From assembly GCF_000020665.1 (NCBI RefSeq), contig NC_011071.1, forward strand, positions 796,501 through 860,500: a stretch of 64,000 bases of DNA, written 5' to 3'. The DNA comes from Stenotrophomonas maltophilia R551-3 (GTDB lineage Bacteria; Pseudomonadota; Gammaproteobacteria; Xanthomonadales; Xanthomonadaceae). The position numbers and the translations under genes were made by a program. The notes beneath the pieces were generated by a model. It had not been told where the DNA came from. It did no database searches and was given only the letters and a program-made list of their open reading frames with translations. Positions 1-64,000 of this stretch are shown here, one piece after another (positions within the stretch are counted from its first letter, which is position 1; each line of letters begins with the position of its first letter).

Positions 1-22
1 ATGCCCGGCGGGCGCGATGGCC

Positions 23-1090
23 TCAGCGCAGCGGCGAGGCCAGCACCGTGATCTCTTCACGGTCGTGATACAGCTGCTTGGCACGTACCACCAGCGGCTT
101 GCCGGCCTGCTCCTGGAACAGGTCCAGGCACAAGCGGGTTTCGTCCCAGCGCTTCTTCATCGGCAGCTTCAGGTTGAAGATCGCGTGCCTGCACCAGCCT
201 TCGCGGAACCAGGTGGCCATGCGTTCGGCCACGCGCCGCGGTTGCTCGACCATGTCGCAGACCATCCAGTCCAGCGGCTGTTCCGGGTGCCAGTGGAAGC
301 CGTCGGCGCGCAGGTGCTCGACCAGGCCGGTGTCCAGCACGTGCTGGCGCAGCGGGCCGTTGTCGATGCTCAGCACGTGCATGTGCTGGCGGGTCAGCAC
401 CCAGGTCCAGCCGCCCGGTGCGGCGCCCAGGTCAGCCGCGCGCATGCCGGGCTTGGCCAGTGCCTCGCGTTCTTCCGGGGTCAGCAGGGTCAGCAGCGCT
501 TCGTCCAGCTTCAGCGCCGAACGCGACGGCGCTTCCGGCAGCAGCTTCAGGCGCGGGATGCCCAGTGCCCACGGTGCGCTGTCGGCCGGGTCGGCCACGC
601 AGACGAAGGCGTGGGTGCCGTCGACAAACACCACGTGCAGGCGCGGCAGGCGATTGTTTGGCTTGTCAGTGAGCTTGCCGGCCTTGCGCAGCGCCGGGCG
701 CAGCGCATTGCCGAAGGCACGGGCCAGCCCGGACAGTGGCTTGCCGGCGTCCGAATCGGGATGCTCCACCCACAGGTCGCCGAAGCGCGGCGCATCGGCC
801 AGCACCTCCAGCATCGGGGTGATGCGGTCAGCCGGGTCCAGCTGCGGCAGCTCGGCCAGCACCACCAGCTTCTGCCGCGCGAAGATCAGTTCGCGCCAGC
901 GCAGCCGTGGTGCCAGCGCGGCGGCTTCGTCGCACATGAACAACACGTAGCCGTCATTGCGCTGGGTGCGCGCATAGCCGGCGAAACCGGCTTCACTGGC
1001 GCGGAACTGCAGCTCGCCGGCCAGCTCGGGCTCGAAGCCCTGCCGGCACAGGCACAGCAGGCCGATGCCGGTTTCAGTAACGGGCGCCAT
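23..1090 (-). CDS. rlmM: 23S rRNA 2'-O-ribose methyltransferase RlmM
   Basis: A protein of 355 aa matching the RlmM/YgdE family, which methylates the 2'-O of C2498 of 23S rRNA (E. coli numbering) using S-adenosylmethionine. The SAM-binding loop LGAAPGGWTWVL is near residue 230, DMVE follows near 285, and the K-rich segment FNLKLPMKKRW near 310 carries the expected catalytic lysine. The length equals the family's usual length. An upstream in-frame ATG exists at 1117, but the ATG at 1090 is preferred because GGGGAAAG lies just before it and the family begins close to the CLCRQGFE segment. Its start overlaps the end of the upstream deaminase gene by 17 bases, so the two are probably cotranscribed. 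Confidence 0.93.
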   Translation of the reverse strand: MAPVTETGIGLLCLCRQGFEPELAGELQFRASEAGFAGYARTQRNDGYVLFMCDEAAALAPRLRWRELIFARQKLVVLAELPQLDPADRITPMLEVLADAPRFGDLWVEHPDSDAGKPLSGLARAFGNALRPALRKAGKLTDKPNNRLPRLHVVFVDGTHAFVCVADPADSAPWALGIPRLKLLPEAPSRSALKLDEALLTLLTPEEREALAKPGMRAADLGAAPGGWTWVLTRQHMHVLSIDNGPLRQHVLDTGLVEHLRADGFHWHPEQPLDWMVCDMVEQPRRVAERMATWFREGWCRHAIFNLKLPMKKRWDETRLCLDLFQEQAGKPLVVRAKQLYHDREEITVLASPLR

Positions 1091-1634
1091 CGCTTTCCCC
1101 ATAGGCACGCAGCACACTGCGTGCGGCGTCGCGGTTCAGGCCCTGCACCACTTCGATGCCGCGCTTGTTGAGTTCACCCACCCAGTCGGCCGGCAGCGGA
1201 CCTTCATCGAACGGGGTCAGCTCTTCGACGTCGGCCGAGTTGGCACCGATCAGCAGGCGGTCGATGCCGGCCCACACGGTGGCGCCGTAGCACTGGCAGC
1301 ACGGCTGCGAACTGGTGGCCAGGGTGACCGGTGACAGTACCGCGTTCAGACGCGGCGTCTGCAGGCGCTGCTGGGCCAGCATGTAGGCCATGTTCTCGGC
1401 ATGCGCCAGCGAGGTCGAGTGCGGCATGACCCGGTTCACGCCGGCGGCGATGACCTTGTCTTCAGGGCCGAACACCACCGCGCCGAACGGGCCGCCACTG
1501 GCGTGCTCGACGTTCAACCGCGACAGCTCGATCGCCAGCGCGACCTTGGCCTCATCGCCCGGATATCGACGATCCAGGTCGATCTGGTCGTGAATCCAGG
1601 CGGGAAGGGTCAGGTGGACTTGCGCGTACAGCAT
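1074..1634 (-). CDS. Nucleoside deaminase (cytidine/deoxycytidylate deaminase fold)
   Basis: A protein of 186 aa with the zinc-dependent deaminase signature: HAEN (zinc ligand His plus catalytic Glu) near residue 78 and PCCQC near residue 111 (the two Cys zinc ligands). The layout fits guanine/nucleoside deaminases of the CDA superfamily rather than TadA. The substrate cannot be set from sequence; guanine or a modified purine is the usual assignment. No membrane segment or signal peptide is visible, so it is cytoplasmic. It overlaps the downstream rlmM by 17 bases and is likely the first gene of that pair. Confidence 0.8.
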   Translation of the reverse strand: MLYAQVHLTLPAWIHDQIDLDRRYPGDEAKVALAIELSRLNVEHASGGPFGAVVFGPEDKVIAAGVNRVMPHSTSLAHAENMAYMLAQQRLQTPRLNAVLSPVTLATSSQPCCQCYGATVWAGIDRLLIGANSADVEELTPFDEGPLPADWVGELNKRGIEVVQGLNRDAARSVLRAYGESDGARY

Positions 1635-1731
1635 CGCGGGGGTGCCTCTTAGGGAATGGAAGAAGGTGCGGTTGCTTTGGAAACCGGCGCGCAGTGTAGC
1701 TGCACCGGCCTGTATCGGGTGTGGCGGCGGG

Positions 1732-2454
1732 TCAGCCCGGCGAACCGGTGCGGATCACCACGTACTGCTTGCGGAACTCCAGCCCGGCCTGCGGCCAGCT
1801 GGCGGCGTAGGCGCGCAGCAGGGGCAGAGCGGCACCGAAGTCGTGGCCGTTGACCCGGCAATCGGCTTCGCACAGGCCGTCGGCATCGCGCGAGGCGAAC
1901 AGGCGGATGGCGAGGAATTGGCGGGCTTTCAGCAGCTCATCGAAGGCCTCCATGCTGCGGGTGAACAGGCAGCATGGGCAGGAGCCGTGGTCGTCCTCGC
2001 TGCAGGTGGATGCATCCACCTCCTGCGCGCGGTAGTGCGCCAGCGGCCCCAGCACCACGGTGCGCTGGTGTTCCTCGCCGTCATCGCCGGCCGGATAGGT
2101 CAGGCCCATCATCGGCAGGCCCTGCGCGTCTTCGGCGCCGATCGCGGTCTGCAGCGTGGCCAGGTCCACCCGCACCCAGGTCTGGAAACCAGACAGCAGC
2201 GATGCCTGCTCATCGGCACCGTTGGCGTGCTGGTACTCGAACAGGCCATCGGCGAACAGCACCGGATGCTGGCTCTCGATGACGGTGGAGGTCTGCCAGC
2301 CGCCGTTGTCGCGCTCCTGCGCGGCCATCGCATGCGGGGTCAGGCGCAGGCCGCTGTCCAGCAGCAGCGCGCCACCGTCGGCGCGGCTGGCGATATCGGC
2401 GCCTTGCAGGACCTGCTGCAGCAGCGGGAGGAGGGCGGTAGAGGTCGTGGTCAT
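1732..2454 (-). CDS. Uncharacterised protein, possibly DUF6348 family
   Basis: A soluble protein of 240 aa with no signal peptide. It is acidic, with a Cys cluster (CSEDDHGSCPCC) near residues 150-163 that could bind metal or form disulfides. I recall similar proteins being labelled DUF6348 in Xanthomonadaceae, but no function can be stated. It follows the membrane-protein gene at 2503-3156 on the same strand with a gap of about 50 bases, so they may form a transcription unit. Confidence 0.7.
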   Translation of the reverse strand: MTTTSTALLPLLQQVLQGADIASRADGGALLLDSGLRLTPHAMAAQERDNGGWQTSTVIESQHPVLFADGLFEYQHANGADEQASLLSGFQTWVRVDLATLQTAIGAEDAQGLPMMGLTYPAGDDGEEHQRTVVLGPLAHYRAQEVDASTCSEDDHGSCPCCLFTRSMEAFDELLKARQFLAIRLFASRDADGLCEADCRVNGHDFGAALPLLRAYAASWPQAGLEFRKQYVVIRTGSPG

Positions 2455-2502
2455 GTCAGGCCTGTGGGTGGATGGGGGGGAACATCCAGGCAGGGCCTGG
2501 AA

Positions 2503-3156
2503 CTAGCGCTCGAGCGCTTCGAGTTCGGCGCGGTATCGCTGCGCGTCGGGCTGCTGCTGCGGATCGTTGCCGTGGTCGCGCAGCCAGGTTTCCAGCTCGC
2601 GGCGATAGTCCGCGCGGAAATCGGCATTGCCCGGGCTGAAATGCAGCTTGCGTGCCGCCACCTCCACGCGCTCGCGCGCGCTGGCCCGGGCCTGGGCGAT
2701 GCCGTGCGGTGATTCGTTGGTGAGGATGACGAAGTTGCGCGGGAAGCCCGGCGTGTACTTCACTACGAACGGCTGGTCGCGTGCAGGGATGCGGATGGCG
2801 TTTTCCAGCGGCCACAACGAAGCGGTATTGGTGTGGAACACCACCTCCACGTCGCGGCCCTCGGCGGTGCGAAGCACCGCTTCGTAGCGCCAGATGTACT
2901 GCTCGTTGAGCGTGGAGTTGGTTTCCTCGGCCTTGACGACCACCGCTTCACCACGCTCGCCCACCACGTTGAGGAAGGCGGCGTTGAGGAAGTGGCCGAG
3001 GAACATGTTGAGCATCGCCAGCGGGAACACCACGATGGCGTAGCCCGGAAAGCGCCGCCACCACGAGACCAGCCCGGCCAGCACCATCGCTGCAAAGAAC
3101 GTCAGCAGCGGATGCTGCGAGATGAACCAGAGCAGGACGGAGAGGGCGGTGATCAT
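2503..3156 (-). CDS. Uncharacterised membrane-anchored protein
   Basis: A protein of 217 aa that I do not recognise. The first 65 residues contain two or three hydrophobic segments (about 4-32 and 38-62), followed by a soluble domain of roughly 150 residues rich in beta-type sequence, ending in a charged Arg/Glu-rich tail. The soluble part begins with GERGEAVVVKAEETNST, and the topology of a short membrane anchor plus a beta domain suggests an envelope protein. It lies 43 bases downstream of glnS, across a GC hairpin. Confidence 0.65.
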   Translation of the reverse strand: MITALSVLLWFISQHPLLTFFAAMVLAGLVSWWRRFPGYAIVVFPLAMLNMFLGHFLNAAFLNVVGERGEAVVVKAEETNSTLNEQYIWRYEAVLRTAEGRDVEVVFHTNTASLWPLENAIRIPARDQPFVVKYTPGFPRNFVILTNESPHGIAQARASARERVEVAARKLHFSPGNADFRADYRRELETWLRDHGNDPQQQPDAQRYRAELEALER

Positions 3157-3168
3157 CGTCGGATTCGT

Positions 3169-3191
3169 GCGGGCGCCTTCCCGGCGCCCGC
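3169..3191 (-). terminator. GC-rich hairpin after glnS
   Basis: GCGGGCGCC (3169-3177) pairs with GGCGCCCGC (3183-3191) around a 5-base loop just past the glnS stop. No T-run follows on either strand, so it may attenuate or stabilise the 3' end rather than act as a full intrinsic terminator. Confidence 0.4.
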
Positions 3192-3199
3192 GCAGGTCC

Positions 3200-4948
3200 T
3201 CAGGCCGACCAGGTGTCGCGCAGGGTCACGCTGCGGTTGAACACCGGCTTGGCATCGGTGTGGTCGCGGCGGTCGGCCACGAAGTAGCCGGTGCGTTCGA
3301 ACTGGAACGACTGCTCCGGCGCAGCGCTGGCCGCGGCCGGCTCGACATAGCCGGTGACAGTGCGGCGCGATTCCGGGTTGAGATAATCGCGGTAGGTCTT
3401 GCCTTCCGACTCGTCGTCCGGGTTCGGCACCGAGAACAGGCGGTCGTACAGGCGGATCTCGGCCGGTACGCCATGCACGGCGCTGACCCAATGGATGGTG
3501 CCCTTTACCTTGCGGTTGGCGCCTTCCATGCCCGGACGCGATTCCGGATCCAGCCAGCCGCGCAGTTCGGTGATGGTGCCGTCGGCATCCTTGATCACTT
3601 CATCGCAGCGGATGATGCCGGCGCCGCGCAGGCGCACTTCGCCACCCGGGACCAGGCGCTTCCAGCCCTTCGGCGGCACTTCGGCGAAGTCCTCGCGGTC
3701 GATCCACACCTCGCGTGCGAACGGCACTTCGCGGCTGCCGAAGCTCTCGTCCTTCGGGTGGTTGCTGAAGGTGAGCTGCTCTTCGTGGCCTTCCGGCAGG
3801 TTGGTCAGCACCAGCTTGACCGGATCGACCACCGCCATGCGGCGCGGCGCGGCGCTGTCCAGGTCTTCGCGCAGTGCGCCTTCCAGCACGCTGAAGTCGA
3901 TCAGCGAATTCTGCTTGCTGATGCCCACGCGCTCGGCGAACAGGCGCATCGCCGCCGGGGTATAGCCACGGCGGCGCAGGCCCTGCAGGGTCGGCATGCG
4001 CGGGTCTTCCCAGCCGTCTACCAGCTGTTCGGTGACCAGCGCCATCAGCTTGCGCTTGCTCATCACCGTGTAATTGATGTTCAGGCGCGAGAACTCGATC
4101 TGGCGCGGCTTGGCCGCTTCGCGCGGCAGGCCGGCATCGACCAGCGGCTGGGTCAGCGCGTCGTCATGGGCGAAATCGACGTTGTCCACGCACCAGTCGT
4201 ACAGCGGGCGGTGGTCTTCAAATTCCAGCGTGCACAGCGAGTGGGTGATGCCTTCGATGGAATCGCCCAGTGCATGGGCGAAGTCGTACATCGGGTAGAT
4301 CGGCCACGCGTTGCCGGTGTTCTGGTGCTCGACGTGCTTGATGCGGTACAGCGCCGGATCGCGCAGGTTGATGTTGCCGCTGGCCATGTCGATCTTGGCG
4401 CGCACGGTGCGCGCGCCATCGGGGAACTCACCGGCACGCATGCGGCGGAACAGGTCGAGGTTTTCCTCGACGCTGCGGTCGCGCCATGGCGACGGACGGC
4501 CCGGCTCGGTCAGGGTGCCGCGGTAGGCGCGCACTTCCTCGGCCGACAGGTCGCAGACATAGGCCTTGCCCTGTTCGATCAGCTTCTCGGCGGCCAGGTA
4601 GTAGGTCTGGAAATAGTCCGAGGCGTGGCGCAGCTCGTTCCACTCGAAGCCCAGCCAGCGCACGTCATCCTGGATCGCGGCCACGTATTCCGGATCTTCC
4701 TTGGCCGGGTTGGTGTCGTCGAAGCGCAGGTTGCAGACGCCGCTGAACTCGCCGGCGATGCCGAAGTTCAGGCAGATCGACTTGGCATGGCCGATGTGCA
4801 GGTAGCCGTTCGGTTCTGGCGGGAAGCGGGTCTTGATCGCCTGGTGCTTTCCGCTGGCCAGGTCCTCGCGCACGATCTGGCGGATGAAATCGCGCTTTTC
4901 GTGGCTGTCGGCGGGGGTCTCGGGGCTGGCGGGGGTGTGCTCGGACAT
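3200..4948 (-). CDS. glnS: Glutaminyl-tRNA synthetase
   Basis: A class I aminoacyl-tRNA synthetase of 582 aa that charges tRNA-Gln with glutamine in the cytoplasm. The HIGH motif appears in [15 protein letters not shown] near residue 35, and the KMSKS equivalent is VMSKRKL near residue 268. The C-terminal half has the two beta-barrel anticodon-binding region typical of GlnRS. The open frame extends upstream to 5068, but [12 protein letters not shown] at 4948 is chosen because the upstream part runs through a SMAG repeat and is not conserved in the family. A cognate tRNA-Gln gene lies elsewhere in the window at 47435. Confidence 0.97.
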
Positions 4949-5020
4949 GAGTCGGCGAAGAGAAAGGCAGAAAGACCAACAGTTTAGCGCGTAAGGGGCG
5001 GGGCTGCCCGGTCCGGGTCG

Positions 5021-5081
5021 GTAGCGCCGGGCCATGCCCGGCGAGCGCAGCGGTAATCCGCCGGGCATGGCCCGGCGCTAC
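5021..5081. repeat. SMAG-type GTAG palindrome dimer
   Basis: GTAGCGCCGGGCCATGCCCG and its reverse complement face each other across a short spacer, beginning with GTAG and ending with CTAC. It lies between the divergent glnS and DUF2007 genes. It matches the SMAG (REP-like) family known from S. maltophilia. Confidence 0.9.
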
Positions 5082-5129
5082 CGGGATGGGGCAGGCGTAT
5101 GCTGGAGCTCTGCCCCGAGGAGCCGCCGC

Positions 5130-5393
5130 ATGCACATCGTGTACAAGGCCGACAATCTGTTCGACGCCCACCTGGTCAAGCACGCGCTGGAGGATGCCGG
5201 CATCCCGGCCTTTGTGTTTGGCGAGTCGTTGCTGGGCGGCATGGGCGAGCTGCCGCTGTTCGGCGTGCTGCGGGTGGGCATCCCTGATGCGGCACGGCCG
5301 CAGGCCGAGGACATCGTGGCCGCGCTGGACTTGGGCCACGCGCCGGACGTCCCCATTTCAGATGCAGACGACGTAGCCGGCCTTCCGGCGTAG
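5130..5393 (+). CDS. DUF2007 domain protein (putative signal-transducing protein)
   Basis: A small cytoplasmic protein of 87 aa. The N-terminal MHIVYKADNLFDAHLVKHAL segment and the Gly-rich GESLLGGMGELP stretch match the DUF2007 (PF09413) fold, a GlnB-like ferredoxin fold whose biochemical role is unknown. The ATG at 5130 follows GAGGAG by a suitable distance. The gene ends nine bases before msrA on the same strand, so the two are probably cotranscribed. Confidence 0.75.
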   Translation: MHIVYKADNLFDAHLVKHALEDAGIPAFVFGESLLGGMGELPLFGVLRVGIPDAARPQAEDIVAALDLGHAPDVPISDADDVAGLPA

Positions 5394-5402
5394 GAGCGCA
5401 TC

Positions 5403-6089
<687 letters not shown>

Positions 6090-6120
6090 CGCGCGGTGGT
6101 CCGCCTGCGGCGGGCAGAAT

Positions 6121-6300
6121 CTACGGCAGAAGCCAAAGCCAAAGCGGCTCTGCGTTTCTGCGGGTTGGGCGGGGCGGTGTGGGTTGGCAGGACACGCCGT
6201 AAACCCGTCCCTGGGGGCTCGATGGCGCCATCCATGGCGCCAACGGTCCTGCCAACCCACACCGCCCCACCCCCGACAGTTTCCCGGTGACGGTGGGCAA
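6121..6300. repeat. Long hairpin element, copy A of the variable-arm family
   Basis: Two perfect 23-base arms (6171-6193 and 6246-6268) enclose a core that reads ACGCCGTAAACCCGTCC followed by CTGGGGGCT and an inner hairpin with the loop signature CAT-CC-ATG. The A/G-rich left flank (AGCCAAAGCCAAAGCGG) and right flank (CGACAGTTTCCC) recur around the other copies. It lies between convergent msrA and tal. Confidence 0.8.
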
Positions 6301-6330
6301 GAGCATGGGTTACTGACGAACTGAAAGAAA

Positions 6331-6368
6331 ACAAAAAGGACGCGGCCTTCGCCGCGTCCTTTTTGTTT
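6331..6368. terminator. Bidirectional intrinsic terminator
   Basis: AAAAAGGACGCGGC pairs with GCCGCGTCCTTTTT around a CTTC tetraloop. A-runs and T-runs flank the stem, so it can end transcription of both msrA (from the left) and tal (from the right). Confidence 0.85.
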
Positions 6369-6386
6369 GATCCTGCAGTGCTTTCT

Positions 6387-6410
6387 GTAGAGCGGAGCCA
6401 TGCTCGGCTC
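6387..6410. repeat. SMAG-type monomer
   Basis: A single GTAGAGCGGAGCCATGCTCG hairpin arm with GTAG at its left end. It lies between the two long hairpin elements of this intergenic region. Confidence 0.7.
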
Positions 6411-6468
6411 AGAGCAAGCGAAGCGCGCGACCCGCTTTGCTCTTCTTTCTTTCATCCGTGGCGGGCGG

Positions 6469-6700
6469 CCGCCGGAATCTGTCGAAGGCAGGGTGGGCAG
6501 GCTGTGCAGGGGCGTGAGCCGCATGGGCCCGAGGCATGCCTCGGGCGGGTTGGGCAGGACGCCCAACCCCGGTCTTGCCGTGTGCGCAGGACAGCGCACA
6601 CGAGCAAGCGGCGGCCAAGCCTCCAGGGACGGATTCACGGCGTCTCCCGCGAACCCAACCCGCCCGACCCAGCGCGGCTTTTGCTTTAGCAGTCAGTCGA
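6469..6700. repeat. Long hairpin element, copy B (inverted, rearranged)
   Basis: It carries the family core in the opposite orientation to copy A: AAGCCTCCAGGGACGG then ATTCACGGCGTC near 6616-6643, with the flank ATCTGTCGAAGG at the left and a GGCTTTTGCTTTAGC-type flank at the right. The arms are less regular, and three smaller hairpins lie inside (around 6529-6546, 6549-6570 and 6580-6602). This suggests internal rearrangement or nested insertions. The rest of the interval 6090-6758 holds no gene I can support. Confidence 0.6.
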
Positions 6701-6758
6701 GCAAGCTCGACTCTACAAATCGATCCGCCACGAGGGGCTCAGCCGTTGGCCGAAATCC

Positions 6759-7715
6759 TCACAGTTCCGAGCGAATGCGCTCGCGCAGCGCCTGCAGATC
6801 CTTGGCAAATGCATCGATACCGGTTGCCAGCTTCTCGGTCGCCATCGGATCGGCCGCCAGATCCGCCGCGAACTTCGCCGCGTCGATCGGGGTCACGGCC
6901 ACGCCGTCGGCCGCACCGGCCACCAGCTTGCGCGGCAGCTCGCCGTGGTCGGCGTCCAGCTTCTCCAGCAGGTCCGGCGAAATCGTCAGGCGGTCGCAGC
7001 CGGCCAGCGCTTCGATCTGCGCGGTCGAACGGAACGAGGCGCCCATCACCACCGTCGGCGAACCGCGGCGCTTGAATTCGGCGTACACGCCGCGCACGAA
7101 CACGACGCCGGGGTCTTCATCGATGCTGGCCGGGGTCTGGCCGTTGGCAACGTACCAGTCCAGGATGCGGCCGACGAACGGCGAGATCAGGAACGCGCCG
7201 GCTTCGCTGCAGGCCAGGGCCTGGGTCGGGTTGAAGATCAGGGTCAGGTTGCAGTCGATGCCCTCGGCCTGCAGGATGCGCGCGGCTTCCACGCCTTCCC
7301 AGGTCGCGGCGATCTTGATCAGGATCTTCTCGCGCGGCACGCCGGCATCGGCGTACATCTGGATGAACTGGCGGGCCTTGGCCACGGTGGCAGCGGTGTC
7401 GTGGGCCTGGTCGGCGTCCACTTCGGTGGACACGCGGCCCGGCACCAGCGTGCTCAGCAGCGCGCCGACGCCGATGGTCAGGCGGTCGGCCACGGCGTGC
7501 ACCACGGCTTCGCGGTCGCCCGTCTGCTGGCGGCCCCAGGCCAGTTCGCGTTCGATCAGCTCGGCGTACACCGGCAGGTCCAGCGCCTTCTTCACCAGGG
7601 TCGGGTTGGTGGTGCAGTCCACCGGCTGCAGGCGCTTGATTGCCTCGTAGTCACCGGTATCGGCAACGACCACGGACAGTTCGCGCAGCTGGGACAGTTT
7701 GGACGGGGTACTCAT
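6759..7715 (-). CDS. tal: Transaldolase
   Basis: A protein of 318 aa, the length of TalB-type transaldolases of the non-oxidative pentose phosphate pathway. It transfers a dihydroxyacetone unit between sugar phosphates. The Schiff-base lysine lies in [11 protein letters not shown] near residue 132, preceded by the conserved CTTNPTLV segment near 33-40. An AGGAG sequence lies upstream of the ATG. It is the last gene before the repeat-rich convergent intergenic region, and rnk lies upstream in the same direction. Confidence 0.95.
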
Positions 7716-7765
7716 TACGGCTCCTGGTGCAGGGGGATCGAATCGCGCGCTGTGCGCAGCGGTAA

Positions 7766-8170
7766 TCAGGGGCGGTCGTTGTGGACCGCGGTCACGCGCA
7801 GGCGCAGCTTGCGGCCGCCGGGCGCATTCCAGTCGATGCTCTGGCCGATGGAAAGGCCAAGCAGGGCACTGCCGACCGGGGCCAGCACGGAAACCTTGCC
7901 TTCATCGACGTTGGCTTCGCGGGGGAAGACCAGGGTCAGGACGTGCTTTTCGCCCGACACTTCATCTTCGCACTCCACGCGCGAATGCATCATGACGATG
8001 CCTTCGGGAATCTGGTCCGGTGCCAGCACGGTGGCACGGTTGAGTTCTTCAGCAAGCGTGAGCGCGGCAGGCGTCTGGCTCAGCGCAGGGGATTCGAGCA
8101 TGGCGTCCAGGCGGTCCATGTCGAAGGTAGAAACGGTGATCGACGGCGGCAGGCCGCTGGCGGTGTTCAT
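7766..8170 (-). CDS. rnk: Nucleoside diphosphate kinase regulator Rnk (GreA/B C-terminal domain)
   Basis: A protein of 134 aa with a short N-terminal helical part and a GreA/GreB-type C-terminal FKBP-like domain. The segment [19 protein letters not shown] is the typical core of this domain. Rnk-type proteins bind RNA polymerase near the secondary channel and affect nucleotide pools, but lack the long coiled coil of GreA. An in-frame ATG at 8200 exists; 8170 is chosen because AAGGAGC precedes it. It is 50 bases upstream of tal in the same direction. Confidence 0.85.
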
Positions 8171-8293
8171 GGTGAAGCTCCTTGGTTGAAAGCCATGCAA
8201 AAGGCGGCACCTGCTGGCGCCGCCTGTCTGTATTGTGGGGACAAATGCGACCGGAATCGACTCCCACCGATTCCGGGCCGGTGCTGCGTAGGC

Positions 8294-9256
8294 TCAGCCG
8301 TTCAGCACGGGGCCGGGCAGGGTGCTGGCGTCGCCGCCGGCATTGACCGCCTCGAGGGTGAACAGTGCCTCCGGCAGGCGCTTGAACTGATCGGCCAACT
8401 CCGTCAGGAAATCGTTCATCGCCGAGCTGCGGCGCCAGATCATGGCGATGCGGCGGCTGGGACGGCCCTCGCCGGTGAAGTCGAGCAGGCGGATGTTGCT
8501 CGAGCGCGGCACCGGCGGTTGCACCGACAGGCTCGGCAGCAGGGTGATGCCGACGTCGGCGGCGACCATCTGCCGCAGCGTCTCCAGGCTGGTGGCGCGG
8601 AACTCGGACTTCTCGTTGGCGCCGAACAGCCGGCACACTTCCAGTGCCTGGTCGCGCAGGCAATGGCCGTCTTCCAGCAGCAGCAGCTTCTGCGTGGCCA
8701 GCTCCTGCACGTCCAGATGCTCGCGGCGGGCCAGCGGGTGGCGCCCGGATACGGCCAGCAGGAACGGCTCCTCGAACAGGAACTCGGCATGCAGCTGGTC
8801 GTCGATCACCGGCAGTGCCAGCAGCGCGGCGTCGAGCTTGCCTTCGCGCAGGCGGTCCAGCAGCACATCGCTCTTTTCCTCGACCAGCAGCAGCTCCAGT
8901 TCCGGGAAACGCTCGCGGATGCGCGGGATCACATGCGGCAGCAGGTACGGGCCGAGGGTCGGGAAGATCCCCAGGCGCACCGTACCGGCTTCCGGATCGC
9001 GGCTGCGTCGCGCCGCTTCCTTCAGTTGTTCCACTTCGGACACGATCACCCGTGCCCGTGCTGCTGCTTCCTGGCCGGCCGGGGTCAGCATCACCTTGCG
9101 CGGCGCGCGTTCCACCAGCGGCAGGCCCAGCTCTTCTTCCAGCTTGCGGATCTGCGTGGACAGCGTCGGCTGGCTGACGAAACAAGAGGCGGCAGCCCGG
9201 CCGAAATGCTTGTGGTCGGCCAGGGCTACCAGGTACTTCAGATCACGTAGGTTCAT
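8294..9256 (-). CDS. oxyR: Hydrogen-peroxide-responsive LysR-type regulator OxyR
   Basis: A LysR-family regulator of 320 aa. The N-terminal winged helix contains SQPTLSTQIRKLEEELG near residues 28-44. The redox pair is present as GHCLRDQALEVC around residues 198-207, equivalent to Cys199 and Cys208 of E. coli OxyR. H2O2 is expected to form the disulfide and switch on ahpC, ahpF and similar genes. The order ahpC-ahpF-oxyR on one strand is the arrangement known from Xanthomonas. The 86-base gap to ahpF holds a small hairpin (GTTCCC...GGGAAC, 9316-9335). Confidence 0.95.
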   Translation of the reverse strand: MNLRDLKYLVALADHKHFGRAAASCFVSQPTLSTQIRKLEEELGLPLVERAPRKVMLTPAGQEAAARARVIVSEVEQLKEAARRSRDPEAGTVRLGIFPTLGPYLLPHVIPRIRERFPELELLLVEEKSDVLLDRLREGKLDAALLALPVIDDQLHAEFLFEEPFLLAVSGRHPLARREHLDVQELATQKLLLLEDGHCLRDQALEVCRLFGANEKSEFRATSLETLRQMVAADVGITLLPSLSVQPPVPRSSNIRLLDFTGEGRPSRRIAMIWRRSSAMNDFLTELADQFKRLPEALFTLEAVNAGGDASTLPGPVLNG

Positions 9257-9341
9257 CCTTACACCCCAGGGGTAACGGACCGGCTGACGGCATGGTTACC
9301 CGACAGGCAGACAATGTTCCCGGTGATCTGGGAACGATGGA

Positions 9342-10934
9342 TCAGGCAGCTTCAGCAACAGCACCACTGCTGCTGCTCACCGACGAGCGGATCAGGTGGT
9401 CGAACGCACTCAATGCGGCGGTCGAACCGGCACCCATGGCAATGATGATCTGCTTGTAGGGTACCGTCGTGCAATCGCCAGCAGCGAACACGCCCGGCAG
9501 GTTGGTCTGGCCGCGGTCATCGATGACGACCTCGCCACGCGGCGACAGCGCCACGGTGTCCTTCAGCCACTCGGTGTTGGGCAGCAGGCCGATCTGCACG
9601 AAGATGCCTTCCAGCTCGACGCGGTGGGCGTCGCCGCCGACACGGTCCTTGTAGACCAGGCCGGTGACACGGCTGCCGTCGCCCAGCACTTCGGTGGTCT
9701 GTGCGCTGGTCAGCACGGTGACGTTGGCCAGGCTGCGCAGCTTCTTCTGCAGCACTTCGTCGGCGCGCAGGCTGGAATCGAACTCCAGCAGGGTTACATG
9801 CGACACGATGCCGGCCAGATCGATGGCCGCTTCCACGCCGGAGTTGCCGCCGCCGATCACCGCCACGCGCTTGCCCTTGAACAGCGGACCATCGCAGTGC
9901 GGGCAGTAGGCCACGCCCTTGTTGCGGTACTGGTCTTCGCCCGGCACATTCATCTGCCGCCAGCGCGCGCCGGTGGACAGGATCACCGAGCGCGACTTCA
10001 GTACCGCGCCGTTCTCCAGCTGCACCTGCACCAGGCCGTCTTCACCGGCCGGCACCAGCGCGCTGGCGCGCTGCAGGTCCATGATGTCCACCTCGTACTC
10101 GCGCACGTGCTGTTCCAGCGCCGTGGCCAGCTTCGGGCCTTCGGTCTCCTTCACCGAAATGAAGTTCTCGATCGCCATCGTGTCCAGCACCTGGCCACCG
10201 AAACGCTCGGCGGCGATGCCGGTGCGGATACCCTTGCGTGCAGCGTAGATCGCTGCTGCCGCGCCGGCCGGGCCACCGCCCACCACCAGCACGTCGAAGG
10301 CGTCCTTGGCGGCGATCTTCTCGGCATCGCGCTTGCTGGCATTGGTATCCAGCTTGGCCACGATCTGCTCGAGGGTCATGCGGCCCTGGTCGAACACTTC
10401 ACCGTTGAGGTACACGGTCGGCACCGACATGATCTCGCGCTTCTCGACTTCGTCCTGGAACAGGGCACCGTCGATGGCCACGTGCTGGATGCGCGGGTTG
10501 AGCACCGCGGCCAGGTTCAGCGCCTGCACCACGTCCGGGCAGTTCTGGCAGGAAAGCGAGAAGTAGGTTTCGAACTTGTATTCGCCTTCCAGGTTCTGCA
10601 CCTGCTCGATCAGCTCGGCGGTGGCCTTGGACGGATGACCGCCCACCTGCAGTAGCGCCAGCACCAGCGAGGTGAACTCGTGGCCCATCGGCAGGCCGGC
10701 GAAGGTCAGGTGGATATCCTGGCCCGGGGTACCCAGGTCGAAGGACGGCACGCGGCCCTGGCCATCGCGCAGGACCTGCAGCGTGATCTTGTCCGACAGG
10801 CTGTCCAGGGTCTGCAGCAGTTCCAGCATTTCCTGCGACTTGGCGCCGTCGTCGGCGTGCGCGGTGATCTGGATCGGGCGGGTCACGCGCTCCAGATAGG
10901 TCTTCAGCTGCGACTGCAGGTTGGCGTCCAACAT
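9342..10934 (-). CDS. ahpF: Alkyl hydroperoxide reductase subunit F
   Basis: A flavoprotein disulfide reductase of 530 aa that passes electrons from NADH to AhpC. The N-terminal tandem thioredoxin-fold domain carries SCQNCPDV near residue 130. The thioredoxin reductase-like part has an FAD-binding [17 protein letters not shown] near 218, the redox pair in [10 protein letters not shown] near 345, the NAD-binding [15 protein letters not shown] near 360, and AAGDCT near 490. AGGAGAT precedes the ATG. It lies between ahpC and oxyR on one strand, so peroxide induction via OxyR is expected. Confidence 0.97.
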
Positions 10935-11007
10935 CGGGTCATCTCCTGGCTTCAGGCAAACAGGGGGCGTGGCACCGCTGTAGAAGGTAGCGGACCAACA
11001 GGGGGTA

Positions 11008-11086
11008 GGGGTGAACCCAAGACAGCGACCGTGGAAGGGGCTGGCTGGCCAAGGCGGGCGAGCGTTGGCTGTCTTGGGTTCACCCC
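11008..11086. repeat. Inverted repeat in the ahpC-ahpF gap
   Basis: A perfect 19-base inverted repeat: GGGGTGAACCCAAGACAGC (11008-11026) pairs with its complement at 11068-11086, enclosing a 41-base GC-rich loop. A second hairpin (GCCGTGGC with GCCACGGC, about 11126-11146) lies closer to ahpC. No gene is visible in 10935-11160. The structure could reduce read-through so that AhpC is made in excess over AhpF. Confidence 0.75.
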
Positions 11087-11160
11087 CACGCCGGCGGGGG
11101 GGGCCGGCACGGGGATGAAGGGCGCGCCGTGGCGTGGGGCCACGGCAGGCCGGTACTGCT

Positions 11161-11724
11161 TTAGATCTTGCCGACCAGGTCCAGCGACGGGGTCAGGGTC
11201 TTCTCGCCTTCCTTCCACTTGGCCGGGCACACCTGGTTCGGGTTGGCGGCGGTGAACTGGGCAGCCTTCAGCTTGCGCAGGGTCTCGGAGACGTCACGGG
11301 CGATCTCGTTGGAGTGGATCTCCAGGGTCTTGATCACGCCTTCCGGGTTGATGATGAAGGTGCCGCGCAGGGCCAGGCCTTCTTCCGGAATGTGCACGCC
11401 GAAGGCGTTGGTCAGCTGGTGGGTCGGGTCGCCGACCAGCGGGAACTGGGCCTTGCCGACGGCCGGCGAGGTTTCGTGCCACACCTTGTGCGAGAAGTGG
11501 GTGTCGGTGGTGACGATATAGACCTCGGCGCCGGCCTTCTTGAACTCGGCGTAATGGTCAGCGGCGTCTTCGATCTCGGTCGGGCAGTTGAAGGTGAAGG
11601 CGGCCGGCATGAAGATCAGGACCGACCACTGGCCCTTCAGGGTGCTGTCGGAAACCTTGATGAACTCGCCATTCAGGTAAGCATTGGCTTCGAACGGCTG
11701 GATCTGGGTGTTGATCAGGGACAT
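11161..11724 (-). CDS. ahpC: Alkyl hydroperoxide reductase subunit C (2-Cys peroxiredoxin)
   Basis: A typical 2-Cys peroxiredoxin of 187 aa that reduces H2O2, organic peroxides and peroxynitrite. The peroxidatic Cys lies in [10 protein letters not shown] near residue 47, and the resolving Cys in NQVCPAKW near 166. The motif reads AAFTFNC where E. coli has ADFTFVC; I believe the Xanthomonas proteins share this variant. AGAGGA precedes the ATG. It is the first gene of the ahpC-ahpF-oxyR block and has the putative OxyR palindrome upstream. Confidence 0.97.
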
Positions 11725-11769
11725 CGTTATTCCTCTGGGTGAAGGGGAGTGGGTGAATCGACAGGACCT

Positions 11770-11799
11770 AGATTACCGACTCGCTATCGATAAGAACAA
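11770..11799 (-). promoter_or_regulatory. Candidate ahpC promoter
   Basis: On the minus strand, TTGTTC (11799-11794) and TAATCT (11775-11770) are separated by 18 bases and sit upstream of the ahpC start. The OxyR-type palindrome lies just upstream of the -35 element, the usual position for an activator. Confidence 0.5.
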
Positions 11800-11817
11800 T
11801 CCATTGATTGCATCTAT

Positions 11818-11838
11818 TTGATAGATGAAGTCTATCAA
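11818..11838. promoter_or_regulatory. Candidate OxyR-binding palindrome upstream of ahpC
   Basis: A perfect inverted repeat TTGATAGA-N5-TCTATCAA. It contains ATAG-N7-CTAT, the half-site pair of the E. coli OxyR consensus. The second half-site pair, expected seven bases further on, is poorly conserved, so this may be a single dimer site. Confidence 0.55.
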
Positions 11839-11980
11839 AATGTACTGAGCAGGCACTGAACCCGGACGCTTTCATCCTGCAACTGCCTGTGTGACAAGGA
11901 AAATCTTCCGGAACGGCTGAATAGGGCCAATAGTCCCTCCTTATCCCGTCGGGCAGAACCTGAACGGATTGCAGCCTTTT

Positions 11981-12065
11981 GTAGAGTCGAGCCATGCTCG
12001 AGTGCGGGCCTGTGGATGTGTAGCTCGACTGCGGCAGAAGCAGCCGAGCATGGGCTCGGCTCTAC
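11981..12065. repeat. SMAG-type composite upstream of prmC
   Basis: It starts with GTAGAGTCGAGCCATGCTCG and ends with GAGCATGGGCTCGGCTCTAC, with a further GTAG-beginning arm between (near 12020). It ends ten bases before the prmC start and so lies in the prmC leader. Confidence 0.8.
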
Positions 12066-12074
12066 AATTGCGGC

Positions 12075-12932
12075 ATGTATTTCCAAACCGAACCCACCCT
12101 GCGCCAGGTCGTGGCCGAGGCCAGTGCCCGCCTGGGCGGCGTCGAGGCTCGCCACGAGGCCGAACTGCTGTTGTTGCACGTGCTGGATTGCCCGCGCAGC
12201 TGGCTGTTCGCGCATGCCACCGATCCGCTGGACGCCAATGACCAGGCCGCCTTCGAGGCGTTGCTGGCCCGCCGCGTGGCCGGTGAGCCGGTCGCCTACC
12301 TGACCGGCCGCCGCGGTTTCTGGACGCTGGACCTGGAAGTCGATCCGGCCACGCTGATCCCGCGTCCGGAAACCGAGCTGCTGGTCGAGCTGGCATTGGA
12401 GCGCCTGCCACAGGACCGCGCGCTGCAGCTGGCCGACCTCGGCACTGGCAGCGGCGCGATCGCCTTGGCACTGGCCAGCGAACGGCCCCAAGCGCAGGTG
12501 CTGGCCACCGATGCCAGCCCGGGTGCACTGACCGTGGCTGCGCGCAATGCCGCCCGCCATGAACTGGGCAACGTCCGCTTCGCCGAGGGCGGGCACGACT
12601 GGTATGCGCCGCTGCAGGGTGCACGCTTCGACCTGATCGCCAGCAACCCGCCATACATCGCCAGCGACGACCCGCATCTGGAGCAGGGCGACCTGCGTTT
12701 TGAACCGGCTACCGCGCTGGCCTCCGGCGTGGATGGCCTGGACGACATCCGTCGCATCGTCGACGGCGGCCAGGCCCACCTGCTGCCCGGCGGTTGGCTG
12801 CTGATCGAGCACGGTTGGGACCAGGGCGCGGCGATCCGCGCGCTGTTCGACGCCGCCGGTTTTGCGGAGGTGCAGACCGTGCAGGACCTGGAGCAGCGCG
12901 ACCGCATCACCCTGGGCCGGCGTCCGGCCTAG
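12075..12932 (+). CDS. prmC: Release factor glutamine N5-methyltransferase PrmC
   Basis: A protein of 285 aa that methylates the Gln of the GGQ motif in RF1 and RF2. Its RF1 target (prfA) is at 41809 in this window. The N-terminal helical bundle (residues 1-75) is followed by a SAM-binding domain with [14 protein letters not shown] near 123 and the NPPY catalytic motif in ASNPPYIAS near 193. IPRPETE near 95 is also diagnostic. Transcription must pass through a SMAG repeat ten bases upstream of the ATG, and there is little room for a promoter between the two. Confidence 0.95.
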
Positions 12933-12980
12933 AATGGAGGTTCTCCTGCCCCGGCAGGGCATCACCCTGGAGCTGCAAGC

Positions 12981-13922
12981 ATGCGTACGCTGTACCCCGC
13001 CATCACCCCCTACGACGTTGGCACCCTGAAGGTCGACGACCGCCACACGCTGTACTTCGAACAGTGCGGCAACCCGGATGGCAAGCCGGTGGTGATGCTG
13101 CACGGTGGCCCGGGCGGTGGTTGCAGCGACAAGATGCGCCAGTTCCACGACCCGTCCAAGTACCGCATCATCCTGTTCGACCAGCGCGGTGCCGGCCGTT
13201 CCACGCCGCACGCCGACCTGGTGGACAACACCACCTGGGACCTCGTCGCCGATATCGAGAAGCTGCGCGAGCACCTGAAGGTTGATCGCTGGCAGGTGTT
13301 CGGCGGCAGCTGGGGCTCTACCCTGGCACTGGCCTATGCCGAAACCCACCCGCAGCGCGTGACCGAACTGGTCCTGCGCGGCATCTTCATGCTGCGCCGC
13401 TGGGAGCTGGAGTGGTTCTACCAGGAAGGCGCCAACCGCCTGTTCCCGGATGCGTGGGAGCACTACCTGAAGCCGATCCCGTCGGTGGAGCGCCACGACC
13501 TGATCTCGGCCTTCCACCGCCGCCTGACCAGTGACGACGAAACCACCCGCCTGGACGCCGCCAAGGCCTGGGCGGTGTGGGAAGGCGCGACCAGCTTCCT
13601 GCACGTCGATGATGACTTCATCAACAGCCACGAAGACCCGCACTTCGCGCTGGCCTTCGCGCGCATCGAGAACCATTACTTCGTCAACGGCGGCTTCTTC
13701 GAGGTGGAAGACCAGCTGCTGCGCGACGCACATCGCATCGTCGATATCCCGGGCGTGATCGTGCACGGCCGCTACGACGTGGTCTGCCCGCTGGCCAACG
13801 CCTGGGACCTGACCAAGGTGTGGCCGAAGGCCAAGCTGGAAATCACGCCGGCCTCGGGGCATTCGGCGTTCGAAGCCGAGAACGTGGACGCGCTGGTGCG
13901 CGCGACGGATAGCTTCGCCTGA
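12981..13922 (+). CDS. pip: Proline iminopeptidase
   Basis: An alpha/beta-hydrolase of 313 aa of peptidase family S33 that removes N-terminal proline from peptides in the cytoplasm. HGGPGGG near residue 41 forms the oxyanion region. The nucleophile elbow is GGSWGSTLAL with Ser near 111, the acid is in the GRYDVVCP segment near 265, and the His is in SGHSAFE near 293. The length and motifs match the Xanthomonas enzyme whose structure is known. It lies 48 bases after prmC on the same strand. Confidence 0.94.
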   Translation: MRTLYPAITPYDVGTLKVDDRHTLYFEQCGNPDGKPVVMLHGGPGGGCSDKMRQFHDPSKYRIILFDQRGAGRSTPHADLVDNTTWDLVADIEKLREHLKVDRWQVFGGSWGSTLALAYAETHPQRVTELVLRGIFMLRRWELEWFYQEGANRLFPDAWEHYLKPIPSVERHDLISAFHRRLTSDDETTRLDAAKAWAVWEGATSFLHVDDDFINSHEDPHFALAFARIENHYFVNGGFFEVEDQLLRDAHRIVDIPGVIVHGRYDVVCPLANAWDLTKVWPKAKLEITPASGHSAFEAENVDALVRATDSFA

Positions 13923-13936
13923 TCGTTGATTGCCCA

Positions 13937-13975
13937 GGGGTCGGATCCCTTTCCTGCGGAAAGGGCTCTGACCCC
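13937..13975. terminator. Long hairpin between convergent pip and the LysR gene
   Basis: GGGGTCGGATCCCTTTCC (13937-13954) pairs, with three mismatches, with GGAAAGGGCTCTGACCCC (13958-13975) around a TGC loop. It lacks a T-run but sits directly after the pip stop. It may be a repeat-derived bidirectional terminator. Confidence 0.5.
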
Positions 13976-13988
13976 GAGCGGCAACCCC

Positions 13989-14011
13989 ATCCACGCACGG
14001 CGTGGATCTAC
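13989..14011. repeat. SMAG-type monomer (ATCCACG stem), inverted
   Basis: ATCCACGC-ACG-GCGTGGAT followed by CTAC: a GTAG-class hairpin read from the minus strand. Its stem sequence differs from the adjacent dimer. Confidence 0.7.
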
Positions 14012-14020
14012 CGCAGCCCG

Positions 14021-14093
14021 GTAGTGCCGGCCGCTGGCCGGCAACCCGGAAACGATTGCATCCACGCAGACGCCGGCCAGCGGCCGGCGCTAC
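14021..14093. repeat. SMAG-type dimer overlapping the LysR gene end
   Basis: GTAGTGCCGGCCGCTGGCCG faces its complement, which ends in GCCGGCGCTAC. The right end runs into the stop codon of the LysR gene at 14090. Confidence 0.85.
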
Positions 14094-14974
14094 CAATCCC
14101 CGGCCAGCAACGCGTCGGCCAGCACCTGCAGCTTCGGCGAATGCTGGCGCGAAGGCGGATAGATCAACGACAGCGCGCGGCTGCGGCCTTCGAATGGCTG
14201 CAGCACGCGTTGCAGGCGGCCATCGGCCAGCGCGTCGGCCACCGCGAAATCCATCACCTGCACGATGCCGATGCCAGAAATTGCTGCCTCCACCAGCGGG
14301 TCGCCGCAGTCAAACACCATCCGCGCCGGCGGCGTGACCTCCCGCAGTTGCCCGTCCTGCAGGAACTGCCAGTCCACCAGCCGGCCACTGCGCAGGTTGC
14401 GCACCGCCAGGCAGGCATGATCCTGCAGCGCGGCCACATCGTCCGGTGTGCCACAGCGGTCCAGATATTCCGGGCTGGCCACCGTCACCCAGCGTAGTGG
14501 CTTCAACGGGCGCGCCACCATGCGCTGGTCAGCGATGGTGCCGGTGCGCAGCGCGGCATCGAAGCCTTCCTCGACCAGATCGACCAGACGGTCGCTGAGC
14601 ACGGCTTCCACCTGCAGCTGCGGATGCTGCTGCAGCAACGGCCCAAGCAAAGGCACCAGCACCCTGCGCCCGAACATTGACGGCGCGCTGATCTTCAAGG
14701 TGCCCGAGGGCGTGCACGGACGGTCGGCTAACTGCCGCTCGGCATCGTCGAGGCCGGCCAGCAGCGGCGACACCTGTTCGACGAATTGGCGGCCGTCCGT
14801 CGTCAGCGCCACGTTGCGGGTGTTCCGCTGCAGCAGCTTTACACCGAGGGTGGCCTCCAGCCGTCCGATCGCGCGCGACAGGCCGGATTGGCTCAGGCCG
14901 AGCTGGCCGGCGGCCACGGTGAAACTGCGCGCTTCGGCCACCTGCACCAGCATGCGCACTGCATTGAGGTCCAT
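14090..14974 (-). CDS. LysR-family transcriptional regulator
   Basis: A LysR-type regulator of 294 aa with the N-terminal winged helix (LGLSQSGLSRAIGRLEATLG near residues 26-45) and a substrate-binding domain beginning around residue 90. It resembles the large group with GTLKISAPSMFGRRVLVP that often controls a divergent gene. Starts at 14989 or 15001 are also possible; none has a strong ribosome-binding site, and 14974 is chosen because the protein then begins MDLNAVRM like its relatives. A LysR-type box lies between it and the divergent MFS exporter, its likely target. Confidence 0.88.
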   Translation of the reverse strand: MDLNAVRMLVQVAEARSFTVAAGQLGLSQSGLSRAIGRLEATLGVKLLQRNTRNVALTTDGRQFVEQVSPLLAGLDDAERQLADRPCTPSGTLKISAPSMFGRRVLVPLLGPLLQQHPQLQVEAVLSDRLVDLVEEGFDAALRTGTIADQRMVARPLKPLRWVTVASPEYLDRCGTPDDVAALQDHACLAVRNLRSGRLVDWQFLQDGQLREVTPPARMVFDCGDPLVEAAISGIGIVQVMDFAVADALADGRLQRVLQPFEGRSRALSLIYPPSRQHSPKLQVLADALLAGDW

Positions 14975-15026
14975 CGAGGCTGCATTCATGCCGAAAATCA
15001 TGACAGATATGGTTGGGGAGGGGTTT

Positions 15027-15046
15027 ATTGATTGGCTCGCATCAAT
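15027..15046. promoter_or_regulatory. LysR-type box between the regulator and exporter genes
   Basis: ATTGAT-N8-ATCAAT is a perfect inverted repeat containing T-N11-A, the signature of LysR-type operators. It lies in the divergent intergenic region, as expected for an autoregulating LysR protein that also controls its neighbour. Confidence 0.6.
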
Positions 15047-15079
15047 GAGACTGCGCTCCCCCACCGCGCCAGACCGCCG

Positions 15080-16498
15080 ATGCCTCCCCTCAAATACCCG
15101 CGCTGGGCGCTGACCCTGCTGGCCACCGCCCAGCTGATCATCGCCCTGGATGCCACCATCATCTTCGTTGCCCTGCATGACATGGGCCGCGCGCTGCAGA
15201 TCAACGCGCAGCAGCTGCAATGGGTGGTCAGTGCCTACACCGTGGCCTTCGGCGGCAGCCTGCTGCTGGGTGGCCGTGCCGCCGACCTGATCGGCCGCCG
15301 CCGCTTCTACCGGCTGGGCATGCTGCTGTTCGCGCTGGCCTCGCTGCTCGGTGCGCTGGCGCCGAATGCCACGCTGTTGATCATCGCGCGTGCGGCACAG
15401 GGCATCGGCGCGGCGTTGCTGTTCCCCGCCACGCTGGCGCTGATCAACACGCTGTACGCCGAAGGCCCGGTGCGCAACCGTGCGCTGGCGATCTGGAGCA
15501 TGGCCAGCGCGGTGGGCCTGGCGCTGGGCACGCTGCTCGGTGGCGTGCTGACCCAGGCGTTCGGCTGGCCGGCGGTGCTGGCGGTGATCGTTCCGCTGGC
15601 CACGGCCTGCGCGGTCGCGGCCGGTGTGTGGTTGCCGGCCGATGGTCCACGCGTGCAGGGCCGTTCATTCGATCTGGCCGGTTGCCTCACCGTCACGGCT
15701 GGCGGCAGTCTGCTGGTCACCACCCTGGTGCAAGGGCCGGAGTGGGGCTGGACGGCGCCGGCCACGCTCATCTGCCTGCTGCTTTCCGCCGTACTGTTGA
15801 CGGTGTTCGTACAGATCGAAAAGCGCAGCCGCGATCCGCTGATGCAGTTTTCGCTGCTGCGCCTGCCCGGCCTGCGCGCGGCGCTCGGCCTGACATTTGC
15901 CTTCATGAGCAGCTATGGCGTGCAGTACTACTTCCTGGCGCTCTACTTCCAGGATGGCTATGGCTGGAGTCCGCTGCAGGCGGGCATGGCCTTCCTGCTG
16001 CCGACATTGGTGTGTACCTTCGGCATCCGTATTGCCGAACGCATGCTGCGGCACCGTTCGCCACGGCAGGTACTGGCCTGGGGCTTCGCCGCCGGTGCCG
16101 TCGGCATCGCCGCGGTGGCGCTGGCGATGCCGCATGGCGCCAGCTACTGGCCGCTGTTGCCGGGCATCGTGGTGCTCAGCCTCGGCCAGGGCATGAGCTG
16201 GACGGCGATGTGGATCGTGGCCGGGCAGGGCGTGCCGGGTCCGCAGCAAGGCGTCGCGTCCGGCATGGCGGCCACCGCCCAGCAGATCGGCGGCGCCTTG
16301 GGATTGGCGGTACTGGTGATGGTCGCCAACGCCGCGCGCGGCACGCAGGCGGCAACCAGCCCTGATGCGCTGCAGGGCATGGTCAATGCACAGTACGGCG
16401 CCGCGCTGTTCGCCGCGCTCGGCGTGGTGATCGCGCTGGGCCTGCGCCGGGCGCCGGTAGACTCGGCAGCGACTGCCTGCCTGAGCACCGACGCATGA
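15080..16498 (+). CDS. MFS exporter, DHA2-like drug transporter family
   Basis: A membrane protein of 472 aa with about 14 hydrophobic segments, as in EmrB/QacA-type transporters. ALDATIIFVALHDM in the first segment is the family's motif D1 region. GGRAADLIGRRRFY near residue 75 is motif A. It probably exports toxic compounds or drugs in exchange for protons. A TTG start at 15032 is possible, but the ATG at 15080 is preferred because the LysR-type box would otherwise lie inside the gene. It is divergent from the LysR gene and overlaps the next gene by four bases. Confidence 0.88.
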   Translation: MPPLKYPRWALTLLATAQLIIALDATIIFVALHDMGRALQINAQQLQWVVSAYTVAFGGSLLLGGRAADLIGRRRFYRLGMLLFALASLLGALAPNATLLIIARAAQGIGAALLFPATLALINTLYAEGPVRNRALAIWSMASAVGLALGTLLGGVLTQAFGWPAVLAVIVPLATACAVAAGVWLPADGPRVQGRSFDLAGCLTVTAGGSLLVTTLVQGPEWGWTAPATLICLLLSAVLLTVFVQIEKRSRDPLMQFSLLRLPGLRAALGLTFAFMSSYGVQYYFLALYFQDGYGWSPLQAGMAFLLPTLVCTFGIRIAERMLRHRSPRQVLAWGFAAGAVGIAAVALAMPHGASYWPLLPGIVVLSLGQGMSWTAMWIVAGQGVPGPQQGVASGMAATAQQIGGALGLAVLVMVANAARGTQAATSPDALQGMVNAQYGAALFAALGVVIALGLRRAPVDSAATACLSTDA

Positions 16499-17166
16499 TC
16501 GAACTGCTGGACCTGCAACAGACCCTGCATGCCTTCGCCGCCTGCAACGATGAGGATGCGGTGTATGCCTCCTTCGGTTGGGTGCACGCCACCGATGGCG
16601 ATCTGCTGCAGGCGCGTTTCTGGTTGCCGGCCGATGAAGAAGCAGCGTTCGACGACGACAGCGATGTTCCTGCCCGCGCGCGCGCGCTGGGCCTGTCCAG
16701 CTATCTTGAACCGGCGACCTTCGCCGACGTGCTCGACGTGCAGAAGCGGCAACGCCCACTGTCCACACTGGCCGATTATGCGCAGGCGCTGGCGTACTAC
16801 GCCGAGTACGACGCGTTCCAGCAGGTCGATGGCATCGACGAGGCCCTGGGCGAAGCGGGTGCTGAGGAACAGGCGGCTGCGCGCGAGGCAGGGGTGGGCG
16901 AAGGCATCTTCGCTTCGTTCGACCTGTGCATGGTGGCGTGCCCGGTAGACCAGCTGAAGGCCGCTGCGCAGCGCGTGGCGCACGTGCTGGAAATCCCGGT
17001 AGGCGAAGCATTGGCGCGCTGCCGCTCGTTGCCGTTGGCGCTCGGTGAAGGACTGGATCGCAACCGTGCGCAGGCGATCAAGGATGACTTCGACGCCATC
17101 GGTGCGACCGTGCAGGTGCACGGGTTCAAGCCGTTCCCGTGGATGGACGCGCCCGTATTGCGGTAG
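16495..17166 (+). CDS. Uncharacterised 223-aa protein
   Basis: An acidic soluble protein of 223 aa that I do not recognise. It has no signal peptide or membrane segment. The last 60 residues (VAHVLEIPVGEALARCRS through QAIKDDFDAIGATVQVHGF) have the helix-turn-helix-strand pattern seen in ribosomal L7/L12-like C-terminal domains; this is a weak resemblance only. It overlaps the MFS gene by ATGA, so they are translationally coupled. The stop codon TAG is part of the GTAG end of a SMAG repeat. The final 28 codons and stop are duplicated downstream at 17309-17396 without a gene in front. Confidence 0.7.
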   Translation: MIELLDLQQTLHAFAACNDEDAVYASFGWVHATDGDLLQARFWLPADEEAAFDDDSDVPARARALGLSSYLEPATFADVLDVQKRQRPLSTLADYAQALAYYAEYDAFQQVDGIDEALGEAGAEEQAAAREAGVGEGIFASFDLCMVACPVDQLKAAAQRVAHVLEIPVGEALARCRSLPLALGEGLDRNRAQAIKDDFDAIGATVQVHGFKPFPWMDAPVLR

Positions 17167-17308
17167 TGCCGGCCGCTGGCCGGCAACCCCAAGGTCCGTT
17201 GGATCATTGCAGTTGCCGGCCAGCGGCCGGCGCTACCAAGCCTGGGTAAATCACCCGGCGGCCAGCAACTGCGGTTGCAGCGCGCTGAAAATCCGCGCCA
17301 GCCGCTCC
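17079..17308. repeat. 230-bp tandem duplication, unit 1
   Basis: It spans the last codons of the 223-aa protein gene, a SMAG dimer, and a dead copy of the 3' end of the opposite-strand amidohydrolase gene. It differs from unit 2 at five positions that I can count. Confidence 0.95.
17163..17236. repeat. SMAG-type dimer in duplication unit 1
   Basis: GTAGTGCCGGCCGCTGGCCG faces its complement, ending GCCGGCGCTAC. The TAG of its GTAG is the stop codon of the gene at 16495-17166. Confidence 0.85.
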
Positions 17309-17538
17309 CAAGGATGACTTCGACGCCATCGGTGCGACCTTGCAGGTGCACGGGTTCAAGTCGTTCCCGTGGATGGATGCGCCCGTATTGCGGTAGTGCC
17401 GGCCGCTGGCCGGCAACCCCAAGGTCCGTTGGATCATTGCAGTTGCCGGCCAGCGGCCGGCACTACCAAGCCTGGGTAAATCACCCGGCGGCCAGCAACT
17501 GCGGCTGCAGCGCGCTGAAAATCCGCGCCAGCCGCTCC
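17309..17538. repeat. 230-bp tandem duplication, unit 2
   Basis: A direct copy of unit 1. It begins with an orphan copy of the last codons of the 223-aa protein gene and ends inside the functional 3' end of the amidohydrolase gene (stop at 17481). It contains its own SMAG dimer. Confidence 0.95.
17393..17466. repeat. SMAG-type dimer in duplication unit 2
   Basis: Same arrangement as the copy 230 bases upstream, with one change in the right arm (GCACTAC instead of GCGCTAC). Confidence 0.85.
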
Positions 17539-18278
17539 GCCCATGCCTGCTGCCCGGCGGCATCGGCGATCAGGTCCTGGCGGATTTCCAGTTCCACGTG
17601 CACCAGGCCGCGGCCTTCGCCGTGCACCGGCACCGCGTAGTCGCTGGTACTGCTGACCGAATACGGTTCGTTGTCGCCCACCACCAGGTCGCCTTCGTCG
17701 CGCAGTGCCTGCAGCAGTGCATGCGCAAAGCGCGTGTCCTGGTGGTACAGCACGCCGGCATGCCACGGCCGCTGCGCGCCGTTCATCGCCGGGGTGAAGC
17801 TGTGCATCATCACCAGCAGGGTGGGGCGACGGGCATCGCGGCGTGCGTCCAGTTCGGCGTCGATGCGTGCGTGGTACGGCGCATGGATCGCATCAATGCG
17901 CTGTTGCCGCTGCGCCGCCGACAGACCTGCATTGCCCGGCACCACGGTGTGGTCGCTCACTTCCGGAATCAGTGTGGGCGAGGCCAGCGGGCGGTTGCAG
18001 TCGATCAGCAGCCGCGAATAGGTCTGTTCGATTGCCCAGGCATCCAGCCGTTCGGCCAGTGCGCGGGTGGTGCCGGCAATGCCGATGTCCCAGCCGATGT
18101 GGCGGTCCAGTTCGGCCTGTGGCAAGCCCAGGCCGGCGAGGGCACGCGGCACGTGCTGGCCGGCGTGGTCGGCCAGCAGCAGGTACGGTGACGCGCCTTG
18201 AGCCCGGTGGATCGCGTAGATTGCCGGATCATCGGCGCAAAGCAGCGCCGGCAGTGCGTGCAGGTCGGCGTCAGCCAC
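17481..18278 (-). CDS. N-formylglutamate amidohydrolase family protein
   Basis: A protein of 265 aa of the FGase family (PF05013). HAGQHVPRALAGLGLP near residue 38, IGWDIG near 61, the LIDCNRP motif near 92 and VMMHSFTPAMNG near 155 are the conserved blocks of the zinc-hydrolase core. No hut genes are adjacent, so the substrate may not be N-formylglutamate; relatives in similar settings are unassigned. It starts with GTG and overlaps the upstream NUDIX gene by eight bases, as the last gene of a four-gene operon. Its 3' end lies in a tandem duplication. Confidence 0.82.
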   Translation of the reverse strand: MADADLHALPALLCADDPAIYAIHRAQGASPYLLLADHAGQHVPRALAGLGLPQAELDRHIGWDIGIAGTTRALAERLDAWAIEQTYSRLLIDCNRPLASPTLIPEVSDHTVVPGNAGLSAAQRQQRIDAIHAPYHARIDAELDARRDARRPTLLVMMHSFTPAMNGAQRPWHAGVLYHQDTRFAHALLQALRDEGDLVVGDNEPYSVSSTSDYAVPVHGEGRGLVHVELEIRQDLIADAAGQQAWAERLARIFSALQPQLLAAG

Positions 18279-18825
18279 GCGGGCGCCCGTCCAGGTGATG
18301 CTCGATCATCCACAGTCCGGCCCACAGCTTGGCATCCAGCTCGTAGCCTTCGCCCATCTTCTGCACCAGCCACGCCGCCGCTTGTGCGCGCGGAATTTCG
18401 TGCACGGTGATGTCCTCGCTGTCGTCGCCGCCACCTTCGCCGATCCGGCGCAGGCCGGTGGCACGGACGAAGGCGATCTTCTCGGCGCTCGCGCCGGAGG
18501 AGGTCGGGCCGATCATCAGCACTTCGGCGTGATCGGCGGTCCAGCCGGTCTCTTCTTCCAGTTCGCGCACGGCCGAGACTTCGATCGACTCGCCGGCATC
18601 GATGTCGCCAACCAGGCCGGCCGGCATTTCGATGGTGGGGGCCTGCAGCGGCACGCGGAACTGTTCGACGAACAGCACCTTGTCCTCGGGGGTGACGGCG
18701 ATGATGATCGCCGCCAGGCCGCCAGCATGGGTGCGTTCGCTGTATTCCCAGGTGCCGCGCACCAGCATGCGCTGGTACTTGCCTTCGTAGACGACACGCG
18801 GGGCTTCGGTGTTGCGCTGGCTCAT
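18271..18825 (-). CDS. NUDIX hydrolase, ADP-ribose pyrophosphatase-like
   Basis: A protein of 184 aa with a full NUDIX box, GDIDAGE-x7-REL-EEETGW, near residues 73-95. The preceding EMPAGLV segment and the length match ADP-ribose/nucleotide-sugar pyrophosphatases of the NudF type, which hydrolyse ADP-ribose to AMP and ribose-5-phosphate. It overlaps the exonuclease gene by ATGA and the amidohydrolase gene by eight bases. The exact nucleotide substrate cannot be set from sequence. Confidence 0.87.
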   Translation of the reverse strand: MSQRNTEAPRVVYEGKYQRMLVRGTWEYSERTHAGGLAAIIIAVTPEDKVLFVEQFRVPLQAPTIEMPAGLVGDIDAGESIEVSAVRELEEETGWTADHAEVLMIGPTSSGASAEKIAFVRATGLRRIGEGGGDDSEDITVHEIPRAQAAAWLVQKMGEGYELDAKLWAGLWMIEHHLDGRPRG

Positions 18826-19772
18826 GCGGGCTCGCCGGAATTGGAAAAAGATGGAGTGGGAACGGGGTCGGCCACGCCTGCGGCATCGAACAGCCGGCGG
18901 CGGGTCGTCGGACCAAAGCGCAGGGTCTGGCACAGGCCAGCGAGCAGCTCCGGGTCGGCCGACTGGCGCAGCAGGCCGGGTTGGCTGCCCTCCAGCGGCG
19001 CGTCCAGCGCGATGGTGGTCAGCTGGCGCCAGAGCAGGGCGTGCTCGCGCTGCTCGCGCAGGCGCACCGCCATCTGTGCGGCGCCGCGCAGGCGCAGGAA
19101 CGGCACTTCGTCCAGACGTTCGTAGAGCACGTCCATGCTGCCGAAATGGGCCAGCAGCACCGCAGCGGACTTGCTGCCGACGCCGCTGACGCCGGGAATG
19201 TTGTCCACCGCATCGCCGCACAGCGCCAGGTAGTCGGCGATCTGGTGCGCGTGCACGCCGTGCCGTGCCTTCACGCCGGCCACGTCCCAGCGCTGGTTGC
19301 GGGCGTAGTCCCACTGTTCGTCGTGGTCGACCAGCAGCTGCGACAGGTCCTTGTCGGCGGAGATGATCACCCCGCGATGGCTGCCGCGGTGCACGTGCAG
19401 GGCGCTGCCGATCAGGTCGTCGGCCTCGTATTCGTGGTGGGCCAGCACGGCCAGGCCCAACGCCGCGCACAGCGCCTTGCAATGCACGAACTGGCGCTTC
19501 AGCGCTTCAGGAGCCGGATCACGGTTGGCCTTGTAGGCCGGATACAGCCGATGGCGGAAGCCGCTGTCGAGCGCTTCGTCGAAGGCGATGGCGATGTGCC
19601 GCGGGCGCTCGCGCTCCAGCAGATCGAGCAGGAAGCGGGCGAAGCCGTGCACGGCATTGGTCGGCCAGCCCTGGCTGTCCTGGAACTCGTCCGGCAGCGA
19701 ATGCCAGGCGCGGAACACATAGATGCTGGCATCGACCAGGTACAGCGACGGCGGCGGAGCCGGCAGGGTCAT
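18822..19772 (-). CDS. 5'-3' exonuclease / flap endonuclease-like protein
   Basis: A protein of 316 aa with the PIN-like 5'-nuclease domain and H3TH motif of DNA polymerase I N-terminal domains, without a polymerase part. It shows LVDASIYVFRAWH near residue 11, acidic metal ligands in AIAFDEA near 64, EYEADDLIG near 115, ISADKDLSQL near 139, and the H3TH segment GDAVDNIPGVSGVGSKSA near 185. It is longer than E. coli ExoIX (Xni) and keeps all visible acidic residues, so it is probably active on flap or 5'-end DNA or RNA. It overlaps both neighbours by four bases. Confidence 0.87.
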   Translation of the reverse strand: MTLPAPPPSLYLVDASIYVFRAWHSLPDEFQDSQGWPTNAVHGFARFLLDLLERERPRHIAIAFDEALDSGFRHRLYPAYKANRDPAPEALKRQFVHCKALCAALGLAVLAHHEYEADDLIGSALHVHRGSHRGVIISADKDLSQLLVDHDEQWDYARNQRWDVAGVKARHGVHAHQIADYLALCGDAVDNIPGVSGVGSKSAAVLLAHFGSMDVLYERLDEVPFLRLRGAAQMAVRLREQREHALLWRQLTTIALDAPLEGSQPGLLRQSADPELLAGLCQTLRFGPTTRRRLFDAAGVADPVPTPSFSNSGEPA

Positions 19773-20350
19773 GCCGGCGGCGTCCAGTCGCGCAGCAGGG
19801 CCGCCGGGTCGGGGCGCTCGCGCTCGGGAACATCGGCCTTGGGCGTACCAATGTGGATGAAACCGGCGATGCCCTCGCCCTCGACCAGGCCCAGATGGGC
19901 CTGCACGACCGGATCGAAGGCCATCCAGGCGGTCAGCCACTGCGCGCCGAAGCCCAGCGCCTGCGCGGCCTGCAGCAGGGCGAAGCAGACGCAGCCGGCG
20001 GTCATCAGCTGTTCCTGTTCGGGCACCTTCGGGTCCGGGCGCGGGCTGGCCACCACCACGATCACCAGCGGGGCGTGGCTGAAACGCTGGCGGTCCTTCT
20101 CGAATACCGCCTCGCCGGCATGCGGGTCGCGCTGGCGGCTGCGCTCGGCCAGAAAGTCGCCCAGAGTGTGACGTGCATCGCCGGCGATCTTTAGGAAGCG
20201 GAACGGCACGCGCTTGCCGTGATCGGGCACGCGTACTGCTGAAGCCAGCATCCGCTGCAGGGTGGCCGGATCTGGTCCGGGCTCGCCCAGTTGCCGCGAA
20301 GGCACTGAGCGGCGGGCATCCAGGGCAAGCAGGGCAGCGGGGTCGGGCAT
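19769..20350 (-). CDS. Nitroreductase family protein (YdjA-like)
   Basis: A protein of 193 aa matching the YdjA branch of FMN-dependent nitroreductases. It has the ARRSVPSRQL N-terminus that contacts FMN phosphate, the VRVPDHGKRVPFRFLKI segment near 40, and the GAQWLTAWMAFDP segment near 135. It probably reduces nitro or quinone compounds with NAD(P)H; the natural substrate is unknown. It is the first gene of an overlapped operon with exonuclease, NUDIX and amidohydrolase genes. Confidence 0.87.
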   Translation of the reverse strand: MPDPAALLALDARRSVPSRQLGEPGPDPATLQRMLASAVRVPDHGKRVPFRFLKIAGDARHTLGDFLAERSRQRDPHAGEAVFEKDRQRFSHAPLVIVVVASPRPDPKVPEQEQLMTAGCVCFALLQAAQALGFGAQWLTAWMAFDPVVQAHLGLVEGEGIAGFIHIGTPKADVPERERPDPAALLRDWTPPA

Positions 20351-20380
20351 GGAGTATTAACCGGTCGTCACGGGTGTTTG

Positions 20381-20386
20381 ATTATA
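20381..20386 (-). promoter_or_regulatory. -10 element for the nitroreductase operon
   Basis: On the minus strand, TATAAT matches the consensus -10 hexamer exactly, 31 bases before the ATG at 20350. No good -35 is visible at the expected distance. Confidence 0.5.
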
Positions 20387-20604
20387 GTCGGGGCGGCCAA
20401 TGGCACCGTCTGTGTCGCGTCCGGACCCTGAATATCAAACTGTGATGAACATCATGCCACTGGCGGGAAACGGACGACCGCTTCCCCTCGCCTCATGGGC
20501 CTTGCACCGCTTACGATATCTGTCTTGCCGGGCCGCCGGTCATGAGGTTTGAAGTGAGGACTGTTTCACTGTCCGTGACGGGCTGGCCGGCCTACCATCG
20601 ACGT

Positions 20605-20627
20605 ACCGGTACATGGGGTGTACCGGT
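20605..20627. promoter_or_regulatory. Perfect palindrome upstream of the DUF1631 gene
   Basis: ACCGGTACA-TGGGG-TGTACCGGT is a perfect nine-base inverted repeat, 55 bases before the start at 20682. It could be an operator or an RNA hairpin. The rest of the divergent region 20351-20681 holds no gene; a half-matching Clp-type site (TGTGA-N6-TCATG) lies at 20441-20456. Confidence 0.45.
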
Positions 20628-20681
20628 CGTCGTGATGTCCATGTTGTCTGTCGTACCAGAGAAGGTGGGGAGCCTTCCCGA

Positions 20682-23003
20682 ATGATGAGCGCGCCCACAC
20701 CGATGGGATCGCCGGGCCGTGACCCGGCACAGCTCCAGCGTGCCCGGGAGGTGGTCCTGCCTGCCCTGTGCCAGGCCTTCGGGGCCGCACTGGCGCGTTT
20801 CGACGATGCCCTGTTCGACCGCGCCGGCAATGCTGGCTCGTCGCAGCTGCTGTTCCTGGATGCGATGCGCGAGCTGCGCCGCCGCCGTGAGGACATCGCC
20901 GCCGCCTTCGCCGGCCACCTGCAGCGGGCCTGGGATGCGCTGGCCAGCGGGGAGCCGTTGTCGGCCGAGGCGACCCTGTCGGGCCCGGCCGAGGATGGTC
21001 TCAGCCTGCTGGATGAGCATGTACTGGAGTCGCGGCTGGCGGTGCGCAATTTCGCGACCGTGCTGCTGCGCGACTTCAAGCCGGTGCTGGCGCGGCTGGA
21101 CCGCCGCCTGGGCCGCTTGATCGGCGGCGCCGAGCTGGATGCCGACCACAACCCGGTCAGCCCCGAACACCTGGGCGTGGCCATCCATGAGGCCTTTGCC
21201 GGTTGCGAGCTGGCGCCGGAAGTGCACCTGGTGCTGATCAAGCTGTGCGAGCGCGACCTGCGCGCGCCGGTCGGCCGTATCTACGAGAAGCTGGACGAAC
21301 AACTGGCTGCCGCCGGGGTGATGTCGCAGATGGGGGCGCCGCGACGTCCGCTGTCGGCTGCGCCCGAGCCGCGGATGCCTTCGGGCCTGGACGACCTGGT
21401 CGAGCAGCGTCAGGGCGGGGGTTTCGATACTGAATCCGGCGACGACGAACAGGCCGCACCGGCCTGGGCGCAGCGCTTTGCCGCACGCTGGTCCGAGCGC
21501 CGCGGCCACATGCAGCAGCACCTGGATGGCGAAGACGGCGGCACCGGCGAGGCCTACACGGGCCAGCAGGGCATGCTGCTGGAGGCGCTGCACGAACTGC
21601 TGCAGCAGACCCGCCACGTGCGCGAGGACGCGACGTCGGCTGCACAGGTCGCTGTTGGCCAGCATCGCCCCTTGAGCCAGCGCGAGATGATGTCGGTGCT
21701 GTCGCTGCTGCAGGCCACGCCCAGCGCAACTCTGCGCGCAGCCATTGGCGAGGACGGCGAATCGCTGGCGCAGCGGCTGAAGAGCGAAGTGCTGTCCAGC
21801 GCCACCCGGCTTGGCGTCGACCCCGGCCAGAGCCGGCTGGATCCGCAGGACGAAGATGCGATCGACCTGGTCGGCATGTTGTTCGACGTGATGCTGGACG
21901 AACGCGAACTGGAAGGCCGCTCGCGCGAACTGATCGGTCGCCTGGTAGTGCCCTTCGTCAAGGTCGCCATGCTCGATCGCCGCATGTTCGTGCAGAAGAC
22001 CCACCCGGCGCGCAAGCTGCTCAACTCACTAGCCGAGGCCTGCGAAGGCAACACCGGCGAGAGCCAGGCCGAGCGCATGCTGATGGCCAAGGTCGAGGAG
22101 ATCATCGAGCGCCTGGTGGCCGAGTTCAACGAGAACCTGGCGATCTTCCTGACCCTGGAAGAAGAATTCCGCGAATTCCTGGTGCAGCATCGTCGCCGTG
22201 TGGAAATTGCCGAGCGTCGCGCCGCCGAAACGCAGCGCGGCCAGGAAAAGCTGGAAATGGCCCGCAGCCGTGCCGGCGCCGAACTGGACCGCCGCATCGG
22301 CGATGCCACCCTGCCGTCGGCCATTGCCGAGTTCCTGCGCCAGCCATGGCAGCACCACCTGACCCTGGCGCTGCTGCGCGAGGGCGAGGACGGGGCATCG
22401 GTGGCCGAAGCGTTGAGCTTGGGCGATGGCCTGCTGGAAGAAGTAGCCGAAGCGCGCCGCCAGATCGTCGGCAAGCCGTGGCTGCAGGCCTGGCAGCCGG
22501 TACTGGCCAAAGTATTCGCCAGCGTCGGCGTGCATGGCGATGCGGCCACCGCCGCCATCGATGCGCTGCATGACACCCTGCAGGGCATTGCTGAATCGCG
22601 GCCGGAACTGCAGCGCGCGCTGCCGGAGCTGCCGCAGGTCGCGCTGCCGACGCCGCCGGTGGCCGAGTCGCCGGCGGTGGAGTTGAGTGGCCAGATCAAT
22701 GCTGATGATTTCGACAACGTCGACGCCGATCGCTTCCGTCGCATGGAGATCGGCAACTGGCTGGACTTCGTCGACAAGGATGGCAAGGTCCAGGCCGGCA
22801 AGCTGTCCTGGATCAGCCCGATTTCCTCGCGCCTGCTGTTCGTCAACCGCCGTGGCGTGCGTTTCTGCGTGGCTTCGCCGGAGGAACTGGCGGTGATGGT
22901 GCGGTTGGGCCGCCTGCGCGCCCATGTTGACGATGGCGCCTTCGACAGCGCCATGCAGGGCGTGATCGATCGGCTGGACCCGGGCAGCGCCACCCTGCAC
23001 TGA
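20682..23003 (+). CDS. DUF1631 domain protein
   Basis: A large soluble protein of 773 aa matching the DUF1631 family (PF07793), found mainly in Pseudomonas, Xanthomonas and relatives. It is mostly helical, with a charged stretch predicted as coiled coil near residues 490-545 (EFREFLVQHRRRVEIAERRA). The last 110 residues are beta-rich (MEIGNWLDFVDKDGKVQ, then WISPISSRLLFVNRRGV) and resemble a PilZ-like or DUF1631 C-terminal barrel. Its function is unknown, and this is a single-gene unit. The ATG at 20685 is an alternative start. GGTGGGGAG lies upstream. Confidence 0.83.
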   Translation: MMSAPTPMGSPGRDPAQLQRAREVVLPALCQAFGAALARFDDALFDRAGNAGSSQLLFLDAMRELRRRREDIAAAFAGHLQRAWDALASGEPLSAEATLSGPAEDGLSLLDEHVLESRLAVRNFATVLLRDFKPVLARLDRRLGRLIGGAELDADHNPVSPEHLGVAIHEAFAGCELAPEVHLVLIKLCERDLRAPVGRIYEKLDEQLAAAGVMSQMGAPRRPLSAAPEPRMPSGLDDLVEQRQGGGFDTESGDDEQAAPAWAQRFAARWSERRGHMQQHLDGEDGGTGEAYTGQQGMLLEALHELLQQTRHVREDATSAAQVAVGQHRPLSQREMMSVLSLLQATPSATLRAAIGEDGESLAQRLKSEVLSSATRLGVDPGQSRLDPQDEDAIDLVGMLFDVMLDERELEGRSRELIGRLVVPFVKVAMLDRRMFVQKTHPARKLLNSLAEACEGNTGESQAERMLMAKVEEIIERLVAEFNENLAIFLTLEEEFREFLVQHRRRVEIAERRAAETQRGQEKLEMARSRAGAELDRRIGDATLPSAIAEFLRQPWQHHLTLALLREGEDGASVAEALSLGDGLLEEVAEARRQIVGKPWLQAWQPVLAKVFASVGVHGDAATAAIDALHDTLQGIAESRPELQRALPELPQVALPTPPVAESPAVELSGQINADDFDNVDADRFRRMEIGNWLDFVDKDGKVQAGKLSWISPISSRLLFVNRRGVRFCVASPEELAVMVRLGRLRAHVDDGAFDSAMQGVIDRLDPGSATLH

Positions 23004-23055
23004 GCAGTGGCGGCCTGCTAGGATCGGGAAAACACACCGATCAGCGGGGACCTGC

Positions 23056-24135
23056 ATGGCCGTGGCGTTGCTGGGGATCAAGGAGACCGCGCCGGGCGAG
23101 CGGCGCGTGGCACTGACGCCGGAAACCGCGCGCAAGCTCGGTGCGCTGGGCGTCAGCGTCTGGTACGAAGCCGGTGCCGGCCTTGCCGCAGGCTTCACCG
23201 ATGCTGCCTATGACGATGCCGGCGCGCGGGTCTTCGACGCCAGCCGCTGGGGCGAGATCGACATCCTGCTGTGCGTGCAGGCGCCGCCGGCGGCGGTGCT
23301 GGGGCAGCTCAAGCCCGCTGCCAGCGTGGTCGGCCTGCTGGCCCCGGCCAGCGACCCGGCCCTGGCCGCGTTGGCCAGTGACGACCGTCTGTACCTGTTC
23401 CCCCTGCAGCAGCTGCCACGCACCACCCGCGCGCAAGCGATGGACGTGCTCAGCTCGCAGGCCGGCATGGCCGGTTACAAGGCCGCGCTGATCGCGGCCG
23501 AGCGCGCACCGCGCTTCTTCCCGATGCTGACCACCGCCGCCGGAACCGTGCGTCCGGCCAAGGTGCTGGTAATCGGTGCCGGCGTGGCCGGCCTGCAGGC
23601 CATCGCCACCGCGCGCCGCCTTGGCGCGCAGGTGGAAGGTTTCGACGTGCGTCCGGAAACCCGCGAGCAGATCCAGTCGCTGGGCGCGCGCTTCCTCGAC
23701 CTGGGCGTCAGCGCGGCCGGCGAAGGCGGCTATGCGCGTGCGTTGACCGATGAGGAACGCGCCGAGCAGCAGCGCCGGCTGGCCGACCACCTGCGCAGCG
23801 TGGACGTGGTGATCTGTACGGCGGCGGTACCGGGGCGCCCGGCACCGACGATCGTGACCGCGGCGATGGTGGAAGGCATGGCCACCGGCAGCGCGATCGT
23901 TGATCTGGCCGCCGAAAGTGGCGGCAACTGCGCGCTGACCCGGCCGGGCGAGTGCATCGAGCACCGGGGTGTGACCATCGATGGCCCGCTTGGCCTGGCC
24001 AGCCGCGGCGCGACCCAGGCCAGCGAGATGTACGCGCGCAACCTGCTCAACTTCGTCGCGCTGTTCGTGCGCGAGGGCCAGCTCGCCTTCGACTGGGACG
24101 ACGAGCTGTTGGCGAAGACGCGCTGGCAGGCGTGA
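23056..24135 (+). CDS. pntAA: NAD(P) transhydrogenase subunit alpha, part 1 (PntAA)
   Basis: A protein of 359 aa corresponding to the NAD(H)-binding domain I of proton-translocating transhydrogenase. It starts with the typical IKETAPGERRVALTPE, carries RPAKVLVIGAGVAGLQAIATARRLG near residue 165 (Rossmann NAD site) and GFDVRPETREQIQSLGA after it. It transfers hydride between NADH and NADP+, coupled to proton entry. It is separated from pntAB and pntB by 1.5 kb containing three genes on the opposite strand, which is not the usual contiguous arrangement. Confidence 0.93.
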   Translation: MAVALLGIKETAPGERRVALTPETARKLGALGVSVWYEAGAGLAAGFTDAAYDDAGARVFDASRWGEIDILLCVQAPPAAVLGQLKPAASVVGLLAPASDPALAALASDDRLYLFPLQQLPRTTRAQAMDVLSSQAGMAGYKAALIAAERAPRFFPMLTTAAGTVRPAKVLVIGAGVAGLQAIATARRLGAQVEGFDVRPETREQIQSLGARFLDLGVSAAGEGGYARALTDEERAEQQRRLADHLRSVDVVICTAAVPGRPAPTIVTAAMVEGMATGSAIVDLAAESGGNCALTRPGECIEHRGVTIDGPLGLASRGATQASEMYARNLLNFVALFVREGQLAFDWDDELLAKTRWQA

Positions 24136-24139
24136 GCCG

Positions 24140-24207
24140 GTAGCGCCGGGCCATGCCCGGCGAGCGCAGCGGCAGGCATTGGATCCGCCGGGCATGGCCC
24201 GGCGCTA
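24140..24207. repeat. SMAG-type dimer between convergent pntAA and the DUF3106 gene
   Basis: GTAGCGCCGGGCCATGCCCG faces its complement ending GGCGCTAC. It lies between convergent stop codons and may serve as a bidirectional terminator. Confidence 0.88.
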
Positions 24208-24212
24208 CCGTG

Positions 24213-24674
24213 TTATCGCGGCTTTGCCGGCGGCGGATTTTCCCGCACCCAGTCCTTGCGCTGTTCCGGCGTCATCTGTGACCAGCGCTCGCGCAGGGCG
24301 TCGCGCTGTGCGGGTGGCAAGTCACGCATCTGACCGAACAGGGCACGTGCCTGCTCGCGCTGCTCCGGGCTCATGTGTTCGAAGCGGCGTAGCCCACGGC
24401 GGGCCTTGTCGCGTTCCTCCGGACTCATCGATTGCCAACGCTGGCCATGCGAGAGCATGCGTTGGCGCTGGCCAGCGTCGGCGCTGTTCCAGCGGTCGCG
24501 CAGCGGCGCCAGCAGGGATTCGCGCTGGGCGTCGCTCAGTTGTTCCCATGCCGGCAGCGGTGCGGTCGGCATGGGACGCGTGGCAGGGGCGGGTGCGGCG
24601 CTCTGTGCCAGCGCTGGGACGGCTGGTAACAGCGACAGGGCCAGCAAGAGTGGCAGGGTATGCAGTCGGGACAT
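24213..24674 (-). CDS. DUF3106 domain protein, secreted
   Basis: A protein of 153 aa with a signal peptide (residues 1-24, ending VPALAQS) followed by a Pro/Ala linker. It then has repeats of the type MSPEERDKARRGLRRFEHMS, LPPAQRDALRERW and MTPEQRKDW. These W/P-E-x-R repeats define DUF3106, probably periplasmic helical repeats related to the CpxP/Spy-type LTxxQ motif proteins. It is the third gene of the ECF sigma cassette and starts four bases after the membrane-protein gene. A stress-sensor or chaperone role is only an inference. Confidence 0.8.
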   Translation of the reverse strand: MSRLHTLPLLLALSLLPAVPALAQSAAPAPATRPMPTAPLPAWEQLSDAQRESLLAPLRDRWNSADAGQRQRMLSHGQRWQSMSPEERDKARRGLRRFEHMSPEQREQARALFGQMRDLPPAQRDALRERWSQMTPEQRKDWVRENPPPAKPR

Positions 24675-24678
24675 GGGT

Positions 24679-25005
24679 TCACTCCATCGCCAGGTCGTTG
24701 TCGCCCAGCCACAGGTACAGATCGGGATTCTCGTCGTACAGCGCGCTGTTGTCTTCCACTGCCGCAAGCACCGGTGCCGGCGCAGGGCCCGTCAGCGTGC
24801 CATGGCCGGTGAACTGCAGGCCGATACCCAGTGCCACCACCAGCGAACAGGCGCTGGCCAGCCACCAGCGCCAGCGCCCGCGATGGGCCGCGCCGGCGCC
24901 ATGGCGGGCCTGGCGCAGCCGTGCCATCGTCGCCGGCGACAACGCCTGCAGCGACTGCGCGTGCAGGCTGCGCAGGGTGTCATCGGAGGGCAGGGAGCGG
25001 TTCAC
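24679..25005 (-). CDS. Single-pass membrane protein, candidate anti-sigma factor
   Basis: A protein of 108 aa with a cytoplasmic N-terminal part (1-45), one transmembrane segment (about 47-65, WWLASACSLVVALGIGL) and a short periplasmic tail with acidic residues (ENPDLYLWLGDNDLAME). It starts with GTG inside the stop of the sigma factor gene (GTGA overlap). That position and topology suggest an anti-sigma factor. It is similar in layout to DUF3619 proteins found between sigma factor and DUF3106 genes in other Proteobacteria. No zinc-binding anti-sigma (HxxxCxxC) motif is visible. Confidence 0.72.
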   Translation of the reverse strand: MNRSLPSDDTLRSLHAQSLQALSPATMARLRQARHGAGAAHRGRWRWWLASACSLVVALGIGLQFTGHGTLTGPAPAPVLAAVEDNSALYDENPDLYLWLGDNDLAME

Positions 25006-25586
25006 GGGTGGGTCTCCAGGTAGTCCTGCAGCGCCTGCCGGGCGCGTGCCAGATGGGTTTTTACCGCGCCTTCGCTGCAGCCCATGGCGCGGGCGGTGGT
25101 GGCTCCGTCCAGGTCCTGCAGCACGCGCAGGGTGAACGCCTCGCGCTGACGGGCGGGCAGGGTGCGCAGTGCCTGCACCAGCTGCTGGTACTGCTGATGC
25201 TGCTCATGCGCCTGCGACGGGTCGGGGCCGGGGTCGGCCCAGTCGATCTCGCCGCCGTCGGCGTCCTGGTTGTCACGCCAGAACGGCAGGCGGAAGCGAC
25301 GCCGGCGCTGCAGGTCGATCACCCGCCGGCGCAGGATGCTCCAGAACAGCGGTGCCCATTCGACGGCCGGCTTGTCGGCGTAGTCCAGCATGCGCAGCAG
25401 GGCATCCTGCACCGCGTCCAGCGCATCCTCGCGCTGGCGCAGGCCGGCCTCGGCAAAGCGGAACGCACGCGGGCCGACGCTGGCCAGGAACGCCTCCAGC
25501 GATGCCGGCAGGGCATCGGTCTCGGCGCTCGGGGGGAGGGGGCTGCTCACCAGCACAGGGTACGGTTCCTCGCTCGGGGTCACCAT
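25002..25586 (-). CDS. ECF-type RNA polymerase sigma factor
   Basis: A protein of 194 aa with sigma-70 region 2 (AEAGLRQREDALDAVQDALLRML, residues about 47-70, then RRRVIDLQRR near 93) and region 4 (LPARQREAFTLRVLQDLD near 145 and the GCSEGAVKTHLARARQ recognition helix near 170). It directs a small set of promoters, probably for envelope or redox stress, and is coupled to the membrane protein that follows. A TTG start six bases upstream is possible. The cassette lies between pntAA and pntAB on the other strand. Confidence 0.87.
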   Translation of the reverse strand: MVTPSEEPYPVLVSSPLPPSAETDALPASLEAFLASVGPRAFRFAEAGLRQREDALDAVQDALLRMLDYADKPAVEWAPLFWSILRRRVIDLQRRRRFRLPFWRDNQDADGGEIDWADPGPDPSQAHEQHQQYQQLVQALRTLPARQREAFTLRVLQDLDGATTARAMGCSEGAVKTHLARARQALQDYLETHP

Positions 25587-25684
25587 CGACAACGCGTGAG
25601 CGCGGCTTTGGTTGACGCCGGGCGCGCGCCGGGTTCAGCCCATGGTTATGATGGGGCGACGAAGACAGAGCGGGAGCGTTGCCA

Positions 25685-26005
25685 GTGAGTGACGGGTTCG
25701 TAGCGCTGTACATCTTCATGCTGGCGGCCATTGCCGGCCACGTGATCATTTCGCGGGTGCCGGTGATCCTGCATACCCCGCTGATGTCGGGTTCCAACTT
25801 CATCCACGGCATCGTGCTGATCGGCGCGATGGTGGTGCTGGGTCACGCGCAGACGCCGTTGGAAAAGGCGCTGGGCTTCCTCGCCGTGGTGCTCGGTGCC
25901 GGCAATGCCGCCGGTGGCTACGTGGTCACCGCGCGCATGCTGGAAATGTTCAAGCCGAGTGCGCCCAAGCGCGGCAAGGACGAACCGAAGGAGCCGCAGG
26001 CTTGA
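25685..26005 (+). CDS. pntAB: NAD(P) transhydrogenase subunit alpha, part 2 (PntAB)
   Basis: A membrane protein of 106 aa with three hydrophobic segments (about 5-23, 38-56, 61-85). It corresponds to the membrane part of the alpha subunit, with TPLMSGSNFIHGIVLIGA as the conserved core. Together with PntB it forms the proton channel. GTG at 25685 is preferred over a TTG six bases upstream because GGGAGCG lies at a suitable distance. It overlaps pntB by four bases. Confidence 0.92.
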   Translation: MSDGFVALYIFMLAAIAGHVIISRVPVILHTPLMSGSNFIHGIVLIGAMVVLGHAQTPLEKALGFLAVVLGAGNAAGGYVVTARMLEMFKPSAPKRGKDEPKEPQA

Positions 26006-27462
26006 ACATCAGCACCGTCGAACTGCTCGATTGGCTGGTCAAGGCCAGCTACCTGGTCGCCGCCACGCTGTTCCTGCTCGGCCTGCAACGCATGGCCTCG
26101 CCGCTGACCGCACGCAGCGGCATCCGCTGGGCCGGGCTGGGCATGCTGCTGGCCACGGCGGCCACCTTCTTCCTGCCCGAACTGCACAACGTGCCGTTGA
26201 TCCTGGTGGCGCTGCTGCTGGGTGCGGGCCTGGCGTGGTGGTCGGCCGGCAAGGTCGCGGTCACCGACATGCCGCAGATGGTGGCGCTGTACAACGGCAT
26301 GGGCGGCGGCTCGGCCGCAGCCATCGGTGCAGTGGAACTGCTGCGCTACGCCTTCCTGGCCAACCGCGATACCACACACTGGAGCGCGCAGGCGCTGGCC
26401 GACCTCGCTGCACGCCAACCCTCGGGCACGGTGCTGCTGCTGGCGGTGGTCGGTGCGGCCATTGGTGCGGTGTCGCTGTCCGGCTCGGTGATTGCCTGGG
26501 CCAAGCTCGATGGCCGCCTCGACAAGCGGGTGACCTGGCCGGGCCAGCAGGTGATGAACCTGCTGGTGGCACTGGCGGTGGTAGTGCTGGCGATCATCGC
26601 GGCCAGCACGCTCAACACCTGGGCGATCGTCGCCTTCTTCGTGCTGGCGCTGGCGCTGGGCGTGCTGATGACGCTGCCGATCGGTGGTGCCGACATGCCG
26701 GTGGTGATCTCGCTGTACAACGCGTTCACCGGCCTGGCGGTGTCCTTCGAGGGCTATGTGCTCGGCAACGAGGCACTCATCATCGCCGGCATGATGGTCG
26801 GCGCCGCGGGCATCCTGCTGACCCGGTTGATGGCCAAGGCGATGAACAGGCCGATCCGCAATGTGCTGTTCTCCAATTTCGGCGGCGCTGCGGCGGGCGA
26901 GGCGCAGGCGATTTCAGGTTCGCAGAAGCCGATCGAAGCAGCTGACGTGGCGGCGATGATGGCCTTCGCCGAACGCGTGGTGATCGTGCCTGGCTACGGC
27001 ATGGCCGTGGCCCAGGCCCAGCACAAGATCTGGGAGCTGGCACAGCGGCTGATCGCACGCGGGGTGAAGGTGAAGTTCGCGATCCACCCGGTGGCCGGAC
27101 GCATGCCGGGGCACATGAACGTGCTGCTGGCCGAGGCCGGCGTGCCCTACGACCTGATCGCCGACATGGATGACATCAACCCGGAATTCGCCAACACCGA
27201 CGTGGTGCTGGTGATCGGCGCCAACGACGTGGTCAATCCGGTCGCGCGTACCGACCCGGCCAGCCCCATCTACGGCATGCCGGTGCTGGACGTGGTCAAC
27301 GCCCGCAACGTGGTGGTGATCAAGCGTGGCAAGGGCACTGGCTTCGCCGGCATCGAAAATGCGCTGTTCTACGCTGACAACACCCGCATGCTGTACGGCG
27401 ATGGTGCCGAAGCTGCGGCCTCGCTGGTCAGTGAGCTGAAGGGGCTCGACGGCGGGCATTGA
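26002..27462 (+). CDS. pntB: NAD(P) transhydrogenase subunit beta
   Basis: A protein of 486 aa. The first 280 residues carry about nine membrane segments with MPQMVALYNGMGGGSAAAIGAVE near 90 (proton path). The C-terminal NADP(H)-binding domain III has VPGYGMAVAQAQHKIWELA near 330 and the GANDVVNP and RGKGTGFAGIENALFY motifs near 412 and 440. The start is TTG within the pntAB stop (TTGA), so the two are coupled. No gene follows on this strand; a SMAG dimer is directly downstream. Confidence 0.95.
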   Translation: MNISTVELLDWLVKASYLVAATLFLLGLQRMASPLTARSGIRWAGLGMLLATAATFFLPELHNVPLILVALLLGAGLAWWSAGKVAVTDMPQMVALYNGMGGGSAAAIGAVELLRYAFLANRDTTHWSAQALADLAARQPSGTVLLLAVVGAAIGAVSLSGSVIAWAKLDGRLDKRVTWPGQQVMNLLVALAVVVLAIIAASTLNTWAIVAFFVLALALGVLMTLPIGGADMPVVISLYNAFTGLAVSFEGYVLGNEALIIAGMMVGAAGILLTRLMAKAMNRPIRNVLFSNFGGAAAGEAQAISGSQKPIEAADVAAMMAFAERVVIVPGYGMAVAQAQHKIWELAQRLIARGVKVKFAIHPVAGRMPGHMNVLLAEAGVPYDLIADMDDINPEFANTDVVLVIGANDVVNPVARTDPASPIYGMPVLDVVNARNVVVIKRGKGTGFAGIENALFYADNTRMLYGDGAEAAASLVSELKGLDGGH

Positions 27463-27472
27463 TGCCGTACCG

Positions 27473-27546
27473 GTAGCGCCGGGCCATGCCCGGCGAGCGC
27501 GCAGCGCGGCTGTTCCAACAATCCGCCGGGCATGGCCCGGCGCTAC
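27473..27546. repeat. SMAG-type dimer after pntB
   Basis: GTAGCGCCGGGCCATGCCCG faces its complement ending CCCGGCGCTAC across a 30-base spacer. It lies between convergent pntB and the membrane-protein gene that follows. Confidence 0.88.
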
Positions 27547-27561
27547 CCACATCCGGTGCGC

Positions 27562-27981
27562 TCAGCGCGCCAGCCAGGCGCCCACAGTCACACCCACGGC
27601 CAGCCACAGCCATTCCATCGCGCCATTGGCGAGGGTGATCAGCGTCCAGGCCAGGTGCGGCCCCATCCGCGTGGTTGCATCCCACAGGTCCAGCCCGATC
27701 GAGCCGCCCATCCACGCGCTGGCGATGGTCCAGTTGGCCACCGCTGCCACCAGCAACGTGCCCAGCACCACCAGGGTGATGCGCAGCCGGCCCGGCCCCA
27801 GGGTGCCCATGCGCAGCATGAACACGAGTTCCAGTGCGGTCACCACGGCCATCCAGCCGACCTGCCGGCCGGTCATCAGGGCCAGCACCATCCAGGCGAG
27901 GGGAGCAACAAGCAGGCCCAGCAGCAGCATGAGGGGCCAGAGCCAGGTCACGGTCCTGGCACGCGCGGCATTGGAGGACAT
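27562..27981 (-). CDS. Uncharacterised four-helix membrane protein
   Basis: A protein of 139 aa with four clear transmembrane segments (about 10-35, 42-58, 66-88, 110-135). No conserved motif is recognised. The start at 27981 is chosen because GGGAGCTTCG precedes the ATG; an in-frame ATG at 28032 has no such signal. It is divergent from sufT. Confidence 0.62.
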   Translation of the reverse strand: MSSNAARARTVTWLWPLMLLLGLLVAPLAWMVLALMTGRQVGWMAVVTALELVFMLRMGTLGPGRLRITLVVLGTLLVAAVANWTIASAWMGGSIGLDLWDATTRMGPHLAWTLITLANGAMEWLWLAVGVTVGAWLAR

Positions 27982-28103
27982 CGAAGCTCCCTGAAAGTCA
28001 TCCACAGGATACTGTGGTTTGCGGCAGTGCACCGGCGAGGGTAGGGCGGCTGGGCTAGAATGCCGTCTTGCGTGGCCTTGGCCACGGCCCCATATCGGTC
28101 CCC

Positions 28104-28655
28104 ATGTATTCCCGTAGCAGCGAACCTGTCCACTTCGAACGCGATTGCGAGGCCGTGATGGTCCCGCAGGGCGACACCGTGACCCTGCCCGCCGGCAGCT
28201 ATGGGTACATCACCCAGGCGCTGGGCGGCAGCTATTCGGTATTCGTGGAAGGCAACCTGTTCCGTATCGCCGGCAAGGACGGTGACGCCATCGGCAAGGA
28301 GGCCCCGGCACCGCTGGAGCTGCCGGCCGATGCGACCGACGAGCAGGTGGAGCAGTTGGTGTGGCAGCAGCTGCGCACCTGCTTCGATCCGGAAATTCCG
28401 GTGAACATCGTCGAGCTGGGCCTGGTCTACGAGGTCGAGATCAAGCATCTGGACGAAGGACAGCGCGAGATCGACGTGAAGATGACGTTGACCGCGCCGG
28501 CCTGCGGCATGGGCGACATCCTGGTCGACGACGTACGCAGCAAGCTTGAAATGATCCCGACGGTGGCCGAGGCCGACGTCGAGCTGGTGTTCGACCCGCC
28601 GTGGAACCAGCACATGATGTCCGAGGCGGCCCGGCTCGAGACCGGCATGCTTTGA
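28104..28655 (+). CDS. sufT: Fe-S cluster assembly protein SufT (MIP18 family)
   Basis: A protein of 183 aa. The C-terminal half is a DUF59/MIP18 domain with FDPEIPVNIVELGLVYEVEI near 107, the invariant Cys in TAPACGMGD near 142 and VFDPPWNQHMMSEAARLETG at the end. The N-terminal 70 residues are the extra domain typical of stand-alone SufT. It assists maturation of Fe-S proteins in the cytoplasm. No other suf genes are next to it. The ATG at 28104 is preferred over 28068 because the extension is not conserved. Confidence 0.88.
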   Translation: MYSRSSEPVHFERDCEAVMVPQGDTVTLPAGSYGYITQALGGSYSVFVEGNLFRIAGKDGDAIGKEAPAPLELPADATDEQVEQLVWQQLRTCFDPEIPVNIVELGLVYEVEIKHLDEGQREIDVKMTLTAPACGMGDILVDDVRSKLEMIPTVAEADVELVFDPPWNQHMMSEAARLETGML

Positions 28656-28714
28656 CCCACGGCCCGCAGTGACGCGGGCCCGGTACTACCCGCAACCAGA
28701 ACAGGAAATCTCCG

Positions 28715-29809
28715 GTGTCCCAGTCCATTCCCAGCTTCGCCGTCACCCGTTCGGACCACCCGCGCAGCGCTGAAGAGCGCGCCCAGATCCTGGAGAAGCC
28801 GGGCTTTGGCCTGCACTTCACCGACCACATGGTGGAAGTGCGTTGGGACAAGGACACTGGCTGGCACAACGCCAACGTGCGTGCCTACGGTCCGCTGCAG
28901 CTGGACCCGGCCGCCGCAGTGCTGCATTACGGCCAGGAAATCTTCGAAGGCATCAAGGCCTACCGCCACGCCGACGGTTCGATCTGGACCTTCCGCCCGG
29001 ACGCCAACGGCCGTCGCCTGCAGCGTTCGGCGCAGCGCCTGGCGCTGCCGGAGCTGCCGGTGGAGATTTTCATTGAATCGCTGAAGCAGTTGATCGCCGT
29101 CGACAGCGCCTGGGTGCCGTCGGCCGATGAGTCGAGCCTGTACTTCCGTCCGTTCATGATCGGCGACGAAGCCTTCCTCGGCGTGCGCGGCGCGCACAAG
29201 GCCGGCTACTACGTCATCGCCAGCCCGGCCGGCCCGTACTTCGCCAAGGGTGTCGCCCCGGTGTCGATCTGGCTGTCGACCGAGTACGCACGTGCGGCCA
29301 AGGGTGGCACCGGTGCCGCCAAGTGCGGTGGCAACTACGCCGCCTCGCTGCTGCCGCAGCAGAAGGCGCAGGCGCAGGGCTGCTCGCAGGTGCTGTTCCT
29401 CGACCCGGTCGAAGGCAAGTACCTGGAAGAACTGGGCGGCATGAACGTGTTCCTGGTCTACAAGGACGGCACCCTGGTCACCCCGCAGCTCTCGGGCAGC
29501 ATCCTCGAGGGCATCACCCGCGAGAGCATCCTGCAGCTGGCCCGCGACCGTGGCATGAAGGTGGAAGAGCGCAAGGTCACCATCGATGAGTGGAAGCAGG
29601 GTGTGACCTCGGGCGAGATCGCCGAAGTGTTCGCCTGCGGCACCGCCGCGGTGGTCACCCCGATCGGCCAGCTGAAGGGCGAGGGCTTCTCGGTCGGCGA
29701 CATCAACGCCCCGGCCGGCGAAGTGACCATGTCGCTGCGCAAGGAGCTGACCGACATCCAGTACGGCCGCCTGCCGGACCGCCACAACTGGCTGGTCAAG
29801 CTGGGCTGA
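28715..29809 (+). CDS. ilvE: Branched-chain amino acid aminotransferase
   Basis: A fold-IV PLP aminotransferase of 364 aa in the last step of valine, leucine and isoleucine synthesis. It belongs to the class shared with eukaryotic BCATs. The PLP lysine is in GGTGAAKCGGNYAAS near residue 202, QEIFEGIKAYRH lies near 73, and GTAAVVTPIG near 309. It starts with GTG preceded by AGGAAATC. It lies 59 bases downstream of sufT but has no obvious functional tie to it. Confidence 0.95.
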   Translation: MSQSIPSFAVTRSDHPRSAEERAQILEKPGFGLHFTDHMVEVRWDKDTGWHNANVRAYGPLQLDPAAAVLHYGQEIFEGIKAYRHADGSIWTFRPDANGRRLQRSAQRLALPELPVEIFIESLKQLIAVDSAWVPSADESSLYFRPFMIGDEAFLGVRGAHKAGYYVIASPAGPYFAKGVAPVSIWLSTEYARAAKGGTGAAKCGGNYAASLLPQQKAQAQGCSQVLFLDPVEGKYLEELGGMNVFLVYKDGTLVTPQLSGSILEGITRESILQLARDRGMKVEERKVTIDEWKQGVTSGEIAEVFACGTAAVVTPIGQLKGEGFSVGDINAPAGEVTMSLRKELTDIQYGRLPDRHNWLVKLG

Positions 29810-29825
29810 TCGCCCGCGTTGAACC

Positions 29826-29849
29826 GTTAGCGCCGGGCCATGCCCGGCG
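29826..29849. repeat. Degenerate SMAG-type monomer
   Basis: GTTAGCGCCGGGCCATGCCC: like the GTAG family but with an extra T in the GTAG end. It lies between ilvE and its terminator. Confidence 0.55.
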
Positions 29850-29859
29850 GCTCTTCTTG

Positions 29860-29885
29860 AAAGCCCGTCCCAGTGACGGGCTTTC
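29860..29885 (+). terminator. Intrinsic terminator after ilvE
   Basis: AAAGCCCGTC pairs with GACGGGCTTT around a CCAGT loop, about 50 bases after the ilvE stop, followed by a short T-rich stretch. Confidence 0.7.
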
Positions 29886-29925
29886 TGCGTTGTGGACCCG
29901 CCCGTCGATCGCAGCAGGCGGGTGC

Positions 29926-29954
29926 TTGACGCAAATAGGTTTGCACTGCAAACT
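29926..29954 (+). promoter_or_regulatory. Promoter with palindromic operator
   Basis: TTGACG (29926-29931) and CAAACT (29949-29954), 17 bases apart, form a plausible promoter. The inverted repeat GTTTGC-ACT-GCAAAC (29939-29953) overlaps the spacer and -10. This is a typical place for a repressor, and the second gene of the operon encodes a winged-helix protein. Confidence 0.5.
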
Positions 29955-29983
29955 AAATTCAAGCGACCCCGATGGAGCGTGTC

Positions 29984-30640
29984 ATGCAGCAGCCGTCCGT
30001 CATTGATCCTTCCTCGCGCCTGCAGGCGCTGACCCGTGAATACTCGCGGTACTCGCGAAGTGCCGGGGGCCTGTCGGCCATGGCAGGCGGCATTGCCTGC
30101 CTGGCCTCGTTCCTTGCCGGCGCCCTGTTGCCGACCACCTTGGCGCTGCGCATCGTGCTGATTGCCGTGCCGGTGCTGTGGATCGTCGGCAAGCAATGGC
30201 TGGCACGCCGCTACTACCAGCGGCTGGGCCAGGTCGAGGAGCAGGTCACGCCGGCAGAACGCAACTTCCAGCGCTTCTTCATCGCCTTCACCGCGCTGGT
30301 GAGCGTGCTGGTGATCGGCAGCGTGCTGACCCGGCTGGCACCGATGGGCGAGCTGCCCTGGGACCTGCGCGCCATCGGTTATCTGGCCGTGGTGGCGCTG
30401 CTGCCCTGGGTGGTGTGGCGCTGGCTGCGTACGCCGCTGGAGTTCATCGTGGGCGTGTTCCTGCTGTGCCAGGCCGCGCTGGCCTTCACCGGGCAGGCGT
30501 ATGGCTTCGGCCCGAGCACGGCGGTGTTCCCGCTGGCATCCATCGCACTGATCGTGGTCGGCTGGCGTGACCACCAGCGCTTCCAGCGGCTGCAGGTAGA
30601 GATGCGCGCGTTCATGGCGGCGCGGACGAACGTCGAATGA
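29984..30640 (+). CDS. Uncharacterised multi-pass membrane protein
   Basis: A protein of 218 aa with six hydrophobic segments in the middle and C-terminal parts (about residues 27-50, 52-70, 96-115, 128-145, 152-168, 172-190). No enzyme motif is seen. The ATG at 29984 is chosen over 29972 because GGAG (29974-29977) then serves as the ribosome-binding site. It is the first gene of a three-gene operon with a regulator (ATGA overlap) and a peptidase. Confidence 0.68.
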   Translation: MQQPSVIDPSSRLQALTREYSRYSRSAGGLSAMAGGIACLASFLAGALLPTTLALRIVLIAVPVLWIVGKQWLARRYYQRLGQVEEQVTPAERNFQRFFIAFTALVSVLVIGSVLTRLAPMGELPWDLRAIGYLAVVALLPWVVWRWLRTPLEFIVGVFLLCQAALAFTGQAYGFGPSTAVFPLASIALIVVGWRDHQRFQRLQVEMRAFMAARTNVE

Positions 30641-30972
30641 CCCAGCTGCCTGACTCCAGAGCGCTGCTCCAGCTCGACCGCTTGATCCACGAGCCGGCAC
30701 GCCTGCTGATCCTGTCGATCCTGGCAGGTGCCGAATCCGCCGAGTTCGGCTTTGTCGAACATCTCAGCGGGTTGAGCAAGGGCAACCTGTCCAGCCATCT
30801 GAGCAAGCTGGAGGCTGCTGGACTGGTCGCCATCGACAAGTCGTTCCGCGGCAAGCGCCCGCTGACCACCCTGCAGTTGACGCCGATGGGCCGCACTGCC
30901 CTGGCCGAGTACCGCACACAGCTGGCGGCGATCGTTGCCGGCATTCCCGATCCGGATCGAAAGGACGCCTGA
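30637..30972 (+). CDS. Winged-helix DNA-binding regulator
   Basis: A protein of 111 aa consisting almost only of a winged-helix domain of the ArsR/MarR-like type (PF13601-like). LDRLIHEPARLLILSILAG is the first helix pair, GLSKGNLSSHLSKLEAAGLV near 46-65 is the recognition helix and wing, and RPLTTLQLTPMGRTAL follows. No metal-binding Cys pair is visible. It probably represses its own operon through the palindrome at 29939-29953 (inference). It is translationally coupled to the upstream membrane protein. Confidence 0.82.
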   Translation: MTQLPDSRALLQLDRLIHEPARLLILSILAGAESAEFGFVEHLSGLSKGNLSSHLSKLEAAGLVAIDKSFRGKRPLTTLQLTPMGRTALAEYRTQLAAIVAGIPDPDRKDA

Positions 30973-30973
30973 C

Positions 30974-31996
30974 ATGACATTGCTCCCGCGCCTGTTTGCA
31001 GTTCTGGTTGTTTCCTTCTCTGCCCTCATCGGCGCGGCTGCGGCTGCAGATCCGCGCCAACAGGGAGCTGCGCTGACCACGCAGTTCTACGAAGGGCACA
31101 TCGACGCACTGTGGGAACGGATGACGCCGCAGATGCAGGCGGGGCTGCAGTCCCCGCAGAACCTGGTGGCGCTGCGCGAGCAGGTGCTGGCGGGCTGGGG
31201 CGCAGAAACCGAGCTGGTCAGTGAGAAGGTCGAGAAGGTTGATGGATTCGACACCTATCTGCGGCAGGCGCGTTTCGCCAGGAGCCCGGCCATCATCCAG
31301 GTGCTGTGGGCCATCGACGCCGACGGGCGGATTGGCGGTTTCTACATCCGCCCGCTCCAGACCACGCCACCGCAGGCCGCCAGGAGCGGGTTCCTCGACT
31401 ACCAGACCCGCACACGGCTGCAACTGCCGTTCAACGATGAGTACTACGTGTTCTGGGGCGGGCGTACCGTCGAACAGAACTACCATGCGGCCCATGCCGG
31501 CCAGCGCTTCGCGCTGGATCTGCTGGTGGTCCGCGATGGCCGCTCGCACCGTGGCGATGGCCTGCGCAACGATGACTACTACTGCTTCGGTCGCCCGATC
31601 CTCGCGCCCGCCGACGGCACGGTGGTGGAGGTGATCGAGGGTGTCGCCGACAACGTGCCGGGCCAGATGAATGCCGCCCAGCTCACCGGCAACCGCGTCA
31701 TCCTCGACCACGGCAACGAGGAATACTCGGTGCTGGCGCACCTGCGCCAGGGCAGTGTGCGTGTGGCGCAGGGACAGGCTGTCCGCAGCGGCGCGCACCT
31801 CGGTGACTGTGGCAACAGCGGCAACTCCTCCGAGCCGCACCTGCACTACCAGCTGCAGGCCGGGCCCGTGTTCGGTGTCGGCGAAGCGTTGCCGGCACAG
31901 TTCTCCGATTACATCGCCGATGGCCAGCCGGTTGCACGCGGCGAGCCGGTCAAAGGGCAGCGCATCCGGCCAGCGGGCGTTCCGCGGGCCAAGTAG
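30974..31996 (+). CDS. M23 family metallopeptidase with DUF3887-like N-terminal domain
   Basis: A protein of 340 aa with a signal peptide (1-25, ending IGAAAAA), then a domain of about 80 residues like DUF3887 (QFYEGHIDALWERMTPQMQA). The LytM/peptidase M23 domain is in the second half. Zinc-site motifs are HAGQRFALDLL near 178 and HLHYQL near 291, with ILAPADGTVVEVIEG between. It probably cleaves peptidoglycan cross-links or regulates amidases in the periplasm. It is the last gene of the operon with the winged-helix regulator, starting two bases after that stop. Confidence 0.83.
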   Translation: MTLLPRLFAVLVVSFSALIGAAAAADPRQQGAALTTQFYEGHIDALWERMTPQMQAGLQSPQNLVALREQVLAGWGAETELVSEKVEKVDGFDTYLRQARFARSPAIIQVLWAIDADGRIGGFYIRPLQTTPPQAARSGFLDYQTRTRLQLPFNDEYYVFWGGRTVEQNYHAAHAGQRFALDLLVVRDGRSHRGDGLRNDDYYCFGRPILAPADGTVVEVIEGVADNVPGQMNAAQLTGNRVILDHGNEEYSVLAHLRQGSVRVAQGQAVRSGAHLGDCGNSGNSSEPHLHYQLQAGPVFGVGEALPAQFSDYIADGQPVARGEPVKGQRIRPAGVPRAK

Positions 31997-32363
31997 TCAG
32001 CGCGTCCGACGCGGCGGGCAGGTGCGCCGCGCGGTCGTCGGTGTGAGCCGTGGACGCCGATGTCGGCAAAGTCATCGCAGGACATGTGATGACCCAGTCA
32101 GGTGCGTGCAGGGCACGAGAAAGTTCCTTCACCTTCACAAACCCTCGACCCGAAAAGTCTCAGAACGAACATTTCATCTTGCTGAAAAGACGCTGAAAAT
32201 CTTGTGGTGTTCGGTTTTGGTCATTAGCGTCATCTGCACGGCGGATCGTTAGGGGGATCCGCTGGCTCGCCGGACTTCGAACCTCGCCAACGCAAGCCAG
32301 CCCAGGGTTCGGGCCGGTGCTTCTGCCGATTCCGGCATTCACACCACAAGAAAGGGAAATACG
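31997..32363 (+). other. Non-coding leader of the S8 protease gene
   Basis: No gene is seen in these 367 bases. A weak promoter candidate (TTGTGG at 32202-32207, 17 bases, TAGCGT at 32225-32230) precedes an inverted repeat GCGGATC-N8-GATCCGC (32241-32262). The repeat would lie in the 5' untranslated region of the protease mRNA. The ATG is preceded by AAAGGGAAA. Confidence 0.45.
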
Positions 32364-34103
32364 ATGTCCCAGGTAACGCAACCGCGTGTGCGTCGAGTGT
32401 GGGTGGTCCTTGGTGCGTCCGTTCTGTCATCGCTGCTGCTGGCCACGCCTGCGCTGGCCGGTGATGTCCAGCTCAGCGGCCTGCAGTCCGCACAGACCCA
32501 CCAGCGTTTCATCGTGAAGTACCGCGACGGCAGCGCGCCGGTGGCCAACACCACCGCACTGGCCTCTTCTCTGAAGAGTGCCGCCGCCGGCCTGGCCAGC
32601 AGCCAGAGCCGCGCGCTGGGCCTGCAGCAGGTCCGCAAGCTGGCCGTCGGCCCCACCCTGGTCAAGACCGATCGTCCGCTCGACCAGGCCGAATCCGAGC
32701 AGCTGATGCGCAAGCTGGCCGCCGACCCGAACGTGGAATACGTTGAAGTCGACCAGATCATGCGTGCCACGCTGACCCCGAACGACACCCGCTTCAGCGA
32801 GCAATGGGGCTTCGGTACCTCCAATGCCGGCATCAACATCCGGCCGGCCTGGGACAAGGCCACCGGCACCGGCGTGGTCGTGGCGGTGATCGACACCGGC
32901 ATCACCAACCACGCCGACCTCAATGCCAACATCCTGCCGGGCTACGACTTCATCAGTGATGCGGCGATGGCGCGCGACGGCAACGGCCGCGACAACAACC
33001 CGAACGATGAGGGTGACTGGTACGGCGACAACGAGTGCCAGGCAGGCTACCCGGGTTCCAACTCCAGCTGGCACGGTACCCACGTGGCCGGCACGGTGGC
33101 GGCGGTGACCAACAACAGCACCGGCGTGGCCGGTACCGCGTTCAACGCCAAGGTCGTGCCGGTGCGTGTGCTCGGCAAGTGCGGCGGTTACACCTCCGAC
33201 ATCGCCGACGCGATCGTGTGGGCGTCCGGCGGCAGCGTCAGCGGCGTGCCGGCCAATGCCAATCCGGCCGAGGTCATCAATCTCTCGCTCGGCGGTGGCG
33301 GCAGCTGCTCGAGCACCTACCAGAACGCGATCAATGGCGCTGTCGGGCGTGGCACCACCGTGGTGGTCGCTGCCGGCAACAGCAACACCAACGTGTCCTC
33401 GTCGGTTCCCGCCAACTGCCCGAACGTGATCGCAGTGGCGGCCACCACCTCGGCCGGTGCGCGTGCCAGCTTCTCCAACTATGGCAACGGCATCGACATC
33501 TCGGCACCGGGCCAGGGCATCCTGTCCACCCTCAACAGCGGCACCACCACCCCGGGCAGCGCCAGCTACGCTTCGTACAACGGCACCTCGATGGCGGCAC
33601 CGCACGTGGCCGGCGTAGTCGCGCTGATGCAGTCCGTAGCCCCGAGCCCGCTGAGCCCGGCGCAGGTGGAGAGCATCATCAAGAGCACTGCACGTCCGCT
33701 GCCGGGCGCCTGCTCGGGCGGCTGCGGCGCCGGCATCATCGACGCCGACGCGGCCGTGGCTGCGGCGATCAACGGCGGTGGCCCGAACCCGGGCGGCAAC
33801 GTGCTGCAGAACAACGTCCCGGTGACCGGCCTTGGCGCTGCCAGTGGCGCTTCATTGAGCTACACGGTCAACGTTCCGGCTGGCAGCACCCAGCTGCGCG
33901 TGGCGATCAGTGGCGGCAGCGGTGATGCCGACCTGTACGTTCGCCAGGGCAGTGCTCCGACTGATACCGCCTACACCTGCCGCCCGTACCTGAGCGGCAA
34001 CAGCGAGACCTGCACCATCAACAGTCCGGCTGCCGGCACGTGGTATGTGCGGGTGAAGGCCTACAGCACCTTCTCGGGCCTGACCCTCAACGCCCAGTAC
34101 TGA
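32364..34103 (+). CDS. Extracellular subtilisin-like serine protease (S8) with PPC domain
   Basis: A prepro-protease of 579 aa. The order is a signal peptide (1-32, ending ATPALA), an inhibitor-type propeptide (about 45-135, HQRFIVKYRDG...), the S8 catalytic domain (about 145-470) and a C-terminal PPC domain (about 490-579). The catalytic triad is Asp177 in AVIDTGI, His237 in WHGTHVAGT and Ser409 in NGTSMAAPHVAG, with the oxyanion Asn339 in VAAGNS. It resembles the S. maltophilia secreted proteases called StmPr. The PPC domain is normally removed after secretion. The preproenzyme likely leaves via the type II system. Confidence 0.93.
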   Translation: MSQVTQPRVRRVWVVLGASVLSSLLLATPALAGDVQLSGLQSAQTHQRFIVKYRDGSAPVANTTALASSLKSAAAGLASSQSRALGLQQVRKLAVGPTLVKTDRPLDQAESEQLMRKLAADPNVEYVEVDQIMRATLTPNDTRFSEQWGFGTSNAGINIRPAWDKATGTGVVVAVIDTGITNHADLNANILPGYDFISDAAMARDGNGRDNNPNDEGDWYGDNECQAGYPGSNSSWHGTHVAGTVAAVTNNSTGVAGTAFNAKVVPVRVLGKCGGYTSDIADAIVWASGGSVSGVPANANPAEVINLSLGGGGSCSSTYQNAINGAVGRGTTVVVAAGNSNTNVSSSVPANCPNVIAVAATTSAGARASFSNYGNGIDISAPGQGILSTLNSGTTTPGSASYASYNGTSMAAPHVAGVVALMQSVAPSPLSPAQVESIIKSTARPLPGACSGGCGAGIIDADAAVAAAINGGGPNPGGNVLQNNVPVTGLGAASGASLSYTVNVPAGSTQLRVAISGGSGDADLYVRQGSAPTDTAYTCRPYLSGNSETCTINSPAAGTWYVRVKAYSTFSGLTLNAQY

Positions 34104-34125
34104 GCCCAAGCCCCTCTCCATGGGC

Positions 34126-34154
34126 ACGCCCCGGCTCTGGCCGGGGCGTTTTTG
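34126..34154 (+). terminator. Intrinsic terminator after the S8 protease
   Basis: ACGCCCCGG pairs with CCGGGGCGT around CTCTGG, followed by TTTTTG, 23 bases after the stop codon. Confidence 0.85.
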
Positions 34155-34159
34155 TTTGG

Positions 34160-34183
34160 GTAGGTGCCGACCTTGGTCGGCAC
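34160..34183. repeat. SMAG-type monomer (GTAGGTGCCGACC stem)
   Basis: GTAGGTGCCGACC with the complementary GGTCGGCAC around a TT loop. A sister copy lies at 49983. Confidence 0.75.
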
Positions 34184-34191
34184 GCTGTTCC

Positions 34192-34686
34192 TCAGACCGA
34201 TTCGAAGCGGTTCGCGGCCACGTTCTTGCGCACGTGCTGCGGGTCGAAAATCCGCCCGTTCATCGCGATGTACACGCCGCTCGGCAGCGACTGCACCGCA
34301 CCGATCGCACAGCCGATGTTGAACTCGGCATCCGACCCGCGGAAACGTGCCGGGCTCAGCGCACCGGTCATCACGATGGTCTTTTCCGGGATCGTGGCCA
34401 GCACCTGGCCGGTCTGCACCATCGAATCGGTGCCGTGGGTCACCAGCACGTGGCGGGTCGGCTGCGCGGCGATGGTGGCGCGGATCAGCTCGCGGTCCTC
34501 ATCGTTGATGTGCAGCGAATCCTTGCGCAGGATCGGAATCACGTTGAAGCGGAACGTCACGCCCAGCTCGCGCAGGATCATGCCGATCTGGGGGTCGCCG
34601 ATCTGGTAGTCCGACTTGTCGTCGAAGTAGATCTTGTCGATCGTGCCACCGGTGGTGACGACCAGGAGCTCTTCCATCATGTGCAT
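34192..34686 (-). CDS. Short asparaginase-family protein
   Basis: A protein of 164 aa containing only the N-terminal domain of L-asparaginases. TTGGTIDKIYFD near residue 11 has the nucleophile Thr, THGTDSM near 82 has the second Thr and Asp, and VMTGALSPARF near 104 is also conserved. The full enzymes are about 330 aa; the C-terminal domain is absent and the stop is clean, with no remnant downstream. Similar short forms occur in other Proteobacteria, so this may be a natural half-length family rather than a broken gene. Start alternatives are the ATGs at 34680 and 34677. Confidence 0.78.
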   Translation of the reverse strand: MHMMEELLVVTTGGTIDKIYFDDKSDYQIGDPQIGMILRELGVTFRFNVIPILRKDSLHINDEDRELIRATIAAQPTRHVLVTHGTDSMVQTGQVLATIPEKTIVMTGALSPARFRGSDAEFNIGCAIGAVQSLPSGVYIAMNGRIFDPQHVRKNVAANRFESV

Positions 34687-34756
34687 GCGCGAAACCAGGA
34701 CAGGTACAGCGGCGCGGGGCCAGGAACACAGATGATACGGCCCGGCGGCCGCAGCG

Positions 34757-35092
34757 TCAGCGTCGCTTGCCGAAGCGGGCGCGCAGCCCCGGCAGGCTGG
34801 CGCTGAAGATCACCAGCAGGGCCAGCGCGATCTCGATCAGCGCCAGCCAGCGCGTCTCTGGGTGGCTCCAGGCGCTCATCACGCCGTGGCTGAACCAGCC
34901 CAAGGCCAGCACCGAGGCCCAGAAACCGGCCTTGCGCCAGCCCAGTCGCAGGGCAACGGCCAACGCCAGCGGCGGCGCGGTGAACACCAGCTGGGTGGCC
35001 AGCCAGTGCTTGTCATTGATGAACCAGCCGGCGAACAGCGCCGCCAGCCCCATCAGGGCCAGCAGCAGGACCGTGCGCGGCGGGCGGTTCAT
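34757..35092 (-). CDS. DUF2069 membrane protein
   Basis: A protein of 111 aa with four transmembrane segments (about 7-24, 32-50, 56-72, 81-101). It matches DUF2069 (PF09842), a small membrane-protein family that often lies next to wrbA, as it does here. It overlaps wrbA by ATGA. Function is unknown. Confidence 0.8.
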   Translation of the reverse strand: MNRPPRTVLLLALMGLAALFAGWFINDKHWLATQLVFTAPPLALAVALRLGWRKAGFWASVLALGWFSHGVMSAWSHPETRWLALIEIALALLVIFSASLPGLRARFGKRR

Positions 35093-35682
35093 CGGGCCAA
35101 CCGCTGTGCGATGTCGGCCACGCGGCGGCCCAGCGCGCGGGCCAGCACGGCCTCGTCGTCGGTCGGCTGCGGGTCATCGGCGGCACCGGCCACGTGGCTG
35201 GCGCCATAGGGCGTGCCGCCGCTGGTGGTATGGCTCAGCGCCGGTTCGGTGAACGGGATGCCGACGATCACGCAGCCGTGGTGCAGCAGCGGCACCTGCA
35301 TCGACAGCAGGGTCGATTCCTGGCCACCATGCATCGAGGCGGTGGAGGTGAACACGCCGGCCGGCTTGCCGGACAGGGTGCCATTGACCCATTCGGCGCC
35401 CAGCCCATCCAGGAAGTGCTTCACCGGCGCGGCCATGTTGCCGAAGCGGGTCGGGCTGCCCAGCAGCAGGCCCTGGCATTCGACCAGGTCCTGCACGCTC
35501 ACGTAGGGGGCGCCATCGTCGGGTACCGGCGGTTGTGCGGTCTGGGTCACGGCGGCCACCGGCGGCACTGTGCGCAGGCGCGCGGTCATGCCCGGCACTT
35601 CGCCGATGCCCCGCGCGATCTGGCGCGCCAGCCGTGCCACTGAACCGCCCCGGCTGTAGTACAGCACCAGAATCTCGCCCAT
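35089..35682 (-). CDS. wrbA: NAD(P)H:quinone oxidoreductase, WrbA type
   Basis: A flavodoxin-fold protein of 197 aa that reduces quinones by two electrons using FMN and NAD(P)H. LVLYYSRGGSVARLARQIARG near residue 5 binds the FMN phosphate. GSPTRFGNMAAPVKHFLDG near 75 and FTSTASMHGGQESTLLSM near 110 are the typical flavin-contact loops of WrbA. The ATG at 35682 is chosen over the longer reading to 35742 because the extension is not flavodoxin-like. It is the first gene of a pair with the DUF2069 gene. Confidence 0.9.
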   Translation of the reverse strand: MGEILVLYYSRGGSVARLARQIARGIGEVPGMTARLRTVPPVAAVTQTAQPPVPDDGAPYVSVQDLVECQGLLLGSPTRFGNMAAPVKHFLDGLGAEWVNGTLSGKPAGVFTSTASMHGGQESTLLSMQVPLLHHGCVIVGIPFTEPALSHTTSGGTPYGASHVAGAADDPQPTDDEAVLARALGRRVADIAQRLAR

Positions 35683-35759
35683 CGTGACCGCTTCTCCTCG
35701 TCGTGTGGCCACCAGTATGGCTATCCTGCGAACATTCCGCATCGGGTACCCTTTCGCCG

Positions 35760-37034
35760 ATGGAACCTTTGGATACGCTCAACCTGTGGATGGAGCGCGC
35801 GCGGGATCGCGCACGCGCCATCAGCTTCGGCCGCTTCCTGTGGCATCGCTTCCTCGACGACCGCCTGTTCCAGGCAGCGGCGGCGCTGGCGTACACCACG
35901 GTGTTCGCGTTGGTGCCGCTGGCGATCGTGGTGTTCGGCGTGCTCTCGGCCTTCCCCGTCTTCGACCGCTGGAGCGACCAGCTCAGCGATTACGTCTTCT
36001 CCAACTTCGTGCCCAACGCCGCGCGCGCCGCCGAGGGCTACCTGCGGCAGTTCTCGGCCAGTGCCGGTCAGCTCACCGCCGCCGGCTTCATCGCACTGGT
36101 GGTCTCGTTGCTGATCACCCTCAACAGCGTCGAAGAGACCTTCAACCAGATCTGGCGGGTCGGCTCGACCCGGCCCAAGCTGACCCGCTTCCTGGTCTAC
36201 TGGACCGTACTGACCCTGGGCGCGATGCTTGCCGCGGCCTCGCTGGCAGTGTCGGCGCGGGTCTTTGCGATGCCATTGTTCGGCACCCAGGAGGGCCGTT
36301 GGCTGGCCGACCTGGCGCTGCGGCTGGCGCCGATCCTGATCGAATTCGTCTGCATCACGCTGATGTTCCGGGTGGTGCCGCACCACACGGTGAAATGGCG
36401 GCATGCGGTGCCCGGTGCGATCCTCGCCGCAGTCATCCTCGAACTGGTGAAGTGGGGCATTGGTGCTTACCTGGGCAGCTTCCAGTCCTATCAGAAGCTC
36501 TATGGCACGGTGGCCTTCGTGCCGATCCTGCTGCTGTGGATCTATCTGTGCTGGGTGGCGGTGCTGCTGGGCGCGTCGTTGTCCTCGTCGATGGCAGCGT
36601 TCCGGTACCAGCCGGTCGAGCTGCGCCTGCCGCAGGGCTACGAGTTCTACGGCCTGCTGCGCCTGCTGGGACGCTTCCACCATGCACGCGCGAAGGGCAA
36701 AGGCCTGGCCGACGACGAGATCCTGCGGCTGGAGCCGATGCTGACCGATTCGCTGCTGCAGGACCTGGCCTGCAACCTGCAGGAAATCGGCCTGCTGCGC
36801 CGTGATGAGCGCGGTGAATGGCTGCTCGCGCGCGATCTGGAGCAGGTCAGCCTGTCTGATCTGTACGAATGCACCCAGCTGCGCATTCCAGTGGCCGAGC
36901 AGCACCTGCCGTACCGCGACGACACCCTGGGCCGCGTCGCACTGGCGGCCCTGGACGACCTGCGACTGCCCCTGCGCGAGCGCCTCAAGCGCAAGGTCAG
37001 CGACATCTACACCGATTCTGGAGACACGCCATGA
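35760..37034 (+). CDS. YihY/BrkB family inner membrane protein
   Basis: A protein of 424 aa with six membrane segments in the first 280 residues and a cytoplasmic C-terminal domain of about 140 residues. AAALAYTTVFALVPLAIVVFG near 38 and NSVEETFNQIWRV near 122 are conserved motifs of the YihY family, formerly misnamed RNase BN. The C-terminal extension (LPQGYEFYGLLRLLGRFHHA onward) resembles a winged-helix region seen in longer members. It overlaps the lipoprotein gene by ATGA. Confidence 0.87.
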   Translation: MEPLDTLNLWMERARDRARAISFGRFLWHRFLDDRLFQAAAALAYTTVFALVPLAIVVFGVLSAFPVFDRWSDQLSDYVFSNFVPNAARAAEGYLRQFSASAGQLTAAGFIALVVSLLITLNSVEETFNQIWRVGSTRPKLTRFLVYWTVLTLGAMLAAASLAVSARVFAMPLFGTQEGRWLADLALRLAPILIEFVCITLMFRVVPHHTVKWRHAVPGAILAAVILELVKWGIGAYLGSFQSYQKLYGTVAFVPILLLWIYLCWVAVLLGASLSSSMAAFRYQPVELRLPQGYEFYGLLRLLGRFHHARAKGKGLADDEILRLEPMLTDSLLQDLACNLQEIGLLRRDERGEWLLARDLEQVSLSDLYECTQLRIPVAEQHLPYRDDTLGRVALAALDDLRLPLRERLKRKVSDIYTDSGDTP

Positions 37035-37606
37035 CCCGCAAGACCCCGTTGCCGCTGCTGCTCCCGCTGGCCCTGCTGCTGGCGCTGTCGGCCTGCAAGC
37101 CGGCGCAGGAGCCGACCCCGGCCAGCAGCCAGCCACCGGCACAGGCACCGACGCCGACCACACCGGCACCGGTCGAAGAGACCCCGGCCGAGCGCACCAC
37201 TGCCGAGTTCCCGACGCTGAGGATGAAGGCGGTGGATGGCAGCGACTACGACCTGGCCGCGCACCGCGGCAAGTGGGTGATCGTGAATTTCTGGGCGACC
37301 TGGTGTGCCCCGTGCCGCAAGGAGATGCCGGAGCTGTCGGCGCTGCATGCGATGCGCAGCAACATCGAGGTGGTTGGCCTGGCCTATGAGGATATCGAGG
37401 TGCCGGAGATGCAGTCGTTCCTGGCCAAGCACCCGGTGACCTATCCGATCGTGATCGTGGACCCGTTCGATCCGCCGGCGGACTTCGCCACGCCGCGAGG
37501 CCTGCCGTTGACGCATCTGCTGGACCCACAGGGCAAGCTGGCGCACAGCTTCCTCGGGCCGGTGACTGCCGCCGACATCGAAAAGCAGATCGCTGCTGCC
37601 AAGTAG
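37031..37606 (+). CDS. TlpA-like thioredoxin-fold lipoprotein
   Basis: A protein of 191 aa with a lipoprotein signal (LALSAC, Cys near residue 22). A Pro/Thr/Ala-rich linker of about 35 residues follows, then a thioredoxin fold with the active site WATWCAPCRKEMPEL near residue 90 and the cis-Pro loop GLPLTHLLD near 158. It is probably a periplasmic, membrane-tethered thiol-disulfide reductant, for example in cytochrome c or extracytoplasmic protein maturation. It is coupled to the YihY gene by ATGA. Confidence 0.87.
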   Translation: MTRKTPLPLLLPLALLLALSACKPAQEPTPASSQPPAQAPTPTTPAPVEETPAERTTAEFPTLRMKAVDGSDYDLAAHRGKWVIVNFWATWCAPCRKEMPELSALHAMRSNIEVVGLAYEDIEVPEMQSFLAKHPVTYPIVIVDPFDPPADFATPRGLPLTHLLDPQGKLAHSFLGPVTAADIEKQIAAAK

Positions 37607-37611
37607 TGGGT

Positions 37612-37810
37612 TGGTCGGCAGGGCCTGCGGCCCTGCACCTGCTGCGAGCTGGAGCAACAACAACAGCAACAGCAACAGCAGAAGCGGGTTTCCTGTGGGA
37701 TGGCGGGGTGGGTCCGGTTGCGGGAGACGCCGTAAACCCGTCCATGGGGGCTTGGCCGCGGCATCCATGCCGCGGACACTCCCGCAACCGGACCCACCCC
37801 GCCTTCGACA
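37612..37810. repeat. Long hairpin element, copy D of the variable-arm family
   Basis: Perfect 25-base arms (37702-37726 and 37779-37803) flank the core ACGCCGTAAACCCGTCC then ATGGGGGCT, and an inner hairpin CCGCGGCAT-CC-ATGCCGCGG. Upstream lie GGTTGGTCGGCAGGGC and a CAA/CAG-rich stretch (37653-37681), whose complements appear at the right end of copy E. Confidence 0.85.
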
Positions 37811-37836
37811 GATTTCCGCGATCTGCCGGCATTTCT

Positions 37837-37860
37837 GTAGAGCCGAGCCATGCTCGGCTC
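37837..37860. repeat. SMAG-type monomer
   Basis: GTAGAGCCGAGCCATGCTCG plus GCTC. It lies between hairpin copies D and E, as the similar monomer at 6387 lies between copies A and B. Confidence 0.75.
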
Positions 37861-37937
37861 AAATCATTCCGATATCGAAATATTCGATTCCGATGGGAAT
37901 TCATCCACGCATGACGTGGATCCAACAGCCGCGGAGA

Positions 37938-38125
37938 TCTGTCAGAGGTGGGGTGGTGTCGGAGTGCGGGGTGTCAGCCGCATGGATGCGGCTGCCAAGC
38001 CTACAGGGACGTACTTGCGGCGTCCCCGCACTCCGACACCGCCCCGCCATCCCACGAAATACCCGCTGTTGCCGTTGCTGCTGCTCTGGCTTCGGCAGGT
38101 GCAGGGCGCAGCCCTGCCGACCAAC
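37938..38125. repeat. Long hairpin element, copy E (inverted relative to D)
   Basis: Arms 37947-37971 and 38024-38048 pair over 25 bases with two G-T type mismatches. The core is inverted: AGCCGCAT-GG-ATGCGGCT, then AAGCCTACAGGGACGTAC and TTGCGGCGT. It ends in CCGCTGTTGCCGTTGCTGC and GCCCTGCCGACCAACC, complementary to the start of copy D. The interval 37607-38126 between convergent genes holds no gene. Confidence 0.85.
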
Positions 38126-38126
38126 C

Positions 38127-38909
38127 CTATTCCTCGACCGGGAACTCCTCGATCGGCTTCAGCACATCGTAGTGCTCTCGATGCAGCTTGCCCTTCAGCT
38201 TCGGCAGTTCCGGCAACGGTGCATCCACCCGCGTGTCCGGCAACCGGTCCAGCAGGTTGCGCACCAGCGTCAACCGCCCCAGCCGCTGGTCGTTGAAATC
38301 CACCAGCGTCCACGGCGCATCCGCGCGATGGGTCGCGCGCAGCATCGCCTCGCGCGCTTCGGTGTACGCGCTGTATTTGCTGCGCGATTTCAGATCCACC
38401 GGCGACAGCTTCCAGCCCTTCAGTGGATCGACATGGCGCTCGGCGAAGCGCTTCTCCTGCTGCTCCTGGTCCACGCACAGCCAGTACTTGAACAGCAGGA
38501 TGCCGTCATCCACCAGCAACTGTTCGAACACCGGTGCCTGGCGCAGGAATTGCTGGTACTCGGCCTCGCTGCAATACCCCATCACCCGTTCGACGCCAGC
38601 GCGGTTGTACCAGCTGCGGTCCATCAGCACGATCTCGCCGGCCGCCGGAAGATGCGAGGCATAACGCTGGAAGTACCACTGCGTGGCTTCGCGGTCGGTG
38701 GGTTTGGGTAGTGCCACGACGCGGCACTGGCGCGGGTTCAGGTGCTGGCTGATGGCCTGGATCGCGCCGCCCTTGCCGGCGGTGTCGCGGCCTTCGAACA
38801 ACACCAGCAGGCGCTGACCGCTGTGCTGCACCCAGCGCGCCATCGCCGTCAGCTCCAGCTGCAGTGGCTGCAGCAGTTCGTCGTATTCCTTGCGCTTGAG
38901 CTTGGCCAT
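38127..38909 (-). CDS. ppk2: Polyphosphate kinase 2
   Basis: A single-domain PPK2 of 260 aa that uses polyphosphate to phosphorylate nucleoside diphosphates, or the reverse. The Walker A motif FEGRDTAGKGGA lies near residue 40, the lid/Walker B region LMDRSWYNRAGVERVMG near 95, and KYWLCVDQEQQEKRF near 140. The length fits class I. A GTG start six bases upstream (38915) is an alternative. The upstream region now contains an IS481 insertion, about 145 bases before the start, which may have displaced part of its regulation. Confidence 0.9.
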   Translation of the reverse strand: MAKLKRKEYDELLQPLQLELTAMARWVQHSGQRLLVLFEGRDTAGKGGAIQAISQHLNPRQCRVVALPKPTDREATQWYFQRYASHLPAAGEIVLMDRSWYNRAGVERVMGYCSEAEYQQFLRQAPVFEQLLVDDGILLFKYWLCVDQEQQEKRFAERHVDPLKGWKLSPVDLKSRSKYSAYTEAREAMLRATHRADAPWTLVDFNDQRLGRLTLVRNLLDRLPDTRVDAPLPELPKLKGKLHREHYDVLKPIEEFPVEE

Positions 38910-39047
38910 CGTCACACCCTGCGGGAGAGAAATCCCAGCCTAGCGCAGGCTCGCGTCATGGTGTGTAGAGGCCGGGCGAGCGCCGACTGGGTAACGTTGA
39001 CTGCTCTCGGCAGGAAACTGAAAACCCCGCGCTGCGCGCGTTAGTCG

Positions 39048-39053
39048 ACTAAC
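39048..39053. other. Target-site duplication of the IS481 element, left
   Basis: ACTAAC directly precedes the left TGTG end; an identical ACTAAC follows the right end at 40077-40082. The target is a 14-base palindrome, GTTAGTCGACTAAC. Confidence 0.8.
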
Positions 39054-40076
39054 TGTGATCTCTCTGTAGGTTGTTCATCCGGGACATCTTTGGAAAATGG
39101 TGGTTACCACACCGTTCCAGTCCCCAAAGAGCCCGGATGAACAATCATAAAAATGCCCGTTTGACGCCGTTTAGTCGAGCGCTTCTGGTCCGCCGCATCC
39201 TCCACGAGGGCCTACGCCCGGAAGAAGCAGCTCAAGCGTGTGGCGTAAGTGTGCGTACGGCCTACAAGTGGCTGGCCCGATTCCGCCAGTTCGGGGCACC
39301 GGGCCTGGAAAACCGCAGCTCACGGCCTCACCAGACGCCGCATGCCACACCTGCTCCGGTAGTCGAGCAAATCAAGGAGCACCGCCGTAAGCGGCAGACC
39401 TACCTGACCATCTCCAAGGCGCTGGGGGTCGGCCACAGTACGATTTCAAGGCTGATGCGCGCCCACGGCCTCAATCGGTTGTGTCGGCTTGATCCGCCCA
39501 AGGAGGTCATCCGATACGAATACGATCAGCCCGGAGGGCTGCTGCATCTGGACATCAAGAAGCTGGGCAACTTCCAGCGGCCAGGGCACAGAACCGATGC
39601 CAAGCGCAGGGGAAACGCCGCCGGCGGTGGCTGGGGCTACGTCCACGTGGCCATCGACGATCACTCCCGGGTCGCCTTCAGCAGCGTCCACCCCAACGAA
39701 CAGGGCGAAACCGCCTGTCAGGCGTTGCTGGGCGCTCTGGAGTACTACGCCAGCCTGGGAATCACCTTCAAGCGGATCCTGACCGACAACGGTGCCTGCT
39801 ATCGCTCTACCGCCTTTGCCAAGCTGCTCAAATCCCTTGGGATCAAGCACATCAGAACCAAGCCCTACACGCCGCGGACCAATGGCAAAGCCGAGCGCTT
39901 CATCCAGACCAGCCTGCGCGAGTGGGCTTACGCCTGCGAGTACGCATCCTCGGACCAGCGCAATTCCGTGTTGAACCAATGGCTGCACCACTACAACTGG
40001 CACCGTCCCCATATGGCGATCGGCGGCCAGCCACCTATCTCAAGAGTACGGCTGAACAACGTAGTGGGTTTACACA
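39054..40076 (+). mobile_element. IS481-family insertion sequence
   Basis: About 1023 bp bounded by imperfect 28-base terminal inverted repeats that start TGTG. They share GTTGTTCA at their inner parts (left near 39070-39077, right near 40054-40061). Six-base target duplications ACTAAC flank it. One transposase gene fills the element. It sits between ppk2 and the GT41 gene in non-coding DNA. Confidence 0.87.
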
Positions 40077-40081
40077 ACTAA
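39137..40081 (+). CDS. IS481-family transposase
   Basis: A transposase of 314 aa with an N-terminal helix-turn-helix (GLRPEEAAQACGVSVRTAYKW near 29-50) and a second HTH (LTISKALGVGHSTISRLM near 90). The integrase core carries the DDE triad: LHLDIKKLG near 135, ILTDNGACY near 213 and GKAERFIQ near 250. The ATG at 39137 is the usual start; a longer reading from 39071 would begin in the inverted repeat. The stop codon TAA (40079-40081) falls in the right target duplication, outside the element. The gene is intact. Confidence 0.9.
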   Translation: MNNHKNARLTPFSRALLVRRILHEGLRPEEAAQACGVSVRTAYKWLARFRQFGAPGLENRSSRPHQTPHATPAPVVEQIKEHRRKRQTYLTISKALGVGHSTISRLMRAHGLNRLCRLDPPKEVIRYEYDQPGGLLHLDIKKLGNFQRPGHRTDAKRRGNAAGGGWGYVHVAIDDHSRVAFSSVHPNEQGETACQALLGALEYYASLGITFKRILTDNGACYRSTAFAKLLKSLGIKHIRTKPYTPRTNGKAERFIQTSLREWAYACEYASSDQRNSVLNQWLHHYNWHRPHMAIGGQPPISRVRLNNVVGLHN

Positions 40082-40090
40082 CAGTCGACT

Positions 40091-41803
40091 CTACCTCGCC
40101 AGCTCCGCTGTGCCCTGCCACCCATGTGCGCTCGCCAGCTTCTGCAGCAGCGCTGAAAGGTCGTGGGCAAACCCGGCCATGTCGAACAGGCCGCTGTGTT
40201 CGCGCGCCTGTGCCAGTTCGGCGCGCAACGCGGTCAGTGCCGCTGGATCGTTGCCCAGCACGCTGGCCGTGGCAATGAACGCTGCATCGTCGGCGGCGTT
40301 CATCCGTGCCAGGCCCAGGTGATGGTTGAGGCTGCCGGCCACGCGTGCGGCGAAGGTAGCGCCGGGGCAGGTCAGCACCGGGCAGCCGGCCCACAGTGCG
40401 TCCGATGCCGTGGTGTGGGCGTTGTACGGGTTGGTGTCGAGGAACAGGTCGGCCAGCTGATAACGTGCCAGGTACTGCGGATGCGGCAGCTTGGGCATGA
40501 ACACCAGCCGCATCGGATCGAGGCCTGCAGACTGTGCGGCGGCACGCAGCCGCGCATCGGCCTGGCCGGGTCCGGACAGCAGCCACAGCACGCTGCCGGG
40601 TACCGCCTGCAGCACCGCGAAAGCGCGGCCCATGCTGCGCGGGTTGAGCTTGTAGCTGTTGTTGAAGCAGCAGAACACCACGCCGTGCTCGGGCAATCCA
40701 CAGTCTGCACGCGTCGGCGCGGGCTCCAGCACGCGTGTGTTGTCCGAGGGCTGGAACGCACGCGGCAGGCGCAGCACGCGTTCGCTGTAATGCGGTTCCA
40801 GCGATGGCGGTAGCGCGAAGTCGTCGCCAATCACCGCATCCATCCACGGCGCACCGGATGTGCCGGGGTAGGCCAGCCAGTTCAGCTGCAGCGGAGCGGG
40901 GTGCATCGCCAGCACTTCGGGCGTGCCACCGCCGCCCCAGCCACGCAGGTCGAACAGCAGGTCGATGCCCTGCGCACGGATGCGGGTGGCGGTGTCGGCA
41001 TGGCGCAGGCCGGCCACATCGTGCAGCTGGGTCGCCGCCTGCAGGCGTTGGCGGATGCGGCTGCCGTCGTCGCGGTTCAGTGCGAACAGATGCAGTTGCA
41101 GCGCCGGGTCAAGGCGCAACTGCTCGAACAGGGCTACGGTCAGCAGCCCGGTGGGATGCGCACCGAAGCCGTTGGAGAGGAAGCCAACCCGTAGTGGGCC
41201 ACGCGTACGCAGCGCTGCCGAAGGCAACGGCCGCACCGAGGCGGTTACGGCAGATGCACGCGTGCGCGCGCAGGCCAGTTGTTCGGCGGCGTTGGCGTCT
41301 TCGCTGAGGAAGGCGAACGGTTCGACCACACCCTGTCCGGAGGCCAGGGCGCCGCGCACCTGTGCCGCCAGCGCATCCACGTCCTGCCAGTCGCACAGGC
41401 GGCGTTGCCAGGCCAGCCGCTGTGCGGCGATGTAGGGCTCGTCCGGCATCAGGGTGTGTGCGCGCCGATAGGCGGCCGACGCGCCCTCGGCGTCATCGGC
41501 ATCTTCCAGTGCGTGACCCAGCCACAGCGCGATGCCCGGGTGCTGCGGTGCTAGCGCCGAGGCCTGGCCGAGCAGTTTTGCCGCATCACCATGCGCGCCG
41601 GCCATCCACGCCACGCGGCCCAACCGCGCCAACGCTTCGGGATGGTTCGGGCGCAGCTGCAGCGCCCGACGTGCCGCCTGCTCGCCAGCAGCGATGTCGC
41701 CGGCTTCCAGTTCCAGGTCGGCCAGCATCACCCAGGCGACGAAGTCGCCGGGCTGGCGAGCGATCGCCTGTTGCAGTTGTTGCCGCTGCTGCCAGGCGGT
41801 CAT
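40091..41803 (-). CDS. GT41 O-GlcNAc-transferase-like protein (XcOGT homologue)
   Basis: A protein of 570 aa with N-terminal TPR-like helices (about 1-150) and the two-lobed GT41 catalytic region. The length and arrangement match Xanthomonas XcOGT, of which I recall a solved structure. GFLSNGFGAHPTG carries His216 at the position of the proposed catalytic His, LNWLAYPGTSG lies near 310, FNNSYKLNP holds a Lys near 375, and NPYNAHTTASDALWAGCPV near 445 is the nucleotide site. Transfer of GlcNAc to protein is the family function, but bacterial substrates are not known. It lies just after prfA on the same strand. Confidence 0.87.
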   Translation of the reverse strand: MTAWQQRQQLQQAIARQPGDFVAWVMLADLELEAGDIAAGEQAARRALQLRPNHPEALARLGRVAWMAGAHGDAAKLLGQASALAPQHPGIALWLGHALEDADDAEGASAAYRRAHTLMPDEPYIAAQRLAWQRRLCDWQDVDALAAQVRGALASGQGVVEPFAFLSEDANAAEQLACARTRASAVTASVRPLPSAALRTRGPLRVGFLSNGFGAHPTGLLTVALFEQLRLDPALQLHLFALNRDDGSRIRQRLQAATQLHDVAGLRHADTATRIRAQGIDLLFDLRGWGGGGTPEVLAMHPAPLQLNWLAYPGTSGAPWMDAVIGDDFALPPSLEPHYSERVLRLPRAFQPSDNTRVLEPAPTRADCGLPEHGVVFCCFNNSYKLNPRSMGRAFAVLQAVPGSVLWLLSGPGQADARLRAAAQSAGLDPMRLVFMPKLPHPQYLARYQLADLFLDTNPYNAHTTASDALWAGCPVLTCPGATFAARVAGSLNHHLGLARMNAADDAAFIATASVLGNDPAALTALRAELAQAREHSGLFDMAGFAHDLSALLQKLASAHGWQGTAELAR

Positions 41804-41808
41804 CGTGC

Positions 41809-42891
41809 TCAGCCCGCCGACAGCTGGGCCAGGGCGTCGACCTGGTGTTCGTGGCTGAGCCGCTGCAGCAGCGGATCGAGATCGCCGGCGAGGATGTTCG
41901 GCAGGTCATACAGGGTCAGGCCTTCCACGCGGTGGTCGGTGATCCGGCCCTGCGGGAAGTTGTAGGTGCGGATGCGCTGGCTGCGGTCGCCGCTGCCGAC
42001 CTGCAGGCGACGCGACTCGGCCTGCGCGGCGTCCTGGCGCTGGCGCTCGGCGTCCAGCAGCTGCGCCTTCAGGCGCTTCATCGCCTTGTCGCGGTTGGCG
42101 TGTTGGCTGCGCTCGGTCTGGCATTCCACCACCACACCGGTTGGCACGTGGGTGATGCGGATGGCCGACTCGGTCTTGTTGACGTGCTGGCCACCGGCGC
42201 CGGACGAGCGGAACGTATCCACCCTCAGGTCGGCCGGATTGATGACGATGTCATCGACTTCATCGGCCTCGGGAATGATCGCCACGGTCGCCGCCGAGGT
42301 GTGGATGCGGCCCTGCGATTCGGTAGCCGGAACACGCTGTACGCGATGCGTGCCCGATTCGAATTTCAGGCGTGAGAACGCACCACGGCCGACCACGCGC
42401 GCCACCACTTCCTTGTAGCCGCCATGTTCGCCGGGGTTGTCCGATTCGATCTCGACCTTCCAGCCCTGGCGTTCGGCATAGCGGGCGTACATGCGGAACA
42501 GGTCGCCGGCGAAGATCGCTGCTTCGTCGCCACCGGTACCGGCACGCACTTCCAGGAACAGGTTGCCGTCGTCGCGTGGGTCGCGCGGCACCAGCAGCAA
42601 TGCCAGTTCCTGCTCCAGCTCCTGCAGGCGCGCCTGCGCGGCCGCGATTTCCTCGTCGGCCAGCTCGCGCAGGTCGGGGTCGGCACGCATGCCTTCGGCC
42701 GCGGCCAGGTCGGCCTTGGCACGGGTTTCATCGGCCAGGGCGGTGGCGATCGGCTCAAGTTGGGCGAATTCGCGCGAAAGGTCGCGGAAACGGGTGTTGT
42801 CGGCGACCACATCGGGTTCGGCGAGCAGGCGTTCCAGTTCTTCGCGGCGCTCGGCCAGCGCTTCCAGCTTACGGCGCAGGGTCGGCGTCAT
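41809..42891 (-). CDS. prfA: Peptide chain release factor 1
   Basis: RF1 of 360 aa, releasing peptides at UAA and UAG. The RF1-type codon-recognition tripeptide PAT is in [10 protein letters not shown] near residue 190. The catalytic GGQ is in [13 protein letters not shown] near 235 and is the target of PrmC (12075 in this window). It starts within the end of hemA (23-base overlap), the common hemA-prfA order in gammaproteobacteria. In many relatives prmC follows prfA; here prmC is 30 kb away. Confidence 0.97.
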
Positions 42892-44152
42892 CAGGTCTCA
42901 CGGGTGGGTGGCGGTAACCCGGCGTGGCCGGGAACAGGCGCTCGGCGGCGCGGGTCAGGTCGGCGTCGCCGCTCAGCGCGGCCGCGCGCAGCGCAGCGGT
43001 CGGCGGATGCAGCAGGCGGTTGGTCAGGCCATGGGCAAGCAGTTCCAGTACTTCGTCAGCCGGCTTGCCGTTGGCCAGCTGCTGGCGTGCGCGCTCCAGC
43101 AGTTCGGTGCGGGTGGCTTCGCCAAACGCGCGCAGCTGCCGCAATGGCGCCTGGTGGGCGCTGGCCTGCTGCGTTTCGACGAAGCGCGACACCTGCAGGT
43201 CGATGATCGCCTCGGCCTCGGCGGCAGCCTCGCGGCGGCCACGGCGGTTGTCTTCCACCGCCCGCTCGAGATCGTCCACGGTGTACAGAAAGGCATCGTT
43301 GAGCGTGGCGACGTCGGCTTCGATGTCACGCGGCACGGCCAGGTCGAACAGCAGCATCGGCTTGTGCCGGCGCGTGCGCAGCGCCTTGGCCACCATCTCG
43401 CGATGGATCACCGGCTCGCGTGCGGCAGTGGCCGAGAACACCACGTCGGCCTCACCCAGGTGGCGGTCCAGTTCGGTCAGCGGCAGGGCCACGCCGCCGT
43501 GGCGGCTGGCCAGCTCCTGCGCATGGGCGAGGGTGCGGTTGGCGATCAGCAGCCGCCGCACCTTGCCCTCACTCAGGTGGCGTGCAGCCAGCTCGATGGT
43601 CTCGCCGGCGCCGACCAGCAGCACGGTGGAATCGTCCAGGCGCGCGAACGCGTTCTGTGCCAGCCGCACTGCGGCCGATGCCACCGACACCGGGTTGGCG
43701 CCGACCTGGGTATCGGTGCGTGCGCGCTTGGCCACCGAGAAGGTCTGCTGGAACAGCCGGTCCAGGCGCTGGCCAAGCAGGCCGTGGTCGCGCGCGGTCG
43801 ACCAGGCATCCTTCACCTGGCCGAGGATCTGCGGTTCGCCCAGCACCATCGAGTCCAGCCCGGTGGCGACCCGGAACAGGTGGCGTACCGCTTCGGCATC
43901 GGCATGCTGGTACAGGTAGCCCTGCAGGTCGCCGGCCTGGGTATGCAGCCATTGGTCCAGCGCCTGTGCAGAGTCGGCCACCGCGTACAGCTCGGTGCGG
44001 TTGCAGGTGGACAGCAGCACCGCCTCGGCGATCTGCGGGGTATCGCGCAGCGAACCGAGCGCGCGCGGCAACGCCTCACCGGCGAAGGCTGCGCGTTCGC
44101 GCAGTTCCACCGGTGCGGTCTGGTGATTCAGTCCGAGCACCCACAGGGTCAT
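42869..44152 (-). CDS. hemA: Glutamyl-tRNA reductase
   Basis: A protein of 427 aa that reduces glutamyl-tRNA to glutamate-1-semialdehyde with NADPH, the first step of heme synthesis in this group. [17 protein letters not shown] near residue 6, the catalytic Cys in [12 protein letters not shown] near 50, and the NADPH site [17 protein letters not shown] near 177 are present. It is divergent from the TPR/lolB operon with only 54 bases between the start codons, so the two promoters must overlap or be very close. Confidence 0.97.
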
Positions 44153-44206
44153 TGTTCAGTTGCTTGCGATAAGCTGCTGGCCATTGGACGACATTTTAAG
44201 GCCCCG

Positions 44207-45901
44207 ATGCCGACGATGCCCGCATTGATTCGCATCCCCAGTGTTCTGCTGCTGTCCCTGGCCTGCGGCCAGGCCCTGGCGGCGGTGCCGGCCAAGGCCC
44301 CCGTGCGGGCCCCGGCCACTGAGGAACTGGCACTGGAACCGGTGATGGCCGGTGAATTCGCGCTGCAGGCCGGCAAGCTGGCCGAGGCCGCGCGCTGGTA
44401 CCTGCAGGCCGCCCAGCAGACCGACGGCGACGCCGGCCTGGCCGAGCGTGCGACCCGTATTTCCATGCTTGCCAACGATGATGCCAGCGCGGCAAAGGGC
44501 CTGGCCCTGTGGCAGCAGCGCGCCCCGCGTTCGTTGACCATGCGCAGTGCGGCCGGTGCGCTGGCCATGCGCCAGGGCGATGTGAAGGCGGCCCGCACCG
44601 AACTGCAGGGCCTGCTGGCCGACCCCGACGAGCGCGGCTGGAAGTTCGCCCTGGCCGCACTGATCGGTGGCGGCCGTGATCCGGCGGTGCCCGCGCAGGT
44701 GCTGGGTGAGCTGGTCGACGCCAATGCCATTCCGCCGAAGATCGAAGCCTGGCAGGAGTTTGGCCGCCTTGCCCTGCGCATGGAAAAGCCCGAGCTGGCC
44801 CGGCGCATGATCGATGAAGTGGTCAAGCGCTTCCCGGAAGAGCCACGTGTGGCGCTGCTGCGTGCCAGCCAGCTGCAGCAGGCGGGCGAGACCGGCAAGG
44901 CGTTGTCGCTGCTGCACGATGTGGAGCCGAAGACCCGCCAGGACCCGGAACTGCGCAATGCGGTGGCCATTGCCTACGACAGTCTCGGCCAGCCGTCCGC
45001 CGCCGAGCGCGTGCTGGCGTTCGGCCCGCAGGACGTGCAGACCTGGGGCATGCGCGCCTCGCTGCTGGCCAAGCAGGGCGACAAGGCCGCGCTTTCCAAT
45101 CTCTACAACGAACTGTCGCGGCAGGCGGCCAAGCCGGACCCGGCGCAGCGCCTGCTGCTGGGCAAGATCGCCGAGTACCTGAAGCGTTATCCCGAGGCGG
45201 TGCAGTGGTACCACAGCGTGCCCGGTGGCGATGAGCTGAGCGAGGCGCGCCTGCGCGCGGCCAATGCCCAGGCCCTGGCCGGGCGTCTGCCACTGGCGCT
45301 GGACGAAGTGCATGCGATCCAGTCCGATGCGGTGGTCGACGACGACGTGCGCCGCGACGCCTACCTGCTGGAAGCCGAGCTGCGCCAGCGCGCCGACGAC
45401 AGTGCCGGCGAGCTGGATGCGCTGGCCCGCGGCCTGGCGGCCTACCCGGATGACAACGGCCTGCTGTACGCCCGTGCGCTTACCTGGGAGCGTCGCGACG
45501 ACATTCCGCGTGCCGAGGCCGATCTGCGCAAGATCCTGGTGACCGAGCCGGAGAACGTGCCGGCTTTGAACGCGCTGGGTTACACCCTGGCCGATCGCAC
45601 CGGCCGCCTGCAGGAAGCACTGGAGCTGATCGACCGCGCCCGCGTGGCCGAACCGGACAACGCCGCCATCGTCGACAGCTACGGCTGGGTGCTGTATCGC
45701 CTGGGCCGCAAGGAAGAGGCACTGGTGCAGCTGCGCCGGGCCTGGACCCTGGCCAAGGACCCGGAGATCGCTTCGCACGTTGGCGAAGTGCTGTGGGTGC
45801 TGGGCAAGCACGATGAGGCCCGTCATTTCTTCGAGGAAGCGGCCAAGCTCGACCCTGAAAACCGCGCGCTGCTGCGCGCCCGCGAGAAATTCAATCCATG
45901 A
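44207..45901 (+). CDS. TPR repeat protein, exported
   Basis: A protein of 564 aa with a signal peptide (about 1-26, ending GQALAA) and tetratricopeptide repeats over most of the chain, the clearest near residues 435-555 ([20 protein letters not shown] and [20 protein letters not shown]). It is the usual TPR protein upstream of lolB in Pseudomonas and Xanthomonas, probably periplasmic or outer-membrane associated. The frame is open far upstream to 42491, but that part is antisense to hemA and prfA. AAGG precedes the ATG at 44207; the ATG at 44216 is possible. Confidence 0.88.
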
Positions 45902-46557
45902 GTGTTTCCCTGATCCGGCCGCTGCTGTTGGCGGCCGCGACCCTGGCGGTCACCGCCTGCACCACCGTGGGCACCCAGAAGACCCCGGCGCCGGCCGTGG
46001 TCGAGTTCGTGTCCGCCGAAGCCGCGCAGGCCGAGGCCGCGCGCGTGGCCGCGCTGCATGCGCAGCCGGACTGGGCCTTCCAGGGCCGGGTCGCGGTAAG
46101 CAAGGGCAAGGATGGCGGCAGCGGCCGCATCGACTGGAAGCAGGACGGCCGCCGCTACGTGGTCGAGTTGAGCGCACCGGTGACCCGGCAGAGCTGGAAG
46201 CTGACCGGCGATACCCATTCCGAGGCCGGCCGCCTGGAAGGGTTGGCCGGTGGCCCGCGTGACGGCGAGGACGCCCAGCAGCTGCTGCTGGAGGCTACCG
46301 GCTGGGATATCCCGGTCAACCAGCTGCCGGACTGGATCCGCGGCCTGGTGGCAGGCGACGCTGCCGGCCCCGAAAAGGTCGAGCGTGACGGCGAGGGCCG
46401 TCCGCGCCGCATGCTGCAGATGGGTTGGCAGGTGCAGTACCTGGACTGGTACCCGGCTGATGCCGGGCGCCCGGCCGTGCCGCGCCGGATCGAGGCCAGC
46501 AATGGCGACGCCAAGGTGCGCCTGCTGGTGGACCAGTGGGCGCAGGGCACGCCATGA
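45898..46557 (+). CDS. lolB: Outer membrane lipoprotein receptor LolB
   Basis: A lipoprotein of 219 aa with the lipobox LAVTAC (Cys near residue 21). It accepts lipoproteins from LolA and inserts them in the outer membrane. The segment [20 protein letters not shown] near 58-77 and the C-terminal [20 protein letters not shown] fit the LolB beta-barrel fold. It overlaps the TPR gene by four bases and ispE by ATGA, forming one transcription unit. Confidence 0.93.
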
Positions 46558-47423
46558 GTGCCGGGCGCGACGACGCGGGCTGGTCCTGGTGGCCGGCCCC
46601 GGCCAAGCTGAACCTGTTCCTGCACATCACTGGCCGCCGTGCCGACGGTTACCACGAGCTGCAGACCGTGTTCCGCCTGCTGGACTGGGGCGACCGTATC
46701 GGCCTGCGCCTGCGTGAAGACGGTCAGGTGCGCCGTGAAGGCGAGGGCCTGGCCGGCGTGGCCGAGGCCGATGATCTGGCAGTGCGTGCCGCGCGCCTGC
46801 TAAAAGATGTGGCGAATGTCGCGCAAGGTGCGGACATCATCGTTGAAAAGCACGTTTCGGCGGGCGGTGGCTTTGGCGGCGGTTCGTCCGATGCCGCCAC
46901 CGTGCTGGTGGTGCTGAACCGCCTGTGGCAGGCCGGTCTGGACGAGGACGCGCTTGCCGCGCTGGGCCTGCGCCTGGGTGCCGATGTGCCGGTGTTCGTG
47001 CGCGGGCGCAATGCCTGGGCCGAAGGGGTGGGCGAACGCCTGCAGCCGATCGAGCTGACGCCGGCCTGGTATGTCATCGCCGAACCCGGGGTTCATGTTC
47101 CCACCCCGGCCCTGTTTGCTGATCCGGATTTGACGCGCGACTGCCCACAGGCGAAAATAGACGACTTCGCTTCCGGCGCTCTGGTCGGGAACGTGTTCGA
47201 GCCGGTGCTGCGCCGCCGCGAGCCTGCCGTAGAGGCGGTGCTTGCCGCGTTGAGCGGTATTGGCCGGGCACGTTTGACCGGGTCCGGAAGTGGTTGTTTC
47301 GTCGAGTTCGATTCGCAGGCTGCCGCAGAGCAGGGGCGAGCGGAGTTGCCGAAGGAGTTGCGGGCAAGGGTGGCTGCGGGCGTTGCACGTTCGCCACTGC
47401 TGGATGCACTCGAGCAACACTGA
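46554..47423 (+). CDS. ispE: 4-diphosphocytidyl-2-C-methyl-D-erythritol kinase
   Basis: A GHMP kinase of 289 aa in the MEP isoprenoid pathway. [21 protein letters not shown] near residue 15 contains the catalytic Lys. The ATP loop is [17 protein letters not shown] near 101, and the third GHMP motif is [12 protein letters not shown] near 246. The ATG at 46554 overlaps the lolB stop (ATGA). tRNA-Gln follows 11 bases after its stop, so the tRNA may be processed from the same transcript. Confidence 0.96.
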
Positions 47424-47434
47424 TTCATCAATGC

Positions 47435-47511
47435 AGGGGCGTCGCCAAGAGGCCCAAGGCACCAGGTTTTGATCCTGGCATTCGGAGGTTCGAATCCTCC
47501 CGCCCCTGCCA
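47435..47511 (+). tRNA. tRNA-Gln (anticodon UUG)
   Basis: A cloverleaf of 77 bases including an encoded CCA. The acceptor stem is AGGGGCG/CGCCCCT, the D-stem GCC/GGC, the anticodon stem CCAGG/CCTGG with loop TTTTGAT (anticodon TTG), and the T-arm GGAGG-TTCGAAT-CCTCC with discriminator G. It lies between ispE and prs, a conserved placement in gammaproteobacteria. Confidence 0.97.
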
Positions 47512-47646
47512 ATGCGGCTGTGTCCGCGCCATCCAGCGCATCGACCGCGCGGGACGTGGAAACAACCGCGGTGTTGTCAGCAGCAGGGGCCGAAGCGGTC
47601 CTTGCCGCTACCGGATCCCCGCCACTCGTCCCCGCCCGAGACAATC

Positions 47647-48609
47647 ATGATGCAAGAGTCCCCGAACCTGCTGGTCTTTTCCGGCAACGCCAACAAACGT
47701 CTGGCGCAGAACATCTGCAAGGAACTGGGAGTACGCCCGGGCAAGGCGCTGGTCTCGCACTTCTCCGATGGTGAAGTGCAGGTGGAAATCGAAGAGAACG
47801 TCCGCAAGCAGGACGTGTTCGTGATCCAGCCGACCTGTGCGCCGAGCGCGGAAAACCTGATGGAACTGCTGGTGCTGATCGACGCGCTGAAGCGCGCATC
47901 GGTGGCCAGCGTGACCGCCGTGGTGCCGTACTTCGGCTACTCGCGCCAGGATCGCCGCATGCGTTCCTCGCGCGTGCCGATCACCGCCAAGCTGGCGGCG
48001 AAGATGTTCAGCACCGCTGGCGCTGATCGCGTGCTGACCGTTGACCTGCACGCCGACCAGATCCAGGGCTTCTTCGATATCCCGGTGGACAACGTGTATG
48101 CGTCCCCGCTGCTGCTGGCCGACATCTGGCGTGCCTACGGCACCGAGAACCTGATCGTGGTGTCGCCGGACGTGGGCGGCGTGGTCCGTGCCCGTGCAGT
48201 GGCCAAGCGCCTCGACGATGCCGACCTGGCGATCATCGACAAGCGCCGCCCGCGCGCCAACGTCTCCACCGTGATGAACATCATCGGTGATGTCGAAGGC
48301 AAGACCTGCGTGATGGTCGATGACATCGTCGATACCGCCGGCACCCTGTGCGCCGCTGCCGCTGCCTTGAAGGCGCGCGGTGCGCTCAAGGTCGCCGCCT
48401 ACTGCACCCACGCGGTGCTGTCGGGCCCGGCGGTGGACAACATCACCAATTCCCAGCTCGACGAGCTGGTGGTGACCGATACCATCCCGCTGAAGGACGC
48501 AGCGCGGGTGTGCAGCAAGATCCGCCAGCTGAGCGTGGCGGAAATGCTGGCCGAGACGATGCGCCGCATCGCCTTCGGTGAGTCGGTCAGCTCGCTGTAC
48601 GTCGACTGA
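47647..48609 (+). CDS. prs: Ribose-phosphate pyrophosphokinase
   Basis: PRPP synthetase of 320 aa, which makes 5-phosphoribosyl-1-pyrophosphate from ribose-5-phosphate and [17 protein letters not shown] near the start, the ATP-binding [10 protein letters not shown] near 99, and the PRPP loop [15 protein letters not shown] near 220 are diagnostic. GRDG-like [15 protein letters not shown] lies near 135. The ATG at 47650 is an equal alternative start. It follows the tRNA-Gln gene by 135 bases. Confidence 0.97.
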
Positions 48610-48715
48610 TTTTTCGTCCCCGCCGGCAACGGCAGGGACACACCGGGCGCTTCTGGTCGCGGAAGTGCCTTCAACCGCCAAGCCGCAAGGCAAGGCAACA
48701 ACTGAGTAGTCGAAA

Positions 48716-49336
48716 ATGTCGAAGACCCATGAAATCAAGGTCACCAAGCGTGAACTGCAGCGTAAGGGTGCGAGCCGCCGCCTGCGTCACGCTGGTGTGA
48801 TCCCGGCGATCGTGTACGGCGGCAACGCCGAGCCGGTCGCCGTCAGCCTGGACCACAACGAAATCTGGCTGGCCCAGCAGAACGAGTGGTTCTATGCCTC
48901 GATCCTGGACCTGAACCTGGACGGCCAGGTGCAGAAGGTGCTGCTGCGTGACATGCAGCGCCATCCGTACAAGCAGCTGATCATGCACCTGGACTTCCTG
49001 CGCGTGAACGAGAACGAGAAGCTGACCGCTTCGGTTCCGCTGCACTTCATCAACGAAGACACCTCGCCGGCTGGCAAGGCTGCCGACGTCGTGGTCGCCC
49101 ACGAACTGAAGGAAGTGTCCATCAGCTGCCTGCCGAAGGACCTGCCGGAGTCGATCGAAGTCGACCTGGGCGAGCTGAAGGCTGGCGACATCGTGTACCT
49201 GTCGGACATCAAGCTGCCGAAGGGCGTGGAAATCCCGGCGCTGGCGCTGGGCAAGGACCACGACGACGCCATCGTCACTGCCAAGCACGGCAAGGGCGAA
49301 GCTGCCGACGCTGAAGAAGCAGCGGCTGCCGAGTAA
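48716..49336 (+). CDS. rplY: 50S ribosomal protein L25 / Ctc
   Basis: A long-form L25 (TL5/Ctc type) of 206 aa that binds 5S rRNA. The N-terminal L25 domain has RKGASRRLRHAGVIPAIVYGG near residue 18. The C-terminal Ctc beta domain has LPEDL-like LPKDLPESIEVDLGELKAGD near 140, and the acidic Ala/Glu-rich tail is typical. The order prs-rplY-pth-ychF is conserved in many gammaproteobacteria. Confidence 0.96.
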   Translation: MSKTHEIKVTKRELQRKGASRRLRHAGVIPAIVYGGNAEPVAVSLDHNEIWLAQQNEWFYASILDLNLDGQVQKVLLRDMQRHPYKQLIMHLDFLRVNENEKLTASVPLHFINEDTSPAGKAADVVVAHELKEVSISCLPKDLPESIEVDLGELKAGDIVYLSDIKLPKGVEIPALALGKDHDDAIVTAKHGKGEAADAEEAAAAE

Positions 49337-49345
49337 TGCCTTCGC

Positions 49346-49369
49346 GGCGCCTGCCTTCGGGCAGGCGCC
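49346..49369 (+). terminator. GC hairpin between rplY and pth
   Basis: GGCGCCTGCC (49346-49355) pairs with GGCAGGCGCC (49360-49369). There is no T-run; it may modulate rplY mRNA ends rather than stop transcription into pth. Confidence 0.4.
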
Positions 49370-49395
49370 GTACTGGCATGTACCAGGAAGATCCA

Positions 49396-49974
49396 ATGGC
49401 AGGATTGCGACTGATCGTCGGTCTGGGCAACCCCGGATCGGAGCACGCCCGGACCCGGCACAATGCCGGGTTTCATTTCGTTGAGGCCTTGGCTGAAAAA
49501 GCCGGCGCGCGCTGGAACGTGGACAGCAAGCTGTTCGGGGAGACTGCCAAGGTCGAGATCGCCGGGCAGACGGTGTGGCTGCTCAAGCCCGCCACCTTCA
49601 TGAACCTCAGTGGCAAGTCGGTCACCGCCGCACAGCGGTTCTGGAAGATCGAGCCGGAAGAAACCCTGCTGGCCCATGACGAACTGGACCTGGCGCCCGG
49701 CGTGGCGCGGCTGAAGTTCGACGGTGGCCACGGTGGCCAGAATGGCCTGCGCGACACCATCCGCCTTCTCGGCCACGGCAAGTTCCACCGCCTGCGCGTG
49801 GGCATCGGCCATCCCGGCCACAAGGACCGCGTGGTGGGCTGGGTGCTCGGCCGTCCCTCCAAAGACGACGAAGTGCTGATTTCGCGCGCCATCGACGATG
49901 CGATCGACGTGCTGCCGCTGGCGGTGCAGGGCGATTTCAGCGAAGCGATGAAGCGGCTGCACACCCCGAAATAA
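49396..49974 (+). CDS. pth: Peptidyl-tRNA hydrolase
   Basis: A protein of 192 aa that frees tRNAs from prematurely released peptidyl-tRNA. LIVGLGNPGSEHARTRHNAGF near the start includes the catalytic His, KPATFMNLSGKSV lies near 65, and GGHGGQNGLRD near 112 is conserved. The ATG at 49396 is chosen over a longer reading (49336) because CAGGAAGATCC lies just upstream. Confidence 0.96.
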   Translation: MAGLRLIVGLGNPGSEHARTRHNAGFHFVEALAEKAGARWNVDSKLFGETAKVEIAGQTVWLLKPATFMNLSGKSVTAAQRFWKIEPEETLLAHDELDLAPGVARLKFDGGHGGQNGLRDTIRLLGHGKFHRLRVGIGHPGHKDRVVGWVLGRPSKDDEVLISRAIDDAIDVLPLAVQGDFSEAMKRLHTPK

Positions 49975-49982
49975 TTGGCCCG

Positions 49983-50007
49983 GTAGGTACCGACCGTTGG
50001 TCGGTAC
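49983..50007. repeat. SMAG-type monomer (GTAGGTACCGACC stem)
   Basis: GTAGGTACCGACC-GTT-GGTCGGTAC between pth and ychF. A second hairpin with GATTGG/CCAATC ends and AAGCAGC/GCTGCTT arms follows at about 50015-50053. Confidence 0.7.
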
Positions 50008-50079
50008 GGAGAATGATTGGAAAAGCAGCGCCCATGTTGCTGCTTCCCCAATCACTTTCACCCCAGAGAGCTGTCACCC

Positions 50080-51171
50080 ATGGGTATCAAATGCGGCATC
50101 GTCGGCCTGCCCAACGTCGGCAAGTCGACCCTGTTCAACGCGCTGACCAAGGCGGGCATCGCCGCGGCCAACTTCCCGTTCTGCACCATCGAGCCGAACG
50201 TCGGCATCGTGCCGGTGCCGGATCCGCGCCTGAACGAGCTGGCAGCGATCATCAACCCGCAGAAGGTCATCCCGACTGCGGTCGAGTTCGTCGACATCGC
50301 CGGCCTGGTCGCCGGTGCCGCTAGCGGTGAAGGCTTGGGCAACAAGTTCCTGGCGCACATCCGCGAAGTCGATGCGATCACCCACGTGGTGCGCTGCTTC
50401 GAGAACGCCGACGTCATCCACGTCAACAACAAGGTCGACCCGATCTCGGATATCGAAACCATCGATACCGAACTGGCGCTGGCCGACCTGGACAGCGTCG
50501 AGAAGGCACTGAACCGTGCCGAGCGCGCCGCCAAGGGGGGTGACAAGGACGCGGCGGCGCGCAAGCCGGTGCTGGCCAAGCTGCAGGCGGCGCTGTCCGA
50601 CGGCAAGTCCGGTCGTTCGGTCGGCCTGGACGAGGAAGAGAAGGCGCTGGTGCGCGATCTGTTCCTGCTGACCCTGAAGCCGGTGATGTACATCGCCAAC
50701 GTGCTGGAAGACGGTTTCGAGAACAACCCGCACCTGGATGCCGTGCGCGCGCATGCCGCCGCTGAAGGCGCGCAGGTGGTGCCGGTGTCGGCCGCGATCG
50801 AAGAAGAGCTGTCCCAGCTCGACGACGAAGACCGCGATACCTTCCTGGCCGACCTGGGCCTGAGCGAGCCGGGCCTGAACCGCGTGATCAACGCGGCCTA
50901 CAGCCTGCTCGGCCTGCAGACCTACTTCACCGCTGGCGTGAAGGAAGTGCGTGCTTGGACCGTGCGCAAGGGCGCCACCGCCCCGCAGGCTGCCGCTGTC
51001 ATCCACACCGACTTCGAGAAGGGCTTCATCCGCGCTGAAACCATCGCGTATGACGACTTCATCAAGTACAAGGGCGAAGCCGGCGCCAAGGAAGCCGGTC
51101 GCCTGCGCCTGGAAGGCAAGGAATACCGCGTGCAGGAAGGCGACATCCTGCACTTCCGCTTCAACGTCTGA
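50080..51171 (+). CDS. ychF: Ribosome-associated GTPase/ATPase YchF
   Basis: An Obg-family NTPase of 363 aa that prefers ATP. The G1 motif [14 protein letters not shown] is near residue 9, with G2/G3 in [21 protein letters not shown] near 70. The noncanonical G4 NVLED occurs near 205, and the C-terminal TGS domain ([18 protein letters not shown]) is near 285. It binds ribosomes and affects stress responses and translation initiation choice. The ATG at 50080 begins the canonical [11 protein letters not shown]. Confidence 0.97.
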
Positions 51172-51196
51172 TCCAGCGGTAACGGATCGATCCCGG

Positions 51197-51222
51197 ACGC
51201 CCCGCCTTGTGCGGGGCGTTCG
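51197..51222 (+). terminator. Intrinsic-type terminator after ychF
   Basis: ACGCCCCGC pairs with GCGGGGCGT, followed by TCGCGTTTC, 25 bases after the ychF stop. Confidence 0.65.
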
Positions 51223-51234
51223 CGTTTCTGGAGA

Positions 51235-51345
51235 TGGACAAAAAAACACCACGTTGCGAAACGCTTGCGGTGTGATGTTCGCCGGCACTTGTCCACAGCA
51301 AACTCCCATCGCTTTCCACGTCGGATGTGGAAAACCGCGCGGCGG
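51235..51345. repeat. DnaA-box-like array, unit 1
   Basis: Starts TGGACAAAA. It contains TTGTCCACA (51289-51297) and, 37 bases on, TGTGGAAAA (51326-51334, i.e. TTTTCCACA on the other strand). A palindrome TTTCCAC-N7-GTGGAAA spans the second box. Confidence 0.75.
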
Positions 51346-51348
51346 CCT

Positions 51349-51408
51349 GTAGAGCCGAGCCCACGCTCGGCTCAGGTTGGCATCAGCCGAGCATGGGCTC
51401 GGCTCTAC
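51349..51408. repeat. SMAG-type dimer inside the DnaA-box-like array
   Basis: GTAGAGCCGAGCCCACGCTC faces its complement, ending GCTCGGCTCTAC. It separates unit 1 from units 2 and 3 of the array. Confidence 0.85.
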
Positions 51409-51427
51409 AAGGCTTGCCCGTGTGGCG

Positions 51428-51540
51428 TGGACAAATTTTCACCACGCTCCGAAACGCCTGCAGCGCAACACTCGCGCCCACTTGTCCACATCAAGTTCCC
51501 ATGGCTTTACACGTGCTGTGTGGAAAACCGCGGCAATGCC
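51428..51540. repeat. DnaA-box-like array, unit 2
   Basis: Starts TGGACAAAT. It has TTGTCCACA (51482-51490) and TGTGGAAAA (51519-51527), again 37 bases apart. The palindrome is slightly decayed (TTTACAC-N7-GTGGAAA). Confidence 0.75.
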
Positions 51541-51648
51541 TGGACAAAAAAGCACCATGCCTTGAAACGATTGCCGTGCATGGCTCGCGCCCGCTTATCC
51601 ACACCAAACCCCCATCGCTTTCCACGCGCGATGTGGAAAACCTGCGGA
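51541..51648. repeat. DnaA-box-like array, unit 3
   Basis: Directly follows unit 2. It has TTATCCACA (51595-51603), an exact consensus DnaA box, and TGTGGAAAA (51632-51640), 37 bases apart, plus TTTCCAC-N7-GTGGAAA. No gene is seen in 51172-51660. Confidence 0.75.
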
Positions 51649-51660
51649 GCTACGCCTGGC

Positions 51661-51843
51661 TCAACGCCGGGTGGCGGGCGGAACGGTCGGCTGCGCGCTT
51701 GCCACGGCGTCTGCATTGACGGTGATTTGTACCCGCTCGGCATAGCGCGCCGAGGGGTGCGCAATGGAACGGCCCGACAGCAGCGAGCATCCAACAACGG
51801 ACAGGCAGGTGGCCAGCAGCAGTACAGCGGTGATGAGCTTCAT
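51661..51843 (-). CDS. Small lipoprotein
   Basis: A peptide of 60 aa with a strong lipoprotein signal, LLLATCLSVVGC (Cys near residue 19), followed by 41 residues with no recognisable domain. GGAAGAA lies just upstream of the ATG at 51843, which supports this short start over longer readings. Its function is unknown; it is likely anchored in the outer membrane. It reads toward the DnaA-box-like array. Confidence 0.65.
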   Translation of the reverse strand: MKLITAVLLLATCLSVVGCSLLSGRSIAHPSARYAERVQITVNADAVASAQPTVPPATRR

Positions 51844-52030
51844 TGGATTCTTCCGGTGTGGAGGTCGTTGTAGGTTGCGCCGAATGTCCAGCCTCCACCG
51901 CAAGGTGGCGCCGGAACCGGGCGCATTGGGCGCGCGAATGGTTGCTCGCATGCGGCACTGTCGTACGATGGATCAACATCGCCTCGCAATACTCACGCGG
52001 CAACCGCGCAAGGATACTCGGCAGAATCCC

Positions 52031-52432
52031 ATGTTCAGTCACATCACCGTCGGTACCAACGATCTTGATACAGCGGCCATCTTCTACGATGCCCTGCTGA
52101 CTCCGCTCGGCATGCGCCGCCGTCCGGTCACGCCTGATGGTGGCCCGGCCGCGGCATGCTGGGTGACGGCGCACGCTGCGCTGCCGCGCTTCTACGTCTA
52201 CGCGCCTTATGACCGTGAACCGGCAAGCCATGGAAACGGCAGCATGGTGGCGTTCCTCGCGCCCTCCGCGGACGCGGTGGATGCCGCCCATGCGGCAGGC
52301 CTCGCTGCCGGCGGCACCGACGAGGGCGCGCCAGGATTGCGGCCGCACTACGGTGCTGGCTACTACGGTGCGTATCTGCGCGATCCAGATGGCAACAAAT
52401 GCCACATCGTCCATCGTGGAGACCTGGCCTAG
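52031..52432 (+). CDS. VOC family protein (glyoxalase/bleomycin-resistance fold)
   Basis: A protein of 133 aa consisting of one VOC domain: MFSHITVGTNDLDTAAIFYD at the start, FLAPSADAVDAAHAAGLAAGG near 75, and YLRDPDGNKCHIVHRG at the end. The His in HITVG and a Glu/His toward the end could be metal ligands. Its substrate is unknown. It is divergent from the small lipoprotein gene. The frame is open upstream to 51764, but the ATG at 52031 fits the family start. Confidence 0.82.
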   Translation: MFSHITVGTNDLDTAAIFYDALLTPLGMRRRPVTPDGGPAAACWVTAHAALPRFYVYAPYDREPASHGNGSMVAFLAPSADAVDAAHAAGLAAGGTDEGAPGLRPHYGAGYYGAYLRDPDGNKCHIVHRGDLA

Positions 52433-52491
52433 AGCGCGCGCAGCACGGGTGCTGCGATGGCGGCACCCGTCACTGCCGGATTCCCGGCCAG

Positions 52492-53019
52492 TTACTGGAT
52501 ATCCCCGTACGAACAACCGACCGCGACCCAGCCGGGAGAGTAGCTGAGGTCCACCAGCACGCGGACGTTGCGGTTGTTGCTCAACGCTTTGCGGTAGTCC
52601 ATGCCTTTCCAGCCGTATGTGGCTTCCATCGCCGCCTGGTCGGGGCGCGCGGACATGCCGCCGATGCGATCGACGATCTTCCTGCCGTGCGCCAGTTCTT
52701 CGCCGAGTGGAACACGGAATGCCAGGTGCATCTCGGTCGTGCTGGACATGTTGACCAGATCCGAGGTTTCGCCCCAGGCCCTGACGGGCGTCTCGCTGTT
52801 CCACAGGATGAGTGCGGAATCTCCGCCGACCTCACTGTGCACGAAGTCCTGCACCTGTTCGGCGTTGATCCGTTCTACAAAGCTGCTCACTTCCTCAGCG
52901 GAGAGCTTGCACTCGATCAGGCGCGACAGCGTGGATGCCGTGCTTTCCTGAGCCTGGGTGAGGGCAGGCGCAGACAGGGCCAGCAGTGCAGCGGCGATGG
53001 TTCCAATCCTGATGTTCAT
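52492..53019 (-). CDS. Uncharacterised secreted protein
   Basis: A protein of 175 aa with a signal peptide (1-23, ending LTQAQES). It has two cysteines, one near residue 37 and one near the end (VAVGCSYGD), which may form a disulfide in the periplasm. No family is recognised. It is convergent with the VOC gene. A small lipoprotein gene lies 109 bases upstream on the same strand. Confidence 0.65.
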   Translation of the reverse strand: MNIRIGTIAAALLALSAPALTQAQESTASTLSRLIECKLSAEEVSSFVERINAEQVQDFVHSEVGGDSALILWNSETPVRAWGETSDLVNMSSTTEMHLAFRVPLGEELAHGRKIVDRIGGMSARPDQAAMEATYGWKGMDYRKALSNNRNVRVLVDLSYSPGWVAVGCSYGDIQ

Positions 53020-53128
53020 GGCATTCCTGGAGGTGTGGGTTCAAGAATCGGACGCTGTGGTAGAGCGGCCGTGCATCTGGCAACGGCGATGCGTACAGAC
53101 AGTCGCAAAGCGATCAGCGCCCGGCCTC

Positions 53129-53356
53129 TCATCGAGGTGCGTTGCCGTCGGCAGCGCCCTCTGCCGGCGCAGAGGCTGCGCTGGGGGCGGCGACCGTCGC
53201 GGTCGCAACCGAAGGCAGGTATCCCTCGCGGCAGACGGGATTCACCACGCGCTCCCAACCGCCAGAGCCCGAACAGCTGAAGCACCCTGAGACGAAGGCC
53301 GGAAGCATGAGGCAGGCCAGAAGCCTTGCAAAGCATCTGATGCGCGGTCCTTGCAT
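53129..53356 (-). CDS. Small lipoprotein, Cys-rich
   Basis: A peptide of 75 aa with a basic start, a hydrophobic segment and the lipobox FVSGC (Cys near residue 25). It is followed by FSCSGSGGWERVVNPVCREG and an Ala-rich tail. AGGAGC lies just before the ATG at 53356. No family is recognised. It precedes the secreted-protein gene at 52492-53019 on the same strand and may be cotranscribed with it. Confidence 0.6.
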   Translation of the reverse strand: MQGPRIRCFARLLACLMLPAFVSGCFSCSGSGGWERVVNPVCREGYLPSVATATVAAPSAASAPAEGAADGNAPR

Positions 53357-53525
53357 GTGCTGCTCCTGCGGGCTGCCTTGCGGTAAATGGCCAAAGAGCG
53401 CTGCCATCTGCAGGATTGTATGGGGGCTCTTTGCTGTGCACCAATCCGGACCGCTGTCCGGGCATCCCTGCCCGGTGCTTCCCTGTACCGCGTCCCTTCA
53501 ACACCAGAGGCTGTGGTGCAACCCG

Positions 53526-56500
53526 CTACCAGCGATAGGACACGCCGAGCTGCGCGCCGATATCGCGGAAGCCCATGCCACCGCTCTGCCGGCTGATCTC
53601 GCCCCAGCCCCGCCAGCCACCGGAAAGATTCAGCTGCACACCGGCCTTGGCTTCGTAGATGTCGCGCGGCAGCTGCCGCTGCAACCGCTCGCCGTCCATC
53701 GCCAGGCCCGCACCGTTGCCTCCGGACCACCAGTTCACCGCAACGAACGGCTGCACCTGTCCTTCACCCTGTGTCAGTGAACGCGTGTACAGGCGCATGC
53801 CGACGCGCGTGGTGGTGCTGTCCTTGTCGCGGCCTTCAACGACCGTACCATTGGCTTCGACCACGGCGTCCGCATCGTAGCGGCTGTGCAGCACCTGCAG
53901 CTGTGGTTCCAGGTAGATGCCACGCGCTGCGCTGCGCTGCAGCGGCAGCACATAGCCGGCCTCGGCCGAGGCTGTCCAGCTGTGCGATCGGTAGCGTTCC
54001 TTCTGCAGGCCTTCGCCCTGCACGCTGTTGCGGAAGCGGCCGTACTGCAGCCAGCCATCCACATAGGCGCCGCCGTCCATGCGCGCATCCTGCAGCCACG
54101 TTGCATACAGGCCGATGCTGCTGCCAATGACCTCGCCCCGTGCTGTGTAGCCGGTTACCTGAGACCGGCTGTCATTGCGTGCCCGGCCCTGGCCCGCCAT
54201 GACGCCCAGCTGCAGTTGGCCACCGGCATTGGCCTCGAAGCGGCGACCGACGCCCAGCAGGACGCTGCTCAGTCTGCTGTCCACATGCACCTGCTGGCCG
54301 CGGCCATGGCTGTCGGGTTGGCTGCTGCGCACCTGGGCCCATGCGATGGCGTTGCCGTCATCGTCGGCTGCAGTGGCGGGATCGCCGCTACGGTCATGCA
54401 GGCTGTGCCGGAACATGCCCTGCGCGGCGTTCTGGTTGGCCAGGTATGCAGCGGGTTCAGGGCGCTCCACGCGCGGTGGTTCAGGAGGCAGCGGCGGGTC
54501 GATCGGCGGCTGCACCGGCGGATCGATGGGGGGGCGCGGCGGATCCACTGGCGGATCGATTGGCGGGGTCGGCGGGTCGATCGGCGGATCGGGTGGCAAC
54601 GGCGGGTCGACCGGCGGCACATATTCCGAGCGCAGGTACCAGTTGCCATCATCGGGGGTGGAGATGCCGCCCTTGAACAGGAAGTAGTCGTAGGCCCCCG
54701 CGACTGCACGCCCGTGCAGAGTGAACTGCGCATCGGACTGGCCGCTGACGCTGATCAGGCGGATGCCTTCGCGGGTGAGCGCGCCTGCACCGCCGGCGTT
54801 GCGTACGCTCACGGTGGCTGTGCCACGGCTGTCGCCCTCGATCACGAGCTGGTCGCCCAGCGATGCATCGTCACCCAGTGCGCGGTTGAACAGCCACTGC
54901 CCACCGTTGCCGACGTAGTCGCCGGTTACGGTCACGGTCTTGAAGCCGTCGGCCCCGGGTGCAACGAAGGCGATGGTGCCAGCGTGGTCCAGGGTGGCGA
55001 CGCTGGAGTCGGCGCGCACGTCCCACTGGCTGCTGCCATCGATCGCCAGCTGCGCGACCTGGTAGCCCGATGCATTGCGCAGCGCGCCGCTGAACCGGGT
55101 GCCGTTGCGCAGCGTCATCCGCACGTTGGCGGTCGCGCTATCGACGACCACATCGCCGGTCAGGCGACTGTTGTCAGCGGTGAACAGAATGTCCGCGGTG
55201 GCGACCGAGCTTCCGTCGGTGAACACCGTATCGCTGACCCGCAGCAGGCGGCCATCGTCGAGTTCGCCTTGCTGGCGGGCGACGACATCGGTGTTGTTGA
55301 GTGTCAGTTCGTGGTTGCTGCCCTGCAGCCACAGCGCGGGGCCGTCCTCGGTCTGCAGCTGGCTGTTGTTGAATACCAGGCGGTTCCAGTACGGCCCGAA
55401 CGCAGTGAGGTAGGAGCGGTAGGCTCCAGAGTTCGCGCCCTGCGCATGGATGCGCAGGCCATCGGCAGTGAGCTTTGCGGTGTTCATCTGCACGATGCCG
55501 AACGAGGAGGTGCCGCGCGTGGTGATCGAACCTCCCTGCAGTTCTGCATCCGCCGTGCTGCCACCCAGGAACACGCCACCGCCGCCGTTGCCGTACGTGG
55601 TGATGTCCAGGTCTTTGGCCCGGATCCGCGAATACGGTGTTGGCGGATTGCTGCCTGAAGCGCGCAGGCCGTACACGCCCGCGCCATGGGTGTCGATGCT
55701 GCCCCCGGTGATCGTCGCGGTTCCACCCCAGACGTCCACGCCATGGCCGTAGCCATTGTCACCGAAGGTGCTGATCACCGTATCGGTCATGTCGGCCAGC
55801 GAGTCGGCGCCCGACAGCCACACGCCGGAGTTGCCATCGCGCACGGTGAAGTGGGCGCCGTGGGTGGTCAGCTTGCCCCAGCTGTTGACGTTGACACCGT
55901 AACCGCCAACGGTCTCGAAGCGGCCGCCAGTGATGTCACCGCTGGAGTACACCCGGTTCGCACTGTTTCCCAGCAGACGGATGCTGCCGCCATTGGCAGT
56001 GGCACGGCCACCTTCAATCTGCAGCGTGCCGCCGTTGTAGATGTCGAAGTAGCCATTGCTCGTGTCCACGTCGCGCAGTGACAGCACGCTGCCGCTGCCG
56101 CTGGCCGACAGGCGGCCACTGGAACCGTTGCTGGCTTCGGCGAAGGTCATGGACAGCGCGTCCAGCGACAGCAATGCGCCGCCCTCGGCGTAGACACCAC
56201 GGTTGGCACCATTGCTGATCGTGGTGCCCGACACGTGCAGCTCACTGCCGCGGCCACTGGAGTAAAGGGCATGCCCCTCGCTGCTCACGCTGCCGCCATT
56301 CAACCAGAGCTTGCCGCCGTTGGTGGCATTGACCGTGCCGTAGCCGGAGCTGTTGCGATAGGCATCGATGACCAGGTTGTTGGCCCGGATGACACTGCCT
56401 GCCCCACTTGCATTGAGTGCATAGCCAGCGTTGTCGGTGACATTGCCGAGCTGGATGTGGCCGCCTTCAATCAGCACGGTACCGCCCGCCATGGCCTGGA

Positions 56501-56786
56501 TGCCACTGCCCCCGTGGGTGATGTCGATGCGGCTGCCATCGATCGTGGCAGTGCTGCCGGCTCCATTGACATCCAGTGCGAAGCCGCCACCCGAGTGCAG
56601 CAGGCGGTCGTCCGCACCCAGCTGCAGCGATTCGCCATTGACGACCTTCAGCGGGCCTTGCAGCTCCGCTGCCTGCACGGGCAACGCCGCCCACAACGCA
56701 GTGGCAAGCAGGCTGGGAATCAGGGGATGGCGCGCCACGCGCGCGCAGTCAGGCGCACGGCGCTGCCGTGTGGGGGAGGCATTCAT
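53526..56786 (-). CDS. Autotransporter (type Va secreted adhesin-like protein)
   Basis: A protein of 1086 aa with an extended signal peptide (about 1-40, ending LPVQA). The beta-helix passenger (about 45-700) is rich in Gly/Asn/Ser repeats such as GGTLQIEGGRATANGGS. A Pro-rich linker of PPIDPP-type repeats follows (about 720-775), then a C-terminal 12-strand beta-barrel (about 800-1086) ending in the aromatic SYRW. No protease triad is visible in the passenger, so adhesion or biofilm is the likely role. It is downstream of a LuxR-type regulator and hybrid kinase on the same strand. AGGAAAT precedes the ATG at 56786. Confidence 0.88.
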   Translation of the reverse strand: MNASPTRQRRAPDCARVARHPLIPSLLATALWAALPVQAAELQGPLKVVNGESLQLGADDRLLHSGGGFALDVNGAGSTATIDGSRIDITHGGSGIQAMAGGTVLIEGGHIQLGNVTDNAGYALNASGAGSVIRANNLVIDAYRNSSGYGTVNATNGGKLWLNGGSVSSEGHALYSSGRGSELHVSGTTISNGANRGVYAEGGALLSLDALSMTFAEASNGSSGRLSASGSGSVLSLRDVDTSNGYFDIYNGGTLQIEGGRATANGGSIRLLGNSANRVYSSGDITGGRFETVGGYGVNVNSWGKLTTHGAHFTVRDGNSGVWLSGADSLADMTDTVISTFGDNGYGHGVDVWGGTATITGGSIDTHGAGVYGLRASGSNPPTPYSRIRAKDLDITTYGNGGGGVFLGGSTADAELQGGSITTRGTSSFGIVQMNTAKLTADGLRIHAQGANSGAYRSYLTAFGPYWNRLVFNNSQLQTEDGPALWLQGSNHELTLNNTDVVARQQGELDDGRLLRVSDTVFTDGSSVATADILFTADNSRLTGDVVVDSATANVRMTLRNGTRFSGALRNASGYQVAQLAIDGSSQWDVRADSSVATLDHAGTIAFVAPGADGFKTVTVTGDYVGNGGQWLFNRALGDDASLGDQLVIEGDSRGTATVSVRNAGGAGALTREGIRLISVSGQSDAQFTLHGRAVAGAYDYFLFKGGISTPDDGNWYLRSEYVPPVDPPLPPDPPIDPPTPPIDPPVDPPRPPIDPPVQPPIDPPLPPEPPRVERPEPAAYLANQNAAQGMFRHSLHDRSGDPATAADDDGNAIAWAQVRSSQPDSHGRGQQVHVDSRLSSVLLGVGRRFEANAGGQLQLGVMAGQGRARNDSRSQVTGYTARGEVIGSSIGLYATWLQDARMDGGAYVDGWLQYGRFRNSVQGEGLQKERYRSHSWTASAEAGYVLPLQRSAARGIYLEPQLQVLHSRYDADAVVEANGTVVEGRDKDSTTTRVGMRLYTRSLTQGEGQVQPFVAVNWWSGGNGAGLAMDGERLQRQLPRDIYEAKAGVQLNLSGGWRGWGEISRQSGGMGFRDIGAQLGVSYRW

Positions 56787-57049
56787 GCTGATGGATTTCC
56801 TGTGGCAGGGCGCAGCGCGGCTGCGCGGACGGGCGCGGCGAAGCCGCGTCGCTGCGGAAGCCACACGTGACGGCGCCTGCAGGCGCCATCAGGCTTCCGC
56901 CCCCCACGGCGATGCAGCAACTGCCTGCGAGCGCACCGTGGCGGGATGTCTCCAGCCTAGAAATCGGCGCTGTCCGATGGAATCAGGCGTTTCCTAAAGC
57001 CATTGCAGGTCCCGGCCCAAGACCTGCAGGGTTCAGCCGGGAGCAGGCC

Positions 57050-57691
57050 TCAGGCGAACAGCGAGGCCTGCAGGCAGTACTCGATCAGCGCCTGGTCGCT
57101 GTCCACGCCGAGCTTGCGCATCGCGCTGATCTTCTGCGTGCTGACGGTCTTGGCGCTGCGCTGCAACTGCCGGGCGATGTCGCTGACGCTCATGCCGCCA
57201 GTGAACAGCCGGATTACTTCCAGTTCGCGCGGCGACAGCCGGGCCCGCAGGGTATCGGCATCGGCCGGATCGCCGGCCGCGATCGGCAGCAGGCCCGATG
57301 GCCGGTAGACGCGGTCGGCCAGTACCACCCGCAGTGCCCGCACCAGGCTGCCCAGGCCATGGCTCTTGAGCACCACGCCGCCGGCGCCAGCGGCATACAT
57401 TGCCGCCACCAATGACGGGTTGGACACCATCGTCAGCACCAGCAGGCGGGTGTCCGGGAAGCTGCGCCGCAGGAACGAGATCAGCTTGATGCCGTCGCCG
57501 AAATGGTCAGCACCGGGCATGCTGTAGTCGGTGATCACCGCCTGCGGCCGGGTGCGTGTCATCAGGTCGATCAACGTGGCAGGGTCGGCGGCTTCGCCCA
57601 CCACTTCCAGGTCCAGCTCGGCGGCAAGGACGTCGCGGATGCCGGCAAGCACGATCGGATGGTCGTCGGCGATGAGGATCCGTGTGGTCAT
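57050..57691 (-). CDS. LuxR-type response regulator (NarL/FixJ class)
   Basis: A protein of 213 aa: receiver domain (1-120) with LIADDHPIVLAG acidic residues, phospho-acceptor Asp in AVITDYSMPG near 55, Thr near 87 (LLVLTMVS) and Lys near 109 (VVLKSHG). A GerE/LuxR HTH follows (LSPRELEVIRLFTGGMSVSDIA near 152). It is closest in layout to RcsB/BvgA-type regulators. It overlaps the hybrid kinase by ATGA and is its obvious partner. Likely targets include the autotransporter gene 263 bases downstream (inference). Confidence 0.92.
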   Translation of the reverse strand: MTTRILIADDHPIVLAGIRDVLAAELDLEVVGEAADPATLIDLMTRTRPQAVITDYSMPGADHFGDGIKLISFLRRSFPDTRLLVLTMVSNPSLVAAMYAAGAGGVVLKSHGLGSLVRALRVVLADRVYRPSGLLPIAAGDPADADTLRARLSPRELEVIRLFTGGMSVSDIARQLQRSAKTVSTQKISAMRKLGVDSDQALIEYCLQASLFA

Positions 57692-60600
57692 GGCGAACTC
57701 GGGGTGTCAGGAGGGGAGGGAGAGGGGGTGCCCAGCAGGGGCTGCAGCAGCAGCTGCAGCCGCCGCTGGAACGCGGCCAGCGGTCCAGCCAGCTCTGCCA
57801 GGCCACTGCCCTGCGCGATGCGCTGTTCGATCAGCAGCCCGCTGTCCACCAGCGCAGGTGCGCCGACGATGACCAGCGCGCCACGGATGCGGTGCAGTAC
57901 CTGCGCCACGCGTCCGGGATCGGCCTCGGTGATCGCCTGGCGCAGGCTGTCCAGATCGGCCTGCATGGTCTGCACGAACAGCACCTGCATCTTCGTGGGA
58001 ACCTGCAGGGGAGGATCATCTTCGCCTGTCGTGGCCGGCGCAGGAGCGTCGATCGGCGATGGCTGCGTCTGTTCGGTCGTGATCCGGAGCAACAGGCGCT
58101 GCAGCGCTTCGAGGGTGATCGGTTTCACCAGTACGCCCTGCATGCCGGATTCCTGGCAGCGCTGGCGTTCGGCAGGGTCGGCATTGGCCGTGGCGCCGTA
58201 GATCGGCACATCGACATTACGGGTGCGAAGCGCGCGTGCCAGGCCATACCCATCCAGCCCGGGCATGTTCAGATCGGTCAGTACCAGCCCGAATGCCCCT
58301 TGCTGCCAGTAGCCCAGTGCTTCGTGGCCATCACTGGCGACCACGGCGCGGCAGCCGAGCCGTTCCAGCTGATCGCGCAGGATCGCCTGGTTGATGGGAT
58401 TGTCCTCGGCCACCAGCACCTGCAGGTCGAAGCGCCGTGGTGCCGGCAGGCGGCCTTCGGCACTGGCCGCCAATGGCTGACCGCTGGCGGCCGCCAGTGC
58501 GATCACGATCGCATCGAACCGATGCAGGCCCACCTGCCATGCGCCGGCCAACAGCTGAGGTCGCACACTGCCTTCGCGGCAGGCGATCACATGTGGGCCA
58601 CCGCCAGCGTCCGGCAAGGCTCCATCCAGTACCACATCGAGCAGGACGGAGGCCGATGCCTCACCAGCTGCACGCTCCTCCCGGTACACGTTCGCATGCG
58701 CGCCACGTTGCTGCAGGCGCTCGCACAGTGACTGCACCAGTTCGCGGACGCTGCCACGGACCTGCACCTGCAGGGTGGGGGGCAACTGGGGTGCGGGCGA
58801 CTGCTGCGGATCCGGTGGCGCCGTCGGCAATGGCAGTTCCACACTGAAGCTGCTGCCCAGGCCGCTTTCGCTGACCACGCGCAGGTGACCATCCATCAGT
58901 TCGGCAAGATGGGCGCAGATGGCCAGGCCCAGGCCGGTCCCCCGCATGGCATCGGTGCCGGGATTGGCCTGGAAGAATGGCTCGAACAGATGCGACTGGT
59001 GTTCGCTGGCGATGCCGATACCGGTATCGGTCACCTGCCACTGCAGCCAGCAGCGCTGGTCCTGCCAACGCACCGATCCGCGTACAACGACGCGTCCACT
59101 GTCGGTGAACTTCAGTGCATTGCTGATCAGGTTGTTGAGTATCTGGCGGATCCGTGCGGCGTCCCCGCACACCGACGCTGGCACGTCGGCATCGATGCAG
59201 GCATAGAACTGCAGTCCCTTGTTCGCTGCCGCAGCGGCATAGGAGTCCAGTGCGTCCTCTGTCAGCCGTACCGGATCGAACGGGCTTGGCTCCAGGCTGA
59301 GTTGCCCGGCCTCGGCCTTGCTGACGTCGAGGATGTCGCTGATCAGCTGCATCAGGGTCGAAGACGAGCGCTGGATGGTGGCCAGATAGTGCTGCTGCCG
59401 CGCGTCCAACGGTGTCAACCCGAGCAGTTCGAGGGTGCCCAGCACGCCATACAGCGGGGTGCGGATCTCATGGCTCATCGTCGCCAGGAACTGGCTCTTG
59501 GCGCGGTTGGCCTGGTCGGCGGCGCGCCGCGCCTGCTGCAGCACCTGCTCGGCTTCATGCTGGCTGCTGAGATCGATGAACAGGCAGAGCACCGCCGGCT
59601 CACCGCGATAGCGCGCTGGTGTCGCTTTCACCAGCAGGTGACGGCCGTCGGGCGTGTTGTAGGCCAGGCCATCACCAAGCGTGGTGCCGCCGGCAGCCAT
59701 CACGCTGCGTCGCCAGGGGCCATGCCACCCGCCGCCGAGGTGATCTTCACCCAGCCAGCTGCGGGCCAGCGCGTTGTCCAGCAGCACGTTGCCGTCGGCG
59801 CGCCGCAGCAGGCACAGCCCGATCGGTGCATTGTCCAGGATGGTGCGGCTGAAGGCCTCGCTTTCCAGCAGGCGCGCGTGGTTGCTGCGCAATGGCTCGA
59901 TGACCGATCGGCGATATGCACGCAGTACCAGCGTGCCGCCCAGCGCCAGCAGCAGGGCGACCAGCACAGCCCCCAGCAACGGGCCCTGCGGATGCTGGAA
60001 GATCTGGCGCCAGCTTACGTGGTAGACCGCCAGCCAGCCGCGTTCGCTGCGCATGAGAAAGCGCAACCCATCCAGGCCCGCCTGCCAGGAGGTGCCGGCG
60101 TCGCTGATGTCAGCACCGTCCCCCAGCAGCCGCCGGCCGCTGGCATCGAACAGCGACAGTCGCTGGAATACCGGGACGCCCAGCACCTGCCGATAGTCGT
60201 CAACGCGCCCGGGGTCGAGCAGGCAGGCCAGCGCGGCCAGTGAGCCTTCCTCCGTCTGTCCCCACAGGCGTGCGTCCTGCGGGGCATGGGCGATGGCCAG
60301 CAGCCGGGTCTGCCGATCTCGCCAAGGCACCGCAACCCAGGCGATGCCGCCGCGCTGCAGGCTCGGTTGGGCACCCAGTACACGGTGGATGTCGGCAATT
60401 GCCGGGCGCAGGTGATGCGGGCTGTTCTGGCTTGCGTCTGCGCCGGTCATCTGTACCGGCGCCAGCAGCCCACGCGTACCCTGTCCATCGACCAGCAGGC
60501 ACTGTGGCGGAGGGTAGTGCGAGGCCGACCAGAAGGATCCGTAGAAGCGCAGGAAGCGGTCGCCCAGCTCGGTGGGTGCCGGGGAGCGGGTGCCTTCGTC

Positions 60601-60912
60601 GCCGATCAGGGCGAAATCGGCGAACAGGGGCCCGCGTTGCAGCTCCACGCTGGCATCGGGTATCGGTTGCCCGCGTGCACCGACATCATGCAGCCGCCAC
60701 TGGCGCAGGAAGCGTTCCTGTTCAAGCAGCGTGCCGTCGAGACGGCGGAAGTGGTACTCGATCTTGCTGCGCTCTTCGCGCAGCAGCTGCGTGCCGGTGG
60801 ACAGCAGCAACCCGGCCTGCAGGGTGGCCAGCACCACCACGCCGATCAGCAGGGCATGGACACGCAGGGAACGGCGAGCGAGTCGGCGTACGGGAGCGGC
60901 CTCGGCCGGCAT
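57688..60912 (-). CDS. Hybrid sensor histidine kinase with HPt domain
   Basis: A protein of 1074 aa. The order is TM1 (about 18-38), a periplasmic sensor of about 270 residues, TM2 (about 311-335), a PAS-like domain (about 355-450) and HisKA with the phospho-His in MSHEIRTPLYG (near 480). HATPase (about 580-700) contains GTGLGLAI. A degenerate receiver-like segment resembling RcsC follows (about 720-820), then a receiver with Asp in LVLTDLNMPG (near 878) and a C-terminal HPt with His in VLHRIRGAL (near 1006). This is a complete phosphorelay of the BvgS/EvgS/RcsC type, coupled to the LuxR-type regulator. The sensor domain is not recognised. Confidence 0.92.
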   Translation of the reverse strand: MPAEAAPVRRLARRSLRVHALLIGVVVLATLQAGLLLSTGTQLLREERSKIEYHFRRLDGTLLEQERFLRQWRLHDVGARGQPIPDASVELQRGPLFADFALIGDEGTRSPAPTELGDRFLRFYGSFWSASHYPPPQCLLVDGQGTRGLLAPVQMTGADASQNSPHHLRPAIADIHRVLGAQPSLQRGGIAWVAVPWRDRQTRLLAIAHAPQDARLWGQTEEGSLAALACLLDPGRVDDYRQVLGVPVFQRLSLFDASGRRLLGDGADISDAGTSWQAGLDGLRFLMRSERGWLAVYHVSWRQIFQHPQGPLLGAVLVALLLALGGTLVLRAYRRSVIEPLRSNHARLLESEAFSRTILDNAPIGLCLLRRADGNVLLDNALARSWLGEDHLGGGWHGPWRRSVMAAGGTTLGDGLAYNTPDGRHLLVKATPARYRGEPAVLCLFIDLSSQHEAEQVLQQARRAADQANRAKSQFLATMSHEIRTPLYGVLGTLELLGLTPLDARQQHYLATIQRSSSTLMQLISDILDVSKAEAGQLSLEPSPFDPVRLTEDALDSYAAAAANKGLQFYACIDADVPASVCGDAARIRQILNNLISNALKFTDSGRVVVRGSVRWQDQRCWLQWQVTDTGIGIASEHQSHLFEPFFQANPGTDAMRGTGLGLAICAHLAELMDGHLRVVSESGLGSSFSVELPLPTAPPDPQQSPAPQLPPTLQVQVRGSVRELVQSLCERLQQRGAHANVYREERAAGEASASVLLDVVLDGALPDAGGGPHVIACREGSVRPQLLAGAWQVGLHRFDAIVIALAAASGQPLAASAEGRLPAPRRFDLQVLVAEDNPINQAILRDQLERLGCRAVVASDGHEALGYWQQGAFGLVLTDLNMPGLDGYGLARALRTRNVDVPIYGATANADPAERQRCQESGMQGVLVKPITLEALQRLLLRITTEQTQPSPIDAPAPATTGEDDPPLQVPTKMQVLFVQTMQADLDSLRQAITEADPGRVAQVLHRIRGALVIVGAPALVDSGLLIEQRIAQGSGLAELAGPLAAFQRRLQLLLQPLLGTPSPSPPDTPSSP

Positions 60913-61037
60913 GGCAGGTCTCGGAGCAGTGGGCGGTCAGCGGCAACGCGAGGCGACGGGCGAGTGCCTGACGCTACTGCACAGACAGGATCATCAATGC
61001 CGCTTGATGGAATTGTGAAGCCGTTGTGGAGCAGGCT

Positions 61038-62258
61038 TCAACGCAGGACGGCCCGTGGCGTTTCATCCGCGTGCGGCGCATCGTCGTCCAGCAGCCGGGT
61101 GAACTCGTCCGAAGGCAGCGCCTGCGAAATCAGGAAGCCCTGCACCTGGCTGCAGCCGAGCCGACGCAGCACGGCCAGGTCGGCATCGCTTTCCACCCCC
61201 TCGGCCACAATGGTCAATCCCAGCTGGTTGGCCAGCGCGATGATCGTTGACAGGGTCAGGTGCAGGGCCGGATCGCGGGCGCAGCCGCTGACCAGCGCGC
61301 GGTCGATCTTGACCTCGGTAAAAGGCGTGTTGACCAGGTTGTGGACCGAACTCAAGCCCTGCCCGAAATCATCCTGGGCCAGGCCGAAGCCCTTCATGCG
61401 CAGGCGGCAGGCACCGGCATAGAAGTCACTGACGTGTCGCGTGGTGCTGTTCTCCATCAATTCGAAGCACAGTTCGCCCGGCGTGCCACCCAGTGCCAGG
61501 GTCAGCGCCAGCAGCTCATCGGGCAGATCGGACTGCTCGAGCAGATGGGGCGGCAGGTTGATGGAAACCGGCACCCGGAAGCCCTGCCTGCGCCAGCGCG
61601 CCTGCGCTTTGATACTGGCCGTGAGCATCATCCGCAACAGCTCGCCTTCCAGCCCATGGCGGCACATCGCTGGCAGGAAGCTGCCCGCTGCCAGCGTTCC
61701 CAACACGGGATGGCGCCAGCGCACCAGCGCCTCGGCAGCGACCACCCGCCCGGACTGCAGCGACTTCTTCGGTTGGAACCAGGCCGTGAGACTGCCATCG
61801 GCCATCGCCTGGCGCAGTTCCCGTGCGTCGGGTTCGGGCCGCACGGTTGCCTGCATGGATGAGGCATCCAGCGACGGTCGCGCCTGTGCCAGCGCTTCGA
61901 ACAGGGTATCCACGTCGGCGGCTGCGACAGGCTTGGGCAGCAGGCCGATCACATCCAACCCCAGCGATTCGGCCATCAACCGTGCCGAAGTCATCATCCG
62001 CCGTGGTGCGGCGCTGACCACCGCAAGGCGGGGTGGGCGCGGCTGGGCCGCCAGTGCCTGGATGAACTGAATGCCGTCCTGGCCGGGCATCAGCAGGTCG
62101 CTCACCACCAGATCGTAGGGCTGGCACGCACACAGCGCGATGGCGGCGTCCACGTCTTCGCAGGCGTCGACCTGCACTCCCGCGCGGTTGCCGAACAGAT
62201 TGGCAAGGAAGCCGCGTTGGAACGGCTGGTCCTCCAGGATCAGGACACGCTGGGTCAT
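61038..62258 (-). CDS. Receiver-EAL response regulator (c-di-GMP phosphodiesterase)
   Basis: A protein of 406 aa with an N-terminal receiver (Asp in LVVSDLLMPG near 54; Lys in LLPKPV near 109) and a C-terminal EAL domain (about 150-395). The catalytic set looks complete: AEALVRW, the Asn of INLPP, the Glu of FELMEN, QDDFG, the Lys of VKID, AEGVES and VQGF. Loop 6 reads DDFGQGLSS, a variant of the usual DFGTGYSS. It should hydrolyse c-di-GMP under phosphorylation control. It overlaps the upstream hybrid kinase by ATGA. Confidence 0.9.
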   Translation of the reverse strand: MTQRVLILEDQPFQRGFLANLFGNRAGVQVDACEDVDAAIALCACQPYDLVVSDLLMPGQDGIQFIQALAAQPRPPRLAVVSAAPRRMMTSARLMAESLGLDVIGLLPKPVAAADVDTLFEALAQARPSLDASSMQATVRPEPDARELRQAMADGSLTAWFQPKKSLQSGRVVAAEALVRWRHPVLGTLAAGSFLPAMCRHGLEGELLRMMLTASIKAQARWRRQGFRVPVSINLPPHLLEQSDLPDELLALTLALGGTPGELCFELMENSTTRHVSDFYAGACRLRMKGFGLAQDDFGQGLSSVHNLVNTPFTEVKIDRALVSGCARDPALHLTLSTIIALANQLGLTIVAEGVESDADLAVLRRLGCSQVQGFLISQALPSDEFTRLLDDDAPHADETPRAVLR

Positions 62259-64000
62259 GCGGGGTCTCCTTGGCGCAGTGCGGTGAGTGCCTTGCGCAGG
62301 CGGGCGATGTCGATGGGTTTGCTCAGGTAGCCCTGCATGCCGCTGGCCAGGCAGCGCTCGCGTTCCTCGGCGGTGGCATTGGCGGTGGCGCCGATCACCG
62401 GCACTGGATTGCCGTCCTCACGCAGCTGGCGTGCAAGCGCATGGCCATCCATGCGCGGCATGTTGATGTCGGTCACCACCAGGTCGAAGGCCTGCTCGCG
62501 GCACAGCGACAACGCTTCCACGCCGTCCTGGGACAGCGCCACCGTGCATCCCAGGGTGCGCAGCTGCTCGGCCAGGATCACCCGGTTGATCGGATTGTCC
62601 TCGACCACGAGTACGCGCAGGTCCAGCGGGATCGGTAGTGTCGCGCGCTCGGCTTGCGGCAAGGCCGCACGCTGTTGCTGCAAGCGGGCGAGGGCATTGC
62701 CGATCGCAGTCATGCCATGCAGGGTCACCACCAGGCTGCCGTCGGCCGCTTCGCTGGGCTGTTCACCACCCTCGATCGACGCCACCACGCGAGGGCCCGT
62801 CCAGGCCAGTGGCATTGCGGCTTCGCCATCCATCAGGATCGCGCCGTCATGGTCGAGCAGGGTGGGGTCGCCCTGCAATGGCTGCGCATTGGCACCCCAG
62901 CGGCGCAGCCAGCCGCACGCGCTGTCGACCAGTTCGCGGTCGCGGCCGCGTACCAGCACCGGAGGCTCGGGGTTGAGTACGGGCCCGTCCTCTGCAGCGG
63001 CCAACACCGGCAACGGCAGGCGCACGCTGAAGCTGCTGCCCAACCCCGGCTCGCTGACCACCTGCAGTTCGCCACTCATCAGGCGTACCAGGCGGTCACT
63101 GATGGACAGCCCAAGGCCAGTGCCCTGTGCACTGGCCGCACCCCGCACCTGGCGGAATGGTTCGAACAGGCGCGCCTGCTCTTCCGCAGCGATGCCCACG
63201 CCGGTATCGGTGACCTGCCAGACCAGTACGCTCGATTCAGCTTCGCGCTGCACCTGGCGCACGCGCAGTACCACCCGGCCGTGCTCGGTGAACTTGATGG
63301 CGTTGCTGAGCAGGTTGCCGAGCACCTGGCGGATCCGATCGGCATCGCCGAGCACGCGTGTCGGCAGGCGGGGGTCGGTGCACACCAGGATCTGCAGCCC
63401 CTTGCAGGTGGCCGAGGCCGCGAAGCTGCGCAGCACGCTTTCAGTCAGTTCGCGCGGTGAGAACGCCGCCGGTTCCAGGCTGAGCTGGCCGGACTCGATC
63501 TTCGAAACATCCAGCACATCGCTGATCAGCTGCAGCAGCACCGACGACGAGCTTTCGATGGTGCGCAGGTACTGTGACTGGCGCGGATCCAGCGTGGTAT
63601 GGCCGAGCAGCTCAAGCGTGCCGAGGACGCCGTACAACGGAGTGCGGATCTCATGGCTCATGGTGGCCAGGAAAGCGCTCTTGGCCTGGTTGGCTGCATC
63701 AGCGGCCTGGCGTGCGGAGGAGAGTGCGGCCTGCGCCTGGCGATGGCGTGAGATGTCGTGGAAGACGCACAGCAGTACGTCGTCGCCCTGGTAACGGCAG
63801 GCGGCGTGCAGCACCTGCAGCTGGCGGCCATCGCGGGCAGTGAATTCCAGGCCATGACCACGCTCACCGGCATGCCCGCGCCACGGTGCCTGCCAGTCGC
63901 TGTCTGCGCCTTCCTCGCCCAGCCAGTCGCGCAGCACCTGGTTGCAGAGCAGCAGATGGCGGTCGCTGCGACGGAGGACGCAGATACCGGCCGGCGCCAT
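62255..64000 (-). CDS. Hybrid sensor histidine kinase, partial (5' end outside the window)
   Basis: The last 581 residues of a hybrid kinase that is paralogous to the one at 57688-60912. The ATG at the window edge is not the real start: the segment APAGICVLRRSDR aligns with NAPIGLCLLRRADG inside the PAS region of the other kinase, so the sensor part lies beyond 64000. HisKA (SHEIRTPLYGVLGTLELLG), HATPase (GTGLGLSI), a degenerate receiver-like segment and a receiver (LVVTDINMPR) follow. There is no HPt at the end. It is coupled to the receiver-EAL gene by ATGA. Confidence 0.9.
   Translation of the reverse strand: MAPAGICVLRRSDRHLLLCNQVLRDWLGEEGADSDWQAPWRGHAGERGHGLEFTARDGRQLQVLHAACRYQGDDVLLCVFHDISRHRQAQAALSSARQAADAANQAKSAFLATMSHEIRTPLYGVLGTLELLGHTTLDPRQSQYLRTIESSSSVLLQLISDVLDVSKIESGQLSLEPAAFSPRELTESVLRSFAASATCKGLQILVCTDPRLPTRVLGDADRIRQVLGNLLSNAIKFTEHGRVVLRVRQVQREAESSVLVWQVTDTGVGIAAEEQARLFEPFRQVRGAASAQGTGLGLSISDRLVRLMSGELQVVSEPGLGSSFSVRLPLPVLAAAEDGPVLNPEPPVLVRGRDRELVDSACGWLRRWGANAQPLQGDPTLLDHDGAILMDGEAAMPLAWTGPRVVASIEGGEQPSEAADGSLVVTLHGMTAIGNALARLQQQRAALPQAERATLPIPLDLRVLVVEDNPINRVILAEQLRTLGCTVALSQDGVEALSLCREQAFDLVVTDINMPRMDGHALARQLREDGNPVPVIGATANATAEERERCLASGMQGYLSKPIDIARLRKALTALRQGDPA

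Follow-up and report, generated by a model that had tools for sequence, protein, structure and literature searches.

DARS-like DnaA-box units in tandem beside ychF of Stenotrophomonas maltophilia R551-3

The array downstream of ychF

The window, by which we mean the whole 64-kb stretch of the S. maltophilia R551-3 chromosome that was analysed, carries an array of three diverged units downstream of ychF (Table 1). The six DnaA-box-like sequences that the initial annotation had placed here, as a forward and a reverse box per unit, were all found, and the distance of 37 bp between the starts of the two boxes is exact in all three units. The pair is real, but it does not amount to the whole unit, since a third box, overlooked in each unit, lies between the two and forms the DARS-like pair. 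The layout of the unit is F-14-F-5-R (F and R, forward and reverse boxes; numbers, base pairs between them), i.e. TTRTCCACA is followed after 14 bp by a weaker box of the same orientation and, after another 5 bp, by TGTGGAAAA on the other strand. In the window units, the middle boxes, CTTTCCACG and CTTTACACG, are weak DnaA boxes. In addition, a 15-bp AT-centred, Fis-like palindrome begins 53 bp ahead of the outer forward box of every window unit, its start being 76 bp from box II. Compared with unit 1 over 101 bp, unit 2 shows 74% and unit 3 77% identity.

Table 1 Features of the array and its surroundings, in window positions.
Feature	Position	Strand	Remark
ychF (GTPase)	50083..51171	+	usual neighbour of the array in Stenotrophomonas
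Unit 1, Fis-like AT-centred palindrome GGACAAAAAAACACC	51236..51250	+	4/6 fixed positions of GnnYAnnnnnTRnnC, by eye
Unit 1, outer DnaA box TTGTCCACA	51289..51297	+	counterpart of DARS box III
Unit 1, middle DnaA box CTTTCCACG	51312..51320	+	counterpart of DARS box II; 14 bp past the outer box
Unit 1, inner DnaA box TTTTCCACA	51326..51334	-	counterpart of DARS box I; head-to-head with the middle box, 5 bp apart
Inverted-repeat hairpin, interval of units 1 and 2	51349..51411	.	outside the unit proper; begins GTAGAGCCGAGCCCACGCTCGGC
Unit 2, Fis-like palindrome GGACAAATTTTCACC	51429..51443	+	5/6 fixed positions
Unit 2, outer DnaA box TTGTCCACA	51482..51490	+	
Unit 2, middle DnaA box CTTTACACG	51505..51513	+	
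Unit 2, inner DnaA box TTTTCCACA	51519..51527	-	
Unit 3, Fis-like palindrome GGACAAAAAAGCACC	51542..51556	+	4/6 fixed positions
Unit 3, outer DnaA box TTATCCACA	51595..51603	+	
Unit 3, middle DnaA box CTTTCCACG	51618..51626	+	
Unit 3, inner DnaA box TTTTCCACA	51632..51640	-	
Small convergent ORF, 96 aa	51661..51951	-	lipoprotein-like signal by eye

The hairpin between units 1 and 2 is presumably of the S. maltophilia SMAG/REP family type. Among 13 three-unit arrays, 12 have units 1 and 2 spaced by 160-195 bp, and in those 12 the spacing of units 2 and 3 is 112-115 bp; the first of these spacings differs between strains. If the small convergent ORF is real, the array lies between two 3' ends, those of ychF and the ORF, and does not precede a gene. 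No sigma-70-like promoter was found between positions 51100 and 52000, and a reading of the window array as a promoter was dropped for this reason. A reading as RNA is unsupported because the matches in Rfam were all below threshold, namely microRNA hairpin models on the REP-like hairpin and a partial sX6 beside ychF. Searches of plasmid and phage DNA with the array or its masked core gave no match, the masked-core query consisting mostly of N and thus carrying little weight.

Exact TTWTNCACA occurs four times in the window compared to 0.64 expected from dinucleotide shuffles, none of 100 shuffles reached four, and all four sites fall inside the array; the outer boxes of units 1 and 2 (TTGTCCACA) deviate from this motif. 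The exact pair TTRTCCACA-N28-TGTGGAAAA is found three times in the genome of 4,573,969 bp, each time in the array, and its reversed control not at all. The array lies outside any origin context, as the initial annotation had proposed: the dnaA domain is at C1:533 and the array at C1:847.7-848.1 kb, so that the adjacency to dnaA/dnaN that marks oriC is lacking.

Copies in the genome and in related bacteria

We used a sequence profile built from 54 units, which included the three of the window and left out five other units of the same genome. The search of this genome returned eight long units at five loci with E-values from 9e-19 to 3e-10, at 847.7-848.1 kb (the three window units), 1544.9-1545.2 kb (two units) and 1804.9, 2720.0 and 3274.1 kb (one unit each). 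The next matches had E-values of 0.039, an antisense overlap of the array, and 0.17, such values being rough for models of this kind. All five units outside the window have the F-14-F-5-R layout, with an AT-rich palindrome-like stretch upstream, and the neighbours at the four other loci are phoH/HlyD, prephenate dehydrogenase/ABC transporter, CDP-alcohol phosphatidyltransferase/methyltransferase and a gene for a TPR protein. As to whether the unit is syntenic and single-locus, a check suggested in the initial annotation, synteny is good within the genus, but the unit family is not single-locus since diverged units of the same anatomy occur at four more loci in the genome.

The exact pair was found at no fewer than 118 loci in a scan of public genome contigs. 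The search pattern had no requirement for a middle box, and this box could be scored in 153 of the units, three more lying too close to a contig end. A simple rule recognised a middle box in 99 of the 102 units whose loci bear the label Xanthomonadales, compared to 7 of 51 from other loci; the box was absent from 47 of the 153 (44 of the 51 and 3 of the 102), or from 48 by a slightly different rule. With the profile at E 0.01 or better, we obtained matches in 159 of 199 genomes of the order, 61 of 66 of the family, where weak matches may be classical cores, and 18 of 18 of the genus, and five of the 66 same-family genomes had no match at this threshold. The two families rich in units (f1 and f11) are Xanthomonadaceae and Rhodanobacteraceae, as inferred from named contigs that bear the exact pair. 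On our best reading, the long-spaced, multi-copy variant occurs chiefly in these two families. Three genomes of f11 (G034, G040 and G070) had 7 to 13 profile matches each, several of them clustered within a few kb, suggesting local amplification.

The array lies downstream of ychF in Stenotrophomonas, with this gene within the examined stretch at 15 of 20 loci (our own locus counted). In the examples examined, the locus varies by genus: accD is the neighbour in Rhodanobacter and one relative and an SDR gene in Dyella, and the Xanthomonas loci are at a transporter/glutathionylspermidine-synthase-like pair, 3-hydroxybutyrate dehydrogenase and miaB-phoH, the phoH site being common to Xanthomonas and our own genome. 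The relative positions of the loci are kept in five complete same-genus genomes, where the ychF array lies at 0.175-0.213 of the chromosome; the locus near 0.72 is missing from one of the five. The ychF array has an arm position of 0.37, fairly near oriC, and 62 of 72 loci in 20 complete genomes, counted by eye, are at arm position 0.5 or beyond.

As a separate observation, the F strand of the unit is opposite to the replication fork at 64 of the 72 loci, the Stenotrophomonas ychF array being the main exception. This tally of orientation and position left out the 9 weakest of 114 rows (E 3e-7 to 0.0098), and for orientation the replichore ends were placed half-way, with rounded lengths for 9 of the 20 genomes. 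We did not count the orientation bias as evidence because the loci are non-independent, the units C-rich on one strand and the replichores approximate, and because E. coli DARS1 and DARS2 differ in orientation, judging from their coordinates.

Box spacing, palindrome and comparison with E. coli DARS and datA

Among 68 head-to-head TCCACA/TGTGGA pairs with gaps of 0-24 bp in eight complete genomes, 40 have a gap of exactly 5 bp, and the remaining 24 gap sizes share 28 pairs with at most four at any one gap; a reversed control pattern, with the same gaps allowed, yielded 43 matches. The spacing on the other side of the middle box falls into two classes. When 0-25 bp were permitted between the first two TCCACA cores, 82 of 120 genomes of the order matched and, among the 150 matches listed, 49 had a spacing of 29 bp (gap of 3 bp), 96 of 40 bp (gap of 14 bp), three of 39 bp and two of 41 bp, so that the classical 3-bp and the long 14-bp gaps account for 145 of these 150. 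The three-core pattern was found in 177 of 377 genomes of the class, with no match for the reversed controls, and 146 of the 150 matches listed were at 29 bp (3-bp gap), the rest being at 31, 35, 36 and 44 bp. The pattern misses the units of the window, whose middle boxes end in CACG. Beyond the order, 16 genomes gave a profile match at E 1e-4 or better in a search that covered 232 genomes altogether, and a classical core is present at 11 of their 16 loci.

Conservation within the unit was assessed by pairwise identity among 44 Stenotrophomonas units. It is 98% for the middle-box core TCCAC, 71% for the palindrome, 70% for the 14-bp spacer, 39% for the 5-bp spacer and 36% for the DNA after the unit.

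Our own genome also has one classical core, TAACGCACA-3-TTATCCACA-5-TGTGGATAA (F-3-F-5-R), at C1:4056437, with a weaker box III and a palindrome-like GGCGATTTTTTGACC that begins 78 bp before box II. This copy sits directly upstream of priA with a MatE transporter gene on the opposite side (locus L175, about 6340-6470). The same neighbourhood was confirmed in two genomes of f11, which gives three genomes with the classical copy directly upstream of an identified priA. The priA-linked copy is possibly the ancestral one of the group, and a role in priA expression as part of a promoter is possible.

In most exact-pair units, the 15-bp palindrome begins 52-57 bp ahead of the outer box. Counted from box II, its start is at -77 to -79 in 22 of 29 classical units, nine of the 22 coming from loci picked by a profile that includes the palindrome, and 45 of 54 long units have it between -76 and -79; among classical units found by the box pattern alone, the figure is 13 of 18 at -77 to -79. 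Since these distances are alike in both forms, box I, box II and the palindrome appear to be fixed, and box III to be shifted outwards by 11 bp. Classical cores in the class at large often have an AT-centred palindrome (GGTCAWWWWTTGACC at best) 77-79 bp from box II as well. The palindromes were compared with the Fis consensus GnnYAnnnnnTRnnC (PMC8682772, in part). The genome encodes a Fis homologue with 49% identity over residues 21-97 (E 1.2e-20), and its DnaA shares 55% identity with the E. coli protein and has retained the GRDHTTVLHACR motif in its DNA-binding domain. A convincing IHF site was found in none of the eight long units and the classical copy; WATCAANNNNTTR occurred at one mismatch in a single unit, as two overlapping matches that both cover a DnaA box, and otherwise at two or more mismatches.

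For comparison with E. coli, we took the definition of DARS from the available part of PMC5742627 and applied it to all eight long units. Boxes I and II in opposed orientation are described as characteristic of DARS and functionally essential (PMC10380432, in part), and box III as stimulatory (PMC5742627 and PMC10380432, both in part, also for the box arrangement). We measured DARS1, in the bioD-uvrB intergenic region, as TTATCCACT-5-TGTGGATAA-3-TGTGTATTA, which reads F-3-F-5-R on the other strand. The window units share with it three DnaA boxes, the orientation of box I against II and III, and the 5-bp gap between I and II. With DARS2, located 5' of mutH, they share the head-to-head core with its 5-bp gap; DARS2 uses Fis, and the window units have a Fis-like site. 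However, the gap between boxes II and III is 14 bp in the window units compared to 3 bp in both E. coli loci, and a Fis-like site at -78 was sought in DARS1 and DARS2 and not found. DARS2, of 455 bp, moreover needs IHF (PMC5742627, in part), whereas the window units are without a convincing site for it; according to the same partial source, DARS1 is active in vitro without added factors. The classical cores of the class have the same three-core pattern, the window units carrying 11 bp more between II and III. The head-to-head boxes I and II at 5 bp are thus present in the long units, but the 3-bp spacing of II and III, found only in the priA-linked copy, is not, which is why we describe the units as DARS-like and do not assign them to DARS proper. 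The literature on DARS and DnaA boxes in these genera that could be searched, at listing level, contained no report of the long-spaced, multi-copy form.

Like datA, the units are a non-oriC cluster of DnaA boxes. datA relies on boxes 2, 3 and 7 plus an IHF site, and the available part of PMC10380432 describes no head-to-head 5-bp pair for it; an IHF site at set spacing between essential boxes, as in datA, was not found in the units. From the initial suggestion of a DARS- or datA-like locus, the architecture favours the first half, owing to the 5-bp head-to-head pair, the third box on the side of box II and the classical-core copy elsewhere with a similar palindrome; the second half is unsupported, no convincing IHF site having been found in the units.

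The 14-bp spacer may hold a further box. Across 88 distinct spacers of the order, the DnaA box (TTWTSCA; A, G or T allowed at box position 3) is matched by the same-strand frame at offset 3 at a mean of 5.12 of 8 positions, compared to a shuffle mean of 2.39 (sd 0.12), and none of the five remaining frames on this strand exceeds 3.64. In the profile set, 48 distinct spacers scored 4.06 at offset 3 and 3.88 at offset 2 (shuffle 2.34), and for the five other units of our own genome the averages were 5.2 (offset 3) and 5.0 (offset 1). No such box is kept by the window units, whose offset-3 frames score only 2, 3 and 1 of 8 in units 1 to 3. Where present, such a box would give F-3-f-2-F-5-R, with an added low-affinity site for a DnaA protomer. 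Three loci in rumen proteobacterial MAGs, one of them labelled alphaproteobacterial, have a perfect TTATCCACA within the 14-bp spacer, separated by two bases from the outer box and by three from the middle one (L015:460-560 on the minus strand, L016:2523-2622 on the plus strand, and L061). Their layout is F-2-F-3-F-5-R with an AT-centred palindrome at -54 from the outer box, and they are a possible intermediate between the two spacing classes.

Proposed role and its rivals

We consider that the array probably represents three tandem copies of a DARS-like platform, in a long-spaced, multi-copy variant, that would recharge ADP-DnaA to ATP-DnaA. On sequence grounds, the DARS-like architecture of the units is well supported; DnaA binding and recharging are inferred from it. 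The mechanism, known from E. coli where two such sites are described, would operate as follows. ADP-DnaA would bind to the head-to-head pair with the AAA+ domains facing each other, upon which ADP would be released, and the departing apo-DnaA would take up ATP, so that the level of ATP-DnaA would increase ahead of initiation through these loci. At the palindrome, Fis or a protein like it may bend or touch the complex. The extra 11 bp, approximately one helical turn, or the length of a 9-bp box and 2 bp more, may hold box III in the same phase and, among many relatives, may accommodate an additional DnaA protomer. Several features speak against the DARS-like reading: no convincing IHF site was found in the units although DARS2 needs IHF, the palindromes of window units 1 and 3 match only four of the six Fis positions and have no counterpart at -78 in DARS1 and DARS2, the classical copy may act in priA expression, the middle boxes of the window are weak, the gap between II and III is 14 bp instead of 3 bp, and the offset-3 box is absent from the window units.

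Pure titration, in which strong boxes soak up DnaA without a catalytic role, seems unlikely to us. It would suit the two near-consensus boxes per unit, the multiplied copies and the place of the window array fairly near oriC, and parts of the E. coli literature indicate that DnaA binding alone may matter. However, titration requires no fixed geometry, and two families have preserved box order, orientation and the 5-bp gap despite changes in the letters of the spacer; moreover, most loci in the 20 complete genomes lie away from oriC.

We give little credence to a datA-like site, at which ATP-DnaA lined up head-to-tail on the outer, hidden and middle boxes would be driven to hydrolyse ATP. The degenerate same-strand box in the long-form spacer would fit such a row, and the resulting gaps of 3 and 2 bp resemble those of cooperative low-affinity boxes (PMC8682772, in part). 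Yet datA needs its IHF site at a set distance (PMC10380432, in part), which was not found in the units, the head-to-head pair is described as a hallmark of DARS, the window units have no extra box, and offset 3 is barely above offset 2 in the profile set.

Sites for another dimeric regulator, or promoters of neighbouring genes under DnaA control, are likewise very improbable. A protein other than Fis could bind to the conserved palindrome, but the cores are DnaA boxes in the layout of E. coli DARS; the classical copy upstream of priA in three genomes would agree with promoter control, but the neighbours of the long units vary by genus (ychF, accD, SDR, 3-hydroxybutyrate dehydrogenase, miaB-phoH, dsbC-xerD) and the window array is downstream of ychF, with no promoter-like site. 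An ordinary dispersed REP-like repeat with chance box-like words is the least credible, for in spite of the tandem arrangement, the several copies per genome, with up to 13 profile matches in some on the Rhodanobacteraceae side, and the REP-like hairpin that separates units 1 and 2, our own genome has only 8 units at 5 loci, these loci keep similar positions in the five complete genomes of the genus (one lacking one locus), where a mobile repeat would show many copies at variable, unrelated sites, and conservation is concentrated in boxes and palindrome. The occurrence at dozens of unrelated loci that the initial annotation had named as speaking against its proposal was thus not observed.

The DARS-like reading can be carried further, in a form that we regard as speculative. 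The DARS of Xanthomonadaceae and Rhodanobacteraceae might have been rebuilt into an ancestral priA DARS plus up to a dozen longer ones, many of them four-site F-3-f-2-F-5-R; the added low-affinity site would tie reactivation to the ATP-DnaA already present, and the spread along both arms at fixed distances, with serial copying by the forks, would make the supply of ATP-DnaA graded and position-coded over the cell cycle.

DARS-like sequences have already been described from many proteobacteria (PMC10380432, in part). Should the units function in the way their layout implies, DARS would be present in a large bacterial group in several copies and with altered spacing, and this would separate the fixed parts of DARS, the head-to-head pair at 5 bp, from changeable ones such as box III. 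The palindrome near -78, common to the classical and long forms and absent from E. coli DARS1 and DARS2, is a second testable clue. The natural variants in copy number and position would offer a means of separating titration from switch models of initiation control. The group concerned includes plant pathogens and a hospital opportunist, and our results suggest that several chromosomal sites may contribute to the tuning of replication initiation in these bacteria.
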